From: Firmicutes bacterium M10-2 | GTDB lineage: Bacteria; Bacillota_I; Bacilli_A; Erysipelotrichales; Erysipelotrichaceae | Direction of reading: 5' to 3' | Length of the DNA stretch: 64,000 nt | Assembly (NCBI GenBank): GCA_000403415.2 | Contig: KE159681.1 | Coordinates: 26,956-90,955, forward strand | Part shown: positions 1 through 64,000 of the stretch, in pieces | Numbering within the stretch: the first letter of the stretch is position 1 | How the letters are laid out: every line of letters starts with the position of its first letter | The notes under the pieces: generated by a model | What the model saw: only the letters and a program-made list of their open reading frames with translations | The model's database searches: none | What the model was told of the DNA's origin: nothing | Position numbers and translations under genes: made by a program

Positions 1-540
1 TTTGATGCTTTATCGGCAATATCTCGAGCTTTGACAAAAGCTTCCCAGCTTTCCGGCGTATAATCCGATTCTTTCAGCGTTCCTGCCGATTTAAGCGCTT
101 TATTCAGTTCTGTCTTATCGACCGTTGCCGGCTGTTCTGCTTTCTTCAAGTTGGCTTGCGCTTGACTCAATGCTTTTGTTGCCGCATCCACTTCTTCTTG
201 CGTTGCGTTTTCGTTCTTTGATGCTTTATCGGCAATATCTCGTGCTTTGGCAAATGCTTCCCAGCTTTCCGGTGTATAATCCGATTCTTTCAGTGTTCCT
301 GCCGATTTAAGAGCTTTATTCAGTTCTGTCTTGTTCGCCTTATGTTGCAACCTTTGAATCGCTTTATTTAAATTGCTCAGGGCGTGATCCACTTCTTCTT
401 GTGTGGCATCTTGGTTTTCAAGAACTGCAATCGCATCTGCATAAGCTTTATCAAGAGCCTCTAAGCTTTGTGGAGTATACGTTTCCCGAACGATATTTTT
501 TGCTTCTTCGCACGCCTGTTTCAACGCTTCTGTATCCACG
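1..540 (-). repeat. C-terminal FIVAR repeat array of the fructanase, 216-bp period
   Basis: The same DNA motif begins at positions 1 and 217, so the unit is 216 bp (72 residues). The encoded unit contains TPESWEAF and NENATQEEVDAA. A third, more diverged unit covers about 366-540. The array continues past the left edge. The units are nearly identical at DNA level to those at 4400-4670 in the same gene. Confidence 0.9.
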
Positions 541-3500
541 GTCGCATCAGAAACTTTCGTAACCATAAAGTTTTTAAAAGATGCTTTTCCATCCCATAAA
601 CCAAGACCAACATGTGCATCTGTATAATGCGGATCTGTTTGCGCGTATTCATACTGCAGCTGCTCCTCACCATCGACAGTTACAGTGACCATATTGCCTT
701 TTTTGGCAATCTCAATATGATGATATTCGTTGTCATTCAGTGGTTTTGCCAATGAAACTGTTTTTTCATCTACATTATCCTTCGCAAAACGGAACAGACG
801 CAATGAATTATCTTCTCTTAACTGTACTGAATACGCTCCATTATCAAACGGACTTGCGTTGCTGGCAAAGAAGAGATTGACAAGCCCTTTTTCGTATCGA
901 ACATCGGTCGAAACAACATAGTCCCCATCGTATGTTTCATCGGAAATACGGAAGGCATTGTACCCCTGATTATCATTGATCAATTCATCGTTTTCAATGA
1001 TCCAGTTTCCGTCTGAATGCCAGTCTTTGATATTTGTGGCAAAGTTGTCCTCTTTTACTGTCACTTCAAACGACAGCTTCAATTCCGGATCTTCTTTCGA
1101 TGTGGCAGTAATCGTCGCTGTTCCTGCATTTTTTGCGGTTACTTTTCCTGCTTCGTCTACCTCGGCAATGTTTGGCTGGCTAGATGTCCATACAATCTCC
1201 TGATTGGTTTCGAGCGGCAAAATATAAACTTTCAATGTTTTCGATTTTCCCACATACAATGTTTGCTCCAAGTCGTCTGCAGACTGAATCGTTTTTTGCG
1301 CTTCGCCCTTTTCCCATATCGAATCGAGAGAATATACACTAAGATCTACCTGACATGGTTCTCCTTCTACTACAACGCTTGCTCCGCGAGATGTCGGAAG
1401 AGGGAAGATCTGGTTAGCACCTGCTGCTGTATATCCATTCGCAAATACTTCCACACTGCTTGCATCGACAAATACGTGTAAATCAATCGATCCATCCGCA
1501 TTTCTTGTAACGTGACTCGTTTGAACAAGATCTGAGAGATCCTGGCTGTTTACTTCGGAAAATTTATTAGAAATTTGAATACCTGATTTCGATCGATCAA
1601 GCAAAAGGGTATTTTTTTCGACATCATAAAGGATTCTTGTTTCTTCTCCGTTTGTTCCGGTACGTACTTTAAACCCAATTTTTTTAGTTCCTTCTTCCGG
1701 CATGAATCGAGAAACGATTTCATAACTTATTCCTTGGAAATCTTTTAAAAGATCATTGTCTGCACCGACTTTTCCGGATTGCTTCGTTTCTTCTTTACGC
1801 AATTCTTTATACGCTTCGATTGGTGTTTGCGTTAAACGATATACACCATTGCCGTCTTTGACAAGACCGACTTTCAAATGGAGGTTGAATGTTCCGTTAT
1901 ATTTTTGTCCTAAAGCATCACCCACCTGATTACAATAATCATCCCATGTGTTCATCCAGTTCAGTTCGATAATATCCGGAATTGTCGGATTTGCCGAAGT
2001 TCCGAAACTCGATTCATAATACGTCATCGCTGCATAAGAATCCCGTCCGAAATTCATTACACCATCTTTATCTTTATAGTATTCATCCGGAACAAAGGTC
2101 CATTTTCCATCTACTTCTTTTAAATCGCCAACCTTATAGTAGCGGCCACCGCGAGATAAGATCCATTTTACTTCTCCCTCTACTTCTTGAGGATACAAGT
2201 CCGGACACTCCGTATGCAGATCCGCATATGCCGATTCCTCTTTCCAGTTGACCATATCATCACTGGAATAAATGCGAAGCGGTCCTCCCGCTACAACCAT
2301 AAACCATTTGTTTTCCCACTGAAATACTTTCGGATCGCGAAAATCTCGGTTTTGCAGCGAATCATTACTCCAATCGGCTGCAATTTTATCCGATTTCTTC
2401 CAAGTCTTTCCTTCATCTTCACTATAAGCAAGTTTGATTCTCTGACCATTACCATTGACTGTAATATAAGCGATCAAACCGCCTTTATCGGTACTGAAAA
2501 GTCCTGATGCATTTGTTGCATCCACAGCTACGCAGCCCGAAAACATTGTCCCGTTCATATCTGGATAGAACGTGACAGGCTCTTCATTCCAATGGATCAG
2601 ATCCGTACTGGTTGCGTGCATCCAATGCATCGGACCCCATTTATTATCATCATAAAACTGATAGAACATATGGTATTTTCCATTATATTTGACCAGACCA
2701 TTCGGATCATTTGCCCATCCTTCTTTGACAGAATAATGATACTGACCACGATATGGCTCATTGTAGTAAGTATTATCCGGAGCAAATCGATGGATATTGA
2801 TTCGATATGTTCTTGACGCATTTCCGTTTGTTGCGGTCATTGTGATCCAGTTTGCACCTTCCGCAACCGGAATATCTTCTTTTAAAACATATTGTTTGCC
2901 GTCTTTTTCGAATACAATATCGGTTCCCGAATTTGCCTGAACATCAATGTATACACTTTCGGCATCGTTTTTGACATACTGCATCCATGTCGGAGATTCC
3001 GGGAAAAACTGCGCTTTCGCTTCTACCGTTCCCGTATTCGATCCAACAACAACATCCGCTACTTCCGGAGTATTCTTTTCATCCAAAACAGTAAATTTTG
3101 TATTTTGGAATATCGCATCACTATTCCAATTGAGTAATCCGTAATATCCTTTTGTGATGATTGTCGTTTGACCTAAATCATCTTTTTGCATCGTGAAATC
3201 ACCTAGATTGGCAATCAAAACATCGTTTACCCAGTATTGGATGGAACCGTCTATACATACGACTTTCAAATGGTACGTTTCAGCCGGAGCCACATCCTTT
3301 TCGTTTATGAGCTGCTGAGCTTGATCCGCTTCCCAACGCCAAAATTTTGCTTTATGACTGCCGGCATCCACATTGACTGCATATCCTTCCTTGCCGTATT
3401 CCGTATTTTGGAACCGGAATAATAGACCGGCAGCTCCGGTATCGTTTTTATACATCAGATCGGTTTCGTAGATGAAGTTTTCTCCTTCCATTTCGGAAAT

Positions 3501-5432
3501 CAGAAACGTATCTCCTTTACCAATCGCATTTGAAGCCAAACCATCTTTATCCATCGTCCACTCGCCACCTTGCACAATCGAATCGCCCAAGTTATTTTGC
3601 CAGCGTTCATCCGTTTCAATTGGTTTTGATTCCTCTTCGACAGTTCGATCGATAAACTGAATGTTCGAAAAAGCTGCTTTTGCACAGAATGTCAGCATTC
3701 CGACATAACCACCTTCCCAGTTTTCGATCATACCACTGGCATCATGCTGCACACCCTCTGTATTTCCGAAACTGTAAACAAACGATCCGTCCTGTTTGAC
3801 ATCAATCGCAAGATGGATTGGTTTATTTAAATCAACATCTTCTACAATTCCTCCGGATAAAATATCTCGTCCGGCACCAAACACCCGGAAAAAGTCCGCA
3901 TTTCCCTGTCGGCGTGAATCTACATTTGCCCCATACCATTTTCCGGTTGGATTTTTCTTATTCGATGCGCCAAACACAAGCGCAGCCGACATTTGATTTC
4001 CTTCCGAACCTTCACCGGTTCCGGAAATCAGCTGCACATCTGCTTCTAGACGAAAATCTTTAGCCGGTTTTGTTTGAGAACCGAGCATCGCAAAATGATC
4101 TCCCGCTGCATCAAGCACAAGGGCTCCCTCTACAACATTCATTCCTGCCGAGCCTATATTATTGAATGAATCAGGATCAATTGGTTTTTGCGAAGAATCA
4201 TCAACTTTCTTTATTAAGGCATTTTTAGCATTTGTCAATTCGCTCAGCGCATGATCAATATCATTTTGTGTCGCATTTTCATCAACTATTATTTCTTGAG
4301 CCTGCTTTATCGCTTTGGCAAATACTTCCCAGCTTTCCGGTGTATAATCCGATTCTTTCAGCGTTCCTGCCGATTTGAGCGCTTCATTCAGTTCTGTCTT
4401 ATCGACCACTGCCGGCTGTTCTGCTTTCTTCAAGTTGGCTTGCGCTTGACTTAATGCTTTGGTTGCCGCATCCACTTCTTCTTGCGTTGCGTTTTCGTTC
4501 TTTGATGCTTTATCGGCAATATCTCTGGCTTTGGCAAATGCTTCCCAGCTTTCCGGCGTATAATCCGATTCTTTCAGCGTTCCTGCCGATTTGAGCGCTT
4601 CATTCAGCTCTGTCTTATCGACCGCTGCCGGCTGTTCTGCTTTCTTCAAGTTGGCTTGCGCTTGACTCAAATCTTCGGCAGCTTGGTTTACTTCTTCTTG
4701 GGTTGCGTTTTCATTATTTAAAACTTCTTTCGCAACCGCAAGAACGGATGCGAACGTTTGCCAGCTTTCAGCTTCATAATCTTTTTCTTCCAATGCATTG
4801 CATTCAAAAACAAGACTTTCCAATTGGCTACGATCTACAGCTTCCTGTACATCTTCTTTAATGAGCGTGATATTCGAGAATGTTGCATTTGAACTGAATG
4901 TCATCACACCGACTTGTCCACCGGCATATCCCTCTTTAAGAGTTGATGAACAAGCAAGAATACCATTTATAAAATAACTCACTGTTCCGTCAGAAAGTAC
5001 ATTCACTGTCAAAGTGAACGGTTGCGATAAGTCGATTCCATTGTCGCGTAGCCACGTATTTGCCTGTCCCTTTTCTCCCGGACATACGGCCTCGTTTATT
5101 AATGAATCGCCCCACAAACGTACCGGATTGTTCCAATCGATTTTTCCATGCACATTTGCACGCATATCGCCAAAGGCCAGAGCGGCTGATTGTTGCCCCT
5201 CTTCATAATCATTTAAAGTTACTGTTGCGCTAAGTGTAAAATATTGTGCTTCTCCAAGATCTTCAAGCCAGATTACATTATCTCCTCCTATATTTTCAAC
5301 AGTAACAGTATCTGCTGAAATCGTTTCTGCATGAATCATGACTGGCATGAACGAATTTCCTATCGGCGATAAGCTCATCATCGCTGCAAGGATCGCATTT
5401 CCTGTACGAATCAAAATCCTTTTTCTCTCCAT
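1..5432 (-). CDS. Secreted multidomain GH32 fructan hydrolase (levanase/inulinase type), C-terminus beyond window
   Basis: This frame is open from an ATG at 5432 (GAGG ribosome site 7 bases upstream) to the left edge, giving at least 1810 residues. It starts with a signal peptide (about residues 1-36). Next come a LamG-like domain (45-190), three FIVAR-type repeats (195-411), two more LamG-like domains (about 415-778) and a cadherin-like sandwich (783-883). The GH32 five-bladed propeller spans about 888-1211. Its nucleophile is Asp909 in WANDPNG, Asp1033 lies in the RDP motif, and Glu1075 in ECPD is the acid/base. A GH32 C-terminal sandwich, a Big_2-like domain (1381-1461), a fourth LamG-like domain and more FIVAR repeats follow. 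The family cleaves beta-fructosidic bonds in levan or inulin. The missing end probably carries a wall anchor. Substrate preference cannot be read from the sequence. Confidence 0.93.
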   Translation of the reverse strand, partial: MERKRILIRTGNAILAAMMSLSPIGNSFMPVMIHAETISADTVTVENIGGDNVIWLEDLGEAQYFTLSATVTLNDYEEGQQSAALAFGDMRANVHGKIDWNNPVRLWGDSLINEAVCPGEKGQANTWLRDNGIDLSQPFTLTVNVLSDGTVSYFINGILACSSTLKEGYAGGQVGVMTFSSNATFSNITLIKEDVQEAVDRSQLESLVFECNALEEKDYEAESWQTFASVLAVAKEVLNNENATQEEVNQAAEDLSQAQANLKKAEQPAAVDKTELNEALKSAGTLKESDYTPESWEAFAKARDIADKASKNENATQEEVDAATKALSQAQANLKKAEQPAVVDKTELNEALKSAGTLKESDYTPESWEVFAKAIKQAQEIIVDENATQNDIDHALSELTNAKNALIKKVDDSSQKPIDPDSFNNIGSAGMNVVEGALVLDAAGDHFAMLGSQTKPAKDFRLEADVQLISGTGEGSEGNQMSAALVFGASNKKNPTGKWYGANVDSRRQGNADFFRVFGAGRDILSGGIVEDVDLNKPIHLAIDVKQDGSFVYSFGNTEGVQHDASGMIENWEGGYVGMLTFCAKAAFSNIQFIDRTVEEESKPIETDERWQNNLGDSIVQGGEWTMDKDGLASNAIGKGDTFLISEMEGENFIYETDLMYKNDTGAAGLLFRFQNTEYGKEGYAVNVDAGSHKAKFWRWEADQAQQLINEKDVAPAETYHLKVVCIDGSIQYWVNDVLIANLGDFTMQKDDLGQTTIITKGYYGLLNWNSDAIFQNTKFTVLDEKNTPEVADVVVGSNTGTVEAKAQFFPESPTWMQYVKNDAESVYIDVQANSGTDIVFEKDGKQYVLKEDIPVAEGANWITMTATNGNASRTYRINIHRFAPDNTYYNEPYRGQYHYSVKEGWANDPNGLVKYNGKYHMFYQFYDDNKWGPMHWMHATSTDLIHWNEEPVTFYPDMNGTMFSGCVAVDATNASGLFSTDKGGLIAYITVNGNGQRIKLAYSEDEGKTWKKSDKIAADWSNDSLQNRDFRDPKVFQWENKWFMVVAGGPLRIYSSDDMVNWKEESAYADLHTECPDLYPQEVEGEVKWILSRGGRYYKVGDLKEVDGKWTFVPDEYYKDKDGVMNFGRDSYAAMTYYESSFGTSANPTIPDIIELNWMNTWDDYCNQVGDALGQKYNGTFNLHLKVGLVKDGNGVYRLTQTPIEAYKELRKEETKQSGKVGADNDLLKDFQGISYEIVSRFMPEEGTKKIGFKVRTGTNGEETRILYDVEKNTLLLDRSKSGIQISNKFSEVNSQDLSDLVQTSHVTRNADGSIDLHVFVDASSVEVFANGYTAAGANQIFPLPTSRGASVVVEGEPCQVDLSVYSLDSIWEKGEAQKTIQSADDLEQTLYVGKSKTLKVYILPLETNQEIVWTSSQPNIAEVDEAGKVTAKNAGTATITATSKEDPELKLSFEVTVKEDNFATNIKDWHSDGNWIIENDELINDNQGYNAFRISDETYDGDYVVSTDVRYEKGLVNLFFASNASPFDNGAYSVQLREDNSLRLFRFAKDNVDEKTVSLAKPLNDNEYHHIEIAKKGNMVTVTVDGEEQLQYEYAQTDPHYTDAHVGLGLWDGKASFKNFMVTKVSDATVDTEALKQACEEAKNIVRETYTPQSLEALDKAYADAIAVLENQDATQEEVDHALSNLNKAIQRLQHKANKTELNKALKSAGTLKESDYTPESWEAFAKARDIADKASKNENATQEEVDAATKALSQAQANLKKAEQPATVDKTELNKALKSAGTLKESDYTPESWEAFVKARDIADKAS
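4200..4850 (-). repeat. N-terminal FIVAR repeat array of the fructanase
   Basis: Three 72-residue FIVAR units lie between the first and second LamG-like domains. The DNA around 4440-4670 is nearly identical to the array at 1-366. The flanking units at about 4200-4400 and 4670-4850 are more diverged. FIVAR modules occur in surface proteins of Gram-positive bacteria as stalks or ligand-binding modules. Confidence 0.88.
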
Positions 5433-5487
5433 CTTCAAACCTCACTTTATGTAATGTCAGTATTACATGATTGAAGCTCATTCAATA

Positions 5488-5501
5488 GTGATTTTTGTCA
5501 C
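5488..5501. promoter_or_regulatory. Candidate CRP/FNR-type operator
   Basis: A perfect GTGA-N6-TCAC inverted repeat lies 56 bases upstream of the fructanase start codon. This matches the half-sites of CRP/FNR-family regulators. One short palindrome in AT-rich DNA is weak evidence, and no cognate regulator is visible in the window. Confidence 0.3.
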
Positions 5502-5524
5502 ATTTTTAATATTATTTTTTCAAA

Positions 5525-5540
5525 AGTTTAGCGCTTTCAT
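5525..5540 (-). promoter_or_regulatory. Candidate catabolite-responsive element (cre)
   Basis: The minus strand reads TGAAAGCGCTAAAC, close to the CcpA consensus TGWAANCGNTNWCA with a mismatch at the end. The site is about 95 bases upstream of the fructanase start. CcpA control would suit a fructan-degrading enzyme, but this is inferred from the motif alone. Confidence 0.35.
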
Positions 5541-6030
5541 AAAAACAGAAATTTTAAAATAAATAAGTCGTAAAAATCAATCACCAAAAAGTGAAATACG
5601 ATTTCTATCCTGCTTATATCGTGTGTATCGTTTATTCGGTTTCCATCCTTTTCGGGCAAAGATATCATGAGCACGCAAACAAGAAGCGCAATGCATACAG
5701 AATCTTTTCATACAGTGTTTCGGGCTCTTTTTCAGTGATTCGTTTTTTTGTCATTCATTTTCCTCTTTTAATGCCCACATCCATGCAAATCAATAGAAAA
5801 AAGATAAAATTCCTTTCTTTATTATCATAAGTATTTATTTATACAATTTTTATTACGGAACCTAATCAATAAAATTCAAGTAAAAATGCACAACAGGTAA
5901 TTTTTATTCCCAATATGCATCTTTATTTACTTTTAATCCATAGAGGTATTTGTTATTCTTATATTAATAAAAGAATACACTATGGAGTTTTATGATTACT
6001 AAGTCTTATTCAGGAGAAATATGTCAATCA

Positions 6031-6337
6031 CCCATACTCTAAAGAGTAATGGGCTTGCAAAAGTCCATAATTGACTAGCCTAAGCCTTAACGGGCTACGT
6101 TATGTAAGAATAGCGGAATGATACTTATCAACCGTAAATAGTTACCGGTGAGTATACAGCCTAACTCGCTGCTCTAAGGACTGTCGTTAAACCGATCTGA
6201 GGGGTAGGATCCGTGCGTCAGTCAAAGACTTCGTCTTAAAACCTTACATAACATTGGCGAAGGCTGCTTACAGTCTATGTTATTCCATAATGTAGACTGC
6301 GTTATAATTCGATTATCAAGAAAGGAGTGCCATTCGA
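6031..6337 (+). ncRNA. Candidate omega RNA (HEARO-type) of a decayed IscB element
   Basis: About 300 non-coding bases sit directly upstream of an iscB N-terminus, where the HEARO/omega RNA of IscB elements is encoded. They are more GC-rich than the flanks and rich in short hairpins, for example CCCATACTCT pairing with AGAGTaATGGG at 6031-6053 and AGAC-TTC-GTCT near 6229. The first hairpin resembles a subterminal hairpin of IS200/IS605-type elements, so it may mark the left end. In active systems the guide lies at the 5' end of the RNA, next to the element end. Identification rests on position and visible folding, not on a covariance model. Confidence 0.6.
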
Positions 6338-6553
6338 ATGGTATACGTATTGGATCAATCAGGACAGCCGCTTATGCCAACCGAACGGCATGGTAAAGTA
6401 AGACATTTACTCAAATCAGGCAAAGCAAAAGTTATAAAGCGCTGTCCGTTCACAATTCAGTTACTATATAACAGTACACATTATACACAAGACATTACAC
6501 TGGGCGTAGACGCCGGCAGTAAACGGATCGGAGGAAAACCACAATTTATTTAG
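6338..6553 (+). pseudogene. iscB: Truncated IscB (RNA-guided nuclease) N-terminus
   Basis: This 71-codon frame encodes the IscB N-terminal PLMP domain (PLMP at residues 11-14). It continues into the RuvC-I segment with ITLGVDAGSKRIG, where Asp58 would be the first catalytic residue. Intact IscB proteins run to roughly 400-500 residues with a bridge helix, HNH domain, RuvC-II and RuvC-III. All of these are missing because the reading frame diverges right after RIG and stops. AAGGAGTG provides a good ribosome site. The fragment cannot be a nuclease. It is a decayed OMEGA element with its 5' RNA region still recognisable. Confidence 0.85.
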
Positions 6554-6591
6554 GGCATCCCCAATAAATAATGATCGATAAGGAGCTGCAA

Positions 6592-6750
6592 ATGACAAAA
6601 AAAAGAATATTGACCATTCTGATTTTGATCTTAATTTTTATGGGAATCATGGCAGGTTACTTCCATTCTTTCCATTCTCAAAATATAGATGAAGATCAAA
6701 AAATGTACTCATTGGACGAATATAAAAAGAAATTCAGCCATACGGAATAA
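6592..6750 (+). CDS. Small single-pass membrane protein, function unknown
   Basis: A 52-residue ORF follows AAGGAGCTG, a strong ribosome site 5 bases before the ATG. Residues 5-21 are a hydrophobic helix of mostly Ile and Leu. A charged tail of about 30 residues ends in YKKKFSHTE. A terminator-like hairpin follows directly, which supports a real gene. It lies just past the iscB remnant. I do not recognise the family. Confidence 0.55.
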   Translation: MTKKRILTILILILIFMGIMAGYFHSFHSQNIDEDQKMYSLDEYKKKFSHTE

Positions 6751-6754
6751 CCAA

Positions 6755-6795
6755 AAAGAGAGGATCGATCCGGGTTATCGATCTTCTTTTTCTCT
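6755..6795 (+). terminator. Terminator after the small membrane protein
   Basis: GATCGAT and ATCGATC flank a short loop, with outer AAGAG and CTTTTTC segments and a T-rich tail. The stem starts a few bases after the stop codon of the 52-residue ORF. Confidence 0.65.
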
Positions 6796-6840
6796 TCTCA
6801 CCTTTTTGTCCTCAATGAAAACACCATTTCTTCTGAATGC

Positions 6841-6881
6841 AAAAAAGCTTTCTGAACTCTTATATTCTCAGAAAGCTTTTT
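6841..6881. terminator. Bidirectional terminator downstream of the metal ATPase
   Basis: AAAAAGCTTTCTGA pairs with TCAGAAAGCTTTTT over 14 bases, with A and T runs on either side. It ends 15 bases before the stop of the ATPase gene on the minus strand and can also stop plus-strand transcription. Confidence 0.85.
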
Positions 6882-6895
6882 GATCTGTTCTTGTA

Positions 6896-8764
6896 TTATT
6901 GTTTGATTTTATTTACTCGAAGAGCACGCATTGCGTTCAGGATTGCCAAGAAGCTGACTCCGACATCCGCAAATACAGCAGCCCACATATTCGTGATTCC
7001 AAGAGCGGCAAGAACAAGAATTGCCACTTTGATCAATAAAGCGAAAACAATGTTTTCATAAACGATGCGCAACGTTTTCTTGCTGATCTGCATTGCTGTC
7101 ACAATTTGCGAAAGCTGATCTTCCATCAACACAATATCGGCTGCTTCAATGGCTGCATCACTTCCAAGACCTCCCATTGCGATTCCGACATCGGCCACTG
7201 TCAATACTGGTGCATCATTGATTCCATCACCGACAAATGCGACTCTTTCCTTCCCTTGTTTTTCGGAAAGTATTTTCTCCAAATCTTTCACTTTTTGATT
7301 TGGAAGCAACTGCGCATGAACTTCCGTGATGCCGATTTTTCCAGCTACTTTTTGAGCAACCTTCTCGCTATCTCCTGTCAGCATCACGAACCGCTTGATT
7401 CCATAGTGCCGCAAAAGGTCGATCGCTGCTTTGGAGTCTTCCTTAATTTCATCGGCAATTTCGATCATGCCGGCATATACTCCATCCACACTAACATAAA
7501 CACAAGTTCCGAACCCATTTCCTTCCGGAAGATTCTCAATCTTTTGGGAAGCCATCATCTTGACGTTTCCCACACATACTTTATGTTGATCTACCCTTGC
7601 TTCGATTCCATGGCCTGCAATCTCCTGAATATCGCTGACATCATTCATTTTCAGATCGGAAGAGGCAGCCTTCCGAATCGATAAAGCAATCGGATGTGTG
7701 GAATGAGATTCGACTTTTGCGGCAAGATCCAACAAATCTTCATTGCTCATACCGATAGCCTGCACATTTGTAACTTTGAAATTTCCCTTTGTGATCGTTC
7801 CCGTTTTATCGAATACGATTGTTTTTACCTCAGCAAGCTGCTGCAAATAGTTGCTTCCTTTGACAAGGATCCCTTTTCTGCTCGCACCGCCGATTCCTCC
7901 GAAAAACGAAAGCGGAACCGAAATGACCAGCGCGCAAGGACAAGAAGTAACTAAGAACGAAAGCGAACGATACACCCAGACGCTCCATTGTCCGTCAAGC
8001 AACGAAGGAATGATTGCCAAAGCAAGCGCCATAAATACAACGATCGGTGTATAGATCCGCGCAAATTTGGTGATAAATTGTTCTGATCTCGATTTTTTAT
8101 TTGTCGCATTTTCCACAAGATCCAAAATTTTCGCAACAGTCGAATCTTCATAAGGTTTGGAAACTTTGACATAGAGCACACCTGACTGATTGATGCATCC
8201 GGAAATCACTTCGCTTCCCGAACGAATGTTTCGAGGAACCGATTCACCGGTTAAAGCCGAAGTATCCAAGGAGGATTCGCCTTTTTCCACAATTCCGTCT
8301 AACGGAACTCTCTCGCCTGGATTAACAACGATGATTTGTCCAACCTTAATTTCTTCCGGATCAACTTGCTCTATTTTTCCATCGACTTCGATATTGGCAA
8401 ATTCAGGACGAATATCCATCAATGCAGCAATCGACTTTCTCGATTTATTGACCGCATACGACTGGAACCATTCTCCGACTTGATAAAACAGCATAACCGC
8501 AACCGCTTCACTGTATTCTCCTAACACAAGAGCACCGATCGAAGCAATAGACATCAAAAAATTTTCGTCAAACACTTGTCCATGTGCGATATTTTTTGCC
8601 GACTTTTCCAGTACATCATAGGAAATATAAAGATACGGAATGCCAAATAATACGAATTGGATCCAAGACGTTGGATCCACAGTGTGCTTGATTACAATTG
8701 CGAGAACATACAGCCCAAACGTGATCAAGATCCGTTTGAGCATCTTTTTTTGTTTTTTCGTCAT
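6896..8764 (-). CDS. Heavy-metal P1B-type ATPase (Zn/Cd/Co exporter, CadA/ZntA type)
   Basis: This 622-residue protein has all P1B hallmarks: TGES in the actuator domain (about residue 172), the intramembrane CPC metal motif (about 273), the phosphorylated Asp in DKTGT (about 317), the STHP His-Pro motif and GDGINDAP (about 512). CPC with this arrangement fits Zn, Cd or Co export driven by ATP. Unlike many relatives it has no N-terminal HMA domain. That domain is the separate small gene 12 bases upstream. The operator upstream of that gene and the ArsR gene at 11472 point to metal-induced expression. Metal specificity is inferred. Confidence 0.93.
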   Translation of the reverse strand: MTKKQKKMLKRILITFGLYVLAIVIKHTVDPTSWIQFVLFGIPYLYISYDVLEKSAKNIAHGQVFDENFLMSIASIGALVLGEYSEAVAVMLFYQVGEWFQSYAVNKSRKSIAALMDIRPEFANIEVDGKIEQVDPEEIKVGQIIVVNPGERVPLDGIVEKGESSLDTSALTGESVPRNIRSGSEVISGCINQSGVLYVKVSKPYEDSTVAKILDLVENATNKKSRSEQFITKFARIYTPIVVFMALALAIIPSLLDGQWSVWVYRSLSFLVTSCPCALVISVPLSFFGGIGGASRKGILVKGSNYLQQLAEVKTIVFDKTGTITKGNFKVTNVQAIGMSNEDLLDLAAKVESHSTHPIALSIRKAASSDLKMNDVSDIQEIAGHGIEARVDQHKVCVGNVKMMASQKIENLPEGNGFGTCVYVSVDGVYAGMIEIADEIKEDSKAAIDLLRHYGIKRFVMLTGDSEKVAQKVAGKIGITEVHAQLLPNQKVKDLEKILSEKQGKERVAFVGDGINDAPVLTVADVGIAMGGLGSDAAIEAADIVLMEDQLSQIVTAMQISKKTLRIVYENIVFALLIKVAILVLAALGITNMWAAVFADVGVSFLAILNAMRALRVNKIKQ

Positions 8765-8776
8765 AAGAAAAACCTC

Positions 8777-8995
8777 TTAGAAAAAGATTTCAGCATCATC
8801 ATCTACTTTGCATGCACACGCTTTCGCCTCTTTCATAATCGCTTCATGATCGGCACTGTCATCCGTATCGATTACAAGTTTTTGGGTCATGAAATTCACT
8901 CTCGCACTGTTGACCCCTTCGATTTTCGAAATGGCATCTTCGATTTTCGCAGCGCAGTTTGCACAATCCACTTCTACTTTGTATGTTTTTTTCAT
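8777..8995 (-). CDS. Stand-alone HMA metal-binding protein
   Basis: The 72-residue protein is one heavy-metal-associated domain with the metal-binding DCANCAAK motif near the N-terminus (Cys at about 11 and 14). The tail has an extra CACKVDDDAE cluster that could add ligands. It is encoded immediately before the P1B ATPase under a strong AGGAGG site. It probably delivers metal to the pump or replaces the pump's missing N-terminal domain. The Asp-x-x-Cys context resembles Zn/Cd pumps rather than copper chaperones. Confidence 0.88.
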   Translation of the reverse strand: MKKTYKVEVDCANCAAKIEDAISKIEGVNSARVNFMTQKLVIDTDDSADHEAIMKEAKACACKVDDDAEIFF

Positions 8996-9010
8996 AATAG
9001 TTTCCTCCTT

Positions 9011-9038
9011 AATTGAACGATTGAATAATCGTTCAATT
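9011..9038. promoter_or_regulatory. ArsR/SmtB-type operator of the metal pump operon
   Basis: A perfect palindrome has arms AATTGAACGATT and AATCGTTCAATT around a 4-base centre. It contains TGAA-N6-TTCA, the core of SmtB/CzrA-type operators. It lies between the promoter and the AGGAGG site, so a bound repressor would block initiation or early elongation. The ArsR protein at 11472 is the obvious candidate. Confidence 0.82.
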
Positions 9039-9050
9039 GTTTGTATCTCC

Positions 9051-9078
9051 AGTATAGCAAAATCCCCCCAAAAAGCAA
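9051..9078 (-). promoter_or_regulatory. Promoter of the HMA-ATPase operon
   Basis: On the minus strand TTGCTT (9078-9073) and TATACT (9056-9051) are separated by 16 bases. The start point would fall just before the ArsR-type palindrome. The -35 directly abuts the T-run of the feoB terminator. Confidence 0.65.
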
Positions 9079-9079
9079 C

Positions 9080-9112
9080 AAAAAAAAGCAGAAGATTTGA
9101 AACCTTCTGCTT
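9080..9112 (-). terminator. feoB terminator
   Basis: GCAGAAG and CTTCTGC form a stem followed on the minus strand by eight T residues. The stem adjoins the feoB stop codon. The T-run ends one base from the -35 element of the next operon. Confidence 0.85.
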
Positions 9113-11135
9113 ATAAGCCGAATAAACACCCGACTTGATACACTACAAAAGTAATTATCCATGCAATGATTAATTGAAATCCTGCTGTTTTCCACATATA
9201 CAAGGCAGAGCCTGACTCTTTCTTGATCGTAGCAAGAGATGCAAAACATGGAATATACAGCAAACAGAACAACATTAAACAGTACGCATTGAGCGATCCA
9301 AAACCCATATTTTGCAAAATAGTCGCCATTCCCGACATACCTGTAGCTGAGTTGAGGTTGCTGATACCAAACAATACGCCCATGCTTGAAACAACGACTT
9401 CCTTTGCCGAAATTCCGGCAAGAAGCGCCACAGCAATTTGCCAAAAACCAAGTCCAATCGGAACAAGAAGCGGAACGAGAATCTTTCCAATGGAAGCCGC
9501 GAACGAAATCGTAACATCTTCCGTAAATCCTTGAAATCCGAAATTCAAAAGCAGCCACAAAACGATGGATGCGAAGAAAATGGTCGTTCCCGCCTTGCTC
9601 AAGAAATCTTTGACCTTTTCCCACACGTAAATGTATACGGTATACAAACTTGGCATCTTATAGATCGGTAATTCGATCAGTAAAGGTTTAATTTCTTTTT
9701 CGTCTTGCATTTTCGATGTGATCCATGCAATGCCTAACGCTACAATAATTCCGATCAAATACATCGAATAGGCAGCCCACATTGCGTGTTTTGCGAAAAA
9801 CATTCCCGAAAACAAGATATAAGTCGGTAATTTAGCCGAACAGGACATAAACGGTGTAATGAGCATGACTCGCCGACGATCCTTGACCGATTCAAGAGAG
9901 CGCGAAGCCATAATGGCCGGTACCGTGCAGCCAAACCCCAATACCATAGGAATAAAGGCCCGCCCCGAAAGACCGAGCTTTCCCATGATATCATTCATGA
10001 CATAAGCGACACGTGCCATGTAGCCCGAATCTTCAAGAAAAGCCAGTGCGATAAACAAAATCGTGATATTGGGCAAGAATGTGAGAATCCCGCCCACCCC
10101 GGCAATGATTCCTTCCGTCACAAGACGAATGAGCCAGTCGGACACATGGATCGAAGTCATAAATTGAGTTACTACGCCACTGAACCATTCGACAAACAGT
10201 TCCAAGTAACCGCTGATCCAATCCCCAAGTGTAAAGGTCAACATAAAGACAATCGCCATGATCACAAAGAAAAATAAGATTCCCAGCACCGGATGGGTCA
10301 AAAGAGAATCAATCTTATCGGTAAGGTGTTCTTTTTGCTCTTTTCCAAGAAGCACTTCATGCATGATTTCTTCGATATAATTATATTTTTCATTAATGAT
10401 CTCGTCAGCAATTCCGGTATAGACAATAGGTTTGAGATCGATATTTGGATACTGCTTTTTGATGGCTTCGTCATCTTCAAGAAGCTTTAAAGCGATCCAA
10501 CGAGGATCAGATACATTTTCTGGCAAAAGCTGTTCGACATCGCCAATCTTTTCTTCGATATTGCTTGTATACATCATTGCGTATGGACGTACTGCTTCTT
10601 CATGAATTTCCCGTGGCTGATGGTTTTGGGCATTTGCGTCTTCCGCTTGATGGAGTGCGGCATGCATCAATGCTTTAAGTCCTTGCTTCTTTCTGGCAGT
10701 GACCGGCACGCAAGGAACTCCTAAAATTTCCGAAAGTCGATGAAGGTCGAGATCAATTCCCCGCTTTTCGACAATATCCATCATATTCATCGCCAGAACA
10801 ACCGGTTTTTTTAGTTCCAGCAGTTGAAGAGTCAAATATAAAGACCTTTCCAAAGAGGAAGAATCGACGACATCGACAATGACATCCACTTCGTCGGATA
10901 CAATAAAATCACGGGATACTTGCTCTTCCATCGTATAGGAAGAAAGCGAATACGTTCCGGGAAGGTCCACTAGATGTATGGTTGAACCATGTTCCTGAAT
11001 GGCTCCTTCCATTCGTTCGACTGTCACACCGGGCCAGTTGGCTACTTTTAAATTAGCGCCTGTATACGCATTGAACAAGGTAGTCTTTCCGCAGTTCGGA
11101 TTTCCGATAAACGCAATCGTAATGTCTTTTTTCAT
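9111..11135 (-). CDS. feoB: Ferrous iron transporter FeoB
   Basis: The 674-residue protein imports Fe(II) across the membrane. Its N-terminal G domain has the P-loop GNPNCGKTT (residues 11-19), DLPGT (G3) and NMMD (G4). A helical linker follows, then the membrane part with two Gate regions and a FeoB C-terminal region. Length is normal for Gram-positive FeoB. The start overlaps the feoA stop by 4 bases, so the two are translationally coupled. The gene closes with its own terminator. No Fur box was clear upstream. Confidence 0.96.
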   Translation of the reverse strand: MKKDITIAFIGNPNCGKTTLFNAYTGANLKVANWPGVTVERMEGAIQEHGSTIHLVDLPGTYSLSSYTMEEQVSRDFIVSDEVDVIVDVVDSSSLERSLYLTLQLLELKKPVVLAMNMMDIVEKRGIDLDLHRLSEILGVPCVPVTARKKQGLKALMHAALHQAEDANAQNHQPREIHEEAVRPYAMMYTSNIEEKIGDVEQLLPENVSDPRWIALKLLEDDEAIKKQYPNIDLKPIVYTGIADEIINEKYNYIEEIMHEVLLGKEQKEHLTDKIDSLLTHPVLGILFFFVIMAIVFMLTFTLGDWISGYLELFVEWFSGVVTQFMTSIHVSDWLIRLVTEGIIAGVGGILTFLPNITILFIALAFLEDSGYMARVAYVMNDIMGKLGLSGRAFIPMVLGFGCTVPAIMASRSLESVKDRRRVMLITPFMSCSAKLPTYILFSGMFFAKHAMWAAYSMYLIGIIVALGIAWITSKMQDEKEIKPLLIELPIYKMPSLYTVYIYVWEKVKDFLSKAGTTIFFASIVLWLLLNFGFQGFTEDVTISFAASIGKILVPLLVPIGLGFWQIAVALLAGISAKEVVVSSMGVLFGISNLNSATGMSGMATILQNMGFGSLNAYCLMLFCLLYIPCFASLATIKKESGSALYMWKTAGFQLIIAWIITFVVYQVGCLFGL

Positions 11136-11350
11136 ACGCTCACCTCAATATTTTGACTGATCTGCTTTCCCAAAGCAAAACGAGTCCCTCGTAAATTGAT
11201 AACTAAAGTTCCGTTTTTCTTTTTTTGTATAACTTTTACTTTTGTTCCCTCCAGCATACCTAAGGCCCGCAGACGATGCATTGTCTGAAGATTGAGGTCT
11301 ATTTTTCGAACTGTTGCTTCTTGTCCGATCTGAATTTCACTTAAACTCAT
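11132..11350 (-). CDS. feoA: Ferrous iron transport protein FeoA
   Basis: This 72-residue SH3-like protein matches FeoA from start to end, with a hydrophobic core around LRALGMLEGTKVKVI and a RGTRFALGKQIS end. FeoA is a cytoplasmic partner of FeoB that supports Fe(II) uptake. The ATG follows AAAGGATG at good spacing. It is the first gene of the feoAB operon and is divergent from the ArsR gene. Confidence 0.94.
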   Translation of the reverse strand: MSLSEIQIGQEATVRKIDLNLQTMHRLRALGMLEGTKVKVIQKKKNGTLVINLRGTRFALGKQISQNIEVSV

Positions 11351-11395
11351 TTTTTCATCCTTTCATGAGTAAACCAATACTAACTCTGAAATTAT

Positions 11396-11446
11396 TTTAT
11401 TCCTATCTTCACACAATTGACAATTAAAAAAACCGTGAATTATAAT
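11396..11446. promoter_or_regulatory. Divergent promoters for feoAB and the ArsR gene
   Basis: Plus strand: TTGACA (11417-11422) and TATAAT (11441-11446) with an 18-base spacer read towards the ArsR gene. Minus strand: TTGTCA and TAAAAT with an 18-base spacer overlap it and read towards feoA. The two -35 boxes share bases, so binding at one promoter could affect the other. The feoA assignment is weaker. Confidence 0.55.
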
Positions 11447-11471
11447 TGTCCAAAGAGATCGAGGTAGCAAA

Positions 11472-11855
11472 ATGGAAGAAAATCAATTTCCTTATGAAGT
11501 ATACAATAAAGAAAAAGTGGCTTGTGCCTTGCAGCATTTACCGACACCGGACCAAATCGAATCGTTATCCAATTTTTACAAAATCATGGGTGATCCGACA
11601 CGGCTTATGCTTTTGATGGCCCTGGAAGCAGGAGAACTTTGCGCAAGTGATCTGGCCAATGTGACCAATATGTCGCGTAGTGCTGTCAGCCATCAATTAA
11701 AAACGCTCAAACAAGCGTGTCTTGTCCGCTCGAGAAGAGATGGAAAAACCATTTTTTACGAATTAGATGACGAGCATATCTATTCTGTATTGAAGGTGGC
11801 CTTCGAACATATCCAAGAAGATCATCACCATATAAATGAAGAGAAGATCGACTGA
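11472..11855 (+). CDS. ArsR/SmtB-family metal-responsive repressor (Zn/Co type)
   Basis: The 127-residue protein has a winged-helix domain with the recognition helix around MSRSAVSHQLKTL. Near the C-terminus it carries the alpha-5 metal motif D-x-H-x10-H-x2-E (DEH, then HIQE), the Zn/Co site of SmtB and CzrA, and an HHH tail. The alpha-3 region reads ELCASD, so one Cys is present but not the full CadC pair. It probably represses the HMA-ATPase operon, whose operator matches the family, although feoAB lies between them. It may also repress itself. Confidence 0.88.
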   Translation: MEENQFPYEVYNKEKVACALQHLPTPDQIESLSNFYKIMGDPTRLMLLMALEAGELCASDLANVTNMSRSAVSHQLKTLKQACLVRSRRDGKTIFYELDDEHIYSVLKVAFEHIQEDHHHINEEKID

Positions 11856-11868
11856 TCTTCTCTTTTTC
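11838..11868 (+). terminator. Terminator of the ArsR gene
   Basis: AGAGAAGATC pairs with GATCTTCTCT around a GACT loop and is followed by T residues. The stop codon lies at the loop, so the stem begins inside the gene. Confidence 0.8.
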
Positions 11869-11870
11869 TC

Positions 11871-12929
11871 TTAAAATACGGCTTTCGTGCTTGCTTCTTC
11901 GATCGGGATCACATGCTTTGTGCTTGACGAACGATACATTTTGAGTGCTTCGGGATCAAGATTGGAAATAAACTGCTCTTTAGCTTTGAGTACATCTTCC
12001 AGATCCATCAAGATGTGATAAAGCAGTGCCCGGCTCTCGAATTCTTCCCGTGTTTTCGGCATCGGCTCATCTTTCATGACTTCGAAGATTTCTGCAAGAA
12101 TTTTCATTTGCGTATGAGGCATCTCGTGTTCGAACACCATCATACAGCACACCTGCAGAAATTCTTTAATGACTTTTGCCTGTACCGGCATCGTACGGAT
12201 CTTGCGTATTTCATAATGCAAATTATGAATGATGTGAAACTGCCGGATACGCATATTAAAATAATCGATAAAATATTGCGGATGATCCGAAAATGTATTT
12301 TCCTGAAATTCGATTGAGTCGATCAAACACTGCTGAAGCTGTTCTTCCACGATTGAGAGCTCTTTCCAAATTTGCGTATTCGTTTTTTGGGATTCCATAT
12401 ATTCCACTACTTCGGCCAATATTTTCAGCATTTCCGTATCCATCTCACGAACTTTCGAAACAAGATCGACAGTCATAGCCCGATAATCGTTAAACATATT
12501 CAAAACGATCGCAATTACGATTCCCAAGACTAATATGCAAAATTCATTGTATATAAATGCAAGATCATACGATGTTGTCGTAAAAAAGTGCATAGTAATC
12601 AAGGCATTGACGGAAAGTGTCGATTGAGTATTCGTAAATTCGGTGACAAGCACCATCAAAAAGATCACAATTCCGAACGCGAGAAAATCCGATTGAAGAA
12701 GCGGATAGATCAAAACGCAAAGCAGCACAGTCACAACAAAAGTAACCAAACGCTGAATTGTCAATTTTATCGTTCCTTTTTTTGTTGTCAGTAATGTCAA
12801 TAGAGTTATTGTTCCTGCTCCCATCGGGTTTTGCAATGCAAATAAATGAGCCAGAAAAATTGCCATGGATGAACCGATTCCGATCTTTCCGCCCAGAATC
12901 ATTTTCTTTTTTATATATTTTATATTCAT
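11871..12929 (-). CDS. Aromatic acid exporter family (ArAE_1-like) membrane protein
   Basis: The 352-residue protein has an N-terminal half with about four to six hydrophobic helices (to about residue 150). A mostly helical cytoplasmic C-terminal half follows. This layout and the N-terminal sequence (LFALQNPMGAGTITLLTLLTTKKGT) match the ArAE_1/FUSC-like family of small Gram-positive membrane proteins, proposed but rarely shown to export aromatic acids. The gene stands alone between two terminators. Substrate is unknown. Confidence 0.75.
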   Translation of the reverse strand: MNIKYIKKKMILGGKIGIGSSMAIFLAHLFALQNPMGAGTITLLTLLTTKKGTIKLTIQRLVTFVVTVLLCVLIYPLLQSDFLAFGIVIFLMVLVTEFTNTQSTLSVNALITMHFFTTTSYDLAFIYNEFCILVLGIVIAIVLNMFNDYRAMTVDLVSKVREMDTEMLKILAEVVEYMESQKTNTQIWKELSIVEEQLQQCLIDSIEFQENTFSDHPQYFIDYFNMRIRQFHIIHNLHYEIRKIRTMPVQAKVIKEFLQVCCMMVFEHEMPHTQMKILAEIFEVMKDEPMPKTREEFESRALLYHILMDLEDVLKAKEQFISNLDPEALKMYRSSSTKHVIPIEEASTKAVF

Positions 12930-12964
12930 ATCATCTACCTTTTCTTTTGTTTATCCATAGTACC

Positions 12965-13004
12965 AAAAAACGGGCAAAAGCCAAAATACTTTTGTCCGTT
13001 TTTT
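12965..13004. terminator. Bidirectional terminator between the M42 peptidase and the exporter
   Basis: AAAAAACGGGCAAAAG pairs with the downstream TTTTGTCCGTTTTTT around a short loop. It ends just before the stop codon of the minus-strand peptidase gene. Confidence 0.85.
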
Positions 13005-13005
13005 C

Positions 13006-14052
13006 TTATTCATTCATTAAATATGCCAAAGTAAGCTCGCACGTCCCTTTGATTGCAGAAATATGTGTGCGCTCATATCCATGACTGTTCATGCACCCCA
13101 TACCGTATACAGCCCCTTTAATGTTATTTCCTGCACGCATAGCAGCTGTCGCATCACTTCCGAAATGATAATACACGTCCAAACATGCATCGATTTCATA
13201 CATTTTAGCTAAATCGTAAAGTTTTGTGGTCAGCTCCCAATCGTAAGGAGAAAAGTTATCTGCTGCACCAATGCAAACCTTCTTTTCGGTTCCGTGATAA
13301 TGCGGACCGATTAAGCCAATATCCAGTGCGATATATTCATCAACTTCTAAAGGTACATAGGCTCCTCCGTGACCAATTTCTTCAAAAATCGGAAATGCAA
13401 ACCATGTATCGTACTTTGGCACGATGTTTTCCTCTTTTATAATTCGCATCGCTTCGATCAATGCAGCAACACAAGCTTTATCATCGATGTGGCGCGATTT
13501 AACAAATCCCGATGAAGTCACAATGCAGCGGGGTTCGACAGAAATCAGATCACCGTGATCGATTCCCAATGCATATACATCCTTATCGCTTGATACATCT
13601 TCATCAAGCAAAATGCGCATTGTCGTGATATCGCGCACAGAATCTCTCGCATCGTCAAAAACATGAACCGAATGCGATTGATGAATAACCATCCCTTCAA
13701 ATGTTTTCCCGGAACGCGTATGGATATACACATTTTCGCCTTCCAAAGAGTGAAAATTCACACCTCCCAAAGTTCGTACTTGGATCCATCCGTTAGGATC
13801 GACCTGACGCACAATCATTCCGATCGTATCAAGGTGAGCCCCAAAACAAATCGTCTTTGAATGGTCCTGTCCTTTTACTTTGACATACAAAGTATGCTTA
13901 TTGTCGTAAGATACTTCATATCCCATAGAAGAAAAAATTTCCTCTAATTTCTTGTCAATTTCCGGATAATACGCAACCACACTTGGAACATTCACAAGGT
14001 TTTCAAATAATTCAACCAGTCTTTTTTCATCAACATATGGCATTTCTCTCAT
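13006..14052 (-). CDS. M42-family aminopeptidase
   Basis: The product is a cytosolic di-metal aminopeptidase of the M42 family (PepA/FrvX/YsdC type). The expected motifs are present: GAHLDT for the first metal ligands, HIDDKACV with the bridging Asp, EEIGHGG with the catalytic Glu, and ALDIG. I chose the ATG at 14052 (348 residues) because AAGGAAGTG sits 5 bases upstream and family members begin there. An in-frame ATG at 14100 adds 16 residues without a ribosome site. Peptide specificity is not predictable. Confidence 0.92.
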   Translation of the reverse strand: MREMPYVDEKRLVELFENLVNVPSVVAYYPEIDKKLEEIFSSMGYEVSYDNKHTLYVKVKGQDHSKTICFGAHLDTIGMIVRQVDPNGWIQVRTLGGVNFHSLEGENVYIHTRSGKTFEGMVIHQSHSVHVFDDARDSVRDITTMRILLDEDVSSDKDVYALGIDHGDLISVEPRCIVTSSGFVKSRHIDDKACVAALIEAMRIIKEENIVPKYDTWFAFPIFEEIGHGGAYVPLEVDEYIALDIGLIGPHYHGTEKKVCIGAADNFSPYDWELTTKLYDLAKMYEIDACLDVYYHFGSDATAAMRAGNNIKGAVYGMGCMNSHGYERTHISAIKGTCELTLAYLMNE

Positions 14053-14132
14053 AAAAACACTTCCTTTTTCTCTTTCCTCTACTTGTATTTCATTATACAA
14101 CGAAAGAAAAAGTTGTGTTAAATGAAAAATTA

Positions 14133-15143
14133 TTATTTCTTAATTAGCCGACGAGCTTTCTTGGCGTTTTCTCTTTCTCGGATTTTCTTATTACGTATCT
14201 GGTTTTTTTGATAACCTTTTTCTTTCTTTATGTATTCTTCTTCCGAATGCAATTTAAGATAATTTTCATATCTTCTTCTTGATAGTTTTCCTGTTTCTAT
14301 AGCCTTTTTTATTGCGCAATCCGGTTCAGATATATGGTGACAATTTTTAAAGCGACACTGTTTTGCTAATTCTCTAATATCTTTAAAGGAATCTTCCCCT
14401 TCATCAGTATCCCAAACCGATAATTCACGAATTCCAGGAGTATCGATCAAATAGCCTTGATTATTTGGCAAAACCACTAATTGTCGTGCTGTAGTGGTGT
14501 GCTTTCCTTTAGATGTTTTTTCATAAATACTTCCTGTACGTAGAATCTCTTTGTCGAAAAACGTATTCACTAAAGTAGATTTTCCAACTCCTGAAGAACC
14601 TATTAAAACGCAAGTTGTACCCTTAGAAAATATTTTTTTTAAACTTTGAAATTCTCGATTTATTGCACTCACGACTTCAATTCTAAGATCCGGATAATCT
14701 TTTCTTATTTGTTCAACATACTTCTCCGGATCCTCACATAGATCCTTTTTAGTTAAGACTATAATCGGTTTGACATCAGAGTCAAAAGCAAACAAATACC
14801 GCTCCAGTCGATTTAAATTAAAATTTTCATTAAGTGATAAGCAAATTAATACATAATCTACATTAGTAGCTAGAATTTGTTCTTCTACTTTTAATCCACT
14901 CACTTTTCGGCTAATTTTATTTTTTCTACTCAAAATTTCAAATATCATCGCATGATTATTATCAATTTTTTGATAGATCACCCAATCACCTACAGTAGGA
15001 AAAGAAGCGAAGTCAGTTAATGAATATCTCAAACTACCTTTTATATATGCCGTTAATTCTTCGCTTTCAGTTAGAATTTTGTATTGGTTTTTTCCCACAA
15101 AAGAAATTCTTCCTTTTTCTAATTTGCTATTTTCAAATTTCAC
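14133..15143 (-). CDS. rsgA: RsgA-type circularly permuted GTPase (30S maturation)
   Basis: The 336-residue protein has an N-terminal OB fold and a permuted GTPase: TKKD (G4) precedes GSSGVGKST (G1) and DTPG (G3). A C-terminal zinc finger follows (CRFKNCHH...C). This is RsgA/YjeQ, which checks 30S subunit assembly. It is longer than typical RsgA (about 290) because of a lysine- and arginine-rich tail of about 45 residues. The start is GTG. Base composition is more AT-rich than the neighbours, and a methyltransferase stump sits directly upstream, so it may be an acquired extra copy. Whether another rsgA exists elsewhere cannot be seen here. Confidence 0.9.
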   Translation of the reverse strand: MKFENSKLEKGRISFVGKNQYKILTESEELTAYIKGSLRYSLTDFASFPTVGDWVIYQKIDNNHAMIFEILSRKNKISRKVSGLKVEEQILATNVDYVLICLSLNENFNLNRLERYLFAFDSDVKPIIVLTKKDLCEDPEKYVEQIRKDYPDLRIEVVSAINREFQSLKKIFSKGTTCVLIGSSGVGKSTLVNTFFDKEILRTGSIYEKTSKGKHTTTARQLVVLPNNQGYLIDTPGIRELSVWDTDEGEDSFKDIRELAKQCRFKNCHHISEPDCAIKKAIETGKLSRRRYENYLKLHSEEEYIKKEKGYQKNQIRNKKIRERENAKKARRLIKK

Positions 15144-15167
15144 TTTTTCTTCCCATTCATTGACATC

Positions 15168-15389
15168 TCAATAATTGTGAACTAACTCTACCCCTATTAC
15201 TTCGTAACCTAATTTATAAAATTCACGTGTAACAATCCCTGTACTACATTCTAAATCTAAAGCGCTTTTTTCTATACATTTTTTATTTAACAAATCATCA
15301 ATCCATTTTACAGACTTTGCAGCGAATTTTTCTCCTCGAGATCCTAACTTATTACTTTCATCTAATTCAATCTTTAAATTCATTTCCAT
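15168..15389 (-). pseudogene. Truncated SAM-dependent methyltransferase N-terminus
   Basis: The 73-residue frame resembles the start of a class I methyltransferase. SALDLECSTGIVTREF corresponds to motif I (usually LDLGCGTG), followed by GYEVIGVE for strand 2. It stops there, without the remaining two thirds of the fold. It ends 24 bases before the rsgA start. It cannot be a working enzyme, although the short ORF may still be translated. Confidence 0.6.
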
Positions 15390-15651
15390 TAAATCTTTAG
15401 ATTTCCAATATATTTATTCTTCCTCATATATATGAGGCTTTTTTTGATAAAATTTCTATTAAATGCATATAATCCATAAAATCATCTCTTTATTAAAAGA
15501 TTATATGATAAAACTATTATTTTCAATAAAATAATCTCTTTCATCAGTGTATTATCTATATTTTTTAATTTGATATTTAATCTATTTATTTTCTATAATC
15601 TTATGATACAATTTAAAAAACACCGTCATCCGACGGATCCTTATTCAGGAT
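15390..15651. other. AT-rich intergenic region upstream of the ABC exporter leader
   Basis: No gene is visible. A hairpin CCTCATATATATGAGG followed by seven T residues (about 15425-15447, plus strand) looks like an orphan terminator. A GATACAAT sequence near 15603-15611 could be the -10 of the ABC exporter promoter. No clear -35 was found. Confidence 0.5.
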
Positions 15652-15787
15652 AGAAAGGAGGCCCTTATGAAACAAAACCGTACAAACCGGATCAATGATT
15701 TCATGGCGCCTCCTTCTTTTTCTTTCTAGACGCAGATTCCATGGATCATTGACCATCTTATTTCAAAAAACAGAAAGGTCAAAAGGA
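15652..15787 (+). promoter_or_regulatory. Candidate leader-peptide attenuator upstream of the ABC exporter
   Basis: A 20-codon ORF (15667-15729, MKQNRTN...PSFSF) follows an excellent AAAGGAGG site. GCCTCCTT inside that ORF can pair with its own AAGGAGGC. A second stem can form between TCAATGAT--CATGG (about 15693-15707) and CCATGgATCATTGA (about 15740-15754). Competing stems around a short translated ORF are the pattern of ribosome-mediated attenuation seen upstream of some drug-exporter genes. The peptide is not a known leader. Confidence 0.45.
15667..15729 (+). CDS. Possible 20-residue leader peptide
   Basis: ATG at 15667 follows AAAGGAGGCCCTT, the strongest ribosome site in this region, and the frame stops at 15727-15729, 58 bases before the exporter start. 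The peptide is rich in Asn and Arg in its first half, then ends APPSFSF. The Pro-Pro step could slow ribosomes. Translation is inferred only from the ribosome site. Confidence 0.45.
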   Translation: MKQNRTNRINDFMAPPSFSF

Positions 15788-17401
15788 ATGAAAATCACAA
15801 AAGAAATCAAACGTTTTTATGCTCATCTTCAATCTTTTTTTCATCTGCTCACGCAAATGAAACTTCAGCACGCAACTTTGAAAATGCTTTTATGCGCTCT
15901 TGGGATCTCTCTTTTCGAGATCGCCTTTTCTTTGGAATACGCGCAGATCATTGACAAAATTTCCCTTGATGGACAATGGCCCGTTTTCATCGTCATCGGT
16001 TTGTGTATTGCGAAAATAGGAGCCATTCTTTTTCAGACAATGCTTGACTGGCTTGGCTCGAAAAACCGCAATGCTCTCATTGCCGGACTTCGCCATGAAG
16101 TGCTTCGTTCCATCATGGATATGGATCATGAATATTTCCTTAATTTTTCCAAAGGCGAGCTGGTCGATAAAATTCAGGCCTCCGCTTTTGATCTTGCCGA
16201 TAATCTCGGCATGTTTTTGCCCAATCTTTTTCGACGTATTGTCATTGGTCTTTTCACATTGAGCGTTGCGTTTTGTTTCGCGCCTTTGCTTTCCTGCGTT
16301 TTCCTTGTGCTTTGCATCGCAATGCTCATTGCGCAAATTTACGGGGGAAAGTACTGCGAAGCGCCAATGAACGAAATGATCGCAAGGCGAAACGCGCGGG
16401 ATTCGCGCATCCATGAACTTCTTTGCCAGACAAAAACGATCCAGATCTTTGATCTTGGATCTGCTCAAAAGCGCTGGTTCCAACACGACTCCGAACATTT
16501 TATCGCTTCTTTCTCCAAGGCCATGCAGTGTCTTGCTTTGGCGTTCAGTCCGGCACGCATACTCAATGACTGCGCGATCCTGATCCCTTGCGTGATGGCC
16601 GTCTTTGCGGTGCGAAATCATGCTTTGCCTCTTGAACGGTTTTTCTCGCTGCTGTTTCTTTGGAACATCAGCGCGCAAGAATGGAAAGGTCTGGATGCTG
16701 TATTCGGCAACCTTCCCGGACTTCTTGCCAATTATCAAGATCTCTGTCAAATTTGGAATATTCCGAAAGAAAAAGATCTTTCTTTTCCGGTACCGGATGA
16801 TGCTTCGCTTGTTCAGATCAACGATCTAGGATACGCTTACGAAGGAAAAGGCCCGATCTTTCAGGATCTTTCTTTGAATATCAGTCTGGGAGAAAAGATC
16901 GCGATCAGCGGAGCAAACGGAAGCGGAAAGACGACGTTTTTGCGCTGCATTGCCGGCTTGTATACCCGATACTTCGGAACGATCGCAAAGCAGGATCAAA
17001 TAAAGATCGGCTATGTGGGTCAGCATCCCACATTGTTCAAAACAAGTTTGCGTGATAACCTCGATCCGCTTCATAAACATTCCGATCACGAAATTCGTGC
17101 TTATCTCAAGACGTTCGAGCTCGATGATTTGTGTGATTTGCTGGATCATATACCAAAGAATTTATCCGGAGGAGAAAAACAGCGTTTGACGATCGTTCGT
17201 GCCTTGCTGGCACAGCCGGACCTTCTGCTTCTTGATGAAGCGACCAGCGCAATCGATGAAAGATCCGCCCGCATGATCCATGAACAGCTCGCAGCTTTGC
17301 CTCATCTTGCCCTGCTTTCGATTGTCCACGATCGGACACTGCTTTCCTTATACGATCATGTCCTTGTTTTCGACACGAAAGGAAGGATCGATCATGAATA
17401 A
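15788..17401 (+). CDS. ABC exporter half-transporter, subunit 1
   Basis: The product (537 residues from ATG 15788, ribosome site AAAGGA) joins a six-helix exporter domain to an ATPase domain. The latter has Walker A GANGSGKT, Q-loop GYVGQ, signature LSGGEKQR, Walker B LLLLDEATS with the catalytic Glu, and H-loop VHD. An in-frame upstream start at 15695 lies inside the leader region and lacks a ribosome site. The next half-transporter overlaps by 8 bases, so the two are coupled and most likely form a heterodimeric exporter. The cargo is unknown. The layout recalls CydDC and BmrCD. Confidence 0.9.
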   Translation: MKITKEIKRFYAHLQSFFHLLTQMKLQHATLKMLLCALGISLFEIAFSLEYAQIIDKISLDGQWPVFIVIGLCIAKIGAILFQTMLDWLGSKNRNALIAGLRHEVLRSIMDMDHEYFLNFSKGELVDKIQASAFDLADNLGMFLPNLFRRIVIGLFTLSVAFCFAPLLSCVFLVLCIAMLIAQIYGGKYCEAPMNEMIARRNARDSRIHELLCQTKTIQIFDLGSAQKRWFQHDSEHFIASFSKAMQCLALAFSPARILNDCAILIPCVMAVFAVRNHALPLERFFSLLFLWNISAQEWKGLDAVFGNLPGLLANYQDLCQIWNIPKEKDLSFPVPDDASLVQINDLGYAYEGKGPIFQDLSLNISLGEKIAISGANGSGKTTFLRCIAGLYTRYFGTIAKQDQIKIGYVGQHPTLFKTSLRDNLDPLHKHSDHEIRAYLKTFELDDLCDLLDHIPKNLSGGEKQRLTIVRALLAQPDLLLLDEATSAIDERSARMIHEQLAALPHLALLSIVHDRTLLSLYDHVLVFDTKGRIDHE

Positions 17402-19040
17402 GCCATGGAAAACGATTCGAGTTTTGATCAAAGAAAATCCGAAGTACTGGATCATTTCTTTGCTTGGAGCGATGCTGACTTCTCTACCTTGGTTCGTTTC
17501 CACATGGATTGTTTCCCAATTTCTTGCCAATGCGATCGATTGCGCTGTTGATCTCGACTGGAATCCGCTTTCTGCTTTCGGAATGGTTCTTTTTGCGATC
17601 GTTTTCCTACGTGTTCCTGTGATTTACGGGTATCGCATCAATTCATGGGCGGCCGAGAAGCTTTCCGCATGCCTTCAATGGCACCTGCTTCGTTCATGGA
17701 ACCAGAGAAATCCTTCAAAGACCTCTCTTTCCTTGAACGAAATACTGACACGGATCGTAAACGATTGCACCCAAAATCTTTCCGAATTTTTCTTTCAAGG
17801 CTTCGGTCTGAAAATTTTGGAACCGATTTTGACTGGTATCAGCGCCTTGATCGTTCTTTGGGTCTTGCAGTGGAAGATCGCCCTACTATCGATCGGGATC
17901 GGATCATGTTTATCCCTCTTTACACTGCGATTTTCCAAAACGATCGAAACACTGCATTCAGCGCTTCAAGCAAAAAACGATCAGCTCAATCAAATGTTTA
18001 CCGATGAAATTTCCAATATGGAAACGATCAAGGTCATGCACCTGAAATCGTTAAAGCTTGGCCAGTTTGATGAATGCAGCAAAGAGATCGAAAAGATCAT
18101 GAACCGATTGGCGAAAACGGAAATCTTTTTGAACGTATTGCCAAAACTTGGCGAATTGATCTTGATCATCATCACCTTGCATCTTTCGGTGTCTGATTTG
18201 AATTTTCCAGTCGGCAATGTCGTGCTGGTCGTATCCATGCAGTCATTCGTCAATCAGTTGTTTTCCAATTTCGGGACCATGCACAATGAACAGATCAAAA
18301 CAGCGATCCATGGACAACGGGTGCTTGGCGCGATCGATCAATTAAAAGGTACAAAACGAAAAGAGGCCAAAGAACCGGCTTTTAAAGGCGCGATCGATAC
18401 GTTGAAAGTCGAACAGATCGATCTGGCTTACGGAAAACAAGTGATCCTGAATGATGTTTCTCTTTGTGCAAAACGTGGTGATCTCACTGTAATCCAGGCA
18501 CCTTCGGGAACCGGAAAAACTACCTTGCTGAATGTGATCCAAGGATGGAGCCAGCCCGATCGAGGAAAGATCTTTTGGAATGATCAGGAACAATATAAAT
18601 ACGAACTGATAAAAACGCGACAAAAGATCCGGTTATTCGGTCAGGATCCGATCCTTTTTCACGGAACGATCCTGGAAAATATCGAACTCGCGGCTTCAAG
18701 ATCTTTAAGCGAAGAAGAACTGAAAAAGCTTGCGGTTTTGGTAAATTGGAAAGATTGTGACATGAATAGGATGATCGAAGAAAACGGTTCGAACTGTTCG
18801 GGCGGACAGCGTCAGAAAATCGCTTTCATGCAGGCTCTCGTAAGCGATATCGATGTCCTGCTGCTGGACGAGCCCACATCCGCTCTGGACCCGGAAAGCG
18901 AAGAAATATTTTACGAAACGTTAAACGCTCTTAAACAAGAGAAAATTATCGTGATCAGCACGCATCGTCCTTTTCTCATAGAAAAAGCGGACTCTCTTTA
19001 TGCTTTAAGAAACCGAAAATGTGTTAAACTGAAACCATGA
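17394..19040 (+). CDS. ABC exporter half-transporter, subunit 2
   Basis: This 548-residue protein starts at ATG 17394 after GAAAGGAAGG, inside the end of the previous gene. A transmembrane domain (about residues 15-300) precedes an ATPase domain with Walker A APSGTGKT, signature CSGGQRQK, Walker B VLLLDEPTS with Glu, and H-loop STHR. The signature begins with Cys rather than Leu. Both subunits keep the main catalytic residues, unlike the pair at 21003-23887. It works with subunit 1 at the cytoplasmic membrane. Substrate is not predictable. Confidence 0.9.
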   Translation: MNKPWKTIRVLIKENPKYWIISLLGAMLTSLPWFVSTWIVSQFLANAIDCAVDLDWNPLSAFGMVLFAIVFLRVPVIYGYRINSWAAEKLSACLQWHLLRSWNQRNPSKTSLSLNEILTRIVNDCTQNLSEFFFQGFGLKILEPILTGISALIVLWVLQWKIALLSIGIGSCLSLFTLRFSKTIETLHSALQAKNDQLNQMFTDEISNMETIKVMHLKSLKLGQFDECSKEIEKIMNRLAKTEIFLNVLPKLGELILIIITLHLSVSDLNFPVGNVVLVVSMQSFVNQLFSNFGTMHNEQIKTAIHGQRVLGAIDQLKGTKRKEAKEPAFKGAIDTLKVEQIDLAYGKQVILNDVSLCAKRGDLTVIQAPSGTGKTTLLNVIQGWSQPDRGKIFWNDQEQYKYELIKTRQKIRLFGQDPILFHGTILENIELAASRSLSEEELKKLAVLVNWKDCDMNRMIEENGSNCSGGQRQKIAFMQALVSDIDVLLLDEPTSALDPESEEIFYETLNALKQEKIIVISTHRPFLIEKADSLYALRNRKCVKLKP

Positions 19041-19747
19041 AAATTATTATTGCTCCGACCAAACAAATGAAATTCAAGGATGATCTCGATGTGGAATACA
19101 CGACACCGCTTTTTCAGAATGAAAGTCTTGACCTGCGAAAAAAGATCAGTGATCTTGATTTGCCCGTATTAAAGAAGATCATGAAGATCAGCGATAGGAT
19201 GCTTCCGAAAGTGTATGATCTGTTTCATACCGATCATCCGCAATTCGGGTGCGCCATTCTTTCTTATAGTGGAATCGCTTTTCAGTATATGGCTCCCGGG
19301 ATCTTTACCGATGATCAGCTTGATTATATTGATAAGCATCTTCGCATTGTTTCCGGGCTTTACGGGATCGTTCGGCCCTTTGATCAAATTGAGGAGTATC
19401 GTCTTGAAATGCAGACAAAACTTCCTTTTCCTCCATATTCTTTATATGAATTTTGGAACGACAAGATCGCGACTGCTTTGGAAGATGATGTGATCCTGAA
19501 TCTGGCAAGCGAAGAATACGCCAAATGCATCCGTCCTTATAAACCATTGATTGATGTCCGATTTCTGGATGTTGACGGAAAAGAAAAAGGCGTATATGTC
19601 AAGATGGCGCGAGGCGAGATGGTACGCTACATGGCCGAAAACAATATAGAACATATCGAGCAGATTCAGAAATTCGACCGCCAGGACTTCGTATTCTGTC
19701 CAAAACAATCCAATAAGACTCTTTATGTTTTTCAAAAAATCAAATAA
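19037..19747 (+). CDS. yaaA: YaaA-family peroxide-stress protein
   Basis: The 236-residue protein is a full YaaA (DUF328) homologue, with landmark sequences APTKQM at the N-terminus, LSYSGIAFQYM, SGLYGIVRPFD and YRLEM. In E. coli YaaA lowers free intracellular iron under hydrogen peroxide stress and binds DNA. The start overlaps the ABC subunit 2 stop by 4 bases, so it is co-translated with the exporter. That pairing is unusual and its meaning is unclear. A hairpin terminator follows. Confidence 0.93.
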   Translation: MKIIIAPTKQMKFKDDLDVEYTTPLFQNESLDLRKKISDLDLPVLKKIMKISDRMLPKVYDLFHTDHPQFGCAILSYSGIAFQYMAPGIFTDDQLDYIDKHLRIVSGLYGIVRPFDQIEEYRLEMQTKLPFPPYSLYEFWNDKIATALEDDVILNLASEEYAKCIRPYKPLIDVRFLDVDGKEKGVYVKMARGEMVRYMAENNIEHIEQIQKFDRQDFVFCPKQSNKTLYVFQKIK

Positions 19748-19767
19748 AAAAATTCCTTGAGATAGTT

Positions 19768-19800
19768 TAAAAGATCGGCTGTTTTCACAACCGATCTGAG
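19768..19800. terminator. Terminator between yaaA and the flavodoxin-like gene
   Basis: AGATCGGcTGT pairs with ACAaCCGATCT around a TTTC loop. It lies between two convergent genes and has short T-rich flanks on both sides. Confidence 0.7.
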
Positions 19801-19803
19801 CTA

Positions 19804-20358
19804 TTATTTTTCGTTTTCCGCATGAACCCATTCTTCGATTTCAAGATCAGTATAGTTTTCAGGAAAAGCTTTTCCATCTTTCCATCCTTTTCGTGCACCA
19901 TTAAATGTCAGAGATTCTCTTGCATGGTCAAGAGCATCTTGTGTGCCAATCGTAAATGGGATAAACGTTTTATTTTTGAGATCGTTCTGACTCAAAAACA
20001 GAGCAACCGGTGCCGGAGCGGCCATGACAGAAGAAACCGGAAAGCCGATATAGATCGTATCGCATTCGTCCCAATCATCCGGAACGCTTTGTTCGAGCAG
20101 AAGGCTGGTCGACTGCATATCTTTGATTTCTTCTGCAGAAAGCTCTTTCTTATTGTCAATCTTTTCATTCAAAGACGAATAATCTTTCTTTGGCACAATG
20201 CGGAATAATTCCGAATCCGTATGATCGGCAATTTTCGTGGCCAGTTCTTCAATTCCATCATCATCCGAGTAATAGACAACCATACTTTTTTCTGCTTTTT
20301 TTGGACTACATGCACTTAAAAGCAATGCACATATAAATAAGACTGCCAGTTTTTTCAT
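19804..20358 (-). CDS. Flavodoxin-like lipoprotein
   Basis: The 184-residue protein has a lipoprotein signal with lipobox LSAC (Cys17). The mature part resembles the flavodoxin fold: VVYYSDDDGI in the first strand and loop, YIGFPV in the third, and a final segment TFIPFTIG. It is probably a membrane-anchored flavodoxin family member on the outer face. The phosphate-binding loop is not the classic T-x-T-G-x-T, so FMN binding is uncertain. It is coupled to the upstream 70-codon gene by a TGATG overlap. Confidence 0.8.
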   Translation of the reverse strand: MKKLAVLFICALLLSACSPKKAEKSMVVYYSDDDGIEELATKIADHTDSELFRIVPKKDYSSLNEKIDNKKELSAEEIKDMQSTSLLLEQSVPDDWDECDTIYIGFPVSSVMAAPAPVALFLSQNDLKNKTFIPFTIGTQDALDHARESLTFNGARKGWKDGKAFPENYTDLEIEEWVHAENEK

Positions 20359-20570
20359 CAGTAATCCACCGTTCCTTCGATCATATCATTTGTCGACTTC
20401 TTTTCTTCGGAAAAGAGGTCCATATCTTCCATCATATCAGATGTTCGTTTTGTCTGCTCTTCGATCGGTTCTTCTTTGATTGGACGAGGTGTCCCTCCAA
20501 AGAAACTGAATACAAGCAAACCAGCTATGAAAAGCGCAATGAACAATAAAATCCACTTATAAAATTTCAT
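20358..20570 (-). CDS. Small membrane-anchored protein, function unknown
   Basis: The 70-residue protein has one N-terminal hydrophobic helix (about residues 5-25) and an acidic, Met-rich tail with DMMEDMDLF and NDMIEG. The ATG follows GGAAAGGATC. It overlaps the flavodoxin-like lipoprotein, so they probably act together at the cell surface. I do not recognise the family. Confidence 0.65.
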   Translation of the reverse strand: MKFYKWILLFIALFIAGLLVFSFFGGTPRPIKEEPIEEQTKRTSDMMEDMDLFSEEKKSTNDMIEGTVDY

Positions 20571-20880
20571 AGATTGATCCTTTCCAAAAGATCACCCATA
20601 GATTTACTGGTATAGAGTGATATTTCCTAATAAAATTCATATTATAGTTTCTTTTCTATATTTTTATCAAAACCAGGATAACGTTATCTTTAAATAAAGA
20701 ATAACTTCAGTTGTTAAAAATTTCAATCGATATAATAATAATTTTATATGAGTATTTCATATAAAAGATTGTTTTAAAAAACCTAACCTAAAAAAATTGA
20801 AAAAGGCGTGTATATCAAGATGGTGCGTGCCTTTCATTTCCCTATTTATTTTTGCACTTACAAAATATTCGCTAGAAATC
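20571..20880. other. Intergenic region with a short yaaA-like fragment
   Basis: No intact gene is present. About 30 bases near 20,800-20,832 closely match the yaaA codons at about 19,587-19,617 (EKGVY-KM-R). The rest is AT-rich without visible signals apart from what must be the promoter of the 70-codon gene. Confidence 0.5.
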
Positions 20881-20935
20881 AAAAACAGGATGGTTGATAA
20901 TAACGATCAACTATCCTGCTTCTTTTCCATTTCTG
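20881..20935 (-). terminator. Terminator of the second ABC operon
   Basis: CAGGAT-G-GTTGAT pairs with ATCAAC-T-ATCCTG around a 7-base loop. On the minus strand it is followed by five T residues. It lies about 70 bases past the end of the ABC gene. Confidence 0.75.
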
Positions 20936-21002
20936 CTTAACTATTTTCGCCCACTTCACAGTTTGTTTCACTTACTTTGTGATGATGGTTTCGAAGTTTC
21001 AT

Positions 21003-22382
21003 TCACAATTTCTTCAGTTCATTTTTGTTTTTCCCGTACTGAATAATATAGCATCCATCATAAGCAGGGCGAATCATAGTATCCGTTAATACGATAGTTT
21101 TTTTGGAACGGATGAAATACTCGATAATGCGTTTTCGCAAATCCGGATGAAAAGACAGTAAATTATTGTCGAGTAAGATAACCTCTTTACTGTGAACAAA
21201 CGTTCTGGCCATGGCAACACGCATCTTCTCCCCGCCCGATAGCTCATCGATTGTATGAGAAAACAGATCTCTAACGCAGAATATATCTTCGTCTTGCGTT
21301 TCTTTTTTCATATTGAGCAAAATATTACCGGAAATCGTGTCGTGAAATAGATGGACGTGTTCCGGAAGCAGGACAGAATCTTCTTCTGATTCCCATAGCT
21401 GTTCCATGACAGCGGATTTTCCGGAACCATTTTCCCCTATTATGATATTGACCTTTCCTTGTTGAATTTGCACACTGTTTTTATTCTTTATACATTCTTT
21501 TTTTTCGTCACAGCACATGACATTTTCAAAATGATCCTGCTGTACTTTGACTGAAAAAAGAGTCAAAACAAGTGAGCTGATATATTGCACGATGCCCGAT
21601 AAATCGAACGAATATGTCGTAAAAAGTACCAGATCTCCCGGAGTCATCGTTTGATCGGCAAGATAAAAAGCAAATATAACAAGTAAACTGGCATCTGTCA
21701 GGAATCCGGATACGGACGTAACCGTGCCGGTAAGCAAACCGGCGCCAATCCCCATCTTATTTTGCTGATCAAGCACTTCCTGCATTGATTGCAGCAATCC
21801 TTCTTCTTTTCCTTGAATGCGTATCTTGCGTCCGTATTCAAATACTTCATTAAGACAAAAAGAAAACTGCTGGGTAGTTTCTTTAAGACGTTCTCTTTGA
21901 CTTGTGATTATTTTTTTCAAAACTACATGAAGCAAAAAAGCGATACAAGGCAGAAGAAGAATCCATAGTGTAAGCTGAATATTGATAAAAGCCATAATAC
22001 TGACTGCAATGATCCCATAAAGAACATTGGCGATCGTATCGATGGAATAACTGACTGCACCGGCAATCCGATCTACATCGTCATTCAAAACATTTTCAAT
22101 TTGCGCATTCGATATTTTGGATCCATTCATTTCCATACGGTTCAAAAGTCGGTCGTAATAATGTCCGGAAACAGCTTGCTGACAACAGATATCAGTATAA
22201 GCGCCATATTTTATCAGAATTATGCGGGCAATTCCAAGAATAGCGATGACTGCAACAGCAAAAACCGAATTATTACGATCGAAATAGGCATCCAGGCAGA
22301 GTGCGGCAATCAACGGAAGATTGTGTGCAACGATCCATATCGCCATATTTTTCATAATTTCCTTACGACATTGCCGAATCAT
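21003..22382 (-). CDS. ABC exporter half-transporter with degenerate ATPase site
   Basis: The 459-residue protein has a transmembrane domain (about 1-290) and a short ATPase domain. Walker A is GENGSGKS and the signature LSGGEKMR. Walker B reads VILLDNN, so the catalytic Glu is replaced by Asn, and the usual His of the H-loop is replaced within VLTDTM. One catalytically weak subunit is typical of heterodimeric exporters. The start overlaps the upstream ABC gene by 4 bases. The substrate may be a peptide or lipid, but nothing fixes it. Confidence 0.87.
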   Translation of the reverse strand: MIRQCRKEIMKNMAIWIVAHNLPLIAALCLDAYFDRNNSVFAVAVIAILGIARIILIKYGAYTDICCQQAVSGHYYDRLLNRMEMNGSKISNAQIENVLNDDVDRIAGAVSYSIDTIANVLYGIIAVSIMAFINIQLTLWILLLPCIAFLLHVVLKKIITSQRERLKETTQQFSFCLNEVFEYGRKIRIQGKEEGLLQSMQEVLDQQNKMGIGAGLLTGTVTSVSGFLTDASLLVIFAFYLADQTMTPGDLVLFTTYSFDLSGIVQYISSLVLTLFSVKVQQDHFENVMCCDEKKECIKNKNSVQIQQGKVNIIIGENGSGKSAVMEQLWESEEDSVLLPEHVHLFHDTISGNILLNMKKETQDEDIFCVRDLFSHTIDELSGGEKMRVAMARTFVHSKEVILLDNNLLSFHPDLRKRIIEYFIRSKKTIVLTDTMIRPAYDGCYIIQYGKNKNELKKL

Positions 22383-23887
22383 AGCTCTTTTCTCCTTAAT
22401 TCAATTGTTTCATCGCACTGTTTCAGAATATTCTCGTCATGACTAATGATAAATATAATCTTATCGGCCGCATGAAATTGATCAAATGCACAGGTGATTA
22501 ATTTCCCGTCGATCTGTGCGAACGTTTCATCAAAAATTAATAAGCTAGATGATGACTGAAGGGCATACAACACTTGCATAAACGCTTTCTGCCCATGCGA
22601 CAAATTATGAATATCAATACCGTACATACGGGAGAACATATCTTGCTCAGCTTCCAATTGTTCGATAAATCGATCAAGGTTTTCACGCATAGATTCCTCC
22701 TGATCAATATAAACAATTTCACGAAGCAGGGACTGATGATTCACATTTTCATAAGGAATATTATTATAGAGTATCGTTCCATGATCAGGAATAAGCAATT
22801 GACTAATGAGATTAATGAGGGTCGATTTTCCAACACCGCTTTTTCCGTTCAGTCCGTATGTCTTTCCGTGTTCTAGGGTGAGGGAATATTTTGAAAATAC
22901 AGTATTTTCGCCATAGGAAAAATCAAGATCGGAAATTTTGATTGTTTGTAGCGAACCAACCGATGTTTCTCCCGTAAATCGGCGAATCGGTACATTTTCA
23001 ATTTCTCTGATCCGTTTTCTCGATGCTTCAAGTGAAGGAAGTTCTTCAATGTTTATACGGAACTCTTCAATCGGATCGTTAAGCAAATCAAGATAATAAA
23101 TAAACAAATAAATGGCCGACAACGGAACGGAGTAAACCAACCCTACAATAAGGATCACAATACGAATAGTTCCAAAGCTGACAAGACTGGTAATCCATAA
23201 GCGATATGACACATAATTGGTCGGAATTTGACTTTCAAATAAATATTGTATAGCTTTACGTAACCGATGCTTCAAAAAGTTTTCCTGATGAAGATATTTC
23301 ATTTCGCTCATGAGCGTATTGGTATCAAAAAGAATTGTAAGGAACTGATCGCCAGCTTTCTTAACCGTCACATACAACGGTCTTGCTTGCTGATTAATTT
23401 TCCAAAATACAATAAACATGACGAACATGATTCCCAGCAGCGAAAGTCCGATACTCAAATTGACCATAAATCCAACAAGAATAACACCGGCAATGAATAG
23501 AACATCCTTAATTAGAGATGTCAGATAAATAAGCATGAAATTCGTAATCGTTTCTAAATCATTTTCAACTGCCATGATACTTTTCGCAGCATCCAATTTC
23601 TGAAAATCCACATACGAACTGCCTACCAGCTTTTCTACCAATCTCATCCTCCCTTCATTTAAAACATGCCAATACAGTGTGTTCGTGAGCCATGAATCAA
23701 GAAGGCTGAAAACAAACTTCATAATCATTAATAGACCAGCTAATAATAATACAGTCATAATGGTCGAATCGATCTTTCCTATTGCCCTTGAAATAATCAT
23801 AGGATATACAATCTGAAGGACAGATATGATTATAATAATCAAAAAGTGAATTCCTAACTTCACCTTTTGTGTATTCTTCAAAATCAT
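22379..23887 (-). CDS. ABC exporter half-transporter, catalytic partner
   Basis: This 502-residue protein is the first gene of the pair. It has a six-helix domain and an ATPase domain with Walker A GKSGVGKS, signature LSHGQKAF (His in place of Gly), Walker B LLIFDETFA with the catalytic Glu, and H-loop ISHD. It keeps the catalytic residues its partner lacks, but has a diverged signature. In a heterodimer the partner's signature (LSGGE) would serve this subunit's site. The XRE regulator at 24181 is divergent. Confidence 0.87.
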   Translation of the reverse strand: MILKNTQKVKLGIHFLIIIIISVLQIVYPMIISRAIGKIDSTIMTVLLLAGLLMIMKFVFSLLDSWLTNTLYWHVLNEGRMRLVEKLVGSSYVDFQKLDAAKSIMAVENDLETITNFMLIYLTSLIKDVLFIAGVILVGFMVNLSIGLSLLGIMFVMFIVFWKINQQARPLYVTVKKAGDQFLTILFDTNTLMSEMKYLHQENFLKHRLRKAIQYLFESQIPTNYVSYRLWITSLVSFGTIRIVILIVGLVYSVPLSAIYLFIYYLDLLNDPIEEFRINIEELPSLEASRKRIREIENVPIRRFTGETSVGSLQTIKISDLDFSYGENTVFSKYSLTLEHGKTYGLNGKSGVGKSTLINLISQLLIPDHGTILYNNIPYENVNHQSLLREIVYIDQEESMRENLDRFIEQLEAEQDMFSRMYGIDIHNLSHGQKAFMQVLYALQSSSSLLIFDETFAQIDGKLITCAFDQFHAADKIIFIISHDENILKQCDETIELRRKEL

Positions 23888-24180
23888 TTTGTTTTATCCT
23901 TTCTATATACTTTATTTGTTATTGATTGAAGTCGTTCTTCTCATCTCCGAAAACATTTTTGCTTCACATATAAGAAAGTGTGATTTTAGAAATATTTCCG
24001 GATACTTTATTATGAAATTATTATTTCATTTTTGCATCAATTACCTCTTTTTTTGTTTTTGTGAGAATATGATACAATATATACACATTTATGTCTGTAG
24101 TTTTTTTGAGCAAAAAACGGAGAATTTAAACACACTTAATAGGTATGTTTTTCCAAGAGAAAGAGGAGTTTGAAACGCAT

Positions 24181-24731
24181 ATGAACAATTATTCAAGGTT
24201 TTACCGTCTATATACTCAACATTTGAGGAAATATTATGAAATTTCCCAGCAAGATCTTGCAAAATCGATTGGAATTCCGAACAGTTCTTTGAGCAAAATC
24301 GAGGCCGGAAAACAGGAAATGGATGAAAAAACTTTCAAAAAAGTGATTTTTTTCTTTGAAAAGATTGATAAAGATTTTCGTTTTTCTTTTGATCCGAACC
24401 TTGTTGAAGAAGTAGAATCCTGGATTCGGAAAAGTGTGCATGCTTTTGTGATGATGATTTATGAATCAATATCCTATAAATTGAAAGAAATCATAGAAGA
24501 CTCGAAGTATATACATTCTTTGTTCTACTTGAAAAAAGGATTGATCAAGAGCTTCTTCCGGACTCTCTTATTAAACATCTTTTAAAAAGACTTTCCGATT
24601 TTCACGATGTCGAACTGGAAACGGTACTCTATCCGTTTTTAATCGAATATTATCAATCGATCAAGAATTATAAAAATGCTTCCGCGATCCAATCACGTTG
24701 GATCAACTATCTGCAGTTTACAACAATTTAA
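24181..24731 (+). pseudogene. XRE-family regulator with a frameshift in an A-run
   Basis: The first frame (to 24585) has an N-terminal helix-turn-helix: SQQDLAKSIGIPNSSLSKIEAGKQ. After the A-run near 24533-24538 a different frame continues to a stop at 24729 with a plausible helical protein (DQELLPDSLIKHLLKRLSDF...). One extra A would join the two halves into about 184 residues. The split may be a real mutation, a slippery site or a sequencing error. The gene faces the ABC pair, so it likely controls it. ATG 24181 is used here. An upstream in-frame ATG exists at 24145. Confidence 0.7.
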
Positions 24732-24768
24732 AAAGCACGTTACATCCTTGATGCTTTCGTGCTTTTTA
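24730..24768. terminator. Bidirectional terminator
   Basis: AAAAAGCACG pairs with CGTGCTTTTT around an 18-base loop. It serves both the XRE gene and the convergent oxidoreductase gene. Confidence 0.85.
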
Positions 24769-24771
24769 AAT

Positions 24772-25794
24772 TTATAATTCATCTTTTATATCAAACCTAA
24801 GATTTCGTTGTTTTTTCGCTTCGTCCAGCAAAGACATGACCATCAATGTTTGATCTTTCCATACTTTGTAGCGACCCACATCACCCGTATTGATCATATC
24901 TGCAAAGTCACTCAGTTCATAATACATATGAAATCCTTGATCGATCCCGATTTCTTTTGTCTGCTCCGAACGATTCTTTTTGCCAATCGTATCGCCTTTG
25001 GGCAGCAATAGATCAACATGCTCACATACGCCGCTGCTGGCTCGATCCACTCGCAAGGTGCCATCTTCTCCTTGAAGATATACCGAATACGGAGATGAGC
25101 TGTCTTTCGCTCCGACACAAACAGCAACAAAACCGGGATATTCCATAATGATTACACCACTTGTATCGATTCCGTTGTAGCCAATATTCATAAAATATCG
25201 GAGCGTTTGCGGCATCCCGAAAAGGCCGGCCATGAAATGAAGATTGTATACATTAATATCCATTAGTGCACCACCTTCGAATTTCAAATCAAACGCATTC
25301 GTAATTTTATGATTTCGATATTGATCATAACGGGATGAATATTGCGAGAAGTTGCACTGCACGAGCTTAATCTCTCCGATTTCTTTCAGATGATCCTTGA
25401 CAATCTGAAAATTTGGCGTATGTACATTGGTGATAGCTTCCATGATAAACACGTTATTTTTCTCGGCAAGAGCAAATAATAGTTCTGCTTCGTGTTTTCC
25501 TGCACAAAACGGTTTTTCCAGCAAGACGTGTTTTTTTGCATTCAGCGCCTTTTTTGCCTGATCAAAATGTAACGAATTCGGACTGGCAATATATACCACA
25601 TCGATATTTTCATCTTGCAGCATATGATCCAAATCCCAATAATACGTATCTGCTTTATGTTTTCCGGCAAACTCTTGCGCTCTTTCTTCTGTTCGCGAAT
25701 ACACAGCGTATAAATTCGTCCCATTCACTTGTTTGATTGCATCGATCATTCGATCGACAATCACTCCGGAACCAATCGTTGCGATGTTGATCAT
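24772..25794 (-). CDS. Gfo/Idh/MocA-family oxidoreductase
   Basis: The 340-residue protein has an N-terminal Rossmann fold starting IATIGSGVIVDRM. The family signature EKPF (LLEKPFCAGKHEA) lies near residue 95, and a C-terminal sandwich carries the substrate site. These enzymes oxidise or reduce sugars and related compounds with NAD(P). The start overlaps the histidine kinase stop by 4 bases, so it ends the operon. Substrate is unknown. Confidence 0.9.
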   Translation of the reverse strand: MINIATIGSGVIVDRMIDAIKQVNGTNLYAVYSRTEERAQEFAGKHKADTYYWDLDHMLQDENIDVVYIASPNSLHFDQAKKALNAKKHVLLEKPFCAGKHEAELLFALAEKNNVFIMEAITNVHTPNFQIVKDHLKEIGEIKLVQCNFSQYSSRYDQYRNHKITNAFDLKFEGGALMDINVYNLHFMAGLFGMPQTLRYFMNIGYNGIDTSGVIIMEYPGFVAVCVGAKDSSSPYSVYLQGEDGTLRVDRASSGVCEHVDLLLPKGDTIGKKNRSEQTKEIGIDQGFHMYYELSDFADMINTGDVGRYKVWKDQTLMVMSLLDEAKKQRNLRFDIKDEL

Positions 25795-27197
25795 GCTTTT
25801 CGCCCCCGTTTCGTGAATTTTTTATTTTCAGGTTCCCGGTAAATTCGAAAGCAGACGCCATCTTCCGTATTGAACCCTTTGACCAAATAATCGTTTGCTT
25901 TCGTTACTTTCGATACAATCGAAAGCCCTAGACCAAAACGTCCTCCTTCCCCTTTTTCGTAAGGTTTGAACAACGTTTCAATCCGATCTTCCTGCATCTT
26001 CGGCCCGTCGTTATAAATACGTAAATCGTTTTCTCGAACGACAATCTTAATATACGTTTTCGCATAACGGAATGCGTTTTCCATAATATTTTCGATTGCA
26101 ACTCGCCAAGCTTCGATCAACCCTTCAAAGAATACCTCTTCCACATCTGTAATCAAGCGAATGTCCGGATCAATCACAGCAGAGTTGAGGACGACTTGCT
26201 CGACAACCTCTTTCATATTGGTTACGACACCTTCTGCATCTGTCGTCACTAAATATTCTACTCTGTTCAAATACAGCAAATTGTGAACTTTGTCTTCCAA
26301 TCGCTGCGCATTGTCCAAAATGACATCTACACTGCTTTCAAGATCTCCATATGGATAAATTCCGTCTTTGATTGATTCGGAATACGATTTGATCGTAGCG
26401 ATCGGTGTCTTGAGATCGTGAGAAATGTTATGAATCATTTCTTCCTTCGACTTTTCCTGTTTAGTCAGCTCTTCTTTCATGGAAATCAATTCATGAGCTA
26501 CATCTCCGATTTCATCTTCTCGATTAATATTCAGCTCTACATCTTTCCCTTGTTTGAGCTGAGAAATGTAAAGCCGTATTTGATTGAGCGGATGAATGAT
26601 TGAAAAAGCCCAAAGCATCAAGATCATCAAGATCAGGGAAAAAGCGACCACCATCACATAAACAGTCGAATCGACCAGAGAAGATCGAAATTTTGTCGCA
26701 TATGTATCATCCATGAAACTGACAACCACAACTGATTTTCCATTAGAAACGCATTTTTCCATCAAATAATAATACGTTCTTTCATGAGTACGGTACGTCC
26801 CATAGTTTTCGTTTTCGGTAGTCGATGCAACTAGCATTTTAGCATGCGAGATCACAAAGTCATAAAACTCTTCGCTTTCGAATTTTTGATCGGGAATGGT
26901 CAGAAATTCGATTTGGTCGCCCCGAACCAGACAATTAGTCTGGATCGTATCGGTCGATAAATATCGATACAGCTGATCGGTAAGATCAATCGGCTCGTTG
27001 GCTTTCAAAGCGCTGATGATTGGTTTTTGCCTTGAATCCATCATCCCGTACATTTGATTGGAAATTGTCGATTCAATGTTCTTATTCATAAAAAAGGTAA
27101 AAAACAAAGCTAAAAAGATCAGCATGAGCAAGATGATCATGAGCACTTGCTGGGTCAGTGACAACTTCTTAAAATATTTCCCTATCGAATTTGTCAT
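25791..27197 (-). CDS. Sensor histidine kinase (CssS-like)
   Basis: The 468-residue kinase has a first transmembrane helix (about 15-37), an extracytoplasmic sensor region, and a second helix near residue 180. Next come a HAMP domain, a phosphoacceptor region with HNISHDLKTP and an ATPase domain with the N-box ENAFRYA and GLGLSIV. The stop is followed within 4 bases by the oxidoreductase start, and the response regulator lies 3 bases upstream. Kinship to secretion-stress CssS is suggested by its partner, not by the sensor domain itself. Confidence 0.9.
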   Translation of the reverse strand: MTNSIGKYFKKLSLTQQVLMIILLMLIFLALFFTFFMNKNIESTISNQMYGMMDSRQKPIISALKANEPIDLTDQLYRYLSTDTIQTNCLVRGDQIEFLTIPDQKFESEEFYDFVISHAKMLVASTTENENYGTYRTHERTYYYLMEKCVSNGKSVVVVSFMDDTYATKFRSSLVDSTVYVMVVAFSLILMILMLWAFSIIHPLNQIRLYISQLKQGKDVELNINREDEIGDVAHELISMKEELTKQEKSKEEMIHNISHDLKTPIATIKSYSESIKDGIYPYGDLESSVDVILDNAQRLEDKVHNLLYLNRVEYLVTTDAEGVVTNMKEVVEQVVLNSAVIDPDIRLITDVEEVFFEGLIEAWRVAIENIMENAFRYAKTYIKIVVRENDLRIYNDGPKMQEDRIETLFKPYEKGEGGRFGLGLSIVSKVTKANDYLVKGFNTEDGVCFRIYREPENKKFTKRGRKA

Positions 27198-27200
27198 TGT

Positions 27201-27860
27201 CTACCCTAACCGATATCCATACCCGTAAATTGTATGGATATTTAAGTTTGGCAATTTTTTTCTCAAACGGCGCAATGTATCGTCTACAACACGATCCGAA
27301 CCGAAATAATTTTCATCCCATACATTTTCGAGGATTTTATCTCTTGAAAAAGCGATTCCTTTATTTTTAATAAACATCATTAGAAGATCGAACTCTTTCG
27401 TTGTCAATTCGATCTCGACATTATCTGTATAAATTTTACGCTGTACTTCATCTAATTCATATCCATCTACAGAAATGCGGGTACTATTGTCCTTGTACGC
27501 TCTTTTTATAATGTTGTTGACACGCAATACAACTTCTTTCGGGGAAAACGGCTTGGTAATATAATCATCACAACCTTTTTCCAGTCCGATGATCCGATCG
27601 AATTCCTTGTCACGAGCTGACATAAAGACTACCGGAATATCCGGGGCTTGCAAACGTATCGCTTCCAGTAAATCAAATCCAGATTTATCATCCAGCATAA
27701 TATCGAGGATCCATAGATGCACATCATCATCTCCGACATGCGCACTCGCCTCTTCATATGTGTAATATGAATGTACTTCATAACCATCTTTTCGCAAATA
27801 TTGTGCGACAAGATTATTAATATCCTTCTCGTCTTCTACAATGTTTACAACTCTTTTCAT
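27201..27860 (-). CDS. OmpR-family response regulator (CssR-like)
   Basis: The 219-residue regulator has a receiver domain with Asp53 in HLWILDIML as the phosphorylation site and Lys in KPF. A winged-helix output domain ends in IYGYGYRLG. The LWILDIML and SARD...GLE...DDYI stretches resemble Bacillus CssR, which responds to secretion and envelope stress. It lies 17 bases after glmM, suggesting co-transcription with cell-wall precursor genes. The stimulus is inferred. Confidence 0.92.
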   Translation of the reverse strand: MKRVVNIVEDEKDINNLVAQYLRKDGYEVHSYYTYEEASAHVGDDDVHLWILDIMLDDKSGFDLLEAIRLQAPDIPVVFMSARDKEFDRIIGLEKGCDDYITKPFSPKEVVLRVNNIIKRAYKDNSTRISVDGYELDEVQRKIYTDNVEIELTTKEFDLLMMFIKNKGIAFSRDKILENVWDENYFGSDRVVDDTLRRLRKKLPNLNIHTIYGYGYRLG

Positions 27861-27877
27861 AAGCTGCCTCCTAAAAT

Positions 27878-29224
27878 CTAAAAGCCGCGTTCCTTGATAT
27901 AATTGACAACACGATCTACATATATCTTACACAATTCGTCGGTTTTTGCTTCCACCATGACCCGAATCAGCGGCTCGGTTCCACTTGGACGTACCAAGAT
28001 CCGGCCATCTCCATTCAAATCAGTATTAACTGACTCAATGACTTTTTTCAATTCTTCATCATCCAAAACAACTTTTTTGTCTTTTACCGGTACATTTTCC
28101 AATAGCTGAGGATAAATAAACAATCCTTCCGATAATTCCTGCAAGTTCTTTCCGGTCTTTTTCATCGTTTCAAGTAGTTTCAGTGCCGTAAGCAATCCAT
28201 CTCCGGTCACTGCATGTTCATAAAAAATAATGTGACCGCTTTGTTCTCCGCCAAGATAATAATCGTTTTTCTGCATTTCTTCAAAAACGTATTTATCCCC
28301 CACATCCGTTTGGATATAGTCGATCTTTGAAGCATCCAAAGCTTTGTATAAACCAAGATTAGCCATCACTGTCGTAACAACCATATTTTTATTCAAATGA
28401 TTTTTTTCTTTCAAATATCGACCGCAAATGTAAAGAATATAATCGCCATTTACAAGTTCGCCATCGGAATTAACCGCAATCAAACGATCGGCATCTCCAT
28501 CAAAAGCAAGCCCGATCTCGTAATCGCCTTCTTTGACCATTCGGATCAATGCTTCCGGATGAGTCGATCCACACTTCAAATTGATATTGATTCCATTTGG
28601 TGAATTGCTGATTGCATCCACGCTAGCTCCCATGGACTTTAAAGTTTCCAGTGCTGTGCTTGTCGCCGATCCATTGGCCAGATCCAACGCAATTTTCATA
28701 CCGGAAAGATCGATTGGAACGATACTTTTAAGCCAGGACATGTAAATTTCCAAGCCATCTTGCCATTCAATGTATTCCCCAATATGATCCCCTGTCGATA
28801 ACGGCAGTTCACATTCCTGATCCATATACGATTCGATCTTTAAAAGGACATCTTCATCCATTTTCTGCCCTTTGTGATCAAAAATCTTGATCCCGTTGTC
28901 ATAATACGGATTGTGCGAAGCCGAAACCATAATTCCGCAGTCAAATCGTTCTTTGTTGACTAAATAAGACACAGCAGGTGTGGGGCATACGCCCAATAAA
29001 TACACTTGCGCTCCGGTACTTGTCGCTCCGGCCGCCAAAGCCAACTCAAACATATCTCCCGAAAGTCTTGTGTCTTTTCCAATCAAGATTTTCGCATGTT
29101 TGTTTTCCTGACCATAATACCATCCTAAATACTGGCCGATCCTTAACGCCATATCCAGCGTCAGATCTTCATTTGCTTTTCCACGAACCCCGTCGGTTCC
29201 AAAATATTTACCCAATTTATTCAC
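27878..29224 (-). CDS. glmM: Phosphoglucosamine mutase GlmM
   Basis: The 448-residue enzyme converts glucosamine-6-phosphate to glucosamine-1-phosphate on the way to UDP-GlcNAc and peptidoglycan. It begins KYFGTDGVRG, has the phosphoserine loop in VSASHNP (about residue 100), the metal loop DGDADR, the sugar loop GGEQSGH and the phosphate-binding RPSGTEP near the end. It is the third gene of the conserved cdaA-cdaR-glmM cluster. In other Bacillota GlmM binds and inhibits CdaA. Confidence 0.96.
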   Translation of the reverse strand: MNKLGKYFGTDGVRGKANEDLTLDMALRIGQYLGWYYGQENKHAKILIGKDTRLSGDMFELALAAGATSTGAQVYLLGVCPTPAVSYLVNKERFDCGIMVSASHNPYYDNGIKIFDHKGQKMDEDVLLKIESYMDQECELPLSTGDHIGEYIEWQDGLEIYMSWLKSIVPIDLSGMKIALDLANGSATSTALETLKSMGASVDAISNSPNGININLKCGSTHPEALIRMVKEGDYEIGLAFDGDADRLIAVNSDGELVNGDYILYICGRYLKEKNHLNKNMVVTTVMANLGLYKALDASKIDYIQTDVGDKYVFEEMQKNDYYLGGEQSGHIIFYEHAVTGDGLLTALKLLETMKKTGKNLQELSEGLFIYPQLLENVPVKDKKVVLDDEELKKVIESVNTDLNGDGRILVRPSGTEPLIRVMVEAKTDELCKIYVDRVVNYIKERGF

Positions 29225-29227
29225 TCC

Positions 29228-30010
29228 TTAATCGTTGCTGTTGGTATTCGTATTTGTTTTTATTTTTACGCTCACTTCTACACTTGACGGATTGATCTCC
29301 ACATCCAGTTTATTTCCGCCGGCATCATAAGCCACCAATGGTGCGTTGATCGTAAAATCCGAATTTTTCCCTGTCGTGTCCACAATCGCTTCCACTTTCC
29401 GGATCGATTCCAGTTTATCCTGGGTCGCTTTGACTTGGACCATCGATTGCGCGACTGTCACGCCATCAAAATCACTTTTCTTTTGACCGATTCCGATCAG
29501 CAATTCCGCATCCACCGGGAACGATTGTGTACGTTTCTTTTGTACTTCAACCTCCACAGTTGCCGGATTTACGACCGTATCGATCTGCTTTGGAATATTG
29601 GTGGCCTGCAATGTCACGACATTATCCCCTTCTGCGAAAGTTCTCAAATCGGCGATTACAACTGCCTGATTTGTTTGATTGCGAAACGATTGAATATCTG
29701 CCGGATCGCCTGTCAATGTCAAATCCACCGTTGAAGGAACACCTGAAATTTCATATGCTTCTGTATCGGCTTTCACTTCTACTGCCACACCCGGTACATT
29801 TAGTGTCGTCAGATCCTTATTGAAGAAAGTATACTGAATATCATCGAAATTTACTCCTATGCAAATCCCTATCGATACCAAAAGCGAAACGATGATCGAG
29901 CTTTTTTTATGATAGATGATCTTATCGAATAATTTCGAAAGCCTTGAAAACAGGCCGGCTCCGACGCTTTTACATTTTTCGAGAAAACTTTGTGCCTGTT
30001 TACGATCCAT
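29228..30010 (-). CDS. cdaR: CdaR, YbbR-domain regulator of diadenylate cyclase
   Basis: This 260-residue protein has one N-terminal membrane helix (about 36-54) and extracytoplasmic YbbR repeats, for example GVAVEVKADTEAYEISGVPS. CdaR modulates the membrane-bound cyclase CdaA. The gene overlaps the cdaA end by 11 bases and lies 3 bases before glmM, the usual order in Bacillota. It has fewer YbbR repeats (about two to three) than the long Bacillus protein. Confidence 0.92.
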   Translation of the reverse strand: MDRKQAQSFLEKCKSVGAGLFSRLSKLFDKIIYHKKSSIIVSLLVSIGICIGVNFDDIQYTFFNKDLTTLNVPGVAVEVKADTEAYEISGVPSTVDLTLTGDPADIQSFRNQTNQAVVIADLRTFAEGDNVVTLQATNIPKQIDTVVNPATVEVEVQKKRTQSFPVDAELLIGIGQKKSDFDGVTVAQSMVQVKATQDKLESIRKVEAIVDTTGKNSDFTINAPLVAYDAGGNKLDVEINPSSVEVSVKIKTNTNTNSND

Positions 30011-30932
30011 TCTTCTTTCCTCCAGTATGCGAATACAAATCGACGATTTCCACAGCCTTTACCCGTTCATCTTCGTTCTTCGCCGGTTTTTCTTCCACTT
30101 TTCTTGTCCGATTCAAAGAAAAAGAGCGAGCTGTTTTCAAGACCGGATCAAACAAGGTTGTTTTTGTTTCCGGGATCACGAGTTTATTGGTCAGCAGACG
30201 CTTCAATCCTTCCGGCTTGTATTGAGTAAGTTGTCCTCTTATCGCAACGGAAATGTGTCCTGTTTCCTCGCTCACGATAATCGTGATCGAATCTGTTATT
30301 TCGCTGATTCCTACCGCAGCCCGATGTCTTGCGCCATATTTGCTTGGAAGATCCTTTGTGGTGGGCGGAAAATAGGCTGCTGCACAGGCAATCTTCACAC
30401 CTTGAATGATGACTGCCCCATCATGCATAGGCGTACCATATTGAAAGATGGTATTGATCAGCTCGCTTGATACTTCCGAATCCATACGAATACCGGTTTC
30501 AATATAATCTTCCAAAGACTGCGATTGCTGAATGGTAATCAGCGCCCCGGTCTTTAATTTAGACATGGCTGCGCAAGCATCTACAAGCTGATCGATCATA
30601 TGCACATATTCACCTTCGGACACATTCATATTAAAGATGGTTGTTGTCTTTCCTACTTTTTCGAGCATCGAACGAATTTCGGGCTGAAATAAGATCAGCA
30701 CCGCTACGACACCCCAATTCAGGAAAATATCGATCAAATAATTCAAAGCATGCAATCCAAGCACGACTGCAATCATCTTAATTAAGATGATGACAATAAT
30801 TCCTTTAAAAATCTGTATCGTTCTTGAATTGTTCCGAATGATCCGCAATCCGGAATAGATCAATCCCCACACAACAAAAATATCCAAGACAAGCTTTATG
30901 ATAATCGAAATGTCATTCCAAGAAAAATCCAT
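30000..30932 (-). CDS. cdaA: Diadenylate cyclase CdaA (c-di-AMP synthase)
   Basis: The 310-residue protein has three N-terminal membrane helices and a DAC domain with the catalytic DGA (in MHDGAVIIQG) and RHR (in GARHRAAVG) motifs. It joins two ATP into c-di-AMP, which controls potassium and osmolyte balance and wall homeostasis. A hydrophilic C-terminal extension of about 45 residues (KTARSFSLNRTRKVEEKPAK...) goes beyond the core. It heads a probable six-gene operon that runs to 24772. Confidence 0.96.
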   Translation of the reverse strand: MDFSWNDISIIIKLVLDIFVVWGLIYSGLRIIRNNSRTIQIFKGIIVIILIKMIAVVLGLHALNYLIDIFLNWGVVAVLILFQPEIRSMLEKVGKTTTIFNMNVSEGEYVHMIDQLVDACAAMSKLKTGALITIQQSQSLEDYIETGIRMDSEVSSELINTIFQYGTPMHDGAVIIQGVKIACAAAYFPPTTKDLPSKYGARHRAAVGISEITDSITIIVSEETGHISVAIRGQLTQYKPEGLKRLLTNKLVIPETKTTLFDPVLKTARSFSLNRTRKVEEKPAKNEDERVKAVEIVDLYSHTGGKKNGS

Positions 30933-30961
30933 GACACCCCTCCTTTTTATCGATTCACAAT

Positions 30962-31729
30962 TTAAGAAATCGTTTCAATCAATGTATGGATCGAATCCAC
31001 GACCTCTTTGGCCTGGGCTTGAACTTCTTCCGGAGCCATTGCCATCGCATAGCTGTTTTCCTTTTCTTCAAGCATCGGTATATCGTTATATGAATCTCCG
31101 ATCACAAAAACATCTTCGTCATTTACTTTCGCAAATGCCATGACGAAATCAAGACCGGAACTTTTCGAAACACCTTTCGGAACGATATCGACAACACTGT
31201 TATTCGTATATGCGGTAATAGTCGAACCAAAAAAATGATTGATTTGTTCTGCCATAGCCAAAGCTTCTTCGTTGCTGGACATCGAAAGCACCAATTGGGC
31301 GAATTTTCCGCTATTCAGCAATTCTTCTTCGCTCATGTCAGGTTCCAGGGTCGGATAGCGATGATCCGTCACTGTGGGATCCACGACGATTTTGTGACGC
31401 ACTTTCCCGTCATTCACTACATAACTTGCCACATTTTCCAATTCTTTGGCGACATAGATAATATCGATTGCGGTAATATAATCCAAATAATTCGCCATCA
31501 TTTCATTATCTTTTGCATCAAAGACCATTCCTCCATTGTTGGTAATTAAATAATCGCAAGGAATATCGAATTTTTTTATTTGTTCTTTGATCGATTGTAA
31601 AGAACGTCCTGTCGCAAGCACGAAAAGATTCCCATCCTTTTTCCATTTTCTGATCGCGTCGAGATCGTCTTCCATGATTGCGCCTCCGTAATGCAACGTT
31701 CCATCATAATCACTTGCTAATAGTTTCAT
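30962..31729 (-). CDS. HAD-superfamily Cof-type phosphatase
   Basis: From ATG 31729 (AGAGAGGAT ribosome site) the protein has 255 residues and begins MKLLASDYDGTLHYGG, which supplies the two HAD motif I Asp residues. Motif II is in VLATGRS, motif III a Lys in the GVSKSSGL region, and motif IV GDSYNDIPML. This is the Cof/YbiV group, which dephosphorylates sugar phosphates or FMN-like compounds. An in-frame start at 31822 would reach into the gamma-glutamyltranspeptidase gene and is not used. Confidence 0.91.
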   Translation of the reverse strand: MKLLASDYDGTLHYGGAIMEDDLDAIRKWKKDGNLFVLATGRSLQSIKEQIKKFDIPCDYLITNNGGMVFDAKDNEMMANYLDYITAIDIIYVAKELENVASYVVNDGKVRHKIVVDPTVTDHRYPTLEPDMSEEELLNSGKFAQLVLSMSSNEEALAMAEQINHFFGSTITAYTNNSVVDIVPKGVSKSSGLDFVMAFAKVNDEDVFVIGDSYNDIPMLEEKENSYAMAMAPEEVQAQAKEVVDSIHTLIETIS

Positions 31730-31782
31730 AAGTATATCCTCTCTGTTTTTGTCCGTTAGAAATATTCTATCACATAATTGAT

Positions 31783-33342
31783 TTAATAACACCCTATGTT
31801 GCTGTCGGTCCTCGATTCGCAAGCTCCGCAGTATACGCCGTTTTCCAGTCGGACAATCATCTGTCCACGTCCGAACAAACTGTATTCTTTGTCAACAATC
31901 ACTTCATGACCGCGAGCTTTCAGTTCAGCAATCACACTCTCATCCATATCTTCTTCCACATGGACAATCAAATCCTTTTCCCACATCCAGCGTGGCGCAT
32001 CCAAACTGGATTGCGCATCCATTTGTTCATGAAGCCAGTGTTCCAATACTTGAACATGTCCTTGTGGCTGCATATATCCTCCCATGACTCCGAATGCGGC
32101 TATAGCCTGTCCTTGTTTCGTCACAAAACCCGGAATAATCGTATGGTACGTTTTTTTACTTGGACGTAAACAGTTTACGTGATCTTCATCAAGCGAAAAA
32201 TCGGCTCCTCTGTTTTGCAAGGATATGCCATCTACTACGATCCCGCTGCCAAATCCCATATAGTTCGACTGGATCATAGAAACCATATTTCCTTTTTGAT
32301 CGGCTGCGCATAAATATACGGTGCCGCTTGTAGCCGGATCGCTTGCCCCGTATTCCTTGGCATGATCAAGTCCTATTTGTCGGGCACATTGTTTTCCGTA
32401 ATGTGGAGTCAGCAACAATTTCGGATCAACACGCATAGCCTTAGGGTCGCTGACAAAATGCTTCGCATTGACGAACGCTTGCTTGATGGCTTCGATTTGA
32501 AGGTGCACACTACTTGTTTGCAGTTGTTCAAGCGTATTTAATGCCATAAGAGCGACAATCCCTTGCCCGTTTGGCGGAATTTCCCATACATCATAGTCTT
32601 GATAGCGGACAGAGATTGGATCGACCCACTCAACTTTATGATCCATTAGATCTTCTTTACGCAAAAATCCGTTATGCTGACGACTCTCTTCATCGATCCG
32701 TTTGGCAAGCTCCCCTTTGTACAAACTTTTTCCTTTGGTTTTCGCAATCATTGTCAGTGCGTTGGCAATGGTCGGCAAAGAAATCATATCTCCTGCTTTC
32801 ACTTCATATCCGAACGTTTCGAAATAGCCTTGAAATTGCGGATCGTTCCATTTCTTATTCGCCATATGATAGGCACAATTCCACATGCGTGCCGTTTCCT
32901 TCCCAATGGGAAATCCTTCTTTGGCGTAGCGTATTGCCGGTTCGAGAACTTGTTCAAAAGACAATACGCCGAATTTTTCATTCATGGCGACCCAGCCAGC
33001 TACTGCGCCCGGCACCGTTACGGGACTCCATCCGTATTTTGGCATTTCATCAACCATTCCGTGTTTTTCCAAGATCTTTTCTTTTGAAATGTTTTTAGGC
33101 GAACGCCCTGATGAATTCATGCCGTAAAGAGTCTTTCCTGAATAGATCAAAGCGAAATTATCGGATCCCAATCCGTTTGCTGTCGGTTCAATGACACATA
33201 ATGTGGCGGCCATCGCAACTGCAGCATCTATTGCGTTTCCTCCTTTTTGCAAAATTTCGATTCCGGCTGCCGAAGCAAGCGCGTTTCCTGTAATACACAT
33301 TCCGTTTTTCGCATAAATACAGTTTCTTGATTGTTTGTTCAT
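31783..33342 (-). CDS. Gamma-glutamyltranspeptidase family protein
   Basis: The 519-residue protein (start 33342, AGGGGAT site) belongs to the Ntn-hydrolase GGT family, which cleaves gamma-glutamyl bonds of glutathione and similar compounds. Cleavage into two chains would occur before Thr in DPATSGTVYLCAADQKGN. NGQGIVAL and the SNYMGFGSG loop are also family features. No signal peptide is visible, so a cytoplasmic role, as in YwrD-like members, is likely. Substrate is inferred from the family. Confidence 0.88.
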   Translation of the reverse strand: MNKQSRNCIYAKNGMCITGNALASAAGIEILQKGGNAIDAAVAMAATLCVIEPTANGLGSDNFALIYSGKTLYGMNSSGRSPKNISKEKILEKHGMVDEMPKYGWSPVTVPGAVAGWVAMNEKFGVLSFEQVLEPAIRYAKEGFPIGKETARMWNCAYHMANKKWNDPQFQGYFETFGYEVKAGDMISLPTIANALTMIAKTKGKSLYKGELAKRIDEESRQHNGFLRKEDLMDHKVEWVDPISVRYQDYDVWEIPPNGQGIVALMALNTLEQLQTSSVHLQIEAIKQAFVNAKHFVSDPKAMRVDPKLLLTPHYGKQCARQIGLDHAKEYGASDPATSGTVYLCAADQKGNMVSMIQSNYMGFGSGIVVDGISLQNRGADFSLDEDHVNCLRPSKKTYHTIIPGFVTKQGQAIAAFGVMGGYMQPQGHVQVLEHWLHEQMDAQSSLDAPRWMWEKDLIVHVEEDMDESVIAELKARGHEVIVDKEYSLFGRGQMIVRLENGVYCGACESRTDSNIGCY

Positions 33343-33369
33343 TTTCCGATCCCCTTTCTTTATCATTAT

Positions 33370-33398
33370 AAAAAAAACTGGTACGAAAATACCAGATT
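33370..33398 (-). terminator. Terminator after the VTT-domain gene
   Basis: CTGGT and ACCAG flank a 9-base loop, with eight T residues following on the minus strand. Confidence 0.8.
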
Positions 33399-33968
33399 TT
33401 ATAGAAAGGAAAGCAACGTCGTCAGGGACATGCTGTAGGCGATCAGAGCGAGCGGCTTACCTAAAACGATGATCCATGTAAATTTGGTCAAGGACATTTT
33501 GGATAATCCTGCAATCATGCAAAGCACATCGTCGGGCGCGCAAGGAAAGAAAATGGCAGCTGCAAAGAACCAATCGAATTTTTTTCCGCGATCGAGCCAC
33601 TGTATGTATTTATCGTACTGTTCTTGTTTGACAAACTTTAATATAAAATCCTTTCCGTATTTTCTTGCGATCAAAAAAGCCAAGATCGAACCGATGACAA
33701 GACCAAGATAATTGTAAAAAAAGCCAAACAATGGCCCGAAACAGAGCACGCCGATTGCACTGCTGATCCCTCCGGGAATGATAGGAATAACGACTTGCAC
33801 GATTTGCAAAAATATAAACAGCAATGGTGCGAACCAACCTGTTTTTGTAAGCAAAGCTTGCAAAGCGCTTGGATCGGTGAAGTATCCCTGAATATAAAAA
33901 TAGATCATGAGGATCAAAAGCATGCCTGTACCGATCCATGTTGTGTATTGTATTGTTCTTTTTGTCAT
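33399..33968 (-). CDS. TVP38/TMEM64 (VTT/DedA-type) membrane protein
   Basis: The 189-residue integral membrane protein has five to six hydrophobic helices and the family core, including PGGISSAIGVLCFGPLFGFFYNYLG and FFPCAPDDVLCMIAGL. Relatives include YdjX/YtxB and DedA proteins. Some members move lipids such as undecaprenyl phosphate or phosphatidylethanolamine between leaflets. The exact substrate is unknown. It has its own terminator. Confidence 0.87.
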   Translation of the reverse strand: MTKRTIQYTTWIGTGMLLILMIYFYIQGYFTDPSALQALLTKTGWFAPLLFIFLQIVQVVIPIIPGGISSAIGVLCFGPLFGFFYNYLGLVIGSILAFLIARKYGKDFILKFVKQEQYDKYIQWLDRGKKFDWFFAAAIFFPCAPDDVLCMIAGLSKMSLTKFTWIIVLGKPLALIAYSMSLTTLLSFL

Positions 33969-34134
33969 GCTTCTAGTATAAACTGCTAAACGAAAAGTTC
34001 CCTGTCTTAATTCTTAAGATTCTCTAACTTTTTTGTAATGTCTACTGCTAAAATGAGTAGGCTTTCGTGTCCTTAAAAAGCAGAGGACTCACGATCCAAC
34101 GTATTTCGGGAAAATCGAGAATCAGAAAAGAAAA

Positions 34135-34163
34135 AACGCCTTCATTTCTTCGGGCGTTTGCTT
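34135..34163 (-). terminator. Terminator of the nad operon
   Basis: AACGCC and GGCGTT stems enclose a 12-base loop and are followed by T residues on the minus strand. It starts at the nadA stop codon. Confidence 0.82.
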
Positions 34164-35080
34164 CATCCTAAGCGAATCATTTCTTCCAAGCTGTGTCTTG
34201 CCTGATCCATCGTGTCTTGGTCGAGAATAATTTCTTCTCCGGCTTCTTTTTTCAAAGTGTGATAAATATCCATCAAAGTTGTCGCTTTCATATCCGAGCA
34301 TAAAAGCTGATTTGATAAAGGAATAAACTGTTTATCGAGGCATTCAAACTGCAAATGTTCGACAATGCTGATTTCAGTCCCGATGATAAATTCCTTTTGA
34401 TCTGATTTTCTTGCATAGTCCATGATTTCGGTGGTCGAGCCTACAAAATCAGCCATTTCAACGACTTCTTTCGGACATTCCGGATGAACGAGCAATAAAG
34501 CGTTCGGATATTTTTCTTTTACTTTTTGCGCATTTTCTTTTCTCATTCTTGCATGATACGGGCAGCCTCCGTCAATGAACTGAAATTGTTTTTCAGGTAC
34601 TTTTTCCGCTACATAAGAGCCTAAATTAGGATCAGGAATAAATAAGATTTTCTCGTTTTCAATATTTCTGCACACTTCCACAGCACAGGAAGAGGTGACG
34701 CAGACATCAGCGCAAGTTTTTAATTTTGCGGTCGTATTCACATAAGCGACCACACAATATTCGGGGTTTTCCTTTTTGAAATTTTCCACTTCTTTTTTTG
34801 TAAACTGTTCGGCCATCGGACACCCTGCCATTGGATTGGGTAAAAACACATGTTTTCGAGGGCATAGGATCTTGCATGTTTCGGCCATGAAGCGTACCCC
34901 ACACATAATAATATTTTCTTTCGGATCGTTTTGTGCTTTGACTGCCAGACCATAAGAATCCCCGACGATATCGGCGATTTCCAAAACATCCTGTCCTTGA
35001 TACGCGTGGGCAAGAATGGTCGTGTCGGTTTCTTTTTTCAATCGATTGATTTCTTTCTTGATTTCTTCTACTGATGCCAT
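34163..35080 (-). CDS. nadA: Quinolinate synthase NadA
   Basis: The 305-residue enzyme condenses iminoaspartate with dihydroxyacetone phosphate to quinolinate, using a [4Fe-4S] cluster. Conserved Cys residues occur in CGVRFMAETC, TSSCAVEVC and HPECP. AHAYQGQDV and GSYVAEKVP are further family landmarks. I chose ATG 35080, 2 bases after the niaR stop. The upstream in-frame start at 35113 lies inside niaR. It is the last gene of nadB-nadC-niaR-nadA. Confidence 0.95.
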   Translation of the reverse strand: MASVEEIKKEINRLKKETDTTILAHAYQGQDVLEIADIVGDSYGLAVKAQNDPKENIIMCGVRFMAETCKILCPRKHVFLPNPMAGCPMAEQFTKKEVENFKKENPEYCVVAYVNTTAKLKTCADVCVTSSCAVEVCRNIENEKILFIPDPNLGSYVAEKVPEKQFQFIDGGCPYHARMRKENAQKVKEKYPNALLLVHPECPKEVVEMADFVGSTTEIMDYARKSDQKEFIIGTEISIVEHLQFECLDKQFIPLSNQLLCSDMKATTLMDIYHTLKKEAGEEIILDQDTMDQARHSLEEMIRLG

Positions 35081-35082
35081 GC

Positions 35083-35634
35083 TCAGATCATCTCGCTTTC
35101 TTCTTTTTCCCAAGGACTTAGCGGGGCCAGCAAATCGGCTTCCTTGAGCTTTTGCTCGATCAGCTGCAATCGCTGATCATTGTCGGCTTCGACTAAATGA
35201 TAATGATATCCGCTGGTCACTTCTCCCAAATACTTGGATTTGCTTCCTTTAAAACTTTCCATGAAATCGATCGCGTCCTGACGACTGCGAATATCGAGTT
35301 CGACAGTAATCCGTCCGTAAACCCGATGGGAAATGCTTACGTTTTTTACCCTTCCTCCGTGATCGACAATGGTAAACAACTCTTCTTCGGTCCGATTTGC
35401 CGCATGATGCATCTTGAATTCTTTTTGATGCAGCGGACTTTTGTCTTTAATCATCAAATATCCTTCGGATGTCGAAGCGATATTCGGATTGAAAGTTTTA
35501 ATCAAAGCCATATCCTGAACGATTGTCTGTCTTGATACATTGAACATTTTCGATAATTCTTTCCCGGGTGTCGGATGGTCCGGATTTTTTTGAAGCACTT
35601 CGACAATCGCGTTTCGTCGTTCTTTTGAATTCAT
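35083..35634 (-). CDS. niaR: NiaR-type NAD biosynthesis repressor
   Basis: The 183-residue protein has an N-terminal HTH_11 domain (SKMFNVSRQTIVQDMALIK) and a C-terminal 3H domain. The expected His residues appear in HHAANRTEEELFTIVDHGGRV, ISHRVYGR and GYHYHLVE. NiaR represses NAD synthesis and niacin uptake genes when nicotinate is plentiful. It lies inside the operon it presumably controls, so it is probably autoregulated. The start overlaps the nadC stop by 4 bases. Confidence 0.92.
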   Translation of the reverse strand: MNSKERRNAIVEVLQKNPDHPTPGKELSKMFNVSRQTIVQDMALIKTFNPNIASTSEGYLMIKDKSPLHQKEFKMHHAANRTEEELFTIVDHGGRVKNVSISHRVYGRITVELDIRSRQDAIDFMESFKGSKSKYLGEVTSGYHYHLVEADNDQRLQLIEQKLKEADLLAPLSPWEKEESEMI

Positions 35635-36494
35635 TGCTCTTCTCCCAAAGGATGAAGATTCTTTAACGAAAGATCAAGAATTCCGGCATTGTAAATGATA
35701 GCTCCGCTTGAAATGAAATCAACATGCAAATCTTTCAGCATATAGATTTTTTCTTTCGTGACATTTCCCGAGCATTCGGTTTGAGCTCTGCCATCGATCC
35801 ATTCTATCGCTTGTTTCATCGTTTCGTGACTCATATTGTCAAGCATGATGATGTCTGCTTTCGCTTCTACAGCTTCCTTAACTTGTTCGATCGTTTCGCA
35901 TTCCACTTCGATTTTGCGCACAAACGGAGCATATGCTTTTGCCATTTCGACTGCTTTTTTGACCGATCCGGCTGCGGAAATATGATTGTCTTTCAGAAGG
36001 ACTCCATCCGATAAATTGTAGCGATGATTGCATCCTCCTCCGACTTTGACAGCATATTTTTCAAAGAGCCGATTATTCGGAGTCGTCTTTCTTGTATCAA
36101 GCAAGGTAATCCCTGTCCCTTTAAGCAATTCGGCAACTTCATGAGTGGCTGTTGCGATCCCGCTCATTCGCTGCAGATAATTCAATGCAGTGCGCTCTCC
36201 TGTCAGGATCGTACGAATATCGCCCACAACTTTTCCTAAAATCTGTCCGTCTTTCACGTTTTGACCTTCCGTACAGAAAAAGATCACATCGCAATTTGGA
36301 TCCAGTAAAGTAAACACACGTTTAAAAACGGACAATCCACAAACGATCCCATCCTGCTTGCATATCAGCTCGGCTTCTCCCAGAATTGTCCGGGGCATGA
36401 TCGCGTCCGTACTTACATCTCCACTGCTCACATCTTCTCTTAAGGCCGATAAGATCAATGGATCTGCATTTAATTTCAATACCACTTCATTCAT
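35631..36494 (-). CDS. nadC: Nicotinate-nucleotide pyrophosphorylase NadC
   Basis: The 287-residue enzyme turns quinolinate and PRPP into nicotinate mononucleotide and CO2. Signatures include EDVSSGDVSTDAI at the start, LLDTRKTTPNNR (PRPP and quinolinate contacts), GGCNHRYNLSDGVLLKDNH and the late IMLDNMS. It overlaps nadB by 8 bases and niaR by 4, so the operon is tightly coupled. Confidence 0.95.
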   Translation of the reverse strand: MNEVVLKLNADPLILSALREDVSSGDVSTDAIMPRTILGEAELICKQDGIVCGLSVFKRVFTLLDPNCDVIFFCTEGQNVKDGQILGKVVGDIRTILTGERTALNYLQRMSGIATATHEVAELLKGTGITLLDTRKTTPNNRLFEKYAVKVGGGCNHRYNLSDGVLLKDNHISAAGSVKKAVEMAKAYAPFVRKIEVECETIEQVKEAVEAKADIIMLDNMSHETMKQAIEWIDGRAQTECSGNVTKEKIYMLKDLHVDFISSGAIIYNAGILDLSLKNLHPLGEEQ

Positions 36495-37776
36495 GATTTC
36501 TTTTCTCCTTCTCTATTTCCTGTAAAACGAGTTGTCGATATTCTTCCATTCTTTCATCGAATTGTTCATAGTTTGAAAGATCGATTTCCAATTCCGAATA
36601 TTGTGTTGTCCCATATTGACCGAATGCAATGTCATCGGCTGCTTTTCGAGCAAAAACAAGCGATTCCAACAAAGAATTGCTCGCAAGACGATTCGCTCCG
36701 TGCACTCCGTTGCAGCTGGTTTCTCCGCATGCGTAAAGGTGCGGCATGCTTGTCTGCCCGGACAAATTAATCTTGATTCCTCCCATAAAATAATGCTGGG
36801 CAGGAACGACCGGAACAGGTTCTTGAAATACATCGTATCCGGCTTCCAGGCATTTGGAACAAATATTCGGAAAATGTTTTTGAAGGGTTTCTTTGCCAAT
36901 TGGGCGAAGATCTTCGTACACAAATTCGCTTTGATCTTTTTCCATTTGTTTCAGGATTGCTTTGGAAACGACATCTCTTGGTTGAAGCTCATTGGTAAAT
37001 CGATTGCCGTAAATATCATACAGGAGTGCTCCTTCTCCCCGTAAAGATTCCGACAATAAGAATCTCCGCCCTTCTTTCTTGGTATAAAGGGTTGTTGGAT
37101 GAATCTGAATATAATCGATATTTTGAAGCTGGATACCGTGTTTTAAGCAAATGGCCAATGCATCTCCGGTCAGGCTTCTAAAATTTGTTGAGTTGGGAAA
37201 AAGTCCGCCAATACCACCACTTGCCAACACGATATCTTCGGCAAGGATTGCTTTGATTTTATGACTTGGATCTTGAACGACGACTCCTATCGCTTTTTCC
37301 TGTTTTGTGATGAGGTCGATCATTGTTGTATGTTCGAAAATTGAGATATTTTCCAGTTTTTGTACTGCATATAGCAGTTTTGTGGTAATTTCTCTTCCTG
37401 TCTGATCTTCATGAAATAGGATACGGGCTTTGGAGTGAGCTCCTTCTTTTGTAAACAGCAAATTTCCTTGGGGATCTTTTTCAAATTGGACTCCGTAGCT
37501 AATGAGATCTTTAATGATCGTATTGCTTGAACGAATCATGAGATCCACGCTTTTCGGATCGTTTTCATAATGACCTGCTTTTAAAGTATCGTGAAAATAA
37601 GAGGAATAATCTCCTTCTCCTCTTAGCATACAAATTCCGCCTTGAGCGAGATAAGAATCCGATTGCTCAAGGTCGTCTTTGCAGATCATGCATATTCTTT
37701 TTGATCGCGGAAGATGAAGAGCACAATACAATCCGGCGGCTCCGCATCCTACAATCACAACATCATAGTGTTCCAT
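36487..37776 (-). CDS. nadB: L-aspartate oxidase NadB (short form)
   Basis: The 429-residue flavoenzyme oxidises aspartate to iminoaspartate for NadA. The FAD motif is VIVGCGAAGLYCAL (residues 8-21). Substrate loop features include HEDQTGREI, the HPTT stretch and a C-terminal ACGETSCNGVHGANRLASNSL. It lacks the long helical C-terminal domain of E. coli NadB (about 540), as several anaerobic Bacillota versions do. First gene of the nad operon. Confidence 0.94.
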   Translation of the reverse strand: MEHYDVVIVGCGAAGLYCALHLPRSKRICMICKDDLEQSDSYLAQGGICMLRGEGDYSSYFHDTLKAGHYENDPKSVDLMIRSSNTIIKDLISYGVQFEKDPQGNLLFTKEGAHSKARILFHEDQTGREITTKLLYAVQKLENISIFEHTTMIDLITKQEKAIGVVVQDPSHKIKAILAEDIVLASGGIGGLFPNSTNFRSLTGDALAICLKHGIQLQNIDYIQIHPTTLYTKKEGRRFLLSESLRGEGALLYDIYGNRFTNELQPRDVVSKAILKQMEKDQSEFVYEDLRPIGKETLQKHFPNICSKCLEAGYDVFQEPVPVVPAQHYFMGGIKINLSGQTSMPHLYACGETSCNGVHGANRLASNSLLESLVFARKAADDIAFGQYGTTQYSELEIDLSNYEQFDERMEEYRQLVLQEIEKEKRNHE

Positions 37777-37818
37777 TTGATTTTCCTTCTCAATTGTTTC
37801 CTTTCCTAGGTCTTGCTC

Positions 37819-37872
37819 ATTATAGCATCTGTCAATTTGCTGTCAAGTATATGTAAAGTATATGTAAAGTTC
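37819..37872 (-). promoter_or_regulatory. Promoter and candidate NiaR operator of the nad operon
   Basis: On the minus strand TTGACA (37846-37841) and TATAAT (37824-37819) are 16 bases apart. A second TTGACA overlaps the spacer. Upstream is a direct repeat of TTTACATATAC. Repeats in and around the -35 are good candidates for NiaR binding, but I could not match them firmly to the known consensus. Confidence 0.6.
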
Positions 37873-37960
37873 CATTTAAAAAATAATGCCGAAATATCCT
37901 TGCGTTCTTTGAGTGTAAGTGGCAATATTCCTATGAAGAAAAAGTACAAAGGAGACAGAA

Positions 37961-38704
37961 ATGATTTATGATACAGGGGATACACATGCATTACAGTGTA
38001 AATGGGTCAAAGAAATCCATCCGATTTTGAAATCGGGCGATATTTTGATCGTAAACGGCGATTTCGGAATCGGATTTTGGGATGGAGAATACTGTAGCGA
38101 AGAAATGTTTTACGATTGGATCGCACAACAGTCTTACACAGTTCTTTTCATTGATGGGAATCACGAAAATTTCGATAAGCTTGATCAATATCCTGTTCAT
38201 TTTTGGAATGGCGGAAAGGTGCACAAGATCCGCCATAATTTGATTCATTTAATGCGTGGAGAAGTATACGAGATCGAGAAAAAAACAATTTTCGCATTTG
38301 GAGGCGGATACTCTGTTGATCGTTGCTGCCGTATTGAACATGTGTCTTGGTGGAATCGAGAAATGCCAAATCATGAAGAATATCAAAATGCGATCAAAAA
38401 TTTGAAACAAGTGAATTATCAAGTCGATTATATCATCACGCATACGGCTCCTTTAGAAACGGTTTTTTATCTTTCTTCCTGTCGAAATCTGCACATCAAA
38501 AAAATGGTTGAGAAAGAGCTTCCGTTAAATACGTTCCTTGACGAGATCCAAAGAAAAGTAAATTATAAACAATGGTATTTCGGACATTTTCATGTCGATA
38601 AAGAACTTTGGCGAGATCAGATTGCTGTCCTTAGCTGTATACGAGAGTTGGATTCGGGAAAAATCGTCAAACAATGGAAGAGCTATGAAGGAAATTTCTG
38701 TTAA
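37961..38704 (+). CDS. Calcineurin-like metallophosphoesterase
   Basis: The 247-residue protein has the metallophosphoesterase motifs: GDTH (residues 6-9), NGDFG (33-37), and GNHE around residue 66. A late THTAP supplies a metal His and GHFH closes the site. AAAGGAGACAG precedes the ATG. It is probably a cytosolic phosphatase or phosphodiesterase. It is the last ordinary gene before the mosaic accessory region. Confidence 0.9.
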   Translation: MIYDTGDTHALQCKWVKEIHPILKSGDILIVNGDFGIGFWDGEYCSEEMFYDWIAQQSYTVLFIDGNHENFDKLDQYPVHFWNGGKVHKIRHNLIHLMRGEVYEIEKKTIFAFGGGYSVDRCCRIEHVSWWNREMPNHEEYQNAIKNLKQVNYQVDYIITHTAPLETVFYLSSCRNLHIKKMVEKELPLNTFLDEIQRKVNYKQWYFGHFHVDKELWRDQIAVLSCIRELDSGKIVKQWKSYEGNFC

Positions 38705-38799
38705 AGGCAGAAAGAAAAATTACTGTTTTAAAAACTGTTCGGAATATGCAGAAATGAAATCGTTTCTGAGTTTCAAATACAAAAAGAGAGGTGATGAGG
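38705..38799. other. Junction from core to accessory region
   Basis: A frame from 38685 encodes KEISVKGRKKN... but overlaps the end of the phosphoesterase gene, lacks a ribosome site and matches nothing I know. It may be the stump of a mobile-element gene. Confidence 0.35.
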
Positions 38800-39219
38800 A
38801 TGTTATATTTGTCGGGAATTCACGCATTAAACACGAACTGCCAATTAAATACAACCGGTGATTGGCATTCATCCGCCCTAAAATGGAATGTTGTAAATCA
38901 GCGATTGGTAGATAGTGAAAAATCAATTTTTGGTGATTATGGTATCGAAACAAACAAAAATATTCCGTTTGTAAATGAAAAGAACAAGTACAATGTGGCT
39001 AATCACATTCGTGCATGTCTTGATATGCTTGCAGAAGGAAAGTTTGCAGAATTGCAGGGAATGAGAAAAGACTTTATTTGTACAGATGAATATGACAACG
39101 AGATATTTGAAAAGGTTCTTTTACTGAAAACACAACCGAACTGGAATGCGATAGATACTTTTATGGAAAAAGAATATATGTTGAAGTGGGTAAATCACAA
39201 AAAGAATAATTTGGTTTAA
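38800..39219 (+). CDS. Uncharacterised accessory protein (139 residues)
   Basis: ATG 38800 follows GAGAGGTGATG. The protein begins MLYLSGIHALNT and contains TGDWHSSALKW, SEKSIFGDYGIE, YNVANHIRACLDML and RKDFICTDEYDNEIFEKVL. I remember similar proteins annotated only as hypothetical in gut Bacillota, but cannot name a domain. No membrane segment or known active site is seen. Position at the edge of the accessory region hints at a mobile-element or toxin-antitoxin link, which is only a guess. Confidence 0.6.
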   Translation: MLYLSGIHALNTNCQLNTTGDWHSSALKWNVVNQRLVDSEKSIFGDYGIETNKNIPFVNEKNKYNVANHIRACLDMLAEGKFAELQGMRKDFICTDEYDNEIFEKVLLLKTQPNWNAIDTFMEKEYMLKWVNHKKNNLV

Positions 39220-39628
39220 AGTTCTTCTTCACATGGTAGTGATCCCTACCAAACAACAAAACAGGAATGAAAAAAAGAGGAACTGACTATGTGCATAGCC
39301 AGTTTAAACCATAAAATGGATTAAATGTTGAAATAGGAATTGTAAAAAACATTAGAACATGCTATAAAATAGATGGTGTTTCTCAGCCAGGTCAGACATG
39401 GACACATGAAAATGAGAATTGTAATTCAAGGTTAAAGTTCCTTATCCATCAAATGTTCTGACAAAATGACGGTGTCTGCTCGTCTAAAAGCGATGATGGA
39501 ATTGCAAAAGCAAAAAAACGTTGAGCCATACAGAAATGTATGGCTCTTTATTATATATAATTAAACAGATTTGGATGAATCCGTTGTTATGTTTAGACTA
39601 TGAGATAAAAATGGTATTATCTTTTTCA
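39220..39628. other. Intergenic remnant region
   Basis: There is no intact gene. A hairpin AACTGACTATG/CATAGCCAGTT lies near 39279-39303. A 33-codon frame at about 39,464 (MTVSARLKAMMELQKQ...) looks like the start of a lost mobile-element gene and runs into a terminator-like hairpin. Confidence 0.45.
39520..39552 (+). terminator. Terminator-like hairpin
   Basis: GAGCCATAC pairs with GTATGGCTC around AGAAAT and is followed by TTTATTA. Confidence 0.65.
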
Positions 39629-39955
39629 TCATTCTATTACACTTTTATAGTAATTACCGAAATCAGCTAGCGCATCGATAATAGGCATCATTGCTTTTCC
39701 GAGTTCGGTTAAGCCATAATCAACCCTTGGAGGATTTTCATGATAATCTTCTCTATATACAAGACCGTCATTAATCATTTGCTTCAAACTATCTGTCAGA
39801 ACTTTTTGAGAAATCCCCTCCAAATCTCTTTGCAGCTCATTAAATCTCCATGGCCTTTTTTTTAAATTTCTTATTATTAAAAGTTTCCATTTTCCACCGA
39901 TAAGGGCTACTGCAGTTGCTACAGGGCATTCTGGAAGTTCTTCTTTTGTCTTCAT
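39629..39955 (-). CDS. HxlR-family transcription regulator
   Basis: The 108-residue winged-helix protein matches HxlR regulators: CPVATAVALIGGKWKLLIIRNL at the start, then RFNELQRDLEGISQKVLTDSLKQMINDGLV and YGLTELGKAMMPIIDAL. The single Cys near residue 11 sits where many family members sense reactive compounds. It is divergent from the cupin gene across 145 bases, the usual arrangement of an HxlR repressor and its target. Confidence 0.92.
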   Translation of the reverse strand: MKTKEELPECPVATAVALIGGKWKLLIIRNLKKRPWRFNELQRDLEGISQKVLTDSLKQMINDGLVYREDYHENPPRVDYGLTELGKAMMPIIDALADFGNYYKSVIE

Positions 39956-40100
39956 ATATTTTCACCTCATTTTAAGTATTATAAAAACACATTTCGTTGC
40001 TTATGTACAGTTACAAAAATGTGCGTACTGTTTTTCGAGTGTATACCTGATTAAACTATAGTCAAGCAACAAAATTGCGGATAAAATGGAGGTAATTCAA
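39956..40100. promoter_or_regulatory. Divergent control region of the HxlR and cupin genes
   Basis: An imperfect inverted repeat with GTAC arms (TGTACAGT and GTACTGTT) lies at about 40,000-40,040, where HxlR proteins bind. AACTATAGT near 40,060 could be the cupin -10. GGAGGTAATTC is a strong ribosome site for the cupin gene. Confidence 0.45.
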
Positions 40101-40454
40101 ATGTCAAACTACACAAAAACAAGCATCGAAAATAAAGATCGTACAGAACTCCATGAAGCACTTTCTTTAACCGGTGCTGAAGTCAGTATTAATTCTCTTC
40201 CTGCAGGTGCTGCTGTTCCATTTGTTCATTCTCATAAGAACAACGAAGAAATCTATGGAGTGATTGCGGGAAAAGGAACAGCTATCATTGATCATGAAAC
40301 GATTGAAATCACTTCGGGAGATTGGCTGAAAATCAGTCCTGCGGCAAAACGTCAGTTCTCTGCTGCAAGCGATTCAGGCATCACTTATATTTGCATTCAA
40401 GTGAAAGAAAACTCACTTAATGAATTCACGGTTGATGACGCTGTCATTTATTAA
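40101..40454 (+). CDS. Small cupin-domain protein
   Basis: From ATG 40101 (GGAGG site) the protein has 117 residues forming one cupin barrel. Motif 1 is around PFVHSHKNNEEIYGVIAGKG, with His, His and Glu as metal ligands. Motif 2 lies around SGDWLKISPAAKRQFSA. Small cupins of this type, next to HxlR repressors, often respond to electrophiles or oxidants. The reaction, if any, is unknown. Confidence 0.88.
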   Translation: MSNYTKTSIENKDRTELHEALSLTGAEVSINSLPAGAAVPFVHSHKNNEEIYGVIAGKGTAIIDHETIEITSGDWLKISPAAKRQFSAASDSGITYICIQVKENSLNEFTVDDAVIY

Positions 40455-40473
40455 GAATATTGCATAACGGAAC

Positions 40474-40513
40474 GAAGCCCTCCCAGCCATGATGGTTGAG
40501 AGGGTTGTTTTTT
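40474..40513 (+). terminator. Terminator of the cupin gene
   Basis: CCCTCCCAGCCAT pairs with ATGGTTGAGAGGG, followed by six T residues. Confidence 0.82.
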
Positions 40514-40662
40514 CATAAATCATAAAATTCTGAAGAAGAAACCATTTTTATTTGCTCCAGCAAGAGAATGACCAATAACAATATACCTTCTCATCAATAT
40601 TTACCAGATTAGACAGCATCGATCTATCTTAGTGCCATTGACCTAAACTAGAAGTAATTATG

Positions 40663-41095
40663 CTATTTCTTAGCATTCTCTTCCAATCCCAGCATATACT
40701 TATCAAAGTCAGTTTCAGCTTTTGTTCTTGCAATCTCTGTTGTGATTTTTCCAGCATCTTGAAGAACCTCTCTGTCGTCTGCCAAGCCCAAATATGCAGA
40801 TACGATATCTAACGAACGCATTTCCTGCTCTGAAAAATAGTTCTTGGCGACACGAACATCACTCTTTACAATCTTACCTTCCTACGCAGCTACGCATGTG
40901 GTAAATCCATTGTGTGGCCTTCCCGAATTGGCACGCTCATAAATGAGTTCTTATATCGGATGTCCGTGAACTGCATAATGCATTTATTCTTTATCTTTGC
41001 AAAGAACTGTTTTGTTGTAAGTGCCGAACCACCATTTTTTTCGCTTGTCATCCATAACCCATCCTTTTATGGTGTAGTCTTTCACGATACCATTT
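40663..41095 (-). pseudogene. RhuM-family remnant, copy 1
   Basis: Pieces of a RhuM (virulence/cell-filamentation) protein appear in several frames on the minus strand. They include KDYTIKGWVMDDKR, FFAKIKNK, a GFTTCVAA stretch with an in-frame stop, KSDVRVAKNYFSEQEM, and the C-terminal REVLQDAGKITTEIARTKAE. The order matches the family, with frameshifts and an internal deletion. It joins a serine recombinase stub near 41,095. It is non-functional. Confidence 0.75.
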
Positions 41096-41354
41096 GTTTG
41101 TCTTCTGCAGAAGTGCGTTACCGATATATTTCTCATTTTGGAGGATTTTATTTAAGGTTTCATCCTTCCATTTCGGCTTTTCTTACGCTGTCAATATCCC
41201 ATCTGATTCCAGGCTTTCGCCAATCTGCTTTAAGATATTCACAATAAATTCTTTTTACAAACTCCGCCTCAGTAAGCTTAATAACCAGATGCTCATCCTC
41301 ATCTTTTGTATAGTCAAGAAAGCAGTTATGGTTGAGCTGCAGGATTTCCGTCAA
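41085..41354 (-). pseudogene. Large serine recombinase fragment
   Basis: Two frames encode parts of the recombinase domain: [18 protein letters not shown], then [25 protein letters not shown]. Both are standard landmarks of Tn4451/Tn5397-type recombinases. The catalytic Ser region and C-terminus are absent, and a RhuM remnant follows directly in place of the rest. Confidence 0.72.
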
Positions 41355-41367
41355 GAATCAGCCTGCT

Positions 41368-41484
41368 ACCATCACGGAGTTTGATGAGGCACTTGTTAGT
41401 TGCCTAATCGAGAAGATTACAGTATTCGAGGACCACTTCACCGTGGACTTTAAGTCAGGCATCACAATCGATATTGAGAAATAA
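41368..41484 (+). pseudogene. C-terminal tail of another serine recombinase
   Basis: ITEFDEALVSCLIEKITVF followed by EDHFTVDFKSGITIDIEK and a stop is the typical end of large serine recombinases from conjugative or mobilisable elements. It lies on the strand opposite to the neighbouring recombinase fragment, so at least one inversion or two separate elements are needed. Confidence 0.7.
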
Positions 41485-41573
41485 ACCCATAGACGCAAAA
41501 ACACCCCCGAGCCCTTGATATGCTCCCTGAAAGGTAGACGTTAGAAATAACGAAAACCTTTCGGGGTTTTATT

Positions 41574-42263
41574 ATGGGAAGAAAGCCAAAGTACTCACAG
41601 TCTCAGAAAGTCTGGGCCTGTGAACAGTATCTAAGTGGCCAAGACAGTGCACGGAGTATTGCCTATCAACTTGGCATGGGAAAGTGCGGTAGGAGAATAA
41701 TCTTAGAATGGTCAGCAATGTATCAGGCTCATGGAGCATCGACATTTGAGGATAAACCACGCAACAATTCTTATTCTGCCTCCTTCAAGGCACTTGTGAT
41801 TGAGGACCACTTTCTTAACGGCCTGTCTCCGGAGCAGTTAGCCGTGAAGTATAACATTCCATCCCGCCAAACAATTTGGCAGTGGATCAACAAGTATAAT
41901 AGTCATGAAGAAATTAAGGACTACAGTCCCTGTCCGGAGGTCTACATGACAAAGAGAAAGAAATCCACTATCGAAGAGCGCGAAAAAGTCGTGACCTGGT
42001 GTCTGGAACATGATCGCAACTATAAGAAGGCGGCAGCCAAATTCGAATTCAGCTATGGCCAGGTGTATTCATGGGTGACCAAGTATGATTCGTCCGGAGT
42101 GAATGGAATCGAGGACCGGCGTGGAAAGCGTAAGGAAGAGTCTGAACTGACGGATACTGAGCGGCTTACTAGAGAACTCAGACTGGCCCAGGCTAAGATG
42201 AAGGAACTGGAAAGAGAGAATGCACTCTTAAAAAAAGTGAACGAATTAGACTGGAGGTGGTAA
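41574..42263 (+). CDS. IS3-family transposase OrfA
   Basis: The 229-residue protein has two to three helix-turn-helix segments (about 10-55, 70-105 and 130-165) and a C-terminal leucine zipper (LTRELRLAQAKMKELERENALLKK). This is the IS150-type OrfA layout. At its end an A7 run (42230-42236) forms A_AAA_AAA. The -1 frame stays open from there into orfB, so a programmed -1 frameshift would make an OrfAB transposase. Confidence 0.88.
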   Translation: MGRKPKYSQSQKVWACEQYLSGQDSARSIAYQLGMGKCGRRIILEWSAMYQAHGASTFEDKPRNNSYSASFKALVIEDHFLNGLSPEQLAVKYNIPSRQTIWQWINKYNSHEEIKDYSPCPEVYMTKRKKSTIEEREKVVTWCLEHDRNYKKAAAKFEFSYGQVYSWVTKYDSSGVNGIEDRRGKRKEESELTDTERLTRELRLAQAKMKELERENALLKKVNELDWRW

Positions 42264-43287
42264 AAGGCTGCTCCAAGGCCAGAAAGACTGCTTTGGAGAG
42301 AGCCATCCGACATAGAAAATATGATCTCATCAAGAAACTGCACCAGAAAAGAGGCTGGTCTATAGGCTGGATGTGCAGGGTACTGGAGATCAGCCGGGCA
42401 GCTTACTATAAATGGCTCAATCGCGGCACGACCATGCAGGAGAAAGAGAATGCGCGGCTGCTCGAAGAGATCCGGAGGATCGCTGATGAAACCAACAATT
42501 TATTCGGATACAGAAAAATGACGATGGTCCTGAACCGGTTAAGGAAAGAGAACGGAAAGACTCCCATCAACCGAAAACGGATCTCAAGGCTCATGAGCAT
42601 TCACCAGATCTATTCCAGCTTCAGGCCCACATCCCGAAAGAGATATCCTAAAGTGACTCCAGAAGAGAAAATGGAGAACGTGCTGGAAAGGAAGTTCATG
42701 GCAGACAAACCTAATCAGAAGTGGTGTACGGATGTGACGGAGATGAAGCTGGCTAATGGAACGAAGATCTATATCAGCACCATTCTGGATCTGTATGACC
42801 GCTATCCTGTGGCATGGCATATAAGCACCAGAAATGACACAGAGCTTGTGAACAAGACTCTGGAGAAGGCGCTGGAAAACAACAATCCGGATGGAATTCT
42901 CTTTCACAGTGACCGGGGTTTCAGTACACTCGCAAGGTATTCCAGACGTACTTGAAGAACAACGGCTTGATATCATCGATGTCACGGGTCTCTCACTGCA
43001 TTGACAACGGGCCCATAGAAGGATTTCAGGGAATCATCAAGGATCTGTGCAGAATTCTGTATCCGAAGGCCAGAACCAAAGAAGAAGTGGTCGAAGCGTT
43101 GAACGAAACGTATCGGTTTTATATCGAAGAATATCCACAGCAGAGGTTTCATGGGCTGACCAGCGGTGAAGTCAGATTCGGGGCACTCGGGACAGAAACG
43201 CCTCAGACTTATCCGATACCTGTGAACCCGGGTATTAGAAAGTACTGGGAAAATATCGCAAAGAAGGGAGAACGAAAAACCCTGTAG
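42257..43287 (+). pseudogene. IS3-family transposase OrfB, frameshifted
   Basis: The DDE integrase has WCTDVTEMK (first Asp), LFHSDRG (second Asp) and DNGPIEGFQGIIK (Glu). The frame breaks after HSDRGF near 42,920. Restoring one base gives the expected FQYTRKVFQTYLKNNG and rejoins the downstream frame to 43287. All catalytic residues are present, so the element is inactive only through this single base loss, or through a sequencing error. The N-terminal HTH_21 region is intact. Confidence 0.87.
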
Positions 43288-43308
43288 ACAGACAATCCAT
43301 CTACAGGG
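43280..43308. terminator. Hairpin at the end of the IS element
   Basis: CCCTGTAGA pairs with TCTACAGGG around an 11-base loop, overlapping the orfB stop. There is no long T-run. Confidence 0.55.
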
Positions 43309-43407
43309 TCAGGTTTCGATAATTCGCCTGTCTACTTGACAGGGAGCGCATCACCTTATGGTCCAGAGGTGTTTCTTATGTTATGCCGCTGCAGTATGAT
43401 GGCCTGC

Positions 43408-44151
43408 TTATTGTGCCATCATTTCCAGAAGTTCTTTCATATACAACTCCGGGTGATTGATGGAATACTCTCCATGATACAGACCAGTCTTTTTCTCAAG
43501 GCGACTTCCGGGCATTGCCTTATGCAGTAACTCTGCAGATTGAAGCATCTTTTTCTGTTCTTTTTCTCCAACAATAATACAAACCTGAGCGCTGTTTTTT
43601 TGAATTCCCGGTTTTAATTCATATACTGTGCTCGCTTTTAGAAACGCGATCATGTTGCTTTTAGAGATTTTCGATGTATCTCGATAATAATCCTCAAACA
43701 AATCTTCACGAATGCGAAGATAACGGAATTGCGTTTTTGCAAACCATTTCTTTCGAATCAGACTGAAGCTTGACGCAAATGTCGGCCCGATCAAAGCGTT
43801 TGTTATATTGGAAGGAATAACGGATGCACTTTCAATGATGGCATATCGGCAGATATTCCCACGCTGCGACAGCATCTCCGTCAATATTTGAGCGCCAAGG
43901 GACAGTCCTCCAATCAGCAGAACCGACCCGCCATACGCACTATCGATAAAACCGATGATTCGGCTCGCATTTTCCTCTATGCTGACAAAATCATTGTCGC
44001 TGTCCGCATGTCCATCAAGAATCGGCAATACTACATGATAACGATCTCCGAGCAGTTCTGCCTCTATTCTGTAATTCCACCATGATAATCCACCGCCGTG
44101 AATCAGCATGATAATGTCTTTATTCTGTTTTCCATATTCTACTATTTTCAT
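43408..44151 (-). CDS. Alpha/beta-hydrolase
   Basis: The 247-residue protein has the oxyanion HGGG (residues 18-21), the nucleophile elbow GGLSLGAQ with Ser near residue 83, and the late IVGEKEQKKM acid region. YHGEYSINHPELY supplies the catalytic His. GGAGC precedes the ATG at 44151. It is likely a cytosolic esterase or lipase-like hydrolase of unknown substrate. It stands between the IS element and a broken transporter. Confidence 0.85.
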   Translation of the reverse strand: MKIVEYGKQNKDIIMLIHGGGLSWWNYRIEAELLGDRYHVVLPILDGHADSDNDFVSIEENASRIIGFIDSAYGGSVLLIGGLSLGAQILTEMLSQRGNICRYAIIESASVIPSNITNALIGPTFASSFSLIRKKWFAKTQFRYLRIREDLFEDYYRDTSKISKSNMIAFLKASTVYELKPGIQKNSAQVCIIVGEKEQKKMLQSAELLHKAMPGSRLEKKTGLYHGEYSINHPELYMKELLEMMAQ

Positions 44152-44203
44152 GCCTGCTCCGTTTCCGCTCCCGCCTCCGCTGATGGCAGTATGGGAGCCT
44201 TCT

Positions 44204-44322
44204 TTATCTTTTTGCTTTCCGTTTAATCAATTCACCAACCATTGCTCCGCTGATTATACAAGATGCGCCCAGTACCTGAACAGCGGTCATTCTTTCACCG
44301 AGCAACAGAGCTGGATCATATG
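44204..44322 (-). pseudogene. C-terminal stump of a DMT/EamA transporter
   Basis: The minus strand encodes DPALLLGERMTAVQVLGASC then IISGAMVGELIKRKAKR and a stop. LGER...VQVLGA...SGA is the typical last helix pair of EamA-family drug/metabolite transporters. Everything before it is missing. Confidence 0.7.
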
Positions 44323-44344
44323 GATTAAATTCATCCATACTATC

Positions 44345-44508
44345 GACAACGACCATGTGCGTACCTCTGTAAAATCTCTGCCCTCAATTTCATAGTCAAA
44401 TGCACCTATCGGATATTCAAATCCAGAGATTCTAAAAGATATCTCATTCCCGCAATTCTCACACTCAAGAACTCCGTCGTGTCGGCATTCAATTTCATCT
44501 TTACCCAC
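44345..44508 (-). pseudogene. Truncated Cys-rich protein
   Basis: The frame starts MGKDEIECRHDGVLECENCGNE and continues SFRISGFEYPIGAFDYE, with a likely zinc-binding set of three Cys and one His. It then runs out of its own coding sequence into the DMT stump in a different frame. Family not recognised. Confidence 0.45.
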
Positions 44509-44547
44509 CTACCACCTCATTTCAGCCTATTTTTCAAACCGTCAGAA

Positions 44548-45092
44548 TATCTTTTTAACTCCTTCAAAATATTCTAAAACTATCGCATCCATCTGCTTAG
44601 AAAGTTTTTCAAAAGAGAGATTTAAATCAAGCGTCTTAACACTAATCTGATTCCCGTGCATTTGATATATATTATCTGGTTGAATTAGACGGATTTCACG
44701 AATCTGCTCAAGCTAACGGTCAAAGTACTCTGTTGTAAGTACAGAACCATCATTTTTCAGCCGTTCATCATCCATGACCCAGCCTTTGATGGTGTAATCC
44801 TTTGCAATCTGATTCACCCATTTACGGAACTGTACCCCACGTTCGGAATTGACCTTAAAACCAACAGCAATAATCATTTGAAGATTGTAATGCTTCGTAT
44901 CACGGGTAACCTGACGTGAACCTTCGGTTTGAACTATCCGGAAATTTCGGATAGTTGCCTCTTCCTCAAGTTCTGAGTCGGAATAAATCTTCTTAATATG
45001 CTCATTGATTGTACGAACATATACACCATACAGCGTACCCATCATCTTCTGTGTTACTGCGCTGGAACGAATGGTTATTTCATTTTTTCTTT
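44548..45092 (-). pseudogene. RhuM-family remnant, copy 2
   Basis: The central 110-codon frame (44713-45045) covers VRTINEHIKKIYSDSELEEE, FRIVQTEGSRQVTR, YNLQMIIAVGFKVNSERG and KDYTIKGWVMDDERLKNDGS. Upstream EITIRSSAV matches the family start after an internal deletion. EYFDR is followed by a stop, after which LEQIREIR resumes. The last 45 codons (NIYQMHGNQISVKTLDLNLS...) are foreign to RhuM. It is non-functional and related to copy 1. Confidence 0.75.
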
Positions 45093-45263
45093 TTCAAAGA
45101 GGAATCCTACTTCGATAAATTTTTATCTATGAAAAAAATGTCTTTTCGTCGTGCGCCAAAAAAAAAGAAAGCTCCGGGTCCCGAACTTAACAAGGATATC
45201 ATGCATTAAGCTCGATGATCATCTAACTTAATGACATTGAATATCAATTCGCTTCCTTATATT

Positions 45264-45320
45264 CTAGAATGATATCCAGCCGCCATCGACCTTGATCAGA
45301 TCGCCGCTGATATACGATGA
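45264..45320 (-). pseudogene. C-terminal stump of a short-chain dehydrogenase
   Basis: The minus strand reads SSYISGDLIKVDGGWISF then stop. SYISGDLIKVDGGW is the standard end of SDR enzymes. The coding sequence is cut at about 45,320 by the IS200/IS605-type end. Confidence 0.65.
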
Positions 45321-45357
45321 TTGACATTCTCCCACGATTGAAATCGTGGGATTCCCT
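45321..45357 (-). mobile_element. IS200/IS605-type element end
   Basis: CCCACGATTgaAATCGTGGG (45331-45350) is a near-perfect hairpin. With its flanks (minus strand GGGAATCCC...GGGAGAATGTCAA) it looks like the right end of IS200/IS605-group elements. It abuts the broken SDR gene. No transposase is left. Confidence 0.65.
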
Positions 45358-45786
45358 ATCCTGTATCATTTTATATGTGATTTTCGGTTTCGGCTGCTAT
45401 TTCTTTGCACGCTTCGCTATTACCTCCAACGGCACTTTTCCTTCACCTTCGCCAAACACGATCTTTACACTGTCGATTTTTTGCGGGACAGTAGCACCAC
45501 CGTCTCCACATGGCTCGATACGTGCTGATTGATGTCGCAATATCGGAACATATCACCCTATTTTGTGCCGATTTTCGATTGTTCTCGGAAACATATCTAT
45601 CGGCACATTTTGCCCTTATCCAATCCGCAACCTAAACCCTTCTCGTTGTCGGAAACATATCGAGTTTTCCCAACTGCTACTATATATAAGCAGCTCATTT
45701 GCCGCCACTGTCTCAAGCCGGGACTAGCCTTTTAGGGAATTGGTCATCGTAGAACTATTCCCACATAGAAGCCATCGTCTCAACCT
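45358..45786. other. Non-coding remnant between IS end and defence operon
   Basis: No supported gene. Base composition is higher in GC than around it. TCGGAAACATATC occurs three times, once with one base missing (near 45,545, 45,593 and 45,650). GGGAAT...ATTCCC (45,738-45,763) forms a weak stem. The stretch may be the inner part of the IS605-type element, including its RNA region. Confidence 0.4.
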
Positions 45787-46647
45787 TTAATTTGTCTGGC
45801 TATTTTCGATTTCTTTAAGGGTACGACCATCTTTTGCTTTCCAAGTTTGAGGGCCGCTCACACTATATCCAAGAATGAAATCTGCTGCAGCTGATGAGCT
45901 CGAAAACAAAATGTCCTCAGTAGTCGTTAAATCTTTTACTTTACCCGCATCAAATAGCTTCTGACGTAACTTCTGCATGCTTGCGCTCAGTGACTTAACA
46001 GATGTCTTTTCATTTACAGTGGCACCTTCAAAGACAACGAAACCTTCTGTTGTTACTTTTCCAGTTGCGCTGGCTGAACCAGTAGAAAGCGACAGTACAT
46101 CATCATCAGTAGTTGCTGATGGGGAATCTGCCTGTGCATAAGGTTCCAAAACTTTATAACCTAGCGCATTTATAAGTACTTTAACGTTATCTACAAATTC
46201 CTCCATCACCGCAATCTGAGATTCTTTCATAACAGTATTGCGATACGTATTCTTTGTTAATACTAAATATCTCTTACTGCCTCTGGCAATCTCTACGAAA
46301 CGATTCTCAAGATATCTAATAAGAGCTTTATTCAAATCTCTACCAACAAAGATAACTGCAGTGCTCCAATAATATTTTTCTTTTTCAGACTGGTAATCGC
46401 GTAAATGCTGTACCAGTCTTTCTTTTACATTTTCTGCTTCTCCAATGTAAACAGAATCAGAACCATCATCTTCTTTACAGAACAAGAAATAGACCCCGGC
46501 CTGAGTTATATCATCACGATTACAAGAGGCAACCTCGATACGAGGAATCTTGATTGCCTTTCCATTCCAGTTAGATAATTCAGCTGTGATGAGGCTATCT
46601 GCTGTTCCATTCACTAAGAATAATTCTATAGATTTTCCGTATGCCAT
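45787..46647 (-). CDS. GIY-YIG nuclease-fold protein with DUF4357
   Basis: The 286-residue protein has a GIY-YIG-like domain (about 45-150: GVYFLF and VYIGEAENVKERL) and a C-terminal DUF4357 domain (about 205-280: GFVVFEGATVNEKTS...LRQKL). The Arg and Glu of the nuclease core appear present (ERLVQHL and ENRFVE). It is the last gene of the defence operon, 18 bases after res. Proteins of this type often accompany restriction-modification genes. A nicking or regulatory role is inferred. Confidence 0.85.
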   Translation of the reverse strand: MAYGKSIELFLVNGTADSLITAELSNWNGKAIKIPRIEVASCNRDDITQAGVYFLFCKEDDGSDSVYIGEAENVKERLVQHLRDYQSEKEKYYWSTAVIFVGRDLNKALIRYLENRFVEIARGSKRYLVLTKNTYRNTVMKESQIAVMEEFVDNVKVLINALGYKVLEPYAQADSPSATTDDDVLSLSTGSASATGKVTTEGFVVFEGATVNEKTSVKSLSASMQKLRQKLFDAGKVKDLTTTEDILFSSSSAAADFILGYSVSGPQTWKAKDGRTLKEIENSQTN

Positions 46648-46665
46648 AGTTGCCTCCTGCGTAAA

Positions 46666-49600
46666 TTACTTAGTCACCATATCAAGAAGAGTCTTATAGC
46701 TATCAACAACGTCGTAAACAACCTCACCATTGCTGATGGCCTTAAAGTGCTCTCTTGCGCAGTGAATCTTTGATTCTTCGATTAAACGAAGCTGCATCGA
46801 ATTCATGGAACCCTTTGTCTCAGCAACAAAGTAGATATGCTTAACGGTTCCTTCATAGAATGCAATCGCCCAGTCAGGATTATAATGTCCAACAGGTGTT
46901 GAAATATAGAATCCATCTGGTAATTTAACGTATACTGCTACGTTTGTATTTGTATCCAGTTCAGTAGCAAATGCCTGCTCGTTGGATGAATCATAAACGA
47001 TATGGTCATACAGATGCTTCTTAGCCTTCATCGCATTTACACCTAAGCGGCCTTTGATAGTCGGGTCAGTAAATACATCTGTGCCGTACTTATCATCCAT
47101 TACATCGTAAGTGATGTGTTCGATGATAGCAGTTGCCTTTTCATCATTAATAAGCGCTGCAGCCTTAATGATGAATTCTTCCGGATTGTTCTTAAACTGA
47201 TTGAATGTTGCTGGTTGGATTCCCTGAAGAATCTGAATAACAGCTTTTCTTGTAAGACCAGTCTCATCAACAAGTTTTCCAATCAAGTCATATTTAACAT
47301 TTGAACTTGCAGCAACTACATTACCGTAGCTTGCAGATTCTTCCTTAACAAAGGATGCACCGCTTACAAGTTCTTCTTTAGATTTAATCTGTTCCATTGC
47401 TCCGGTTTCAACTTTGAAGTAAATCTTAGAAACACGAAGCTTTCTGTCCAATGAATCGATAGATTTTCTTACTAATTCATCAGTATCAAAATCAACGACA
47501 TATACAGACTTAGAATTAATCTTCGACCACAATGCCTTGAACTCAGGCATAGCAAGTTTGCTTTCATCAACCTCAAGCTCAACATTATTACTACGAGCAT
47601 TTTCAGGCTGCATTGCTCTGCTGTCATAGATAGAATCAATAATCTCAATTACTGATGCAGCAGAATCAGCTACTTCTTCAGCAACTTTCAATTCGCCATT
47701 TGCCTTATCCTCATAGTACTTATCAGTAAGAACACCCTTCTTATCAATGTAGCCATTTACAATAAGGTCGAAGTGAATCGCTCTACCTGTATCACCATCA
47801 ACAACCTGCTCGTTACCCTTATCGTCCTTGATTACTTTACCAATAAACAATTCTGCAGTAACTGCCTTTGGTCTGTCAGCAACTGCTTCTGCAATTTCAT
47901 TCTGAAGGCCCTTAGCAAAGCTGTCATAGCTTTCACTTGCAATAACAGTAAGCACATTTACATTATGTACATCGTTACCAAGTACATTTGTATCCATACG
48001 CTCACCGTCCTGATTTACGCAAAGGCGGAGACCACGTCCTACTTCCTGACGCTTACGAACATCACTGCTGCTCTGCTTCAAAGTACAAATCTGGAATACG
48101 TTAGGGTTATCCCATCCTTCACGAAGAGCAGAGTGTGAGAAGATAAAACGTACCGGTGACTTCTTCGGATTTCTATCAAGAAGAAGCTCTTTGTTTTTCA
48201 TAATAAGGTCGTATGCATCAACGTCATCCGTTGTTGTTTCCTTACGTGCAACCTTACTATCAATCATCTTTCCTTTTTTATCGATAGAGAAATAGCCTGC
48301 ATGAGTCTTGTCTGCAGAGATTGCAGAAAGGTACTTCATGTAGTCGTCTTCTCCCATGCCAATCTGAAGGTTGCTGATAACATCCTTGTATTCTTCTTCG
48401 AACATCTCAGCATAACTACCATTCATTGGCTGGCCAGCAGCGTCGTACTGCTTGTACTTTGCAACTTCATCAATAAAGAATAATGAAAGAACTTTAATAC
48501 CTTTATAGAACAATTCTCTTTCTCTCTGAATATGAGAAAGGATTGTTTCTCTAATCTGAATGCGGCGAAGTTGGTCTTCTGATACCTTACCAATTACATC
48601 GCCTGCATAAAGTTTAATACCGTTGATAAACTCTACAGAGTCGTCACGTCCATCAATTCTGGATACAACGAATCCCTGCTTGTACTCTTCCATCTGGCCG
48701 GAATTATCATAAAGGTTATAGCCTTCTGAAACAGTACGAGTAATCTTTCTAATGCCGGTTGCCCCTTTCATATCGAATTGAATTGTAGCTGTAGGTGCAG
48801 CCTTTGAAAGATTGATGCTTTCTAAGTAGATATAGCTTTCAGTCGCTGTACTACCAGATTCTGTGATACCCTTAACAGCAATCTTCTTAACAAGACGCTT
48901 GTTGTAGGCTTCCATAGCATCCAAACGGTAAATCATATTATAGATACTATCAGACTTGTGAGTTGCAGAATAACGAAGGGTCATTAAAGGATTAAACTGC
49001 TTTAAGTTTTCCTTTGTCTGCTTACCTTCTACAGACTGCGGCTCATCAATAATCATGATAGGATTTGTCTTTGCAATAATGTCAATCGGACGACGAGAGC
49101 GGAACTCATCCAATTTCATGTAAATACGTCTTGCATCCTTACCCTTAGCATTAAATGCCTGAGAGTTGATAATCATAACGTTGATAGAATTATCTGATGC
49201 AAAACGGTCTATTTCAGTAAGCTGTGTAGAATTATAGATAAAGAAACGAATCTTCTTACCATACTCCTCAGCAAAGTGCTCCTGTGTTACCTGAAATGAT
49301 TTATATACACCTTCACGGATGGCGATGCTTGGTACAACAACAATAAACTTACTCCAACCATAAGCACGGTTAAGCTCATACATTGTCTTGATGTATGTAT
49401 ACGTCTTACCAACACCGGTCTCCATTTCAATAGTCAGATTAAATCTGCCTTCCAACTTCATGGATGGCTTAATCTGATTAGCTCTCTGTATTGTATTTAT
49501 ATGTTCCAGAATCAGTCTGTCATTTAATTCCGGCACAATCTTTTGGTTACTCCAACCAGTAAAGTCCTCTTCATCAGTTAATGATTGCTGAATATATCCT

Positions 49601-49713
49601 GAACCTCTATCCATCATATAAGACGGAGTCAAATAAGGTTGACCAGCAAATACATCAACTACAGCTTTGGCAGCATCTGCTTGGAATTTCTGATGCTTAA
49701 ATTGTAGCTTCAT
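46666..49713 (-). CDS. Type III restriction enzyme Res subunit
   Basis: The 1015-residue protein has a superfamily 2 helicase core with Walker A METGVGKTYT (about residue 100) and the DEPQ box of Type III Res proteins (IIDEPQSVEG, about 220). SATHKS and a motif VI-like QEVGRGLR follow. A C-terminal PD-(D/E)xK nuclease is indicated by YNPDWAIAF and ETKGSMNS (about 945-970). Res translocates and cuts DNA when bound to Mod at sites of the wrong methylation state. It lies 12 bases downstream of mod. It appears intact. Confidence 0.94.
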   Translation of the reverse strand: MKLQFKHQKFQADAAKAVVDVFAGQPYLTPSYMMDRGSGYIQQSLTDEEDFTGWSNQKIVPELNDRLILEHINTIQRANQIKPSMKLEGRFNLTIEMETGVGKTYTYIKTMYELNRAYGWSKFIVVVPSIAIREGVYKSFQVTQEHFAEEYGKKIRFFIYNSTQLTEIDRFASDNSINVMIINSQAFNAKGKDARRIYMKLDEFRSRRPIDIIAKTNPIMIIDEPQSVEGKQTKENLKQFNPLMTLRYSATHKSDSIYNMIYRLDAMEAYNKRLVKKIAVKGITESGSTATESYIYLESINLSKAAPTATIQFDMKGATGIRKITRTVSEGYNLYDNSGQMEEYKQGFVVSRIDGRDDSVEFINGIKLYAGDVIGKVSEDQLRRIQIRETILSHIQRERELFYKGIKVLSLFFIDEVAKYKQYDAAGQPMNGSYAEMFEEEYKDVISNLQIGMGEDDYMKYLSAISADKTHAGYFSIDKKGKMIDSKVARKETTTDDVDAYDLIMKNKELLLDRNPKKSPVRFIFSHSALREGWDNPNVFQICTLKQSSSDVRKRQEVGRGLRLCVNQDGERMDTNVLGNDVHNVNVLTVIASESYDSFAKGLQNEIAEAVADRPKAVTAELFIGKVIKDDKGNEQVVDGDTGRAIHFDLIVNGYIDKKGVLTDKYYEDKANGELKVAEEVADSAASVIEIIDSIYDSRAMQPENARSNNVELEVDESKLAMPEFKALWSKINSKSVYVVDFDTDELVRKSIDSLDRKLRVSKIYFKVETGAMEQIKSKEELVSGASFVKEESASYGNVVAASSNVKYDLIGKLVDETGLTRKAVIQILQGIQPATFNQFKNNPEEFIIKAAALINDEKATAIIEHITYDVMDDKYGTDVFTDPTIKGRLGVNAMKAKKHLYDHIVYDSSNEQAFATELDTNTNVAVYVKLPDGFYISTPVGHYNPDWAIAFYEGTVKHIYFVAETKGSMNSMQLRLIEESKIHCAREHFKAISNGEVVYDVVDSYKTLLDMVTK

Positions 49714-49725
49714 AGCTGAACCTCC

Positions 49726-51628
49726 TTAAATAACTTTTACTCTTGTATCAGGCGCCATCAACTTAAAGATTTCTCCAACATTAATCTTTGAAGGGCTATT
49801 TGCAAAACTGCTGTCACGGAATACAGCACGAAGAGGTTGTCTTTTTGCAATCTCTTTGATTACGCTGTCAGGAACGTTCTCATCGAAGCAGGCAATAAGG
49901 TCACCATCATTATAATTGTGTACCGTGCATCCACTAATCTGTTCAGAGGTATAAGGAAGAGATAAAGGAAGTCCCCATTCAAGAAGACAACCGAACAACA
50001 AGTCAAGGTCATTACGGTCAGACTTAACATTAGATTCAAGCATGGAAAGCAAGTCCTGACTATATTCTGCAGGATTGTAGTAAACATCATTCATATTTGA
50101 ATCCGCAAGTTTTAATACGCGGAATCCAATATCTAACCCCTGACTAAAAAGAGTATTTTCCTCTGCTATGGCTTTACCAGCACGACGAATTCTCTCCTTA
50201 CCAAGTTCACATATCGTTTTGAATCCATACTTTTTAGCCTCAGTTCCATCAGCACATTCTTCAGGATATTGAACCATAATATATTTTCTATGACTTCCTG
50301 CAGTACTATTTAATCTCATAACTGCATGTGCAGTTGTTGCAGAACCTGAAAAGAAATCCATAACAATTGAATCTTCGTCACTTCCGATTTGTAGCACTTT
50401 TTCAATAAATCCAATTGGCTTAGGAAAGTCGAAAACCTTCTGTGTATCAAAAAGATTTCTGATATCACGAGTAGCTTTTTTATTTCCTTCAACGTCATTC
50501 CAAAGATTACCGGGCTTTTTAGTTCTATTCTCTAAATAGAACTTCTGATATACTTGCCAAACTTCCTCACCTTGTCTTTTCGTTTTCTTCCATGCAAGCA
50601 TATTATTTTCAGCCATTTTTTTAGCTGTATCTGGTGAGCAAATCCATCTACTTTCATAACCTGTTGGGCCTATAGGATAAACTTGTGTTCCATCAGGAGC
50701 TTCGATAGGGAAAAACATAGTAGGTCTATCTTCTCGTCTATCTTCTCCGCCAGTTCTTCGTAACGGTCTAATTAAATACCTACCCTTCTCATCAATCTGG
50801 TCGTAAATTTTCGCATCTTCCTCACTCATCGGAAGTCCGTTAATTGAAGCCAATGCAATGTTTTTTGAGTAAATGAGCATATAATCCAACTCATTTACCA
50901 AACCATCGAACCCCCCCACCAGTTGGTGTACCTGTAGCTCTAGAAACACATGTTAGAAAATTTGATGCTCCAAACACTTCATCACATATTTTTTTCAAAT
51001 TTTCCTGCTCGTTATCATCAATTGAAATAAAAATCAAGCCATCATCAGCCAGTAAGTTTCTAGCTAACATGAGTCTTTGGTAAATCATAGAACACCACTT
51101 AGAGTGGAAACGAGGGTTAGATTTCGGGTTCTCATCAAACTGCTTATTTCCATCCTCATCATACATTCCGATTCCTTCATCGTACTCGTCTTGCATCATC
51201 ATAAAATTATCTGGATATACAAATCTATCCGACCCAGTATTATAAGGAGGGTCGATATAAATCACCTTAATTGCACCTAGATAGCTTTCTTGAAGCAGTT
51301 TTAATACATCCAGATTATCACCTTCGATATAAAGATTCTCTGTTGTATCCCAATTGACACTTTCTTCTTTACAAGGGCGTAATGTTTTTCGTATAGGTCT
51401 GTTACCTTCTACAATTGCTGCTTTCTTGCCAACCCAAGTAAACTCATAAGCTTCATCGCCCTCAAGCACATCGCCAGAAAGCATCTGCTTTAAAAGTTCA
51501 AAGTTGATGGCTTTCTTAGGATTTCCGTTTTCATCAACTGTTTCTGTGATGCAATTAGGGAAAAGAGCACCTATCTTCTCAATATTCTGAGCAGTCATAT
51601 CGACTGATTCCATTCTCATTTTATCCAT
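49726..51628 (-). pseudogene. Type III DNA methyltransferase Mod, split at a G-tract (phase-off)
   Basis: Two overlapping frames make one Mod protein of about 634 residues. The first (start 51628) has DPPYNTG (about 130) and stops after TGTPTGGGVRWFGK. The second continues FDGLVNELDYMLIYSKN, includes FFSGSATTAHAV (about 424) and runs to 49726. They break at seven consecutive G (minus strand, 50917-50911). Six G would restore TGGGFDGL. Motif order (IV before I) marks a beta-class N6-adenine enzyme. Without Mod the Res subunit should be inactive. Confidence 0.9.
50911..50917 (-). repeat. Seven-G homopolymer in mod
   Basis: The minus strand has G7 after ACTGGT. The tract length sets the reading frame of mod: G7 gives an early stop, G6 the full-length protein. 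Confidence 0.95.
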
Positions 51629-52281
51629 TACATTGCCTCCAATTCTTTCTTGAGCTTCTTAAGCTCATTGTTCATTTGCATCTGTTTATTAAGCTGCTTT
51701 TCCTTACGGATTTTCGCTTGCAATGTTGCTATCTGTTTTTGCAATGCCTGCTTCTGTTCATCTCGTGCAACCGATTCTTTCAGGCTTTCACCAGCAGCTT
51801 CAGTCTTTAACTTATCTCCGGCTATCTGACGCACGAAGTTTTCATACACCGCATCAACATTTAAGCCTTCCAACTTTAATGGCAGCTCGTCTTCAGTCAA
51901 CCATTCTGTGTGGTAATATCCGTTTACTTTGAATGCTTTATTACCAGATGCTGCAGCTTCCTTATATCCAATCCACGCTTGATACTTTCCTTGATACTCC
52001 AGTAAAAACAAGATGTGATAAGGGATTTCCTTATCAATCTGTCTTAAGAGACTATCATCGAGTACCGGACTGCTTAATCGAACCTCAAACACCTCCAGTT
52101 CCGTTACATCGGTTCCGGCAGCAAGATTCGTTGTAGATGCTGCTATTTTATTTTTCCAATAGATTATTCTGACCTGCTCAACAAATATCTTTTTTAGTGC
52201 AGGTGAGATATCCATGTTTTCATAGAATTTCTGCTTGGGAATTCGTTTATTAAATTCCGTTGTTTTTGGCAATCCTATCAT
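51628..52281 (-). CDS. DUF4391 protein of the defence operon
   Basis: The 217-residue protein matches DUF4391: GLPKTTEFNKRIPKQKFYEN at the start, an FVEQVRIIYWKNKI segment and ILFLLEYQGKYQAWIGYKEA in the core. A predicted coiled coil closes it (KQALQKQIATLQAKIRKEKQLNKQM...). The family has no proven activity but repeatedly occurs beside helicase and Type III modification genes. It probably bridges or senses DNA in the complex. The stop shares its last base with the mod start. Confidence 0.85.
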   Translation of the reverse strand: MIGLPKTTEFNKRIPKQKFYENMDISPALKKIFVEQVRIIYWKNKIAASTTNLAAGTDVTELEVFEVRLSSPVLDDSLLRQIDKEIPYHILFLLEYQGKYQAWIGYKEAAASGNKAFKVNGYYHTEWLTEDELPLKLEGLNVDAVYENFVRQIAGDKLKTEAAGESLKESVARDEQKQALQKQIATLQAKIRKEKQLNKQMQMNNELKKLKKELEAM

Positions 52282-52295
52282 CGTTCGCCCTCCGT

Positions 52296-55200
52296 TTATT
52301 TAACAACCAAGAAGCAAATAAGTTCGAAGTCATCCAATCCTGATACAGCAGACATTAATGCTGATGTACCACCAGCAGAGAACAAGCTATCAATATCGCT
52401 TTCTTCTTTGCAATCAATGATTGAGTTGATTGCTTCGCTAAGAAGTTCTGACATCTCAGTCATGTCTCTACCATCATCTGTTTCTTCATTGAAGCGCTGG
52501 CACAATTCCTTAATAGGTTCTTTCTTGCCACGACAAAGAAGTCTGATATCATCTAACATCTTCTTTGGATTCAGATAGTCACAGATGACTTCACCATCTA
52601 TTCCGATATAAACCATGTAGAATGGATGGATTCTGTTCTGGTTATCTATATTTACACTGTTGTTTATATTTTTAAGAATGAATATTACCCCTTCCGGTAA
52701 CTCTTCTGTTGCTGATACAACAGCATGCATTCCTTTTGGCTTCTTATCTAAGTCACCATGATTCTTTACATATTCAAGAAGGTCTAATCTAAATTCATTT
52801 AAACCTAAATCCATGATAGAAATACCACTGGACATATCCTCAATATCGACTACTTCTTCTTGCAGACGCTTAAGCTGCTGCTTACGATATTCAAGGTCAC
52901 CTTTTTCCTCTGAATTGATAAGGTCATCGTCACCGGTAGAAGTCATGACAGATATCTTCATTCTTGTTTCTACTCGGCCCTTAAGATTGATGTATTCGTC
53001 CAAATCCATATCAGGCCAAAAGTTTACAAGCTGAATCTGTGAATTTCTACTACCGATACGATCTACTCGGCCAAATCGCTGAATGATACGAACAGGGTTC
53101 CAGTGAATATCATAGTTTACAAGGTAGTCGCAATCTTGAAGGTTCTGACCTTCAGAGATACAGTCTGTAGCAATCAGCACATCAATCTCTGTTTTGCTTC
53201 CTGGCATCAAGGCATCTCTGCCTTTTGAAATTGGCGAGAAGCAAGTCAGCACGTTATTAAGTGTAGCCCTGAATCCCTTGATAGTTGTCTTTCCATCAAT
53301 GGAACCAGTGATTACCGCCGTATCCAAGCCGTACTTCTTTTTGATATACGTACTAACATTGTCATAAAGATACTCTGCAGTATCCGAGAAAGCAGAGAAA
53401 ATCAATACTTTCTTGTTACCCGGATTGATTGGATTCTCGATTTTCTCAGAGACCAACTTCAACAATTCCTGAAGCTTACTGTCATGCTCTGGAGTAATAT
53501 CCGCAACCAGCAAAGTCAGCAATTCAAGAACCTCTGCATCTGCTTTTAATTCTGTACGCCATGTCTTATAGTCCATATCAGCCAGCTCGATTTTTATTTT
53601 CTTACCAACTGTGAAGTATTCTGTATTACCATCATCTATATCAAACTCTGAATCAGATGCTTCATACATGTCAATGTCTGCTGCACCGTACTTTTCAAAA
53701 TCATCTATAGCCTTGATAGTACTTTCAATCAACTTCTTAATTCTCGTAAGCGTAAGCTGGAATGAGTTAACTGAGCTTTCCAGACGCTTTAAGAGGTTGA
53801 TGCTCATCAACTTTCTGATACCTTCTTCACGACCTGTCTGTGTAAGGTTGTCTCCCTTATTATGAGTAAGGTCGATATACTTCTGTATCTTGCTAGGGAA
53901 GATGTAGTTTGATGGCGTATAGACGCACAATGTGAGCAACATCAACTGTTCGTATATTTCGTTGTAGTTGATAGCTGAGCTCAGATCTGTTAACTGAGGT
54001 CTACGTGAAATAGGTTTCTTTCTTTCAGGGAACTTTCCAATCTCAGCTGTATCATAATATTTCTCGATATGCTTTCTTGAACGAGCAATCGTAACACTAT
54101 CGAGTAATTCAAAGAAATCAAAATCAAGTGTTCTAAGAAGTGCATCTGTTGTTCTTGCTTCCGGTTCCAGTTTGCTCCATGTATTGAAAGCTCTCTGAGC
54201 CTGCTTGAAAATTTCTTCGATTGTCTTTGTTGTATTCAGTTGCTTATTCATATTCTCAGAATCACCTTCATAGGCGATAGCAAGCTGATTCTTTAAGTCT
54301 ACAAATCTATTATTTACCGGAGTTGCAGACAGCATTAAAACTTTAGTCTTAACACCAGATCTGATGATTTTATCCATTAACTTCACATATCGATTCTCAC
54401 GAGTATTTGCATGAGTTCCTGCTCCGTTACGGAAGTTATGAGATTCATCAATTACCACAAGGTCATAGTTACCCCAATTCAATCTATCTAAGTCCAGACC
54501 ATTAGAGAAACCATGGGCTCTTGATAAATCTGTATGGAACAGAACATCGTAGTTAAGTCTATCTGCTGCAATCGGATTATTTACATAGTTATCTTTATAA
54601 GTATTCCAGTTTTCTGCTAGCTTCTTAGGGCAGAGAACAAGAACGCTTTTATTTCTGTTTTCGTAATATTTCACTACTGCTAGCGCAGTGAAGGTTTTAC
54701 CAAGACCAACGCTATCTGCAAGGATGCATCCGTTGTAACGTTCAAGCTTATTAATAATGGCTAACACAGCGTCCCTCTGGAAATCATACAAAAGACTCCA
54801 AATCTTGCTCTGTTTGAATCCGGTAGCTTCGTTAGGTAATTCATCTTCTGAAATATCATCAAGAAATTCACTGAACACATGATATAAAGTCATGAAATAA
54901 ATAAATTCCGGTGAATTCTCATTGTAGGCAGCTGTAATGTTTTCAATAACAACATCAGTTACATCCTGCAACTTATCGTGGTCATTCCACAATGTTTCAA
55001 AAAGCTGCATATAAGAAGCAGAAAAAGGCGCTTCAAAACGGTTAACCATGTTGTAGCTGTTGTTACCACGTTCGCAACCAATATCAACAGTTGTAAAACC
55101 ATTCATTGGCATATAGGCAACCTGCTGCTGTTTGTTTGCTATAGTAACAAATCCTCCCATATTTTCTCCGGTAGTATTGGATTTAAAAGTAGCTTTACGC

Positions 55201-55532
55201 TTAATCCAGTCAGCACATTCTTTTGCGATTGCTTTCTGAGTCATCTCGTTTCTAAGCTTTAACTCAAACTCTGTACCGTAAAGACTGCTCTCACGGTTTA
55301 ATCTTGGGATGTAAAACTCTCGTTTCTGCTTTTCCGCTTTCTCGGTAACGAAAGTTGGAGAAGTGAAAATAAAACGACATTCATCCACTGACTCCAGTTG
55401 CTTTTTTAATTCCTTATAGGCATACATAGAAAAGCAAGCCGCAGCAATCGATACCTTACTGCCCTTACTGAGAGTCGATGCCATATCGTCACGGACTATT
55501 TCCGTAACATTATCAAATACTTTCACTTCCAT
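52296..55532 (-). CDS. PLD-domain SNF2-like helicase of the defence operon
   Basis: The 1078-residue protein has a phospholipase D-like N-terminus (about 1-180; HKD catalysis is not evident). A SNF2-type superfamily 2 ATPase follows: Walker A ADSVGLGKT (about 272), DESH box (VIDESHNFRNG, about 360), LSATPVNN and motif VI IQRFGRVDRIGSRN (about 820). A long helical C-terminus ends it. Such proteins remodel or translocate along DNA. It is the first gene of a five-gene operon with DUF4391, mod, res and the GIY-YIG gene, which implies a Type III-associated defence module. Confidence 0.9.
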   Translation of the reverse strand: MEVKVFDNVTEIVRDDMASTLSKGSKVSIAAACFSMYAYKELKKQLESVDECRFIFTSPTFVTEKAEKQKREFYIPRLNRESSLYGTEFELKLRNEMTQKAIAKECADWIKRKATFKSNTTGENMGGFVTIANKQQQVAYMPMNGFTTVDIGCERGNNSYNMVNRFEAPFSASYMQLFETLWNDHDKLQDVTDVVIENITAAYNENSPEFIYFMTLYHVFSEFLDDISEDELPNEATGFKQSKIWSLLYDFQRDAVLAIINKLERYNGCILADSVGLGKTFTALAVVKYYENRNKSVLVLCPKKLAENWNTYKDNYVNNPIAADRLNYDVLFHTDLSRAHGFSNGLDLDRLNWGNYDLVVIDESHNFRNGAGTHANTRENRYVKLMDKIIRSGVKTKVLMLSATPVNNRFVDLKNQLAIAYEGDSENMNKQLNTTKTIEEIFKQAQRAFNTWSKLEPEARTTDALLRTLDFDFFELLDSVTIARSRKHIEKYYDTAEIGKFPERKKPISRRPQLTDLSSAINYNEIYEQLMLLTLCVYTPSNYIFPSKIQKYIDLTHNKGDNLTQTGREEGIRKLMSINLLKRLESSVNSFQLTLTRIKKLIESTIKAIDDFEKYGAADIDMYEASDSEFDIDDGNTEYFTVGKKIKIELADMDYKTWRTELKADAEVLELLTLLVADITPEHDSKLQELLKLVSEKIENPINPGNKKVLIFSAFSDTAEYLYDNVSTYIKKKYGLDTAVITGSIDGKTTIKGFRATLNNVLTCFSPISKGRDALMPGSKTEIDVLIATDCISEGQNLQDCDYLVNYDIHWNPVRIIQRFGRVDRIGSRNSQIQLVNFWPDMDLDEYINLKGRVETRMKISVMTSTGDDDLINSEEKGDLEYRKQQLKRLQEEVVDIEDMSSGISIMDLGLNEFRLDLLEYVKNHGDLDKKPKGMHAVVSATEELPEGVIFILKNINNSVNIDNQNRIHPFYMVYIGIDGEVICDYLNPKKMLDDIRLLCRGKKEPIKELCQRFNEETDDGRDMTEMSELLSEAINSIIDCKEESDIDSLFSAGGTSALMSAVSGLDDFELICFLVVK

Positions 55533-55656
55533 TCATTCCATCTCCTTGACTCGGCATAAAAAAATCATTCTCTTTGACATTTTCGACTGTTTACACAATC
55601 ATTCCATTCTATTCTAATCTATAGATGTCCGTTTATTTGAACTTTGTCGATTCATC

Positions 55657-55785
55657 AGTTGTATCTTCTAGTAAAAACTTCAACAATTGAAACAGAATTG
55701 ATTTCTGTTTTTTTAGCAAACTCAGTTTTCTTTATATCTTTTTCTACAAGATTTACCCATAATTTTTTATATGAAAGTTTCATTC
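55657..55785 (-). pseudogene. Cro/CI-type XRE regulator remnant
   Basis: From ATG 55785 (GGAGACAG site) the frame begins MKLSYKKLWVNLVEKK and stops after an A-run. In the next frame IKKTEFAKKTEINSVSIVEV continues the helix-turn-helix, then ends. A single-base change in the A7 run near 55,739-55,745 explains the break. The C-terminal part is lost. Confidence 0.55.
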
Positions 55786-56019
55786 TGTCTCCTTTAGAAA
55801 ATCATCCCTCCAACTTGGCATAAATCCGTAGACGTGACCGTTCTTTAATATTTAGTACTATGTCAAGCTTTTGGACAACTTAAATTTCAGTTTTTATCAG
55901 AGCCAAAAAAGTTTCTTCCGATTTTTTCAACAGACGCTATGAACTTCTCTGGTTAAAACAATATTAATGCATGCGTAGCTTTCAGAAAATTCTTTTTTAC
56001 ACGTCTATATATTCAGTAT
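55786..56019. other. Degraded accessory DNA
   Basis: Only fragments are seen. On the minus strand EKFIASVEKIGRNFFGSDKN is a possible old coding piece with stops on both sides. No regulatory signal stands out. Confidence 0.4.
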
Positions 56020-56423
56020 CAATATCAATTTCTCGCCATAATAAGATAAAAAAATCGGCATATTGGATCCATTTTGAATTGAGACAACAACTGTATGTTT
56101 AGATAAAGTTCCAAGATACTCATTTATTTCAGGATGATACATTCTGGCATCTTAAAATTTTATCTTCATCCTACCTTCAAGAAGATCACCTTGATCCTTA
56201 TTATGCTGCTTTTCCTCTATTTATATATATATATATATATTCGCGCTGTGTAAATATTAACTTTCCATCCTCTTATTCCGATTCCTTCACCATCTTCCAC
56301 AAATACAAAATACTTATAAAACTGCTTAAAATAAAGGATTTCTAGATATGTTTCTTTTGTATCACCACCACACACTCCACATGAAATTATTAGGCTATTT
56401 TCAGAAGTGTGTGTAAAGCTCAT
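56020..56423 (-). pseudogene. Degraded ORF of unknown family
   Basis: The first frame (56423-56217) reads MSFTHTSENSLIISCGVCGG then YLEILYFKQFYKYFVFVEDGEG and runs into a TA-repeat. Further on, MYHPEINEYLGTLSKHTVVV and, in a shifted frame, REIDIDTEYIDV look like later parts of the same protein. I cannot name the family. The TA-repeat at about 56221-56241 and frameshifts argue against function. Confidence 0.4.
56221..56241. repeat. TA dinucleotide run
   Basis: About ten TA units in succession at the end of a degraded ORF. Such runs are prone to length change. Confidence 0.85.
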
Positions 56424-56500
56424 AAAAGCCTTTGTTTATTGGTGTTTTTATGATATTCCTTATGTATATTAAAACCTATTTACTCGTCATTTAAGATAGG

Positions 56501-57109
56501 CTATTTTGAGAAATTGTATAAAATAGTTGAATCGTCATTTTCTTTAAGCGGATCATCTGAATAGCAAAAGCTAACGTTAGGTTCATTCTCAAAATTTCTA
56601 AATAGAATAGGCCTTAGTAGTTTTGTTTTATCTGAATTAAAATCACTTCTTTTTCCACTATTAGGATTTCTTCTTATTTTATAACAATAAATTTTATTCG
56701 GATCTTCAGAATCACTTATACTAAGCGACTTCACCATCGCACTTTTTTCCTCATCCGAGGTATTATCAGGAATTTTCATTGGAATTGCTTTTCCAAAAGT
56801 CTCAGTAAATTGTTTTAAAATATCTCCTAAGTTATCTTGATACTCAATGCCAAAATATTGTCTTAATGTTTTTGCATCAATTAATAATTTAAAAGAATTA
56901 GCTTCAATTTCCAATCCATCATTTAAATCGTCACGTTTCATAAAATGGATCTTTACTAATGCATACTGATTTACACGCTTTTCTTTACCTACAAATCTTT
57001 TTACAAGAACTATATATTCAACTGACTTATATCTAAATAGAAAACTACATATTGTCCAATTCCTATTAACCATATCATTTTTTAATTTATTTAGATTACT
57101 TAGTAACAT
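56501..57109 (-). CDS. Uncharacterised accessory protein, possibly DUF6037
   Basis: From ATG 57109 (GAGGGGG site) the protein has 202 residues: MLLSNLNKLKNDMVNRNWTI, then a mixed alpha/beta region and a C-terminal half with RRNPNSGKRSDFNSDKTKLL and SFCYSDDP. The pattern recalls proteins annotated as DUF6037, which I cannot confirm. No catalytic motif is clear. It lies between recombinase remnants and the defence operon, typical of accessory cargo. An in-frame start at 57178 lacks a ribosome site and overlaps the recombinase remnant. Confidence 0.65.
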   Translation of the reverse strand: MLLSNLNKLKNDMVNRNWTICSFLFRYKSVEYIVLVKRFVGKEKRVNQYALVKIHFMKRDDLNDGLEIEANSFKLLIDAKTLRQYFGIEYQDNLGDILKQFTETFGKAIPMKIPDNTSDEEKSAMVKSLSISDSEDPNKIYCYKIRRNPNSGKRSDFNSDKTKLLRPILFRNFENEPNVSFCYSDDPLKENDDSTILYNFSK

Positions 57110-57122
57110 AAAAAGAACCCCC

Positions 57123-57400
57123 TCACTTCTTCGAACTATATTTCTTATTCCTTCTATGTGTTCCATTCTCATCAACAACTAAATTACTGCGTTTTATCTT
57201 TTCTTCCTGAACAGCATCAAACAATTCTTTTGAAATAATAGACGAATGAGCATTATTTAACTTGTAAATACGACCTTCTTCGCCTCCTGCGTTAACTACC
57301 CGCAATACCTATGTACTTTTCATTACTGAGCATTTCTTCTACTGAACATTTAGGCCAGTTATCTTTCCTTGTTGGCGATTAATACTTCTATCTTTAAGTT
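57123..57400 (-). pseudogene. Large serine recombinase remnant beside rlmD
   Basis: The minus strand carries NWPKCSVEEMLSNEKYIGIAG and, after a break, KLNNAHSSIISKELFDAVQE, EEKIKRSNLVVDENG and KKYSSKK. These are consecutive landmarks of the recombinase and zinc-ribbon regions of large serine recombinases. N-terminal catalytic and C-terminal parts are missing. It sits next to the rlmD 3' end. Confidence 0.75.
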
Positions 57401-57471
57401 TTTGATTGAGAGTGTCGTAAAATCGCCCTTAAATACTATAATTTCCTTGAAATCAGAGCCTTTTCACATAC

Positions 57472-58785
57472 CTACTTTTCCACTCGTGACATCAACACGA
57501 CACACTCAACATGCGGAGTCTGCGAGAACATATCCACCGGCTGCACCCTCTCGATCTTGTACTTTTCATTCAGCACACCAAGATCCTTTGCCAAAGTGCT
57601 CGGATTGCAGGATACATAAATAATCGTTTGAATATTCGAATGAAGTATCGTTTCTTTCATCGGCTGATCCAAACCCGAACGCGGAGGATCTACGATCAAT
57701 GTGTCAATCGATCTTTCTTTATTGATTTTTTTCAGTTCCTGAGCAGCATCCCCACAAATAAAATTCACATTACGTGTCCCGTTCTTTTCCGCATTTTCCT
57801 GAGCATTCCTTACTGCATCTTCGATTGATTCGATTCCAATCACTTTTTTCGCTTTTTCCGCCACCAACAAAGACATCGCTCCAATTCCGCAATATGCTTC
57901 CACAATCGTTTTCGAACGAGGAGTCCAAGCCTTTACGACCTCATATAAATTTTGTGCTTGTTTCGTATTCAACTGGAAAAAGGAACGCGGCAAAAGATTA
58001 AGATGTAATCCGCAAACTCCTATTTCCATCTTTTCCTCTCCGGCCAAATGAATCATTTTATAACCGAAAATATCAATTTCGTTTTCATCTTTTGTTTTAA
58101 CGCTCTGCCACAATGAAACGACATTGTCTATTTTCATGATCTGATTGATGATCTCTTTTTCAATCATCATTTTTCCCGTCACCAAGATAACCTGAATCTT
58201 TCGATCAAACTCTTTCATGACCAATGTACGATAACCGCATTCTTCTTTTTTTGAATAGGCTTTTTGATCGTACTGATTTAAAATATCCACGATTTGACTT
58301 CTTGCTTGTTCAAGCCCTTTTTCATGAATCAGGCAACGCTCCATCTTAATGACATGGTTAGAACCCTTTTCGTACAATCCGACTTCGATCTTTCCTTTTT
58401 CATTAAAAAAGCGAAGTTTGCACGCATTCCGATAAGCCAGTACACTCGGATTCTTGATAATCGGCAAGATTGGTCTGGTATAATTTGCATATTTACGAAG
58501 CGCTTCCTGCAAGATCGCAGCCTTCATACGCAATTGCCCTTTCATATCCATATGCATAATCGGACATCCACCACATTCTTTCCAAATCCCGCACATTGGA
58601 TATCGTCGTCTTGGCGAAGGTTCAAGAACCTTTTTAATCTTCGCTTTTCCGAAGCGATCGTTCTCTTCTGTAATTTCTCCATCCACCAGTTCATCCACAA
58701 TAGCGTCATCTATAAAAATCGGTTTTTTGTGTACATAAGCAATCCCCTCACCATTGATTCCCCATTTTTTGATTTTTAATTTCAT
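57472..58785 (-). CDS. rlmD: 23S rRNA (uracil-C5)-methyltransferase RlmD/RumA family
   Basis: The 437-residue protein has an N-terminal TRAM-like domain and an iron-sulfur cluster set (CGIWKECGGCP, Cys at about 62, 68 and 71, plus Cys near 152). A SAM fold with AYCGIGAMSLL follows, then DPPRSGL and the catalytic Cys in VSCNPST (about 393). It makes m5U in 23S rRNA (U1939 or a paralogous site such as U747; the exact site cannot be read off). The gene overlaps the RlmA-like gene by 4 bases. The 3' end is next to recombinase fragments. Confidence 0.92.
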   Translation of the reverse strand: MKLKIKKWGINGEGIAYVHKKPIFIDDAIVDELVDGEITEENDRFGKAKIKKVLEPSPRRRYPMCGIWKECGGCPIMHMDMKGQLRMKAAILQEALRKYANYTRPILPIIKNPSVLAYRNACKLRFFNEKGKIEVGLYEKGSNHVIKMERCLIHEKGLEQARSQIVDILNQYDQKAYSKKEECGYRTLVMKEFDRKIQVILVTGKMMIEKEIINQIMKIDNVVSLWQSVKTKDENEIDIFGYKMIHLAGEEKMEIGVCGLHLNLLPRSFFQLNTKQAQNLYEVVKAWTPRSKTIVEAYCGIGAMSLLVAEKAKKVIGIESIEDAVRNAQENAEKNGTRNVNFICGDAAQELKKINKERSIDTLIVDPPRSGLDQPMKETILHSNIQTIIYVSCNPSTLAKDLGVLNEKYKIERVQPVDMFSQTPHVECVVLMSRVEK

Positions 58786-59549
58786 AATACCTTCTTTCTA
58801 AAGATTTTGATTAAAAACGAAAAAGTCACATTTAACTTTTTTAATTTTGCGATTCGATCCATCCCATCTTTCGGACTCTTGTATCGGTAAGGCGTCATTT
58901 CGAACAAATCCCATATATCATCTATTTCTTTTTGTTCTGTGATCACTTCATCATGACACAAAACAAGATCACCCATATTTTCTCTTTCTTCTTTGTTCAA
59001 GATGACATGCTCGTAAAGCTGCTGCTTTAGTTCGTATAAATGTTCCCTTGCAGGACTGACCGTAATCAAATGTCCGTTTGGTCTTAATACCCTTTCAATT
59101 TCTTTGATCGGCAGCGGTGTAAATACACTCACTACACAATCAAAAGAATCCGCCTCAAAAGGAAGATCGTAAATCGTATCCACGATATAAAGTGTTGACC
59201 GATCATGCTTGGCCGCATAAGCAATCGCTTCTTTTGAAAGATCGATCCCTACCTTTTTTTCCGCTTGCCAAGTTTTCGTGTAATATCCTTGCCCGCACCC
59301 GATATCCAGCAAAGATCCAAGATGATAAGAAGCGATGATCTCTCCTACCCGTTTGCGCATAAAATCATAAGGATTTTTTTCTAAAAAATTCGTACGCGCC
59401 AAGACCATCGCCTTGTTGTCACCCGTCTTTTTTTGCTTACGGGAAAGATTTACATATCCTTGTTTGGCAATATCGAAACTATGCCCGTTTTCACATTGAA
59501 AAGAATTTCCGACTTTTCTCAACTTTGTTTTACAAATGCTACAAATCAT
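58782..59549 (-). CDS. RlmA-like 23S rRNA guanine-N1 methyltransferase
   Basis: The 255-residue protein starts with a four-Cys zinc site (CSICKTKL...CENGHSF) and a SAM-binding domain with LLDIGCGQGYY (motif I, about 90-100). This is the RlmA(I)/RlmA(II)-TlrB layout, which methylates G745 or G748 in 23S rRNA. The length fits. I chose ATG 59549 because family members begin right at the zinc site. An ATG at 59564 adds five residues. Neither has a strong ribosome site. Confidence 0.85.
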   Translation of the reverse strand: MICSICKTKLRKVGNSFQCENGHSFDIAKQGYVNLSRKQKKTGDNKAMVLARTNFLEKNPYDFMRKRVGEIIASYHLGSLLDIGCGQGYYTKTWQAEKKVGIDLSKEAIAYAAKHDRSTLYIVDTIYDLPFEADSFDCVVSVFTPLPIKEIERVLRPNGHLITVSPAREHLYELKQQLYEHVILNKEERENMGDLVLCHDEVITEQKEIDDIWDLFEMTPYRYKSPKDGMDRIAKLKKLNVTFSFLIKIFRKKVL

Positions 59550-59578
59550 ACATTTATTGTACACTTTTTCTTTTTAAA

Positions 59579-59607
59579 AAAAAGGAATGAGATGTTCCCT
59601 CATTCCG
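59579..59607 (-). terminator. Terminator of the RHH gene
   Basis: GGAATGAG pairs with CTCATTCC. On the minus strand seven T residues follow, and the stem overlaps the stop codon of the small upstream gene. Confidence 0.82.
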
Positions 59608-59785
59608 GATAGGAAGCAATAAAGCTTTCCATAAAATTCTTAAAAGCTTGAGCCTGACTCATATGGGCACGTTCGCAAGCCTTGATAAACTGCTCATTTA
59701 ACTCTCTGGAAACTTTGATAGACTTGGTCATAATGCCTTTTTTCGCTCTATACTTTTCAGTGGCTCTTGTTTGTGCAGTTGCCAT
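59600..59785 (-). CDS. Small ribbon-helix-helix type DNA-binding protein
   Basis: From ATG 59785 (AAGGAGGAG site) the protein has 61 residues: a basic N-terminal arm, a beta-strand TKSIKVSRELNEQFI and two helices ending FKNFMESFIASYPE. This fits an Arc/CopG-like ribbon-helix-helix fold. It may be a small regulator or an antitoxin without its toxin. Between the ThiI gene and the RlmA-like gene, with its own terminator, it may be a free-standing gene. Target unknown. Confidence 0.7.
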   Translation of the reverse strand: MATAQTRATEKYRAKKGIMTKSIKVSRELNEQFIKACERAHMSQAQAFKNFMESFIASYPE

Positions 59786-59879
59786 ATTTTTCTCCTCCTT
59801 GACACTAATTATATAAAAGAATCGCAAAAACAGAAACCACCAAAATGTCACATATTAAAAAAAGCGCTCATTCAAGCGC

Positions 59880-61088
59880 TTAAAATAACTCTTCCTCTTC
59901 TTCCTCTTGTTCAAGTTCCATACCGGGATGGACCCATACGGATTTGACATCCTCTACGCACCAGTCAACAAGTTTCTCCCAATCAAATCGAGATTCATAA
60001 CGTTCACATTTTTCGATACGAGGTTTTGTGACCGGATTTTTCGGAGTAAAAATCGTACAGCAATCTTCATAAGGAAGTATCGAAGTATCATAAGTTCCGA
60101 TCTTCTTTGAAAGATCAATGATCTCAACTTTATCCATGCATACGACAGGACGAATCAGCGGCATCGTTGTCACCGCGTTGATTGATTGCATAGACTCCAG
60201 CGTTTGACTGGCAACCTGACCAATCGATTCACCCGTAGCGATCGCCTGACAATGTCTTTTTTGCGCTAGTTTTGCCGCAATCCGCATCATCATACGACGC
60301 ATTAAAGTAATCGCATAACTTTCATCGGCATTTTGATAAATTGCCAGTTGAAGATCCGTAAACGGAACGATATGCACCAAGATTTCTCCTTGATACGGAC
60401 TAATCAATTCCGCAAGCTTCATTACTTTATCCTGAGCATTTTGCGAAGTATACGGTGGAGCCGCAAAGTGAATACATTCGATATGCACACCACGCTTCAT
60501 CATCAAATAGCTTGCGACCGGAGAATCGATTCCTCCCGACAGCAAGACCATAGCTTTTCCGCCAACACCAACCGGATATCCGCCGGCACCCATCATCCGG
60601 TCCGTCATAATATAGGCCGCATCATGATGTACTTCGATCACAATCTTTACATCCGGTTTTTTTACATTGACTTTCCATTCGCTGTTTTTCAAGATAGCCG
60701 TTGCTACCATACGATTGATCTGATCCGAAATGATCGGAAACAGTTTATCGCTTCTTCTTGCCGCAACCTTGAATGTCTTTTCTTCCGTCAACGGAAGAGA
60801 TTCCAGACACGCCTGAATGATTTCTTCCATATCCGGCATCGTTTTAATAGCCAGAGAAAAAGACGAAATCCCAAATACCTTGGAAAGTGTTTCGCTTACT
60901 TTTTGCGCATCCTCTTCGTGCAGATAAATATACATTCGATCATGCTGCTTTTCAAACTCCAAAGTCGGAAACGCTTTTAAGGCCAATTTGACATTGGAAA
61001 GAAGTTGTTTAATAAAGGAATTTCGATTTTTTCCCTTTAATGATAATTCTCCATAACGAATGAGAATATGGTCATAACGATAAGCCAT
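59880..61088 (-). CDS. thiI: tRNA 4-thiouridine synthase ThiI
   Basis: The 402-residue enzyme adds sulfur to U8 of tRNA and, in some bacteria, supports thiamine synthesis. It has a ferredoxin-like and THUMP N-terminus (about 1-165), the PP-loop SGGIDSPVA (about 183) and the late EDCCTIF Cys pair. The C-terminal rhodanese domain of E. coli ThiI is missing, as in most Gram-positives. An acidic EQEEEEEELF tail closes it. It overlaps the desulfurase gene by 17 bases, so sulfur transfer from that enzyme is likely. Confidence 0.95.
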   Translation of the reverse strand: MAYRYDHILIRYGELSLKGKNRNSFIKQLLSNVKLALKAFPTLEFEKQHDRMYIYLHEEDAQKVSETLSKVFGISSFSLAIKTMPDMEEIIQACLESLPLTEEKTFKVAARRSDKLFPIISDQINRMVATAILKNSEWKVNVKKPDVKIVIEVHHDAAYIMTDRMMGAGGYPVGVGGKAMVLLSGGIDSPVASYLMMKRGVHIECIHFAAPPYTSQNAQDKVMKLAELISPYQGEILVHIVPFTDLQLAIYQNADESYAITLMRRMMMRIAAKLAQKRHCQAIATGESIGQVASQTLESMQSINAVTTMPLIRPVVCMDKVEIIDLSKKIGTYDTSILPYEDCCTIFTPKNPVTKPRIEKCERYESRFDWEKLVDWCVEDVKSVWVHPGMELEQEEEEEELF

Positions 61089-62202
61089 AGTTTTTTACGA
61101 TCTCCTTTACTGCTTCGACAAATTGATCTGCTTCCTCGATCGTATTGTCTTTGGAAAAAGAAAGACGAATCGCATGAGAAGCATCTTTTTGAGAATGATT
61201 TAAAGCAAGAATCACTTCACTTGCTTGACTTGAACGTGAGTCGCACGTACTTTTCGCAGAAACACAAATTCCTTTTTCATCTAACGCATTCAAAAGAACT
61301 TCACTTGTAATCTGGTCAAAACTTACATTCAAAATATATGGAAGCGCATTTTGAGGCGAAAGCACATGTCCGCCATCAATAGCTGAAATACGATCAACCA
61401 AATGATCACGCAACATTTTGACATGAGCATATGTTTCCTCTTGTTCTTCCAACGCCAAACGAATCGTTTTCGCAAGCACAATGTTCGCCGGAGCATTTTC
61501 TGTTCCGCCACGCAAGCCTTGTTCCTGCTGACCGCCAAAAATAAGCGGCTGAAGTACGATATTTTTCTTTTTCAGCAACATTGAAGAGCCTTTGATTCCA
61601 TGGATCTTATGTGCAGACATCGTCATCATATCCAGTTGTTCGAATGGAATATCGATCTTTCCGAAACTTTGCACACAATCACTGTGAAATACACAAGTCG
61701 GATGAGCATGAACCACTTTCGCAATCTTTTCGATCGGATTGATCGATCCGATTTCATTGTTAACATGCATTAAAGAAACGAGCATCGTGTCTTTTCTCAT
61801 ATGAGATCGTACCATTTCTTCGGTAACGATTCCTTGTTCGTTAATTGGCAAACGTTCAACATCAAAACCGATCGATTCTAAAAAATTCATAGCATGTTTT
61901 ATGCTCGAATGTTCAACATTGCTAGTTAAAATATGCTTTCCGCGGTGCTGATTCGCCAAAGCATATCCAATCACCGCAAGCGAATTCGACTCACTTGCAC
62001 AACTTGTAAAAATTATCTCTTCTTTCAATACTTTTAAAGAATGAGCAATATGCTGCCTAGCTTGTTCAAGCTGACGATTGGTCTTGCGTCCGGGAGCATG
62101 CATTGAATCTGCATTCGCAAAACATTCATCAATCAACTTCTTATAAACACGAGCAACCTCTGGACGAACAGAGGTTGTTGAGGCGTTATCAAAATAAATC
62201 AT
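61072..62202 (-). CDS. Cysteine desulfurase (NifS/IscS family)
   Basis: The 376-residue PLP enzyme removes sulfur from cysteine. Motifs are IYFDNASTT at the start, HSDCVQSFGK, the PLP Lys in SAHKIHG (about 199) and the catalytic Cys loop STCDSRSSQ (about 318). The loop is short and rigid-looking, which suits specific transfer to ThiI (the NifZ/ThiI pair of Bacillus). ATG 62202 is used. The preceding GTG at 62205 is an alternative. It overlaps thiI by 17 bases. Confidence 0.94.
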   Translation of the reverse strand: MIYFDNASTTSVRPEVARVYKKLIDECFANADSMHAPGRKTNRQLEQARQHIAHSLKVLKEEIIFTSCASESNSLAVIGYALANQHRGKHILTSNVEHSSIKHAMNFLESIGFDVERLPINEQGIVTEEMVRSHMRKDTMLVSLMHVNNEIGSINPIEKIAKVVHAHPTCVFHSDCVQSFGKIDIPFEQLDMMTMSAHKIHGIKGSSMLLKKKNIVLQPLIFGGQQEQGLRGGTENAPANIVLAKTIRLALEEQEETYAHVKMLRDHLVDRISAIDGGHVLSPQNALPYILNVSFDQITSEVLLNALDEKGICVSAKSTCDSRSSQASEVILALNHSQKDASHAIRLSFSKDNTIEEADQFVEAVKEIVKNYGLSL

Positions 62203-62205
62203 CAC

Positions 62206-63978
62206 TTATACTTGATTCATGACTGCGGGATCCTTTTTCGCAATCAGCTTTTCATAAATTCCCGGATGCATGTTTTCAATTGCCTGGATCGCGATCTTTA
62301 AAGCATGCGTATATTCGCCGTTTTGGAAGCAGATTTCCGCACGTGTCAATTCAGAATCCATTTCCGAATAAGAAGAACGGAAACGATTTCCGAATACAAT
62401 CGCGTTTTCGACCATGATCGCCACACCCACCAAATTATTGGCATTGTTGTAGAGCTTATACACAAAATCAATCGCATCTTGTAAATCAGCGTTCAATGTC
62501 TGTACATCAAGCGGCGAATGATCCAAAACGACTCGAACGCGCTGAATAAGCCGCTCGCCTTCTTTTAGGTCATCGGCGAATTGCGTCGACATGCTCGGCA
62601 AATTTCGCGAAATCGTGTTTAAACGAACTTCGTTTAAAATCAGCTGCAGTTTAACCAGCTGTTTCTTCGCCCTGGATTCATCTGAGCTTGCGCCAACAAG
62701 CATTCGCTTCATATCGTTGACTTGTGAATGGAATGTATCCACATCTTGTGCGAATTCACGATACACCTGAACGACTTCCACACTTGGAGTCGCATCCCTG
62801 GACAATGCGTCCTCGACGATCTTTCGGCGATCCTGCAGATCTGAAAGCTGCGCTCTAGCTAATTTGAAACGATGAGTCCAGTCTTCCAGACCGAATCGAT
62901 CTTTGATATTTGCATAGAGTGTAACGATTTCCTCCAAAGATTCTTCTTCGTCATCGACTTTTTCGAAAGTCGCAATAAGATCTCCGTGAATTTCATCATA
63001 CGCTTTTTTCTCTTTCATCACATCGTCCTGAAGTTCGAGGATTCCGTCCCCGATATCAGTCAGCAATGTATCTGCTTTTTCCAGATTTCCTACATCAAGA
63101 GCCTCGGTCGCTTCTTCCAGAGCCTTTTCAAGCATTGCGGTCTTTTCGTCGGTATTCAAATATCGAATATCAATTTGATTATCCTTTAACATTTGAATAT
63201 TGTTCAATACTTCATCAAGTGCTCTCGGAATAATATTTTTCGCTTTTTCATAAAGTCCGGGGTACACGGCAATCTGAGAAGAAACGACATCAACACGACT
63301 TGCGATCTTATCCACTTCTTCTTTCGCCTTATTGAATTCGGAAGCAAACATCCATTCTTCAAAACTCGAGAATTCGTTTTCGATATCCCCGATTTCCGAA
63401 TCGATATAATTGCTTGCGGAATAATAAGACGCCCTGTTGTCCTGGTACACTTTTTTGACATTACGGAAACGTTCTTTCAGGGAATTTGATTTTTCTCTTA
63501 CTTCTGTTTCTCGTGCCAAAATATGATCAAGCGACTGATTTACGATCCGAATACGTTCTTTTGTATCGTCTAGCATCGTCTCCAGCTCGTCCATAGAACG
63601 AGTGGCTTTTTTGATTCGGTGTGCCGCGATATACTCGTCGGCATCCGTGAACAATTCGTCACAAGAAGCAACACTTTTTTGGCAAATCTCATATTTCGGA
63701 GCCAAATTTTTGATTCGCTCCATAATATCGTCATTTGCTTTTGCGAATGCGTTCGCTTTATTGAATTTGTATGCGAGTGCATTGTTGCGAATTTCATTAA
63801 CTTCGATTTCAAGATCAGCAAGACGCTTCGACGCTTTCCTGCGTTTCATCATTCGCATGATGATCCAAATGAGGATCAACAGCAAGATTGCAATTGCGAC
63901 ATAAATCATCAATTCGGTGGAAAGATGAGCGCTGATGTATGAATAAGTCGTTTGAAAGAAATTCATGACAGTATCCAT
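62206..63978 (-). CDS. ezrA: Septation ring formation regulator EzrA
   Basis: From ATG 63978 (AAGGAGGTAAC site) the protein has 590 residues: an N-terminal helix in the membrane (about 24-45), then a basic stretch RMMKRRKASKR and a long series of spectrin-like coiled coils. EzrA anchors at the membrane, binds FtsZ and limits extra Z-rings. Length (about 560-590) and layout are typical of the family. It is followed directly by the desulfurase gene. Confidence 0.92.
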   Translation of the reverse strand: MDTVMNFFQTTYSYISAHLSTELMIYVAIAILLLILIWIIMRMMKRRKASKRLADLEIEVNEIRNNALAYKFNKANAFAKANDDIMERIKNLAPKYEICQKSVASCDELFTDADEYIAAHRIKKATRSMDELETMLDDTKERIRIVNQSLDHILARETEVREKSNSLKERFRNVKKVYQDNRASYYSASNYIDSEIGDIENEFSSFEEWMFASEFNKAKEEVDKIASRVDVVSSQIAVYPGLYEKAKNIIPRALDEVLNNIQMLKDNQIDIRYLNTDEKTAMLEKALEEATEALDVGNLEKADTLLTDIGDGILELQDDVMKEKKAYDEIHGDLIATFEKVDDEEESLEEIVTLYANIKDRFGLEDWTHRFKLARAQLSDLQDRRKIVEDALSRDATPSVEVVQVYREFAQDVDTFHSQVNDMKRMLVGASSDESRAKKQLVKLQLILNEVRLNTISRNLPSMSTQFADDLKEGERLIQRVRVVLDHSPLDVQTLNADLQDAIDFVYKLYNNANNLVGVAIMVENAIVFGNRFRSSYSEMDSELTRAEICFQNGEYTHALKIAIQAIENMHPGIYEKLIAKKDPAVMNQV

Positions 63979-64000
63979 GTTGTTACCTCCTTGCATACTG

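What the first reader, a model, noticed from the sequence alone, without database searches (positions are those of the whole stretch)
6020..6555. Decayed IscB/OMEGA element with its RNA scaffold still present
A PLMP-RuvC-I IscB fragment (Asp58 kept, rest lost) has a 300-base, hairpin-rich, GC-shifted upstream region exactly where omega RNA is encoded. A hairpin at 6031 may mark the element end. A relic with conserved RNA but no nuclease is either a fossil or an orphan guide RNA that another IscB in the genome could use.
Basis: partly seen in the sequence, partly recalled or inferred. Interest (0 to 1): 0.75.

Follow-up and report, generated by a model that had tools for sequence, protein, structure and literature searches.

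The report
Truncated IscB element, guide RNA intact
This is the front part of a mobile element that has lost its DNA-cutting gene but kept the RNA that would guide it; intact sisters and many relatives sit exactly between a host gene's ribosome-binding site and its start codon and seem to bring a replacement for that site, which would let them live in front of essential genes.

Summary
Observation confirmed. Window 6023-6271 is a complete HEARO/omega RNA (RF02033, 125.4 bits). 6338-6553 encodes IscB residues 1-65 (PLMP, RuvC-I, Asp58 kept), then six other residues and a stop. The genome has four more copies: C and D with a full iscB, B full except for a masked stretch, E internally deleted. 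The window copy is a recent deletion, about 99% identical to intact copies, so its intact RNA is no proof of selection. Its own right end is lost.

The larger finding lies outside the given coordinates. The four sisters sit, in sense, between a Shine-Dalgarno-like (SD) stretch and the ATGA start of a host ORF; the window copy's left flank (AGGAG-AAATAT) fits. Of 55 elements with a defined right end in 21 genomes, 27 meet a start-site rule, against 7.1% of background ATGA. Host genes include rnpA, pth, topA and nadK. In 38 of 55 an SD of the element lies about 54 nt before the start codon, about 10 nt if the terminal hairpin is taken out. I infer that such elements restore translation of the gene they split. 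No experiment; the SD/site correlation is not significant (p 0.08-0.12).

The parts
6007..6022 (+). Left flank: predicted 16-nt guide of the omega RNA (host DNA), with SD-like AGGAG at 6012-6016
   Evidence: Sequence; position relative to HEARO start. That the guide is the ~16-17 nt 5' of the scaffold is from passages of PMC9640706.
6023..6271 (+). Complete HEARO / omega RNA scaffold; 6023 is the element's left end
   Evidence: RF02033, 125.4 bits; left end by comparison of five copies
6338..6532 (+). iscB fragment, residues 1-65 (PLMP and RuvC-I, Asp58 at 6509-6511); 98% identical over 65 aa to three copies
   Evidence: homology ends about 6532
6533..6570 (+). Stretch of unknown origin: six extra codons and stop (6551-6553) of the 71-aa ORF; no family right end
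   Evidence: No second full-length match in the own genome; no right-end model match; fold no better than shuffles (z -0.62)
6571..6750 (+). Host ORF of 59 aa starting ATGATC; likely (not proved) the gene in front of which the element inserted; a second in-frame ATG at 6592 has its own SD (AAGGAG, 6580-6585)
   Evidence: no DNA match in 60 genomes apart from its own

Best explanation
The window holds a recently truncated copy of a mobile IscB (OMEGA) element. SHOWN: left end and complete omega RNA remain; iscB after residue 65 and the family's right end are gone; two full iscB genes (C, D), and very probably a third (B), exist in the genome; the four sister copies sit in sense between an SD-like stretch and an ATGA that opens a host ORF; the same arrangement is enriched among relatives; many relatives carry an SD and then the element's terminal hairpin just before the start codon. 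INFERRED: (1) The family targets, or survives best at, translation start sites: ATGA is target and TAM; the host promoter upstream transcribes guide plus omega RNA (the guide lies outside the element); and the element's own SD, brought near the start codon by the terminal hairpin, keeps the host gene translated. (2) The guide is thus the host gene's own leader, and IscB with that RNA would cut an allele that has lost the element. (3) The window's orphan RNA could be loaded in trans by IscB from sister copies and guard its own site; lacking a right end, it should no longer be able to move.
For: Omega RNA and fragment. Sister copies and their sites. Start-site enrichment: 27 of 55 elements against 7.1% of 2137 background ATGA; stricter rule 21 of 50 against 5.2% of 1959; against gene starts plus intergenic ATGA only, expectation 16%, p 1.7e-8. 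Real start codons: 15 of the 18 host ORFs with an NCBIfam match (of 38 scanned) align within 13 residues of both N-termini, among them rnpA, pth, topA, nadK, hslV, kdpA, hpf. Named plasmids with public annotation: 5 of 12 have an annotated gene starting at the junction. SD of at least 5 nt at the right end in 38 of 55 (chance about 10%) and 15 of 21 genomes; distance to start codon 49-66 nt in sequence, median 10 nt with the hairpin removed. Precedent: T4 genes 38 and 25, spacing 22 to 5 and 27 to 11 nt (passage of PMC3014915). TAM NTGA or NTG of the relative IsrB (passages of PMC9581776).
Against: 28 of 55 elements fail the start-site rule. Right-end SD and start-site insertion are not significantly linked (29 of 38 against 9 of 17, p 0.12; 22 of 35 against 6 of 17, p 0.08). 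Elements are related, so p-values are only guides. In 7 of 12 annotated plasmids no gene starts at the junction. SDs before sister copies B and C are weak (4 nt). The window copy itself lacks the right end, and nothing shows its RNA is made.
Confidence: 0.55

Rival explanations
1. Plain fossil (for the window copy): a dead, recently deleted copy whose RNA is intact only because too little time has passed; it does nothing. This is compatible with the family-level reading.
For: About 99% identity to full copies; right end lost; no promoter-like site found just upstream on the + strand, the only + strand candidate being at 5640-5668; two private changes in the RNA.
Against: RNA complete with a score inside the range of the other copies; intact iscB in the genome and a left flank that looks like a gene leader.
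Confidence: 0.5
2. Site pattern by survival only: the transposase prefers ATGA anywhere, insertions inside genes are lost, and the SD-like stretch before the hairpin is part of a transposase recognition site or chance, not a working SD.
For: Many elements are not at start codons; the link between right-end SD and start-site insertion is not significant; the SD can pair with CCTCC in the hairpin in some folds.
Against: Enrichment remains about threefold over the 16% expected when gene interiors are left out. Insertion between SD and start codon of rnpA, pth, topA or nadK should be harmful unless translation is restored (essentiality is general knowledge). The six G005 elements keep the hairpin without the SD, so the hairpin does not need it.
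Confidence: 0.3
3. The orphan RNA has become a regulator of other genes, its SD-like guide steering IscB to other translation start regions.
For: The guide looks like an SD region; C21:25109 matches 14 nt of guide plus ATGA with 2 mismatches.
Against: No exact second site; 10 sites with up to 3 mismatches, one of them the locus itself, against 5 for the reversed pattern. No dead effector was found; the sister IscB keeps RRXRR and HNH domains.
Confidence: 0.04

Closest known systems
IscB / OMEGA elements with HEARO omega RNA (RF02033)
   Same: Omega RNA, N-terminal IscB, left end, 99% identical full-length sisters in the genome
   Different: The window copy lacks most of iscB and the right end. 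Insertion at SD|ATGA start codons with an own SD and hairpin was in no paper found by my searches.
Standalone omega RNAs and non-autonomous IS200/IS605-type deletion derivatives (recalled from the literature, not checked)
   Same: Omega RNA without nuclease gene; 11 of 55 relatives here are under 1000 nt without a full iscB but with both ends
   Different: The window copy has no right end, so it is a truncation rather than a mobilisable short form
SD-bridging hairpins of phage T4 genes 38 and 25 (passage of PMC3014915)
   Same: A stem between a distant SD and the start codon brings the spacing to 5-11 nt there, to a median of 10 nt in relatives here
   Different: Here the stem is the end of a transposon; no function tested. 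Not found in the window copy.
OMEGA nickase IsrB (passages of PMC9581776)
   Same: Relative of IscB with an NTGA or NTG TAM, which is start-codon-like
   Different: Nickase without HNH; the passages I saw do not discuss start codons

Membership tests
HEARO / omega RNA (RF02033) | Score above the curated gathering threshold over the whole model | tested here: met
   125.4 bits against 83, model 1-211 of 211
IscB RNA-guided endonuclease | PLMP and RuvC-I N-terminus | tested here: met
   PF14239 75.2 bits over residues 2-65; Asp58 present
IscB RNA-guided endonuclease | Full protein with bridge helix, RuvC-II, HNH, RuvC-III and TAM-binding part | tested here: not met
   Stop after 71 aa; 75.6 bits against a cut-off of 175 in the window copy; sisters C and D 376.6 and 376.7 bits
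Mobilisable IscB element | Left end as in other copies | tested here: met
   Identical left boundary in five copies
Mobilisable IscB element | Right-end hairpin | tested here: not met
   No match of model R1 near 6533-6570; best window match is 15.4 bits at 45322
Mobilisable IscB element | Y1 transposase available | tested here: inconclusive
   One intact 137-aa Y1 transposase frame at C12:572510-572857 and one broken one; no link to these ends shown
Start-site insertion with SD-bridging right end (family-level pattern) | SD in the left flank, ATGA start codon at the right junction | tested here: inconclusive
   Left flank AGGAG with 6 nt to the boundary and ATGA at 6571 fit, but the right end is lost and no empty site was found
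T4-type SD-bridging hairpin | Stable stem between SD and start codon in the window copy | tested here: not met
   z -0.62; 51 of 200 shuffles fold as well
T4-type SD-bridging hairpin | Stem needed for translation of the downstream gene (sister copies and relatives) | not testable with these tools
   Needs a reporter experiment

The most novel reading that the evidence does not exclude
IscB/omega RNA transposons are translation-start specialists. They insert between SD and ATGA start codon, use the host promoter to make guide plus omega RNA, and restore host translation with their own SD held near the start codon by the transposon's terminal hairpin (or, in some, by overlap of the iscB stop with the host ATGA). 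The start codon is then target site, TAM and translation start at once, so the RNA-guided nuclease polices translation starts even of essential genes; shortened forms keep only the omega RNA and this translation module and borrow IscB in trans.
Probability: 0.5. Interest if true: 0.8.

Novelty: new variant of a known kind. Interest (0 to 1): 0.6.

Why it matters
If right, it would explain why such elements are tolerated in compact genomes: they replace what they break. It would also explain how an RNA whose guide lies outside the element gets transcribed, tie the TAM (ATGA, NTG) to start codons, make natural guides predictable as host gene leaders, and give a ready test system for translation starts bridged by a hairpin. 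The window copy by itself is an ordinary truncated member with an intact guide RNA.

Tried and rejected
Right end of the window copy as a second kind of bridging hairpin: considered because GGAGG, an inverted repeat and ATGA follow in order, but the fold is no better than shuffles, the right-end model does not match there and no second full-length match exists in the own genome. Empty site in relatives: the 330 nt from 6571 matched only the own genome among 60 searched. Orphan guide with another target: no exact site. Link of right-end SD with start-site insertion: not significant, so not claimed.

Rows dropped: the right-end model was run on 90 sources, 86 oriented elements and four extra loci. 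Of its 80 matches I carried 59 into; 4 of these had no junction codon (L217, L228, L110, L206), leaving 55. Not carried, 21 matches: four in the extra loci L060, L061, L063, L071 (copies partly held elsewhere), and weak, partial or off-end matches in L232 (2), L208, L108 (2), L243 (2), L192, L105, L242, L244, L224 (2), L187 (2), L210, L119; L242 and L243 may be real ends with TTGA junctions. One search set aside 5 of 55 as undecidable; one search set aside 3 of 55 (under 20 nt of left flank) for its table. The junction rule (first A/GTGA or A/GTGG after the hairpin) was set after seeing the own copies, and the model was built from 29 right ends of these same elements. The 18-of-21-genomes count uses ORFs of at least 48 codons, a slightly looser rule than 27 of 55.

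Two surveys of larger groups added little: 7 of 395 genomes of the class and 6 of 392 of the phylum had matches, nearly all already seen; the one new genome (G528) was fetched but ends at a contig edge.

Literature: ten searches of an open-licence library; one search was swamped by unrelated papers. None of the listings showed a paper on IscB elements at start codons. The main 2021 IscB paper is not held. That HEARO elements insert before ATGA or GTGA, and that standalone omega RNAs are known, I recall and could not check. Of PMC9755519, PMC12286853, PMC13180657, PMC9581776, PMC9640706 and PMC3014915 I saw passages only.

Full report
WHAT IS THERE. A complete HEARO (omega) RNA lies at 6023-6271 on the + strand (125.4 bits, full model, gathering score 83). 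After 66 nt, 6338-6553 encodes 71 aa, of which residues 2-65 match the N-terminal part of IscB. The last six residues and the stop do not.

OTHER COPIES. The genome (2.41 Mb in 22 contigs, window at C1:26956-90955) has five HEARO matches of 122.6 to 130.2 bits and five matches to the window's IscB fragment. Copies C and D hold a 416-codon iscB (RRXRR and HNH domains in C). Copy B does too, apart from a stretch that reads N, so its integrity is not fully checked. Copy E (675 nt) has lost the middle of iscB but keeps both ends. The window copy matches the others at 98.7-99.4% (E 96% over 374 nt) up to 6532 and then stops; the family's right end is absent. It is a young deletion, which weakens any claim that its RNA is kept by selection. 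One intact and one broken Y1 transposase frame are in the genome.

INSERTION SITES OF THE OWN COPIES. In B, C, D and E the element begins right after an SD-like stretch (4, 4, 6 and 7 nt of AAGGAGGT) and ends right before ATGA, which opens ORFs of 315, 190, 289 and 70 codons. The window copy's left flank ends in AGGAG-AAATAT; joined to the ATGA at 6571 it gives a normal SD spacing and a 59-codon ORF. But the 38 nt between 6532 and 6571 are of unknown origin, a second in-frame ATG at 6592 has an SD of its own, and no relative was found, so for the window copy this is an inference.

IS IT GENERAL? 25 of 315 genomes of the order have HEARO matches; I took stretches from most of these and from the genomes of 18 further loci. 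Comparison of copies showed right ends followed by ATGA in G000, G041, G042, G153 and G182, and by ATGG in 5 of 6 G005 copies. A covariance model of the right-end hairpin (29 sequences) gave 80 matches in 90 sources; 55 elements in 21 genomes have a usable junction. In 27 of 55 the junction codon opens an ORF of at least 50 codons and the left flank has at least 4 nt of SD, against 7.1% of 2137 ATGA in the flanks. If the junction must also be the first in-frame start, it is 21 of 50 against 5.2% of 1959. Among gene starts (76) and other intergenic ATGA (391) the expectation is 16%, p 1.7e-8. 18 of 21 genomes have at least one such site by a slightly looser rule. The elements are related, so the p-values are guides only, and 28 of 55 do not meet the rule.

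ARE THEY REAL START CODONS? Of 38 host ORFs of 48 codons or more scanned, 18 match an NCBIfam family at E 1e-8 or better, and in 15 of these 18 the match starts within 13 residues of the start of both protein and profile: ribonuclease P protein, peptidyl-tRNA hydrolase, topoisomerase I, NAD kinase, HslV, KdpA, manganese pyrophosphatase, hibernation factor, the SCIFF peptide, YhbY and others. The other three are L216, L197 (an Lgt, match from residue 30) and L012. Several of these genes are essential in model bacteria (general knowledge). In annotated plasmids, 5 of 12 records have an annotated gene beginning at the junction: Finegoldia, Cetobacterium, Pseudoalteromonas and Shewanella exactly, Anoxybacillus within an ATGATGATGA run; 7 of 12 do not. 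Two of these five right ends (Finegoldia, Shewanella) were placed by eye, since the model gives no convincing match there.

HOW COULD THE HOST GENE BE TRANSLATED? 38 of 55 elements carry at least 5 nt of AAGGAGGT just before the terminal hairpin (about 10% expected in random windows), in 15 of 21 genomes. This SD is 49-66 nt from the start codon in sequence, but a median of 10 nt when the hairpin is taken out (10th to 90th percentile 7-12). T4 genes 38 and 25 use this device, 22 to 5 and 27 to 11 nt (PMC3014915, passage). L207 and L203 instead have an SD-like stretch after the hairpin, and in others the iscB stop overlaps the host ATGA (L223; Shewanella and Pseudoalteromonas records). The six G005 elements have the hairpin but no SD, and none passes the stricter start rule. 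Against the idea: the link between SD and start-site insertion is not significant (29 of 38 against 9 of 17, p 0.12; 22 of 35 against 6 of 17, p 0.08), and in 2 of 3 relatives' ends folded whole the SD is paired.

MECHANISM. The guide of IscB is the RNA 5' of the scaffold, about 16-17 nt (PMC9640706, passages); by position it is host leader here. Since it lies outside the element, a host promoter must supply it; a sense insertion in a 5' leader would do so. The relative IsrB uses NTGA or NTG as TAM (PMC9581776, passages). All this is inference from anatomy. For the window copy, with intact IscB genes in the cell, its RNA could act in trans on its own empty site, but nothing shows that it is made. 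I put 'does nothing' at about even odds.

SHORT FORMS. 11 of 55 elements are under 1000 nt and hold no full iscB, with both ends kept; some stand before hpf, topA, hslV and pth. In most of these what is kept is the RNA and the SD-hairpin end; L202 and L221 have little or no SD.

VERDICT. The start-codon anatomy of the family is the part worth following. Searches of the held open-licence literature gave nothing on it, which does not prove that it is unpublished.

Noticed in passing
L193:801-1141; L107 (353 nt); L202 (358 nt); L187 and L188 (462 nt); L214 (509 nt); L221 (447 nt): Short omega-RNA-only elements with both ends and no full iscB in relatives; L193, L107 and L214 stand before hpf, topA and hslV.
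   Followed up: partly
L254:2800-2875; L255:2800-2860: In gammaproteobacterial plasmids the iscB frame runs through the terminal hairpin and its stop overlaps the annotated start of the next gene.
   Followed up: partly
L087, L088, L090-L093 (G005): Elements with the same hairpin but no SD, 5 of 6 with an ATGG junction, not at first in-frame starts: a natural contrast to the SD-bearing ends. L060 of the same species has GGAGG at its right end and a start-like ATGAAA after it.
   Followed up: partly
window 45322-45362 +: Weak match to the right-end model (15.4 bits, E 0.11); no HEARO match nearby at gathering threshold.
   Followed up: no
window 6896-8764 -, 8777-8995 -, 9111-11135 -: Heavy-metal P-type ATPase, then a small metal-binding-domain-like ORF and a large FeoB-like ORF; the last two are named from their sequence by eye only.
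   Followed up: no
L131 (G000:C12:572510-572857); L132 (G000:C1:292418-292573): One intact and one stop-broken Y1 transposase frame in the genome, far from the five IscB copies; whether the intact one moves them is unknown.
   Followed up: no

What the first reader, a model, noticed from the sequence alone, without database searches (positions are those of the whole stretch)
50890..51000. Type III mod switched off by a G7 tract: possible phase-variable methylome
Both halves of Mod are intact and change frame exactly at seven G residues. Losing one G restores TGGGFDGL. Phase-variable Type III mod genes control phasevarions in several Gram-negative pathogens, but G-tract switching of mod is seldom described in Bacillota.
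Basis: partly seen in the sequence, partly recalled or inferred. Interest (0 to 1): 0.75.

Follow-up and report, generated by a model that had tools for sequence, protein, structure and literature searches.

The report
Type III methylase silenced by G-tract
In this gut-type Gram-positive bacterium, the gene for a DNA-marking enzyme of an otherwise intact phage-defence system is put out of frame at a run of seven Gs, and relatives of the same gene break or change frame at G runs too, so it may be a random on/off switch; one genome cannot separate that from a chance knock-out.

Summary
On the minus strand, mod has a G7 run at 50911-50917. The N-half (50891-51628) and C-half (49726-50949) are open and homologous to intact Mods on either side; the frame changes at the run, and six Gs would give one 633-residue Mod. 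The neighbouring genes (HKD/SNF2 helicase, DUF4391, res) are intact, so the system is probably OFF here. The phase-variation interpretation is plausible but not shown. Against it: G7 lies within this genome's background (28 G6, 3 G7 runs), MutS and MutL are intact, and intact homologues with the same recognition domain have no G run there. For it: G7+ runs are about fivefold enriched in this Mod family over flanking DNA (p=0.02, few counts). Lachnoanaerobaculum saburreum has a frame-breaking G10 in its mod, the only G8+ run in its 3.1 Mb genome. Two rabbit-gut Lachnospiraceae carry 94% identical mod 3' ends whose sole gap is the tract: G7 in frame, G8 out. A 7-G tract is a documented reversible switch in M. 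tuberculosis glpK. I judge reversible switching somewhat likelier (0.48) than a one-off hotspot frameshift (0.34). It is a new member of a known kind; the Lachnospiraceae relatives are the stronger case.

The parts
50911..50917 (-). G7 homopolymer (C7 on + strand), point of frame change in mod, at the start of the target recognition domain
   Evidence: sequence; alignment with intact same-TRD homologues
50891..51628 (-). mod N-half: catalytic motif IV DPPYNTG; ends in TGA after the tract
   Evidence: ORF, PF01555 positions 1-74, PADLOC MTase_III 2-231
49726..50949 (-). mod C-half: rest of the target recognition domain, AdoMet motif I (FFSGSATTAHA) and C-terminus; frame open 11 codons upstream of the tract
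   Evidence: ORF, PF01555 positions 109-215, PADLOC MTase_III 237-621
46666..49713 (-). res, Type III restriction subunit, full length (helicase plus PF19778 endonuclease domain)
   Evidence: PF04851, PF19778; PADLOC REase_III 1-987 of 989
51628..52281 (-). DUF4391 protein, conserved partner of this Type III variant
   Evidence: PF14335; present beside 30 of 51 related mods, some of them cut by contig ends
52296..55532 (-). SNF2 helicase (PADLOC HKD+Snf2, C3a139), first gene of the operon
   Evidence: PF00176, PF00271; PADLOC C3a139; beside 31 of 51 related mods
45787..46647 (-). GIY-YIG plus DUF4357 protein downstream of res; accessory, rarely conserved with the operon
   Evidence: PF01541, PF14267; PADLOC PDC-S14; found near only 1 of 51 loci

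Best explanation
A Type III restriction-modification operon (helicase, DUF4391, mod, res) is caught with mod OFF. Slipped-strand mispairing at a G tract at the start of the target recognition domain changes its length between six Gs (full-length Mod, methylation and restriction possible) and seven (Mod stops after 245 residues, with motif IV but without most of the recognition domain or AdoMet motif I). Res and the other partners stay intact because Type III Res has no sequence specificity without Mod, so OFF cells are simply unmethylated and unrestricting. The change is reversible, so a population should hold both states at a low switching rate, as in other contingency-locus mods. Shown here: the frame break at the tract, intact halves and partners, and G-tract length differences in homologous mods. 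Inferred: that the six-G form is active, that switching occurs in this species, and any effect on gene expression.
For: Frame change at the tract, with no other lesion in mod, res, DUF4391 or helicase. Catalytic motifs on both sides are intact. Homologues: L. saburreum mod out of frame at a G10 near codon 33, the only G8+ run in that 3.1 Mb genome, with RES, SNF2 and DUF4391 unbroken; two rabbit-gut Lachnospiraceae mods 94% identical over 658 bp with one gap, the tract, G7 in frame and G8 out. G7+ on the sense strand: 4 in 89.7 kb of related mods versus 6 in 715.7 kb of flanks, p=0.019. GGG codons are rare in this operon except at the tract. Homopolymer errors look rare in this assembly: 17 of the 18 A/T-7/8 and G/C tracts listed inside ORFs leave the frame open, as do most coding G6 runs and three G9-G10 runs. 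Precedents: M. tuberculosis glpK, a 7-bp poly-G reversible switch (PMC11898584); H. pylori modH.
Against: G7 (six when ON) is short: a Campylobacter phasome survey sets the cut-off at 7, finds 9-10 typical and notes that short tracts may mutate too slowly (PMC6321876). Mismatch repair is intact, unlike M. tuberculosis (my knowledge). In this genome the length fits the background, and the clear outliers are G9-G10 runs elsewhere. Same-TRD homologues have TG-Q-G (or TG-Q-D) and no run. The Lachnospiraceae tracts usually sit in a G(n)-TAC context that this one lacks. No second strain and no reads were available.
Confidence: 0.48

Rival explanations
1. One-off loss of function: a chance +1 G at a mutational hotspot inactivated mod in this lineage, and the operon is at the start of decay. 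G6-G7 is a hotspot but not a selected switch.
For: Tract length is within the genomic background. MutS and MutL are intact. Mods in this family also break at sites without G tracts: L071, L075, L078, L129 and the first L. saburreum mod. No G run in same-TRD homologues.
Against: No other lesion in an operon of about 10 kb. The G-tract break recurs in relatives and includes an in-frame/out-of-frame pair. Rare GGG codons are concentrated at the tract.
Confidence: 0.34
2. Sequencing or assembly error: the true tract is six Gs and mod is intact and expressed.
For: Only one consensus sequence of unknown technology is available (22 contigs), and homopolymers are the usual place for such errors.
Against: Nearly all comparable runs in ORFs (T7-T8, G6, G9-G10) leave the frame open, so the homopolymer error rate looks low.
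Confidence: 0.12
3. Recoding: ribosomes or RNA polymerase slip on the G7 run, so some full-length Mod is made from the seven-G gene.
For: A G run is a slippery sequence, and the RNA 3' of it folds better than shuffles, z=-3.4.
Against: The frame needed is +1, not the classic -1. The fold is absent in same-TRD homologues (z=+1.2 and -0.5). The seven-G state is not conserved in any relative.
Confidence: 0.06

Closest known systems
Helicobacter pylori modH (Type III, poly-G phasevarion; PMC3230613)
   Same: Type III mod switched by G-tract length inside the coding sequence; allelic recognition domains.
   Different: modH tracts are 8-13 G, long and variable among strains, with experimental ON/OFF; here G7, one genome, no experiment.
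Streptococcus suis ModS (PMC8125046)
   Same: Type III mod in a Bacillota; repeat length sets the frame; described there as the first Gram-positive Type III phasevarion.
   Different: GAGCA pentanucleotide repeat near the gene start, 17-21 copies; proven by Western blot and SMRT sequencing.
Mycoplasma mycoides MmyCI mod (PMC3498834)
   Same: Type III mod with a repeat in the coding region; frame-shifted and in-frame clones found.
   Different: AG dinucleotide repeat, 10-12 copies.
Mycobacterium tuberculosis glpK (described in PMC11898584)
   Same: A 7-bp poly-G coding tract with gene-inactivating, reversible frameshifts.
   Different: Metabolic gene, not a methyltransferase; mycobacteria lack MutS/MutL (my knowledge), whereas this genome has both.
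Lachnoanaerobaculum saburreum DSM 3986 mod (locus L065) and the rabbit-gut Lachnospiraceae mods L049/L079
   Same: Same Mod subfamily and operon; frame set by a G tract.
   Different: G10 near codon 33 and G7/G8 after motif I, each in a G(n)TAC context; the window tract is at the recognition-domain start and followed by TTC.

Membership tests
Type III restriction-modification system | mod (beta-class N6/N4 amino-methyltransferase) beside res (helicase plus endonuclease) | tested here: met
   PF01555, PF04851, PF19778; PADLOC MTase_III and REase_III; closest solved chains are 6k0w Mod and 4zcf EcoP15I Mod
Type III restriction-modification system | functional full-length Mod in this genome | tested here: not met
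   mod frame broken at G7; so this is a Type III operon by descent, not a shown active system
Phase-variable (SSR) mod / phasevarion | repeat tract in the ORF whose length sets the frame | tested here: met
   G7 at the frame junction; six Gs would be in frame
Phase-variable (SSR) mod / phasevarion | tract long or unusual enough to be hypermutable | tested here: inconclusive
   Meets the >=7 G cut-off of PMC6321876 but lies within the genome background
Phase-variable (SSR) mod / phasevarion | length differs between strains or cells | not testable with these tools
   One genome per species; neither of the two held congeners matches the Mod. In homologues of other genera a one-G difference was seen
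Phase-variable (SSR) mod / phasevarion | methylome and transcriptome differ between ON and OFF | not testable with these tools
   Needs SMRT or nanopore sequencing and RNA-seq

The most novel reading that the evidence does not exclude
Poly-G contingency switching of this DUF4391-associated Type III mod family is a recurrent strategy in gut and oral Bacillota. Tracts have been gained independently at different positions of mod (near codon 33, the recognition-domain start, after motif I). In some Lachnospiraceae this is part of a wider set of G7-G9 tracts followed by TAC, lying in genes that look surface-related.
Probability: 0.4. Interest if true: 0.62.

Novelty: new member of a known kind. Interest (0 to 1): 0.45.

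Why it matters
If switching is real it would be a case of G-tract phase variation of a Type III methyltransferase in a commensal Bacillota, where the Type III phasevarion I found shown by experiment is S. suis ModS with a different repeat. It would mean that strain collections and MAGs can record RM systems as pseudogenes when they are only in the OFF phase. It also gives testable loci: L. saburreum DSM 3986 is a named culture-collection strain with a G10 mod.

Tried and rejected
1) Same-species or near-identical alleles: none in 60 relatives, in about 400 genomes each of class and phylum, or in plasmids, phages or IMG/VR. The nearest same-TRD alleles are on Paraburkholderia and Shewanella plasmids (57%) and in a TGA-recoding genome (43%), all without a G run. 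2) Split but functional methyltransferase (two proteins): not pursued further; the only C-half start is a GTG inside the N-half ORF and I saw no good ribosome-binding site just upstream (reading). 3) Programmed -1 frameshifting: wrong direction, and the RNA fold is not conserved. 4) A chance-only reading of the run: a G7/C7 run is expected about once per window, so length alone proves nothing. 5) The tract is not shared by most family members; of 46 full-length Mods in the first set only L049, L065, L079 and L086 have G7+ inside mod. 6) The REBASE survey itself (Atack 2018) is not held; its 17.4% figure is taken from PMC7394358. 8) A script that compared frame breakage of mod with that of res and helicase stopped part-way: res broken in 2 of 43, helicase in 1 of 23; mod in 5 of 46, not a clear difference.

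Full report
What is there. The window holds a minus-strand operon: a PADLOC HKD+Snf2 helicase (52296-55532), a DUF4391 protein (51628-52281), a Type III mod split in two frames (51628 to 49726), a full-length res (46666-49713) and, further down, a GIY-YIG/DUF4357 protein (45787-46647). The same order, helicase, DUF4391, mod, res, is found beside most related mods whose contigs are long enough, and on conjugative plasmids of Paraburkholderia and Shewanella. The operon is therefore a real and widespread Type III variant, and DUF4391 and the helicase belong to it.

The observation. The N-half carries motif IV (DPPYNTG); the C-half carries most of the recognition domain and motif I (FFSGSATTAHA). 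Each half matches the corresponding part of one Type III profile, and intact homologues align straight across the junction. Six Gs would give one 633-residue protein. The rest of the operon shows no lesion. In this assembly Mod cannot be made full-length by ordinary translation. Because Type III Res depends on Mod for sequence recognition (established for EcoP1I/EcoP15I; general knowledge), the system should be off.

Is the run remarkable? By length, no. The genome has 35 G6+ runs: 28 of six, three of seven, none of eight, two of nine and two of ten (counted). A seven fits the falling series; the nines and tens do not, and those are elsewhere. By position and codon use, somewhat. The operon avoids GGG (8 of 164 glycine codons, two of them the tract), and three same-TRD relatives read TG-Q-G or TG-Q-D here, encoded without a G run. 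Homopolymer errors look rare in this assembly, since 17 of the 18 comparable runs listed inside ORFs and most coding G6 runs leave the frame open.

What the relatives say. Of 46 full-length relatives in the first set, four carry G7+ inside mod (L049, L065, L079, L086), against six sense-strand runs in eight times more flanking DNA (p=0.019, small numbers, not corrected for relatedness). Two cases are telling. Lachnoanaerobaculum saburreum DSM 3986 has two adjacent mods; the second is out of frame at a G10 near codon 33, the only G8+ run in the 3.1 Mb genome, while RES, SNF2 and DUF4391 are unbroken. Its first mod is also broken, near an A7, so a sequencing cause cannot be excluded there. Second, two rabbit-gut Lachnospiraceae genomes share mod 3' ends that are 94% identical over 658 bp with a single gap, the G tract: seven in frame in L049, eight out of frame in L079. 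That tract lies in a short stretch that other family members lack. These examples make a G-tract switch in this Mod family credible. They do not prove it for the window, whose tract is at another position and has another 3' context (TTC rather than TAC).

Mechanism. The likeliest account is slipped-strand change between six and seven Gs, giving ON and OFF cells. A seven-G coding tract is a documented reversible switch in M. tuberculosis glpK (PMC11898584), and a Campylobacter survey uses seven Gs as its lower cut-off while noting that short tracts may be too slow for true phase variation (PMC6321876). This genome has intact mutS and mutL, which should keep the rate low. The main rival is a one-off loss at a hotspot; several relatives have mods broken without any G tract, so mod loss as such is not rare. 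Assembly error and recoding are less likely.

Known or new. Type III mods with repeats are common: 17.4% in REBASE (cited in PMC7394358). H. pylori modH uses G tracts of 8-13 (PMC3230613), S. suis ModS uses GAGCA (PMC8125046) and M. mycoides AG repeats (PMC3498834). The window is at most a new member of this kind, with a short tract. The Lachnospiraceae relatives are the better place to test it.

Noticed in passing
L118:8649, 9213, 10301 (own genome G000:C12:306648-308309): Three G9-G10 tracts within 1.7 kb, all in open frames of two adjacent large genes that look like prophage tail or baseplate proteins (my reading of the sequence); the clearest phase-variation candidates of this genome.
   Followed up: partly
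L022:3253-3261 (G000:C1:365752-365760): A G9 tract just upstream of the ATG of a response regulator gene, beside a histidine kinase and an ABC transporter; length change there could tune translation.
   Followed up: no
L166-L185 and L160 (two rabbit-gut Lachnospiraceae genomes, G561 and G562): G7-G9 tracts followed by TAC are far commoner than expected (9 of 33 and 11 of 28 listed runs, against about 1 in 36), lie mostly in acyltransferase-like and other surface-looking genes by my reading, and several break the frame. This looks like a poly-G phasome with a shared 3' context; no paper on it was found in the library.
   Followed up: partly
L065:7111-10865: Lachnoanaerobaculum saburreum DSM 3986 has two tandem mods for one res; one is frame-broken near an A7, the other at G10.
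   Followed up: partly
L049/L079: Closely related genomes (94-95% identical around the locus) with exchanged mod recognition domains (68% identity there), i.e. allele swapping at mod.
   Followed up: partly
window 42257-43300: IS3-type transposase second ORF has its own frame change near 42920, not at a long homopolymer.
   Followed up: no
L150/L151 (G472): A genome that reads TGA as Trp carries an intact Type III mod with the same recognition domain (43% identity), suggesting wide exchange of this domain.
   Followed up: no
window 50830-50935: The RNA just 3' of the tract folds into a 10-bp hairpin (z=-3.4) that same-TRD homologues lack; probably incidental.
   Followed up: yes
window 56501-57178: DUF6037 gene next to the RM operon, function unknown.
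   Followed up: no
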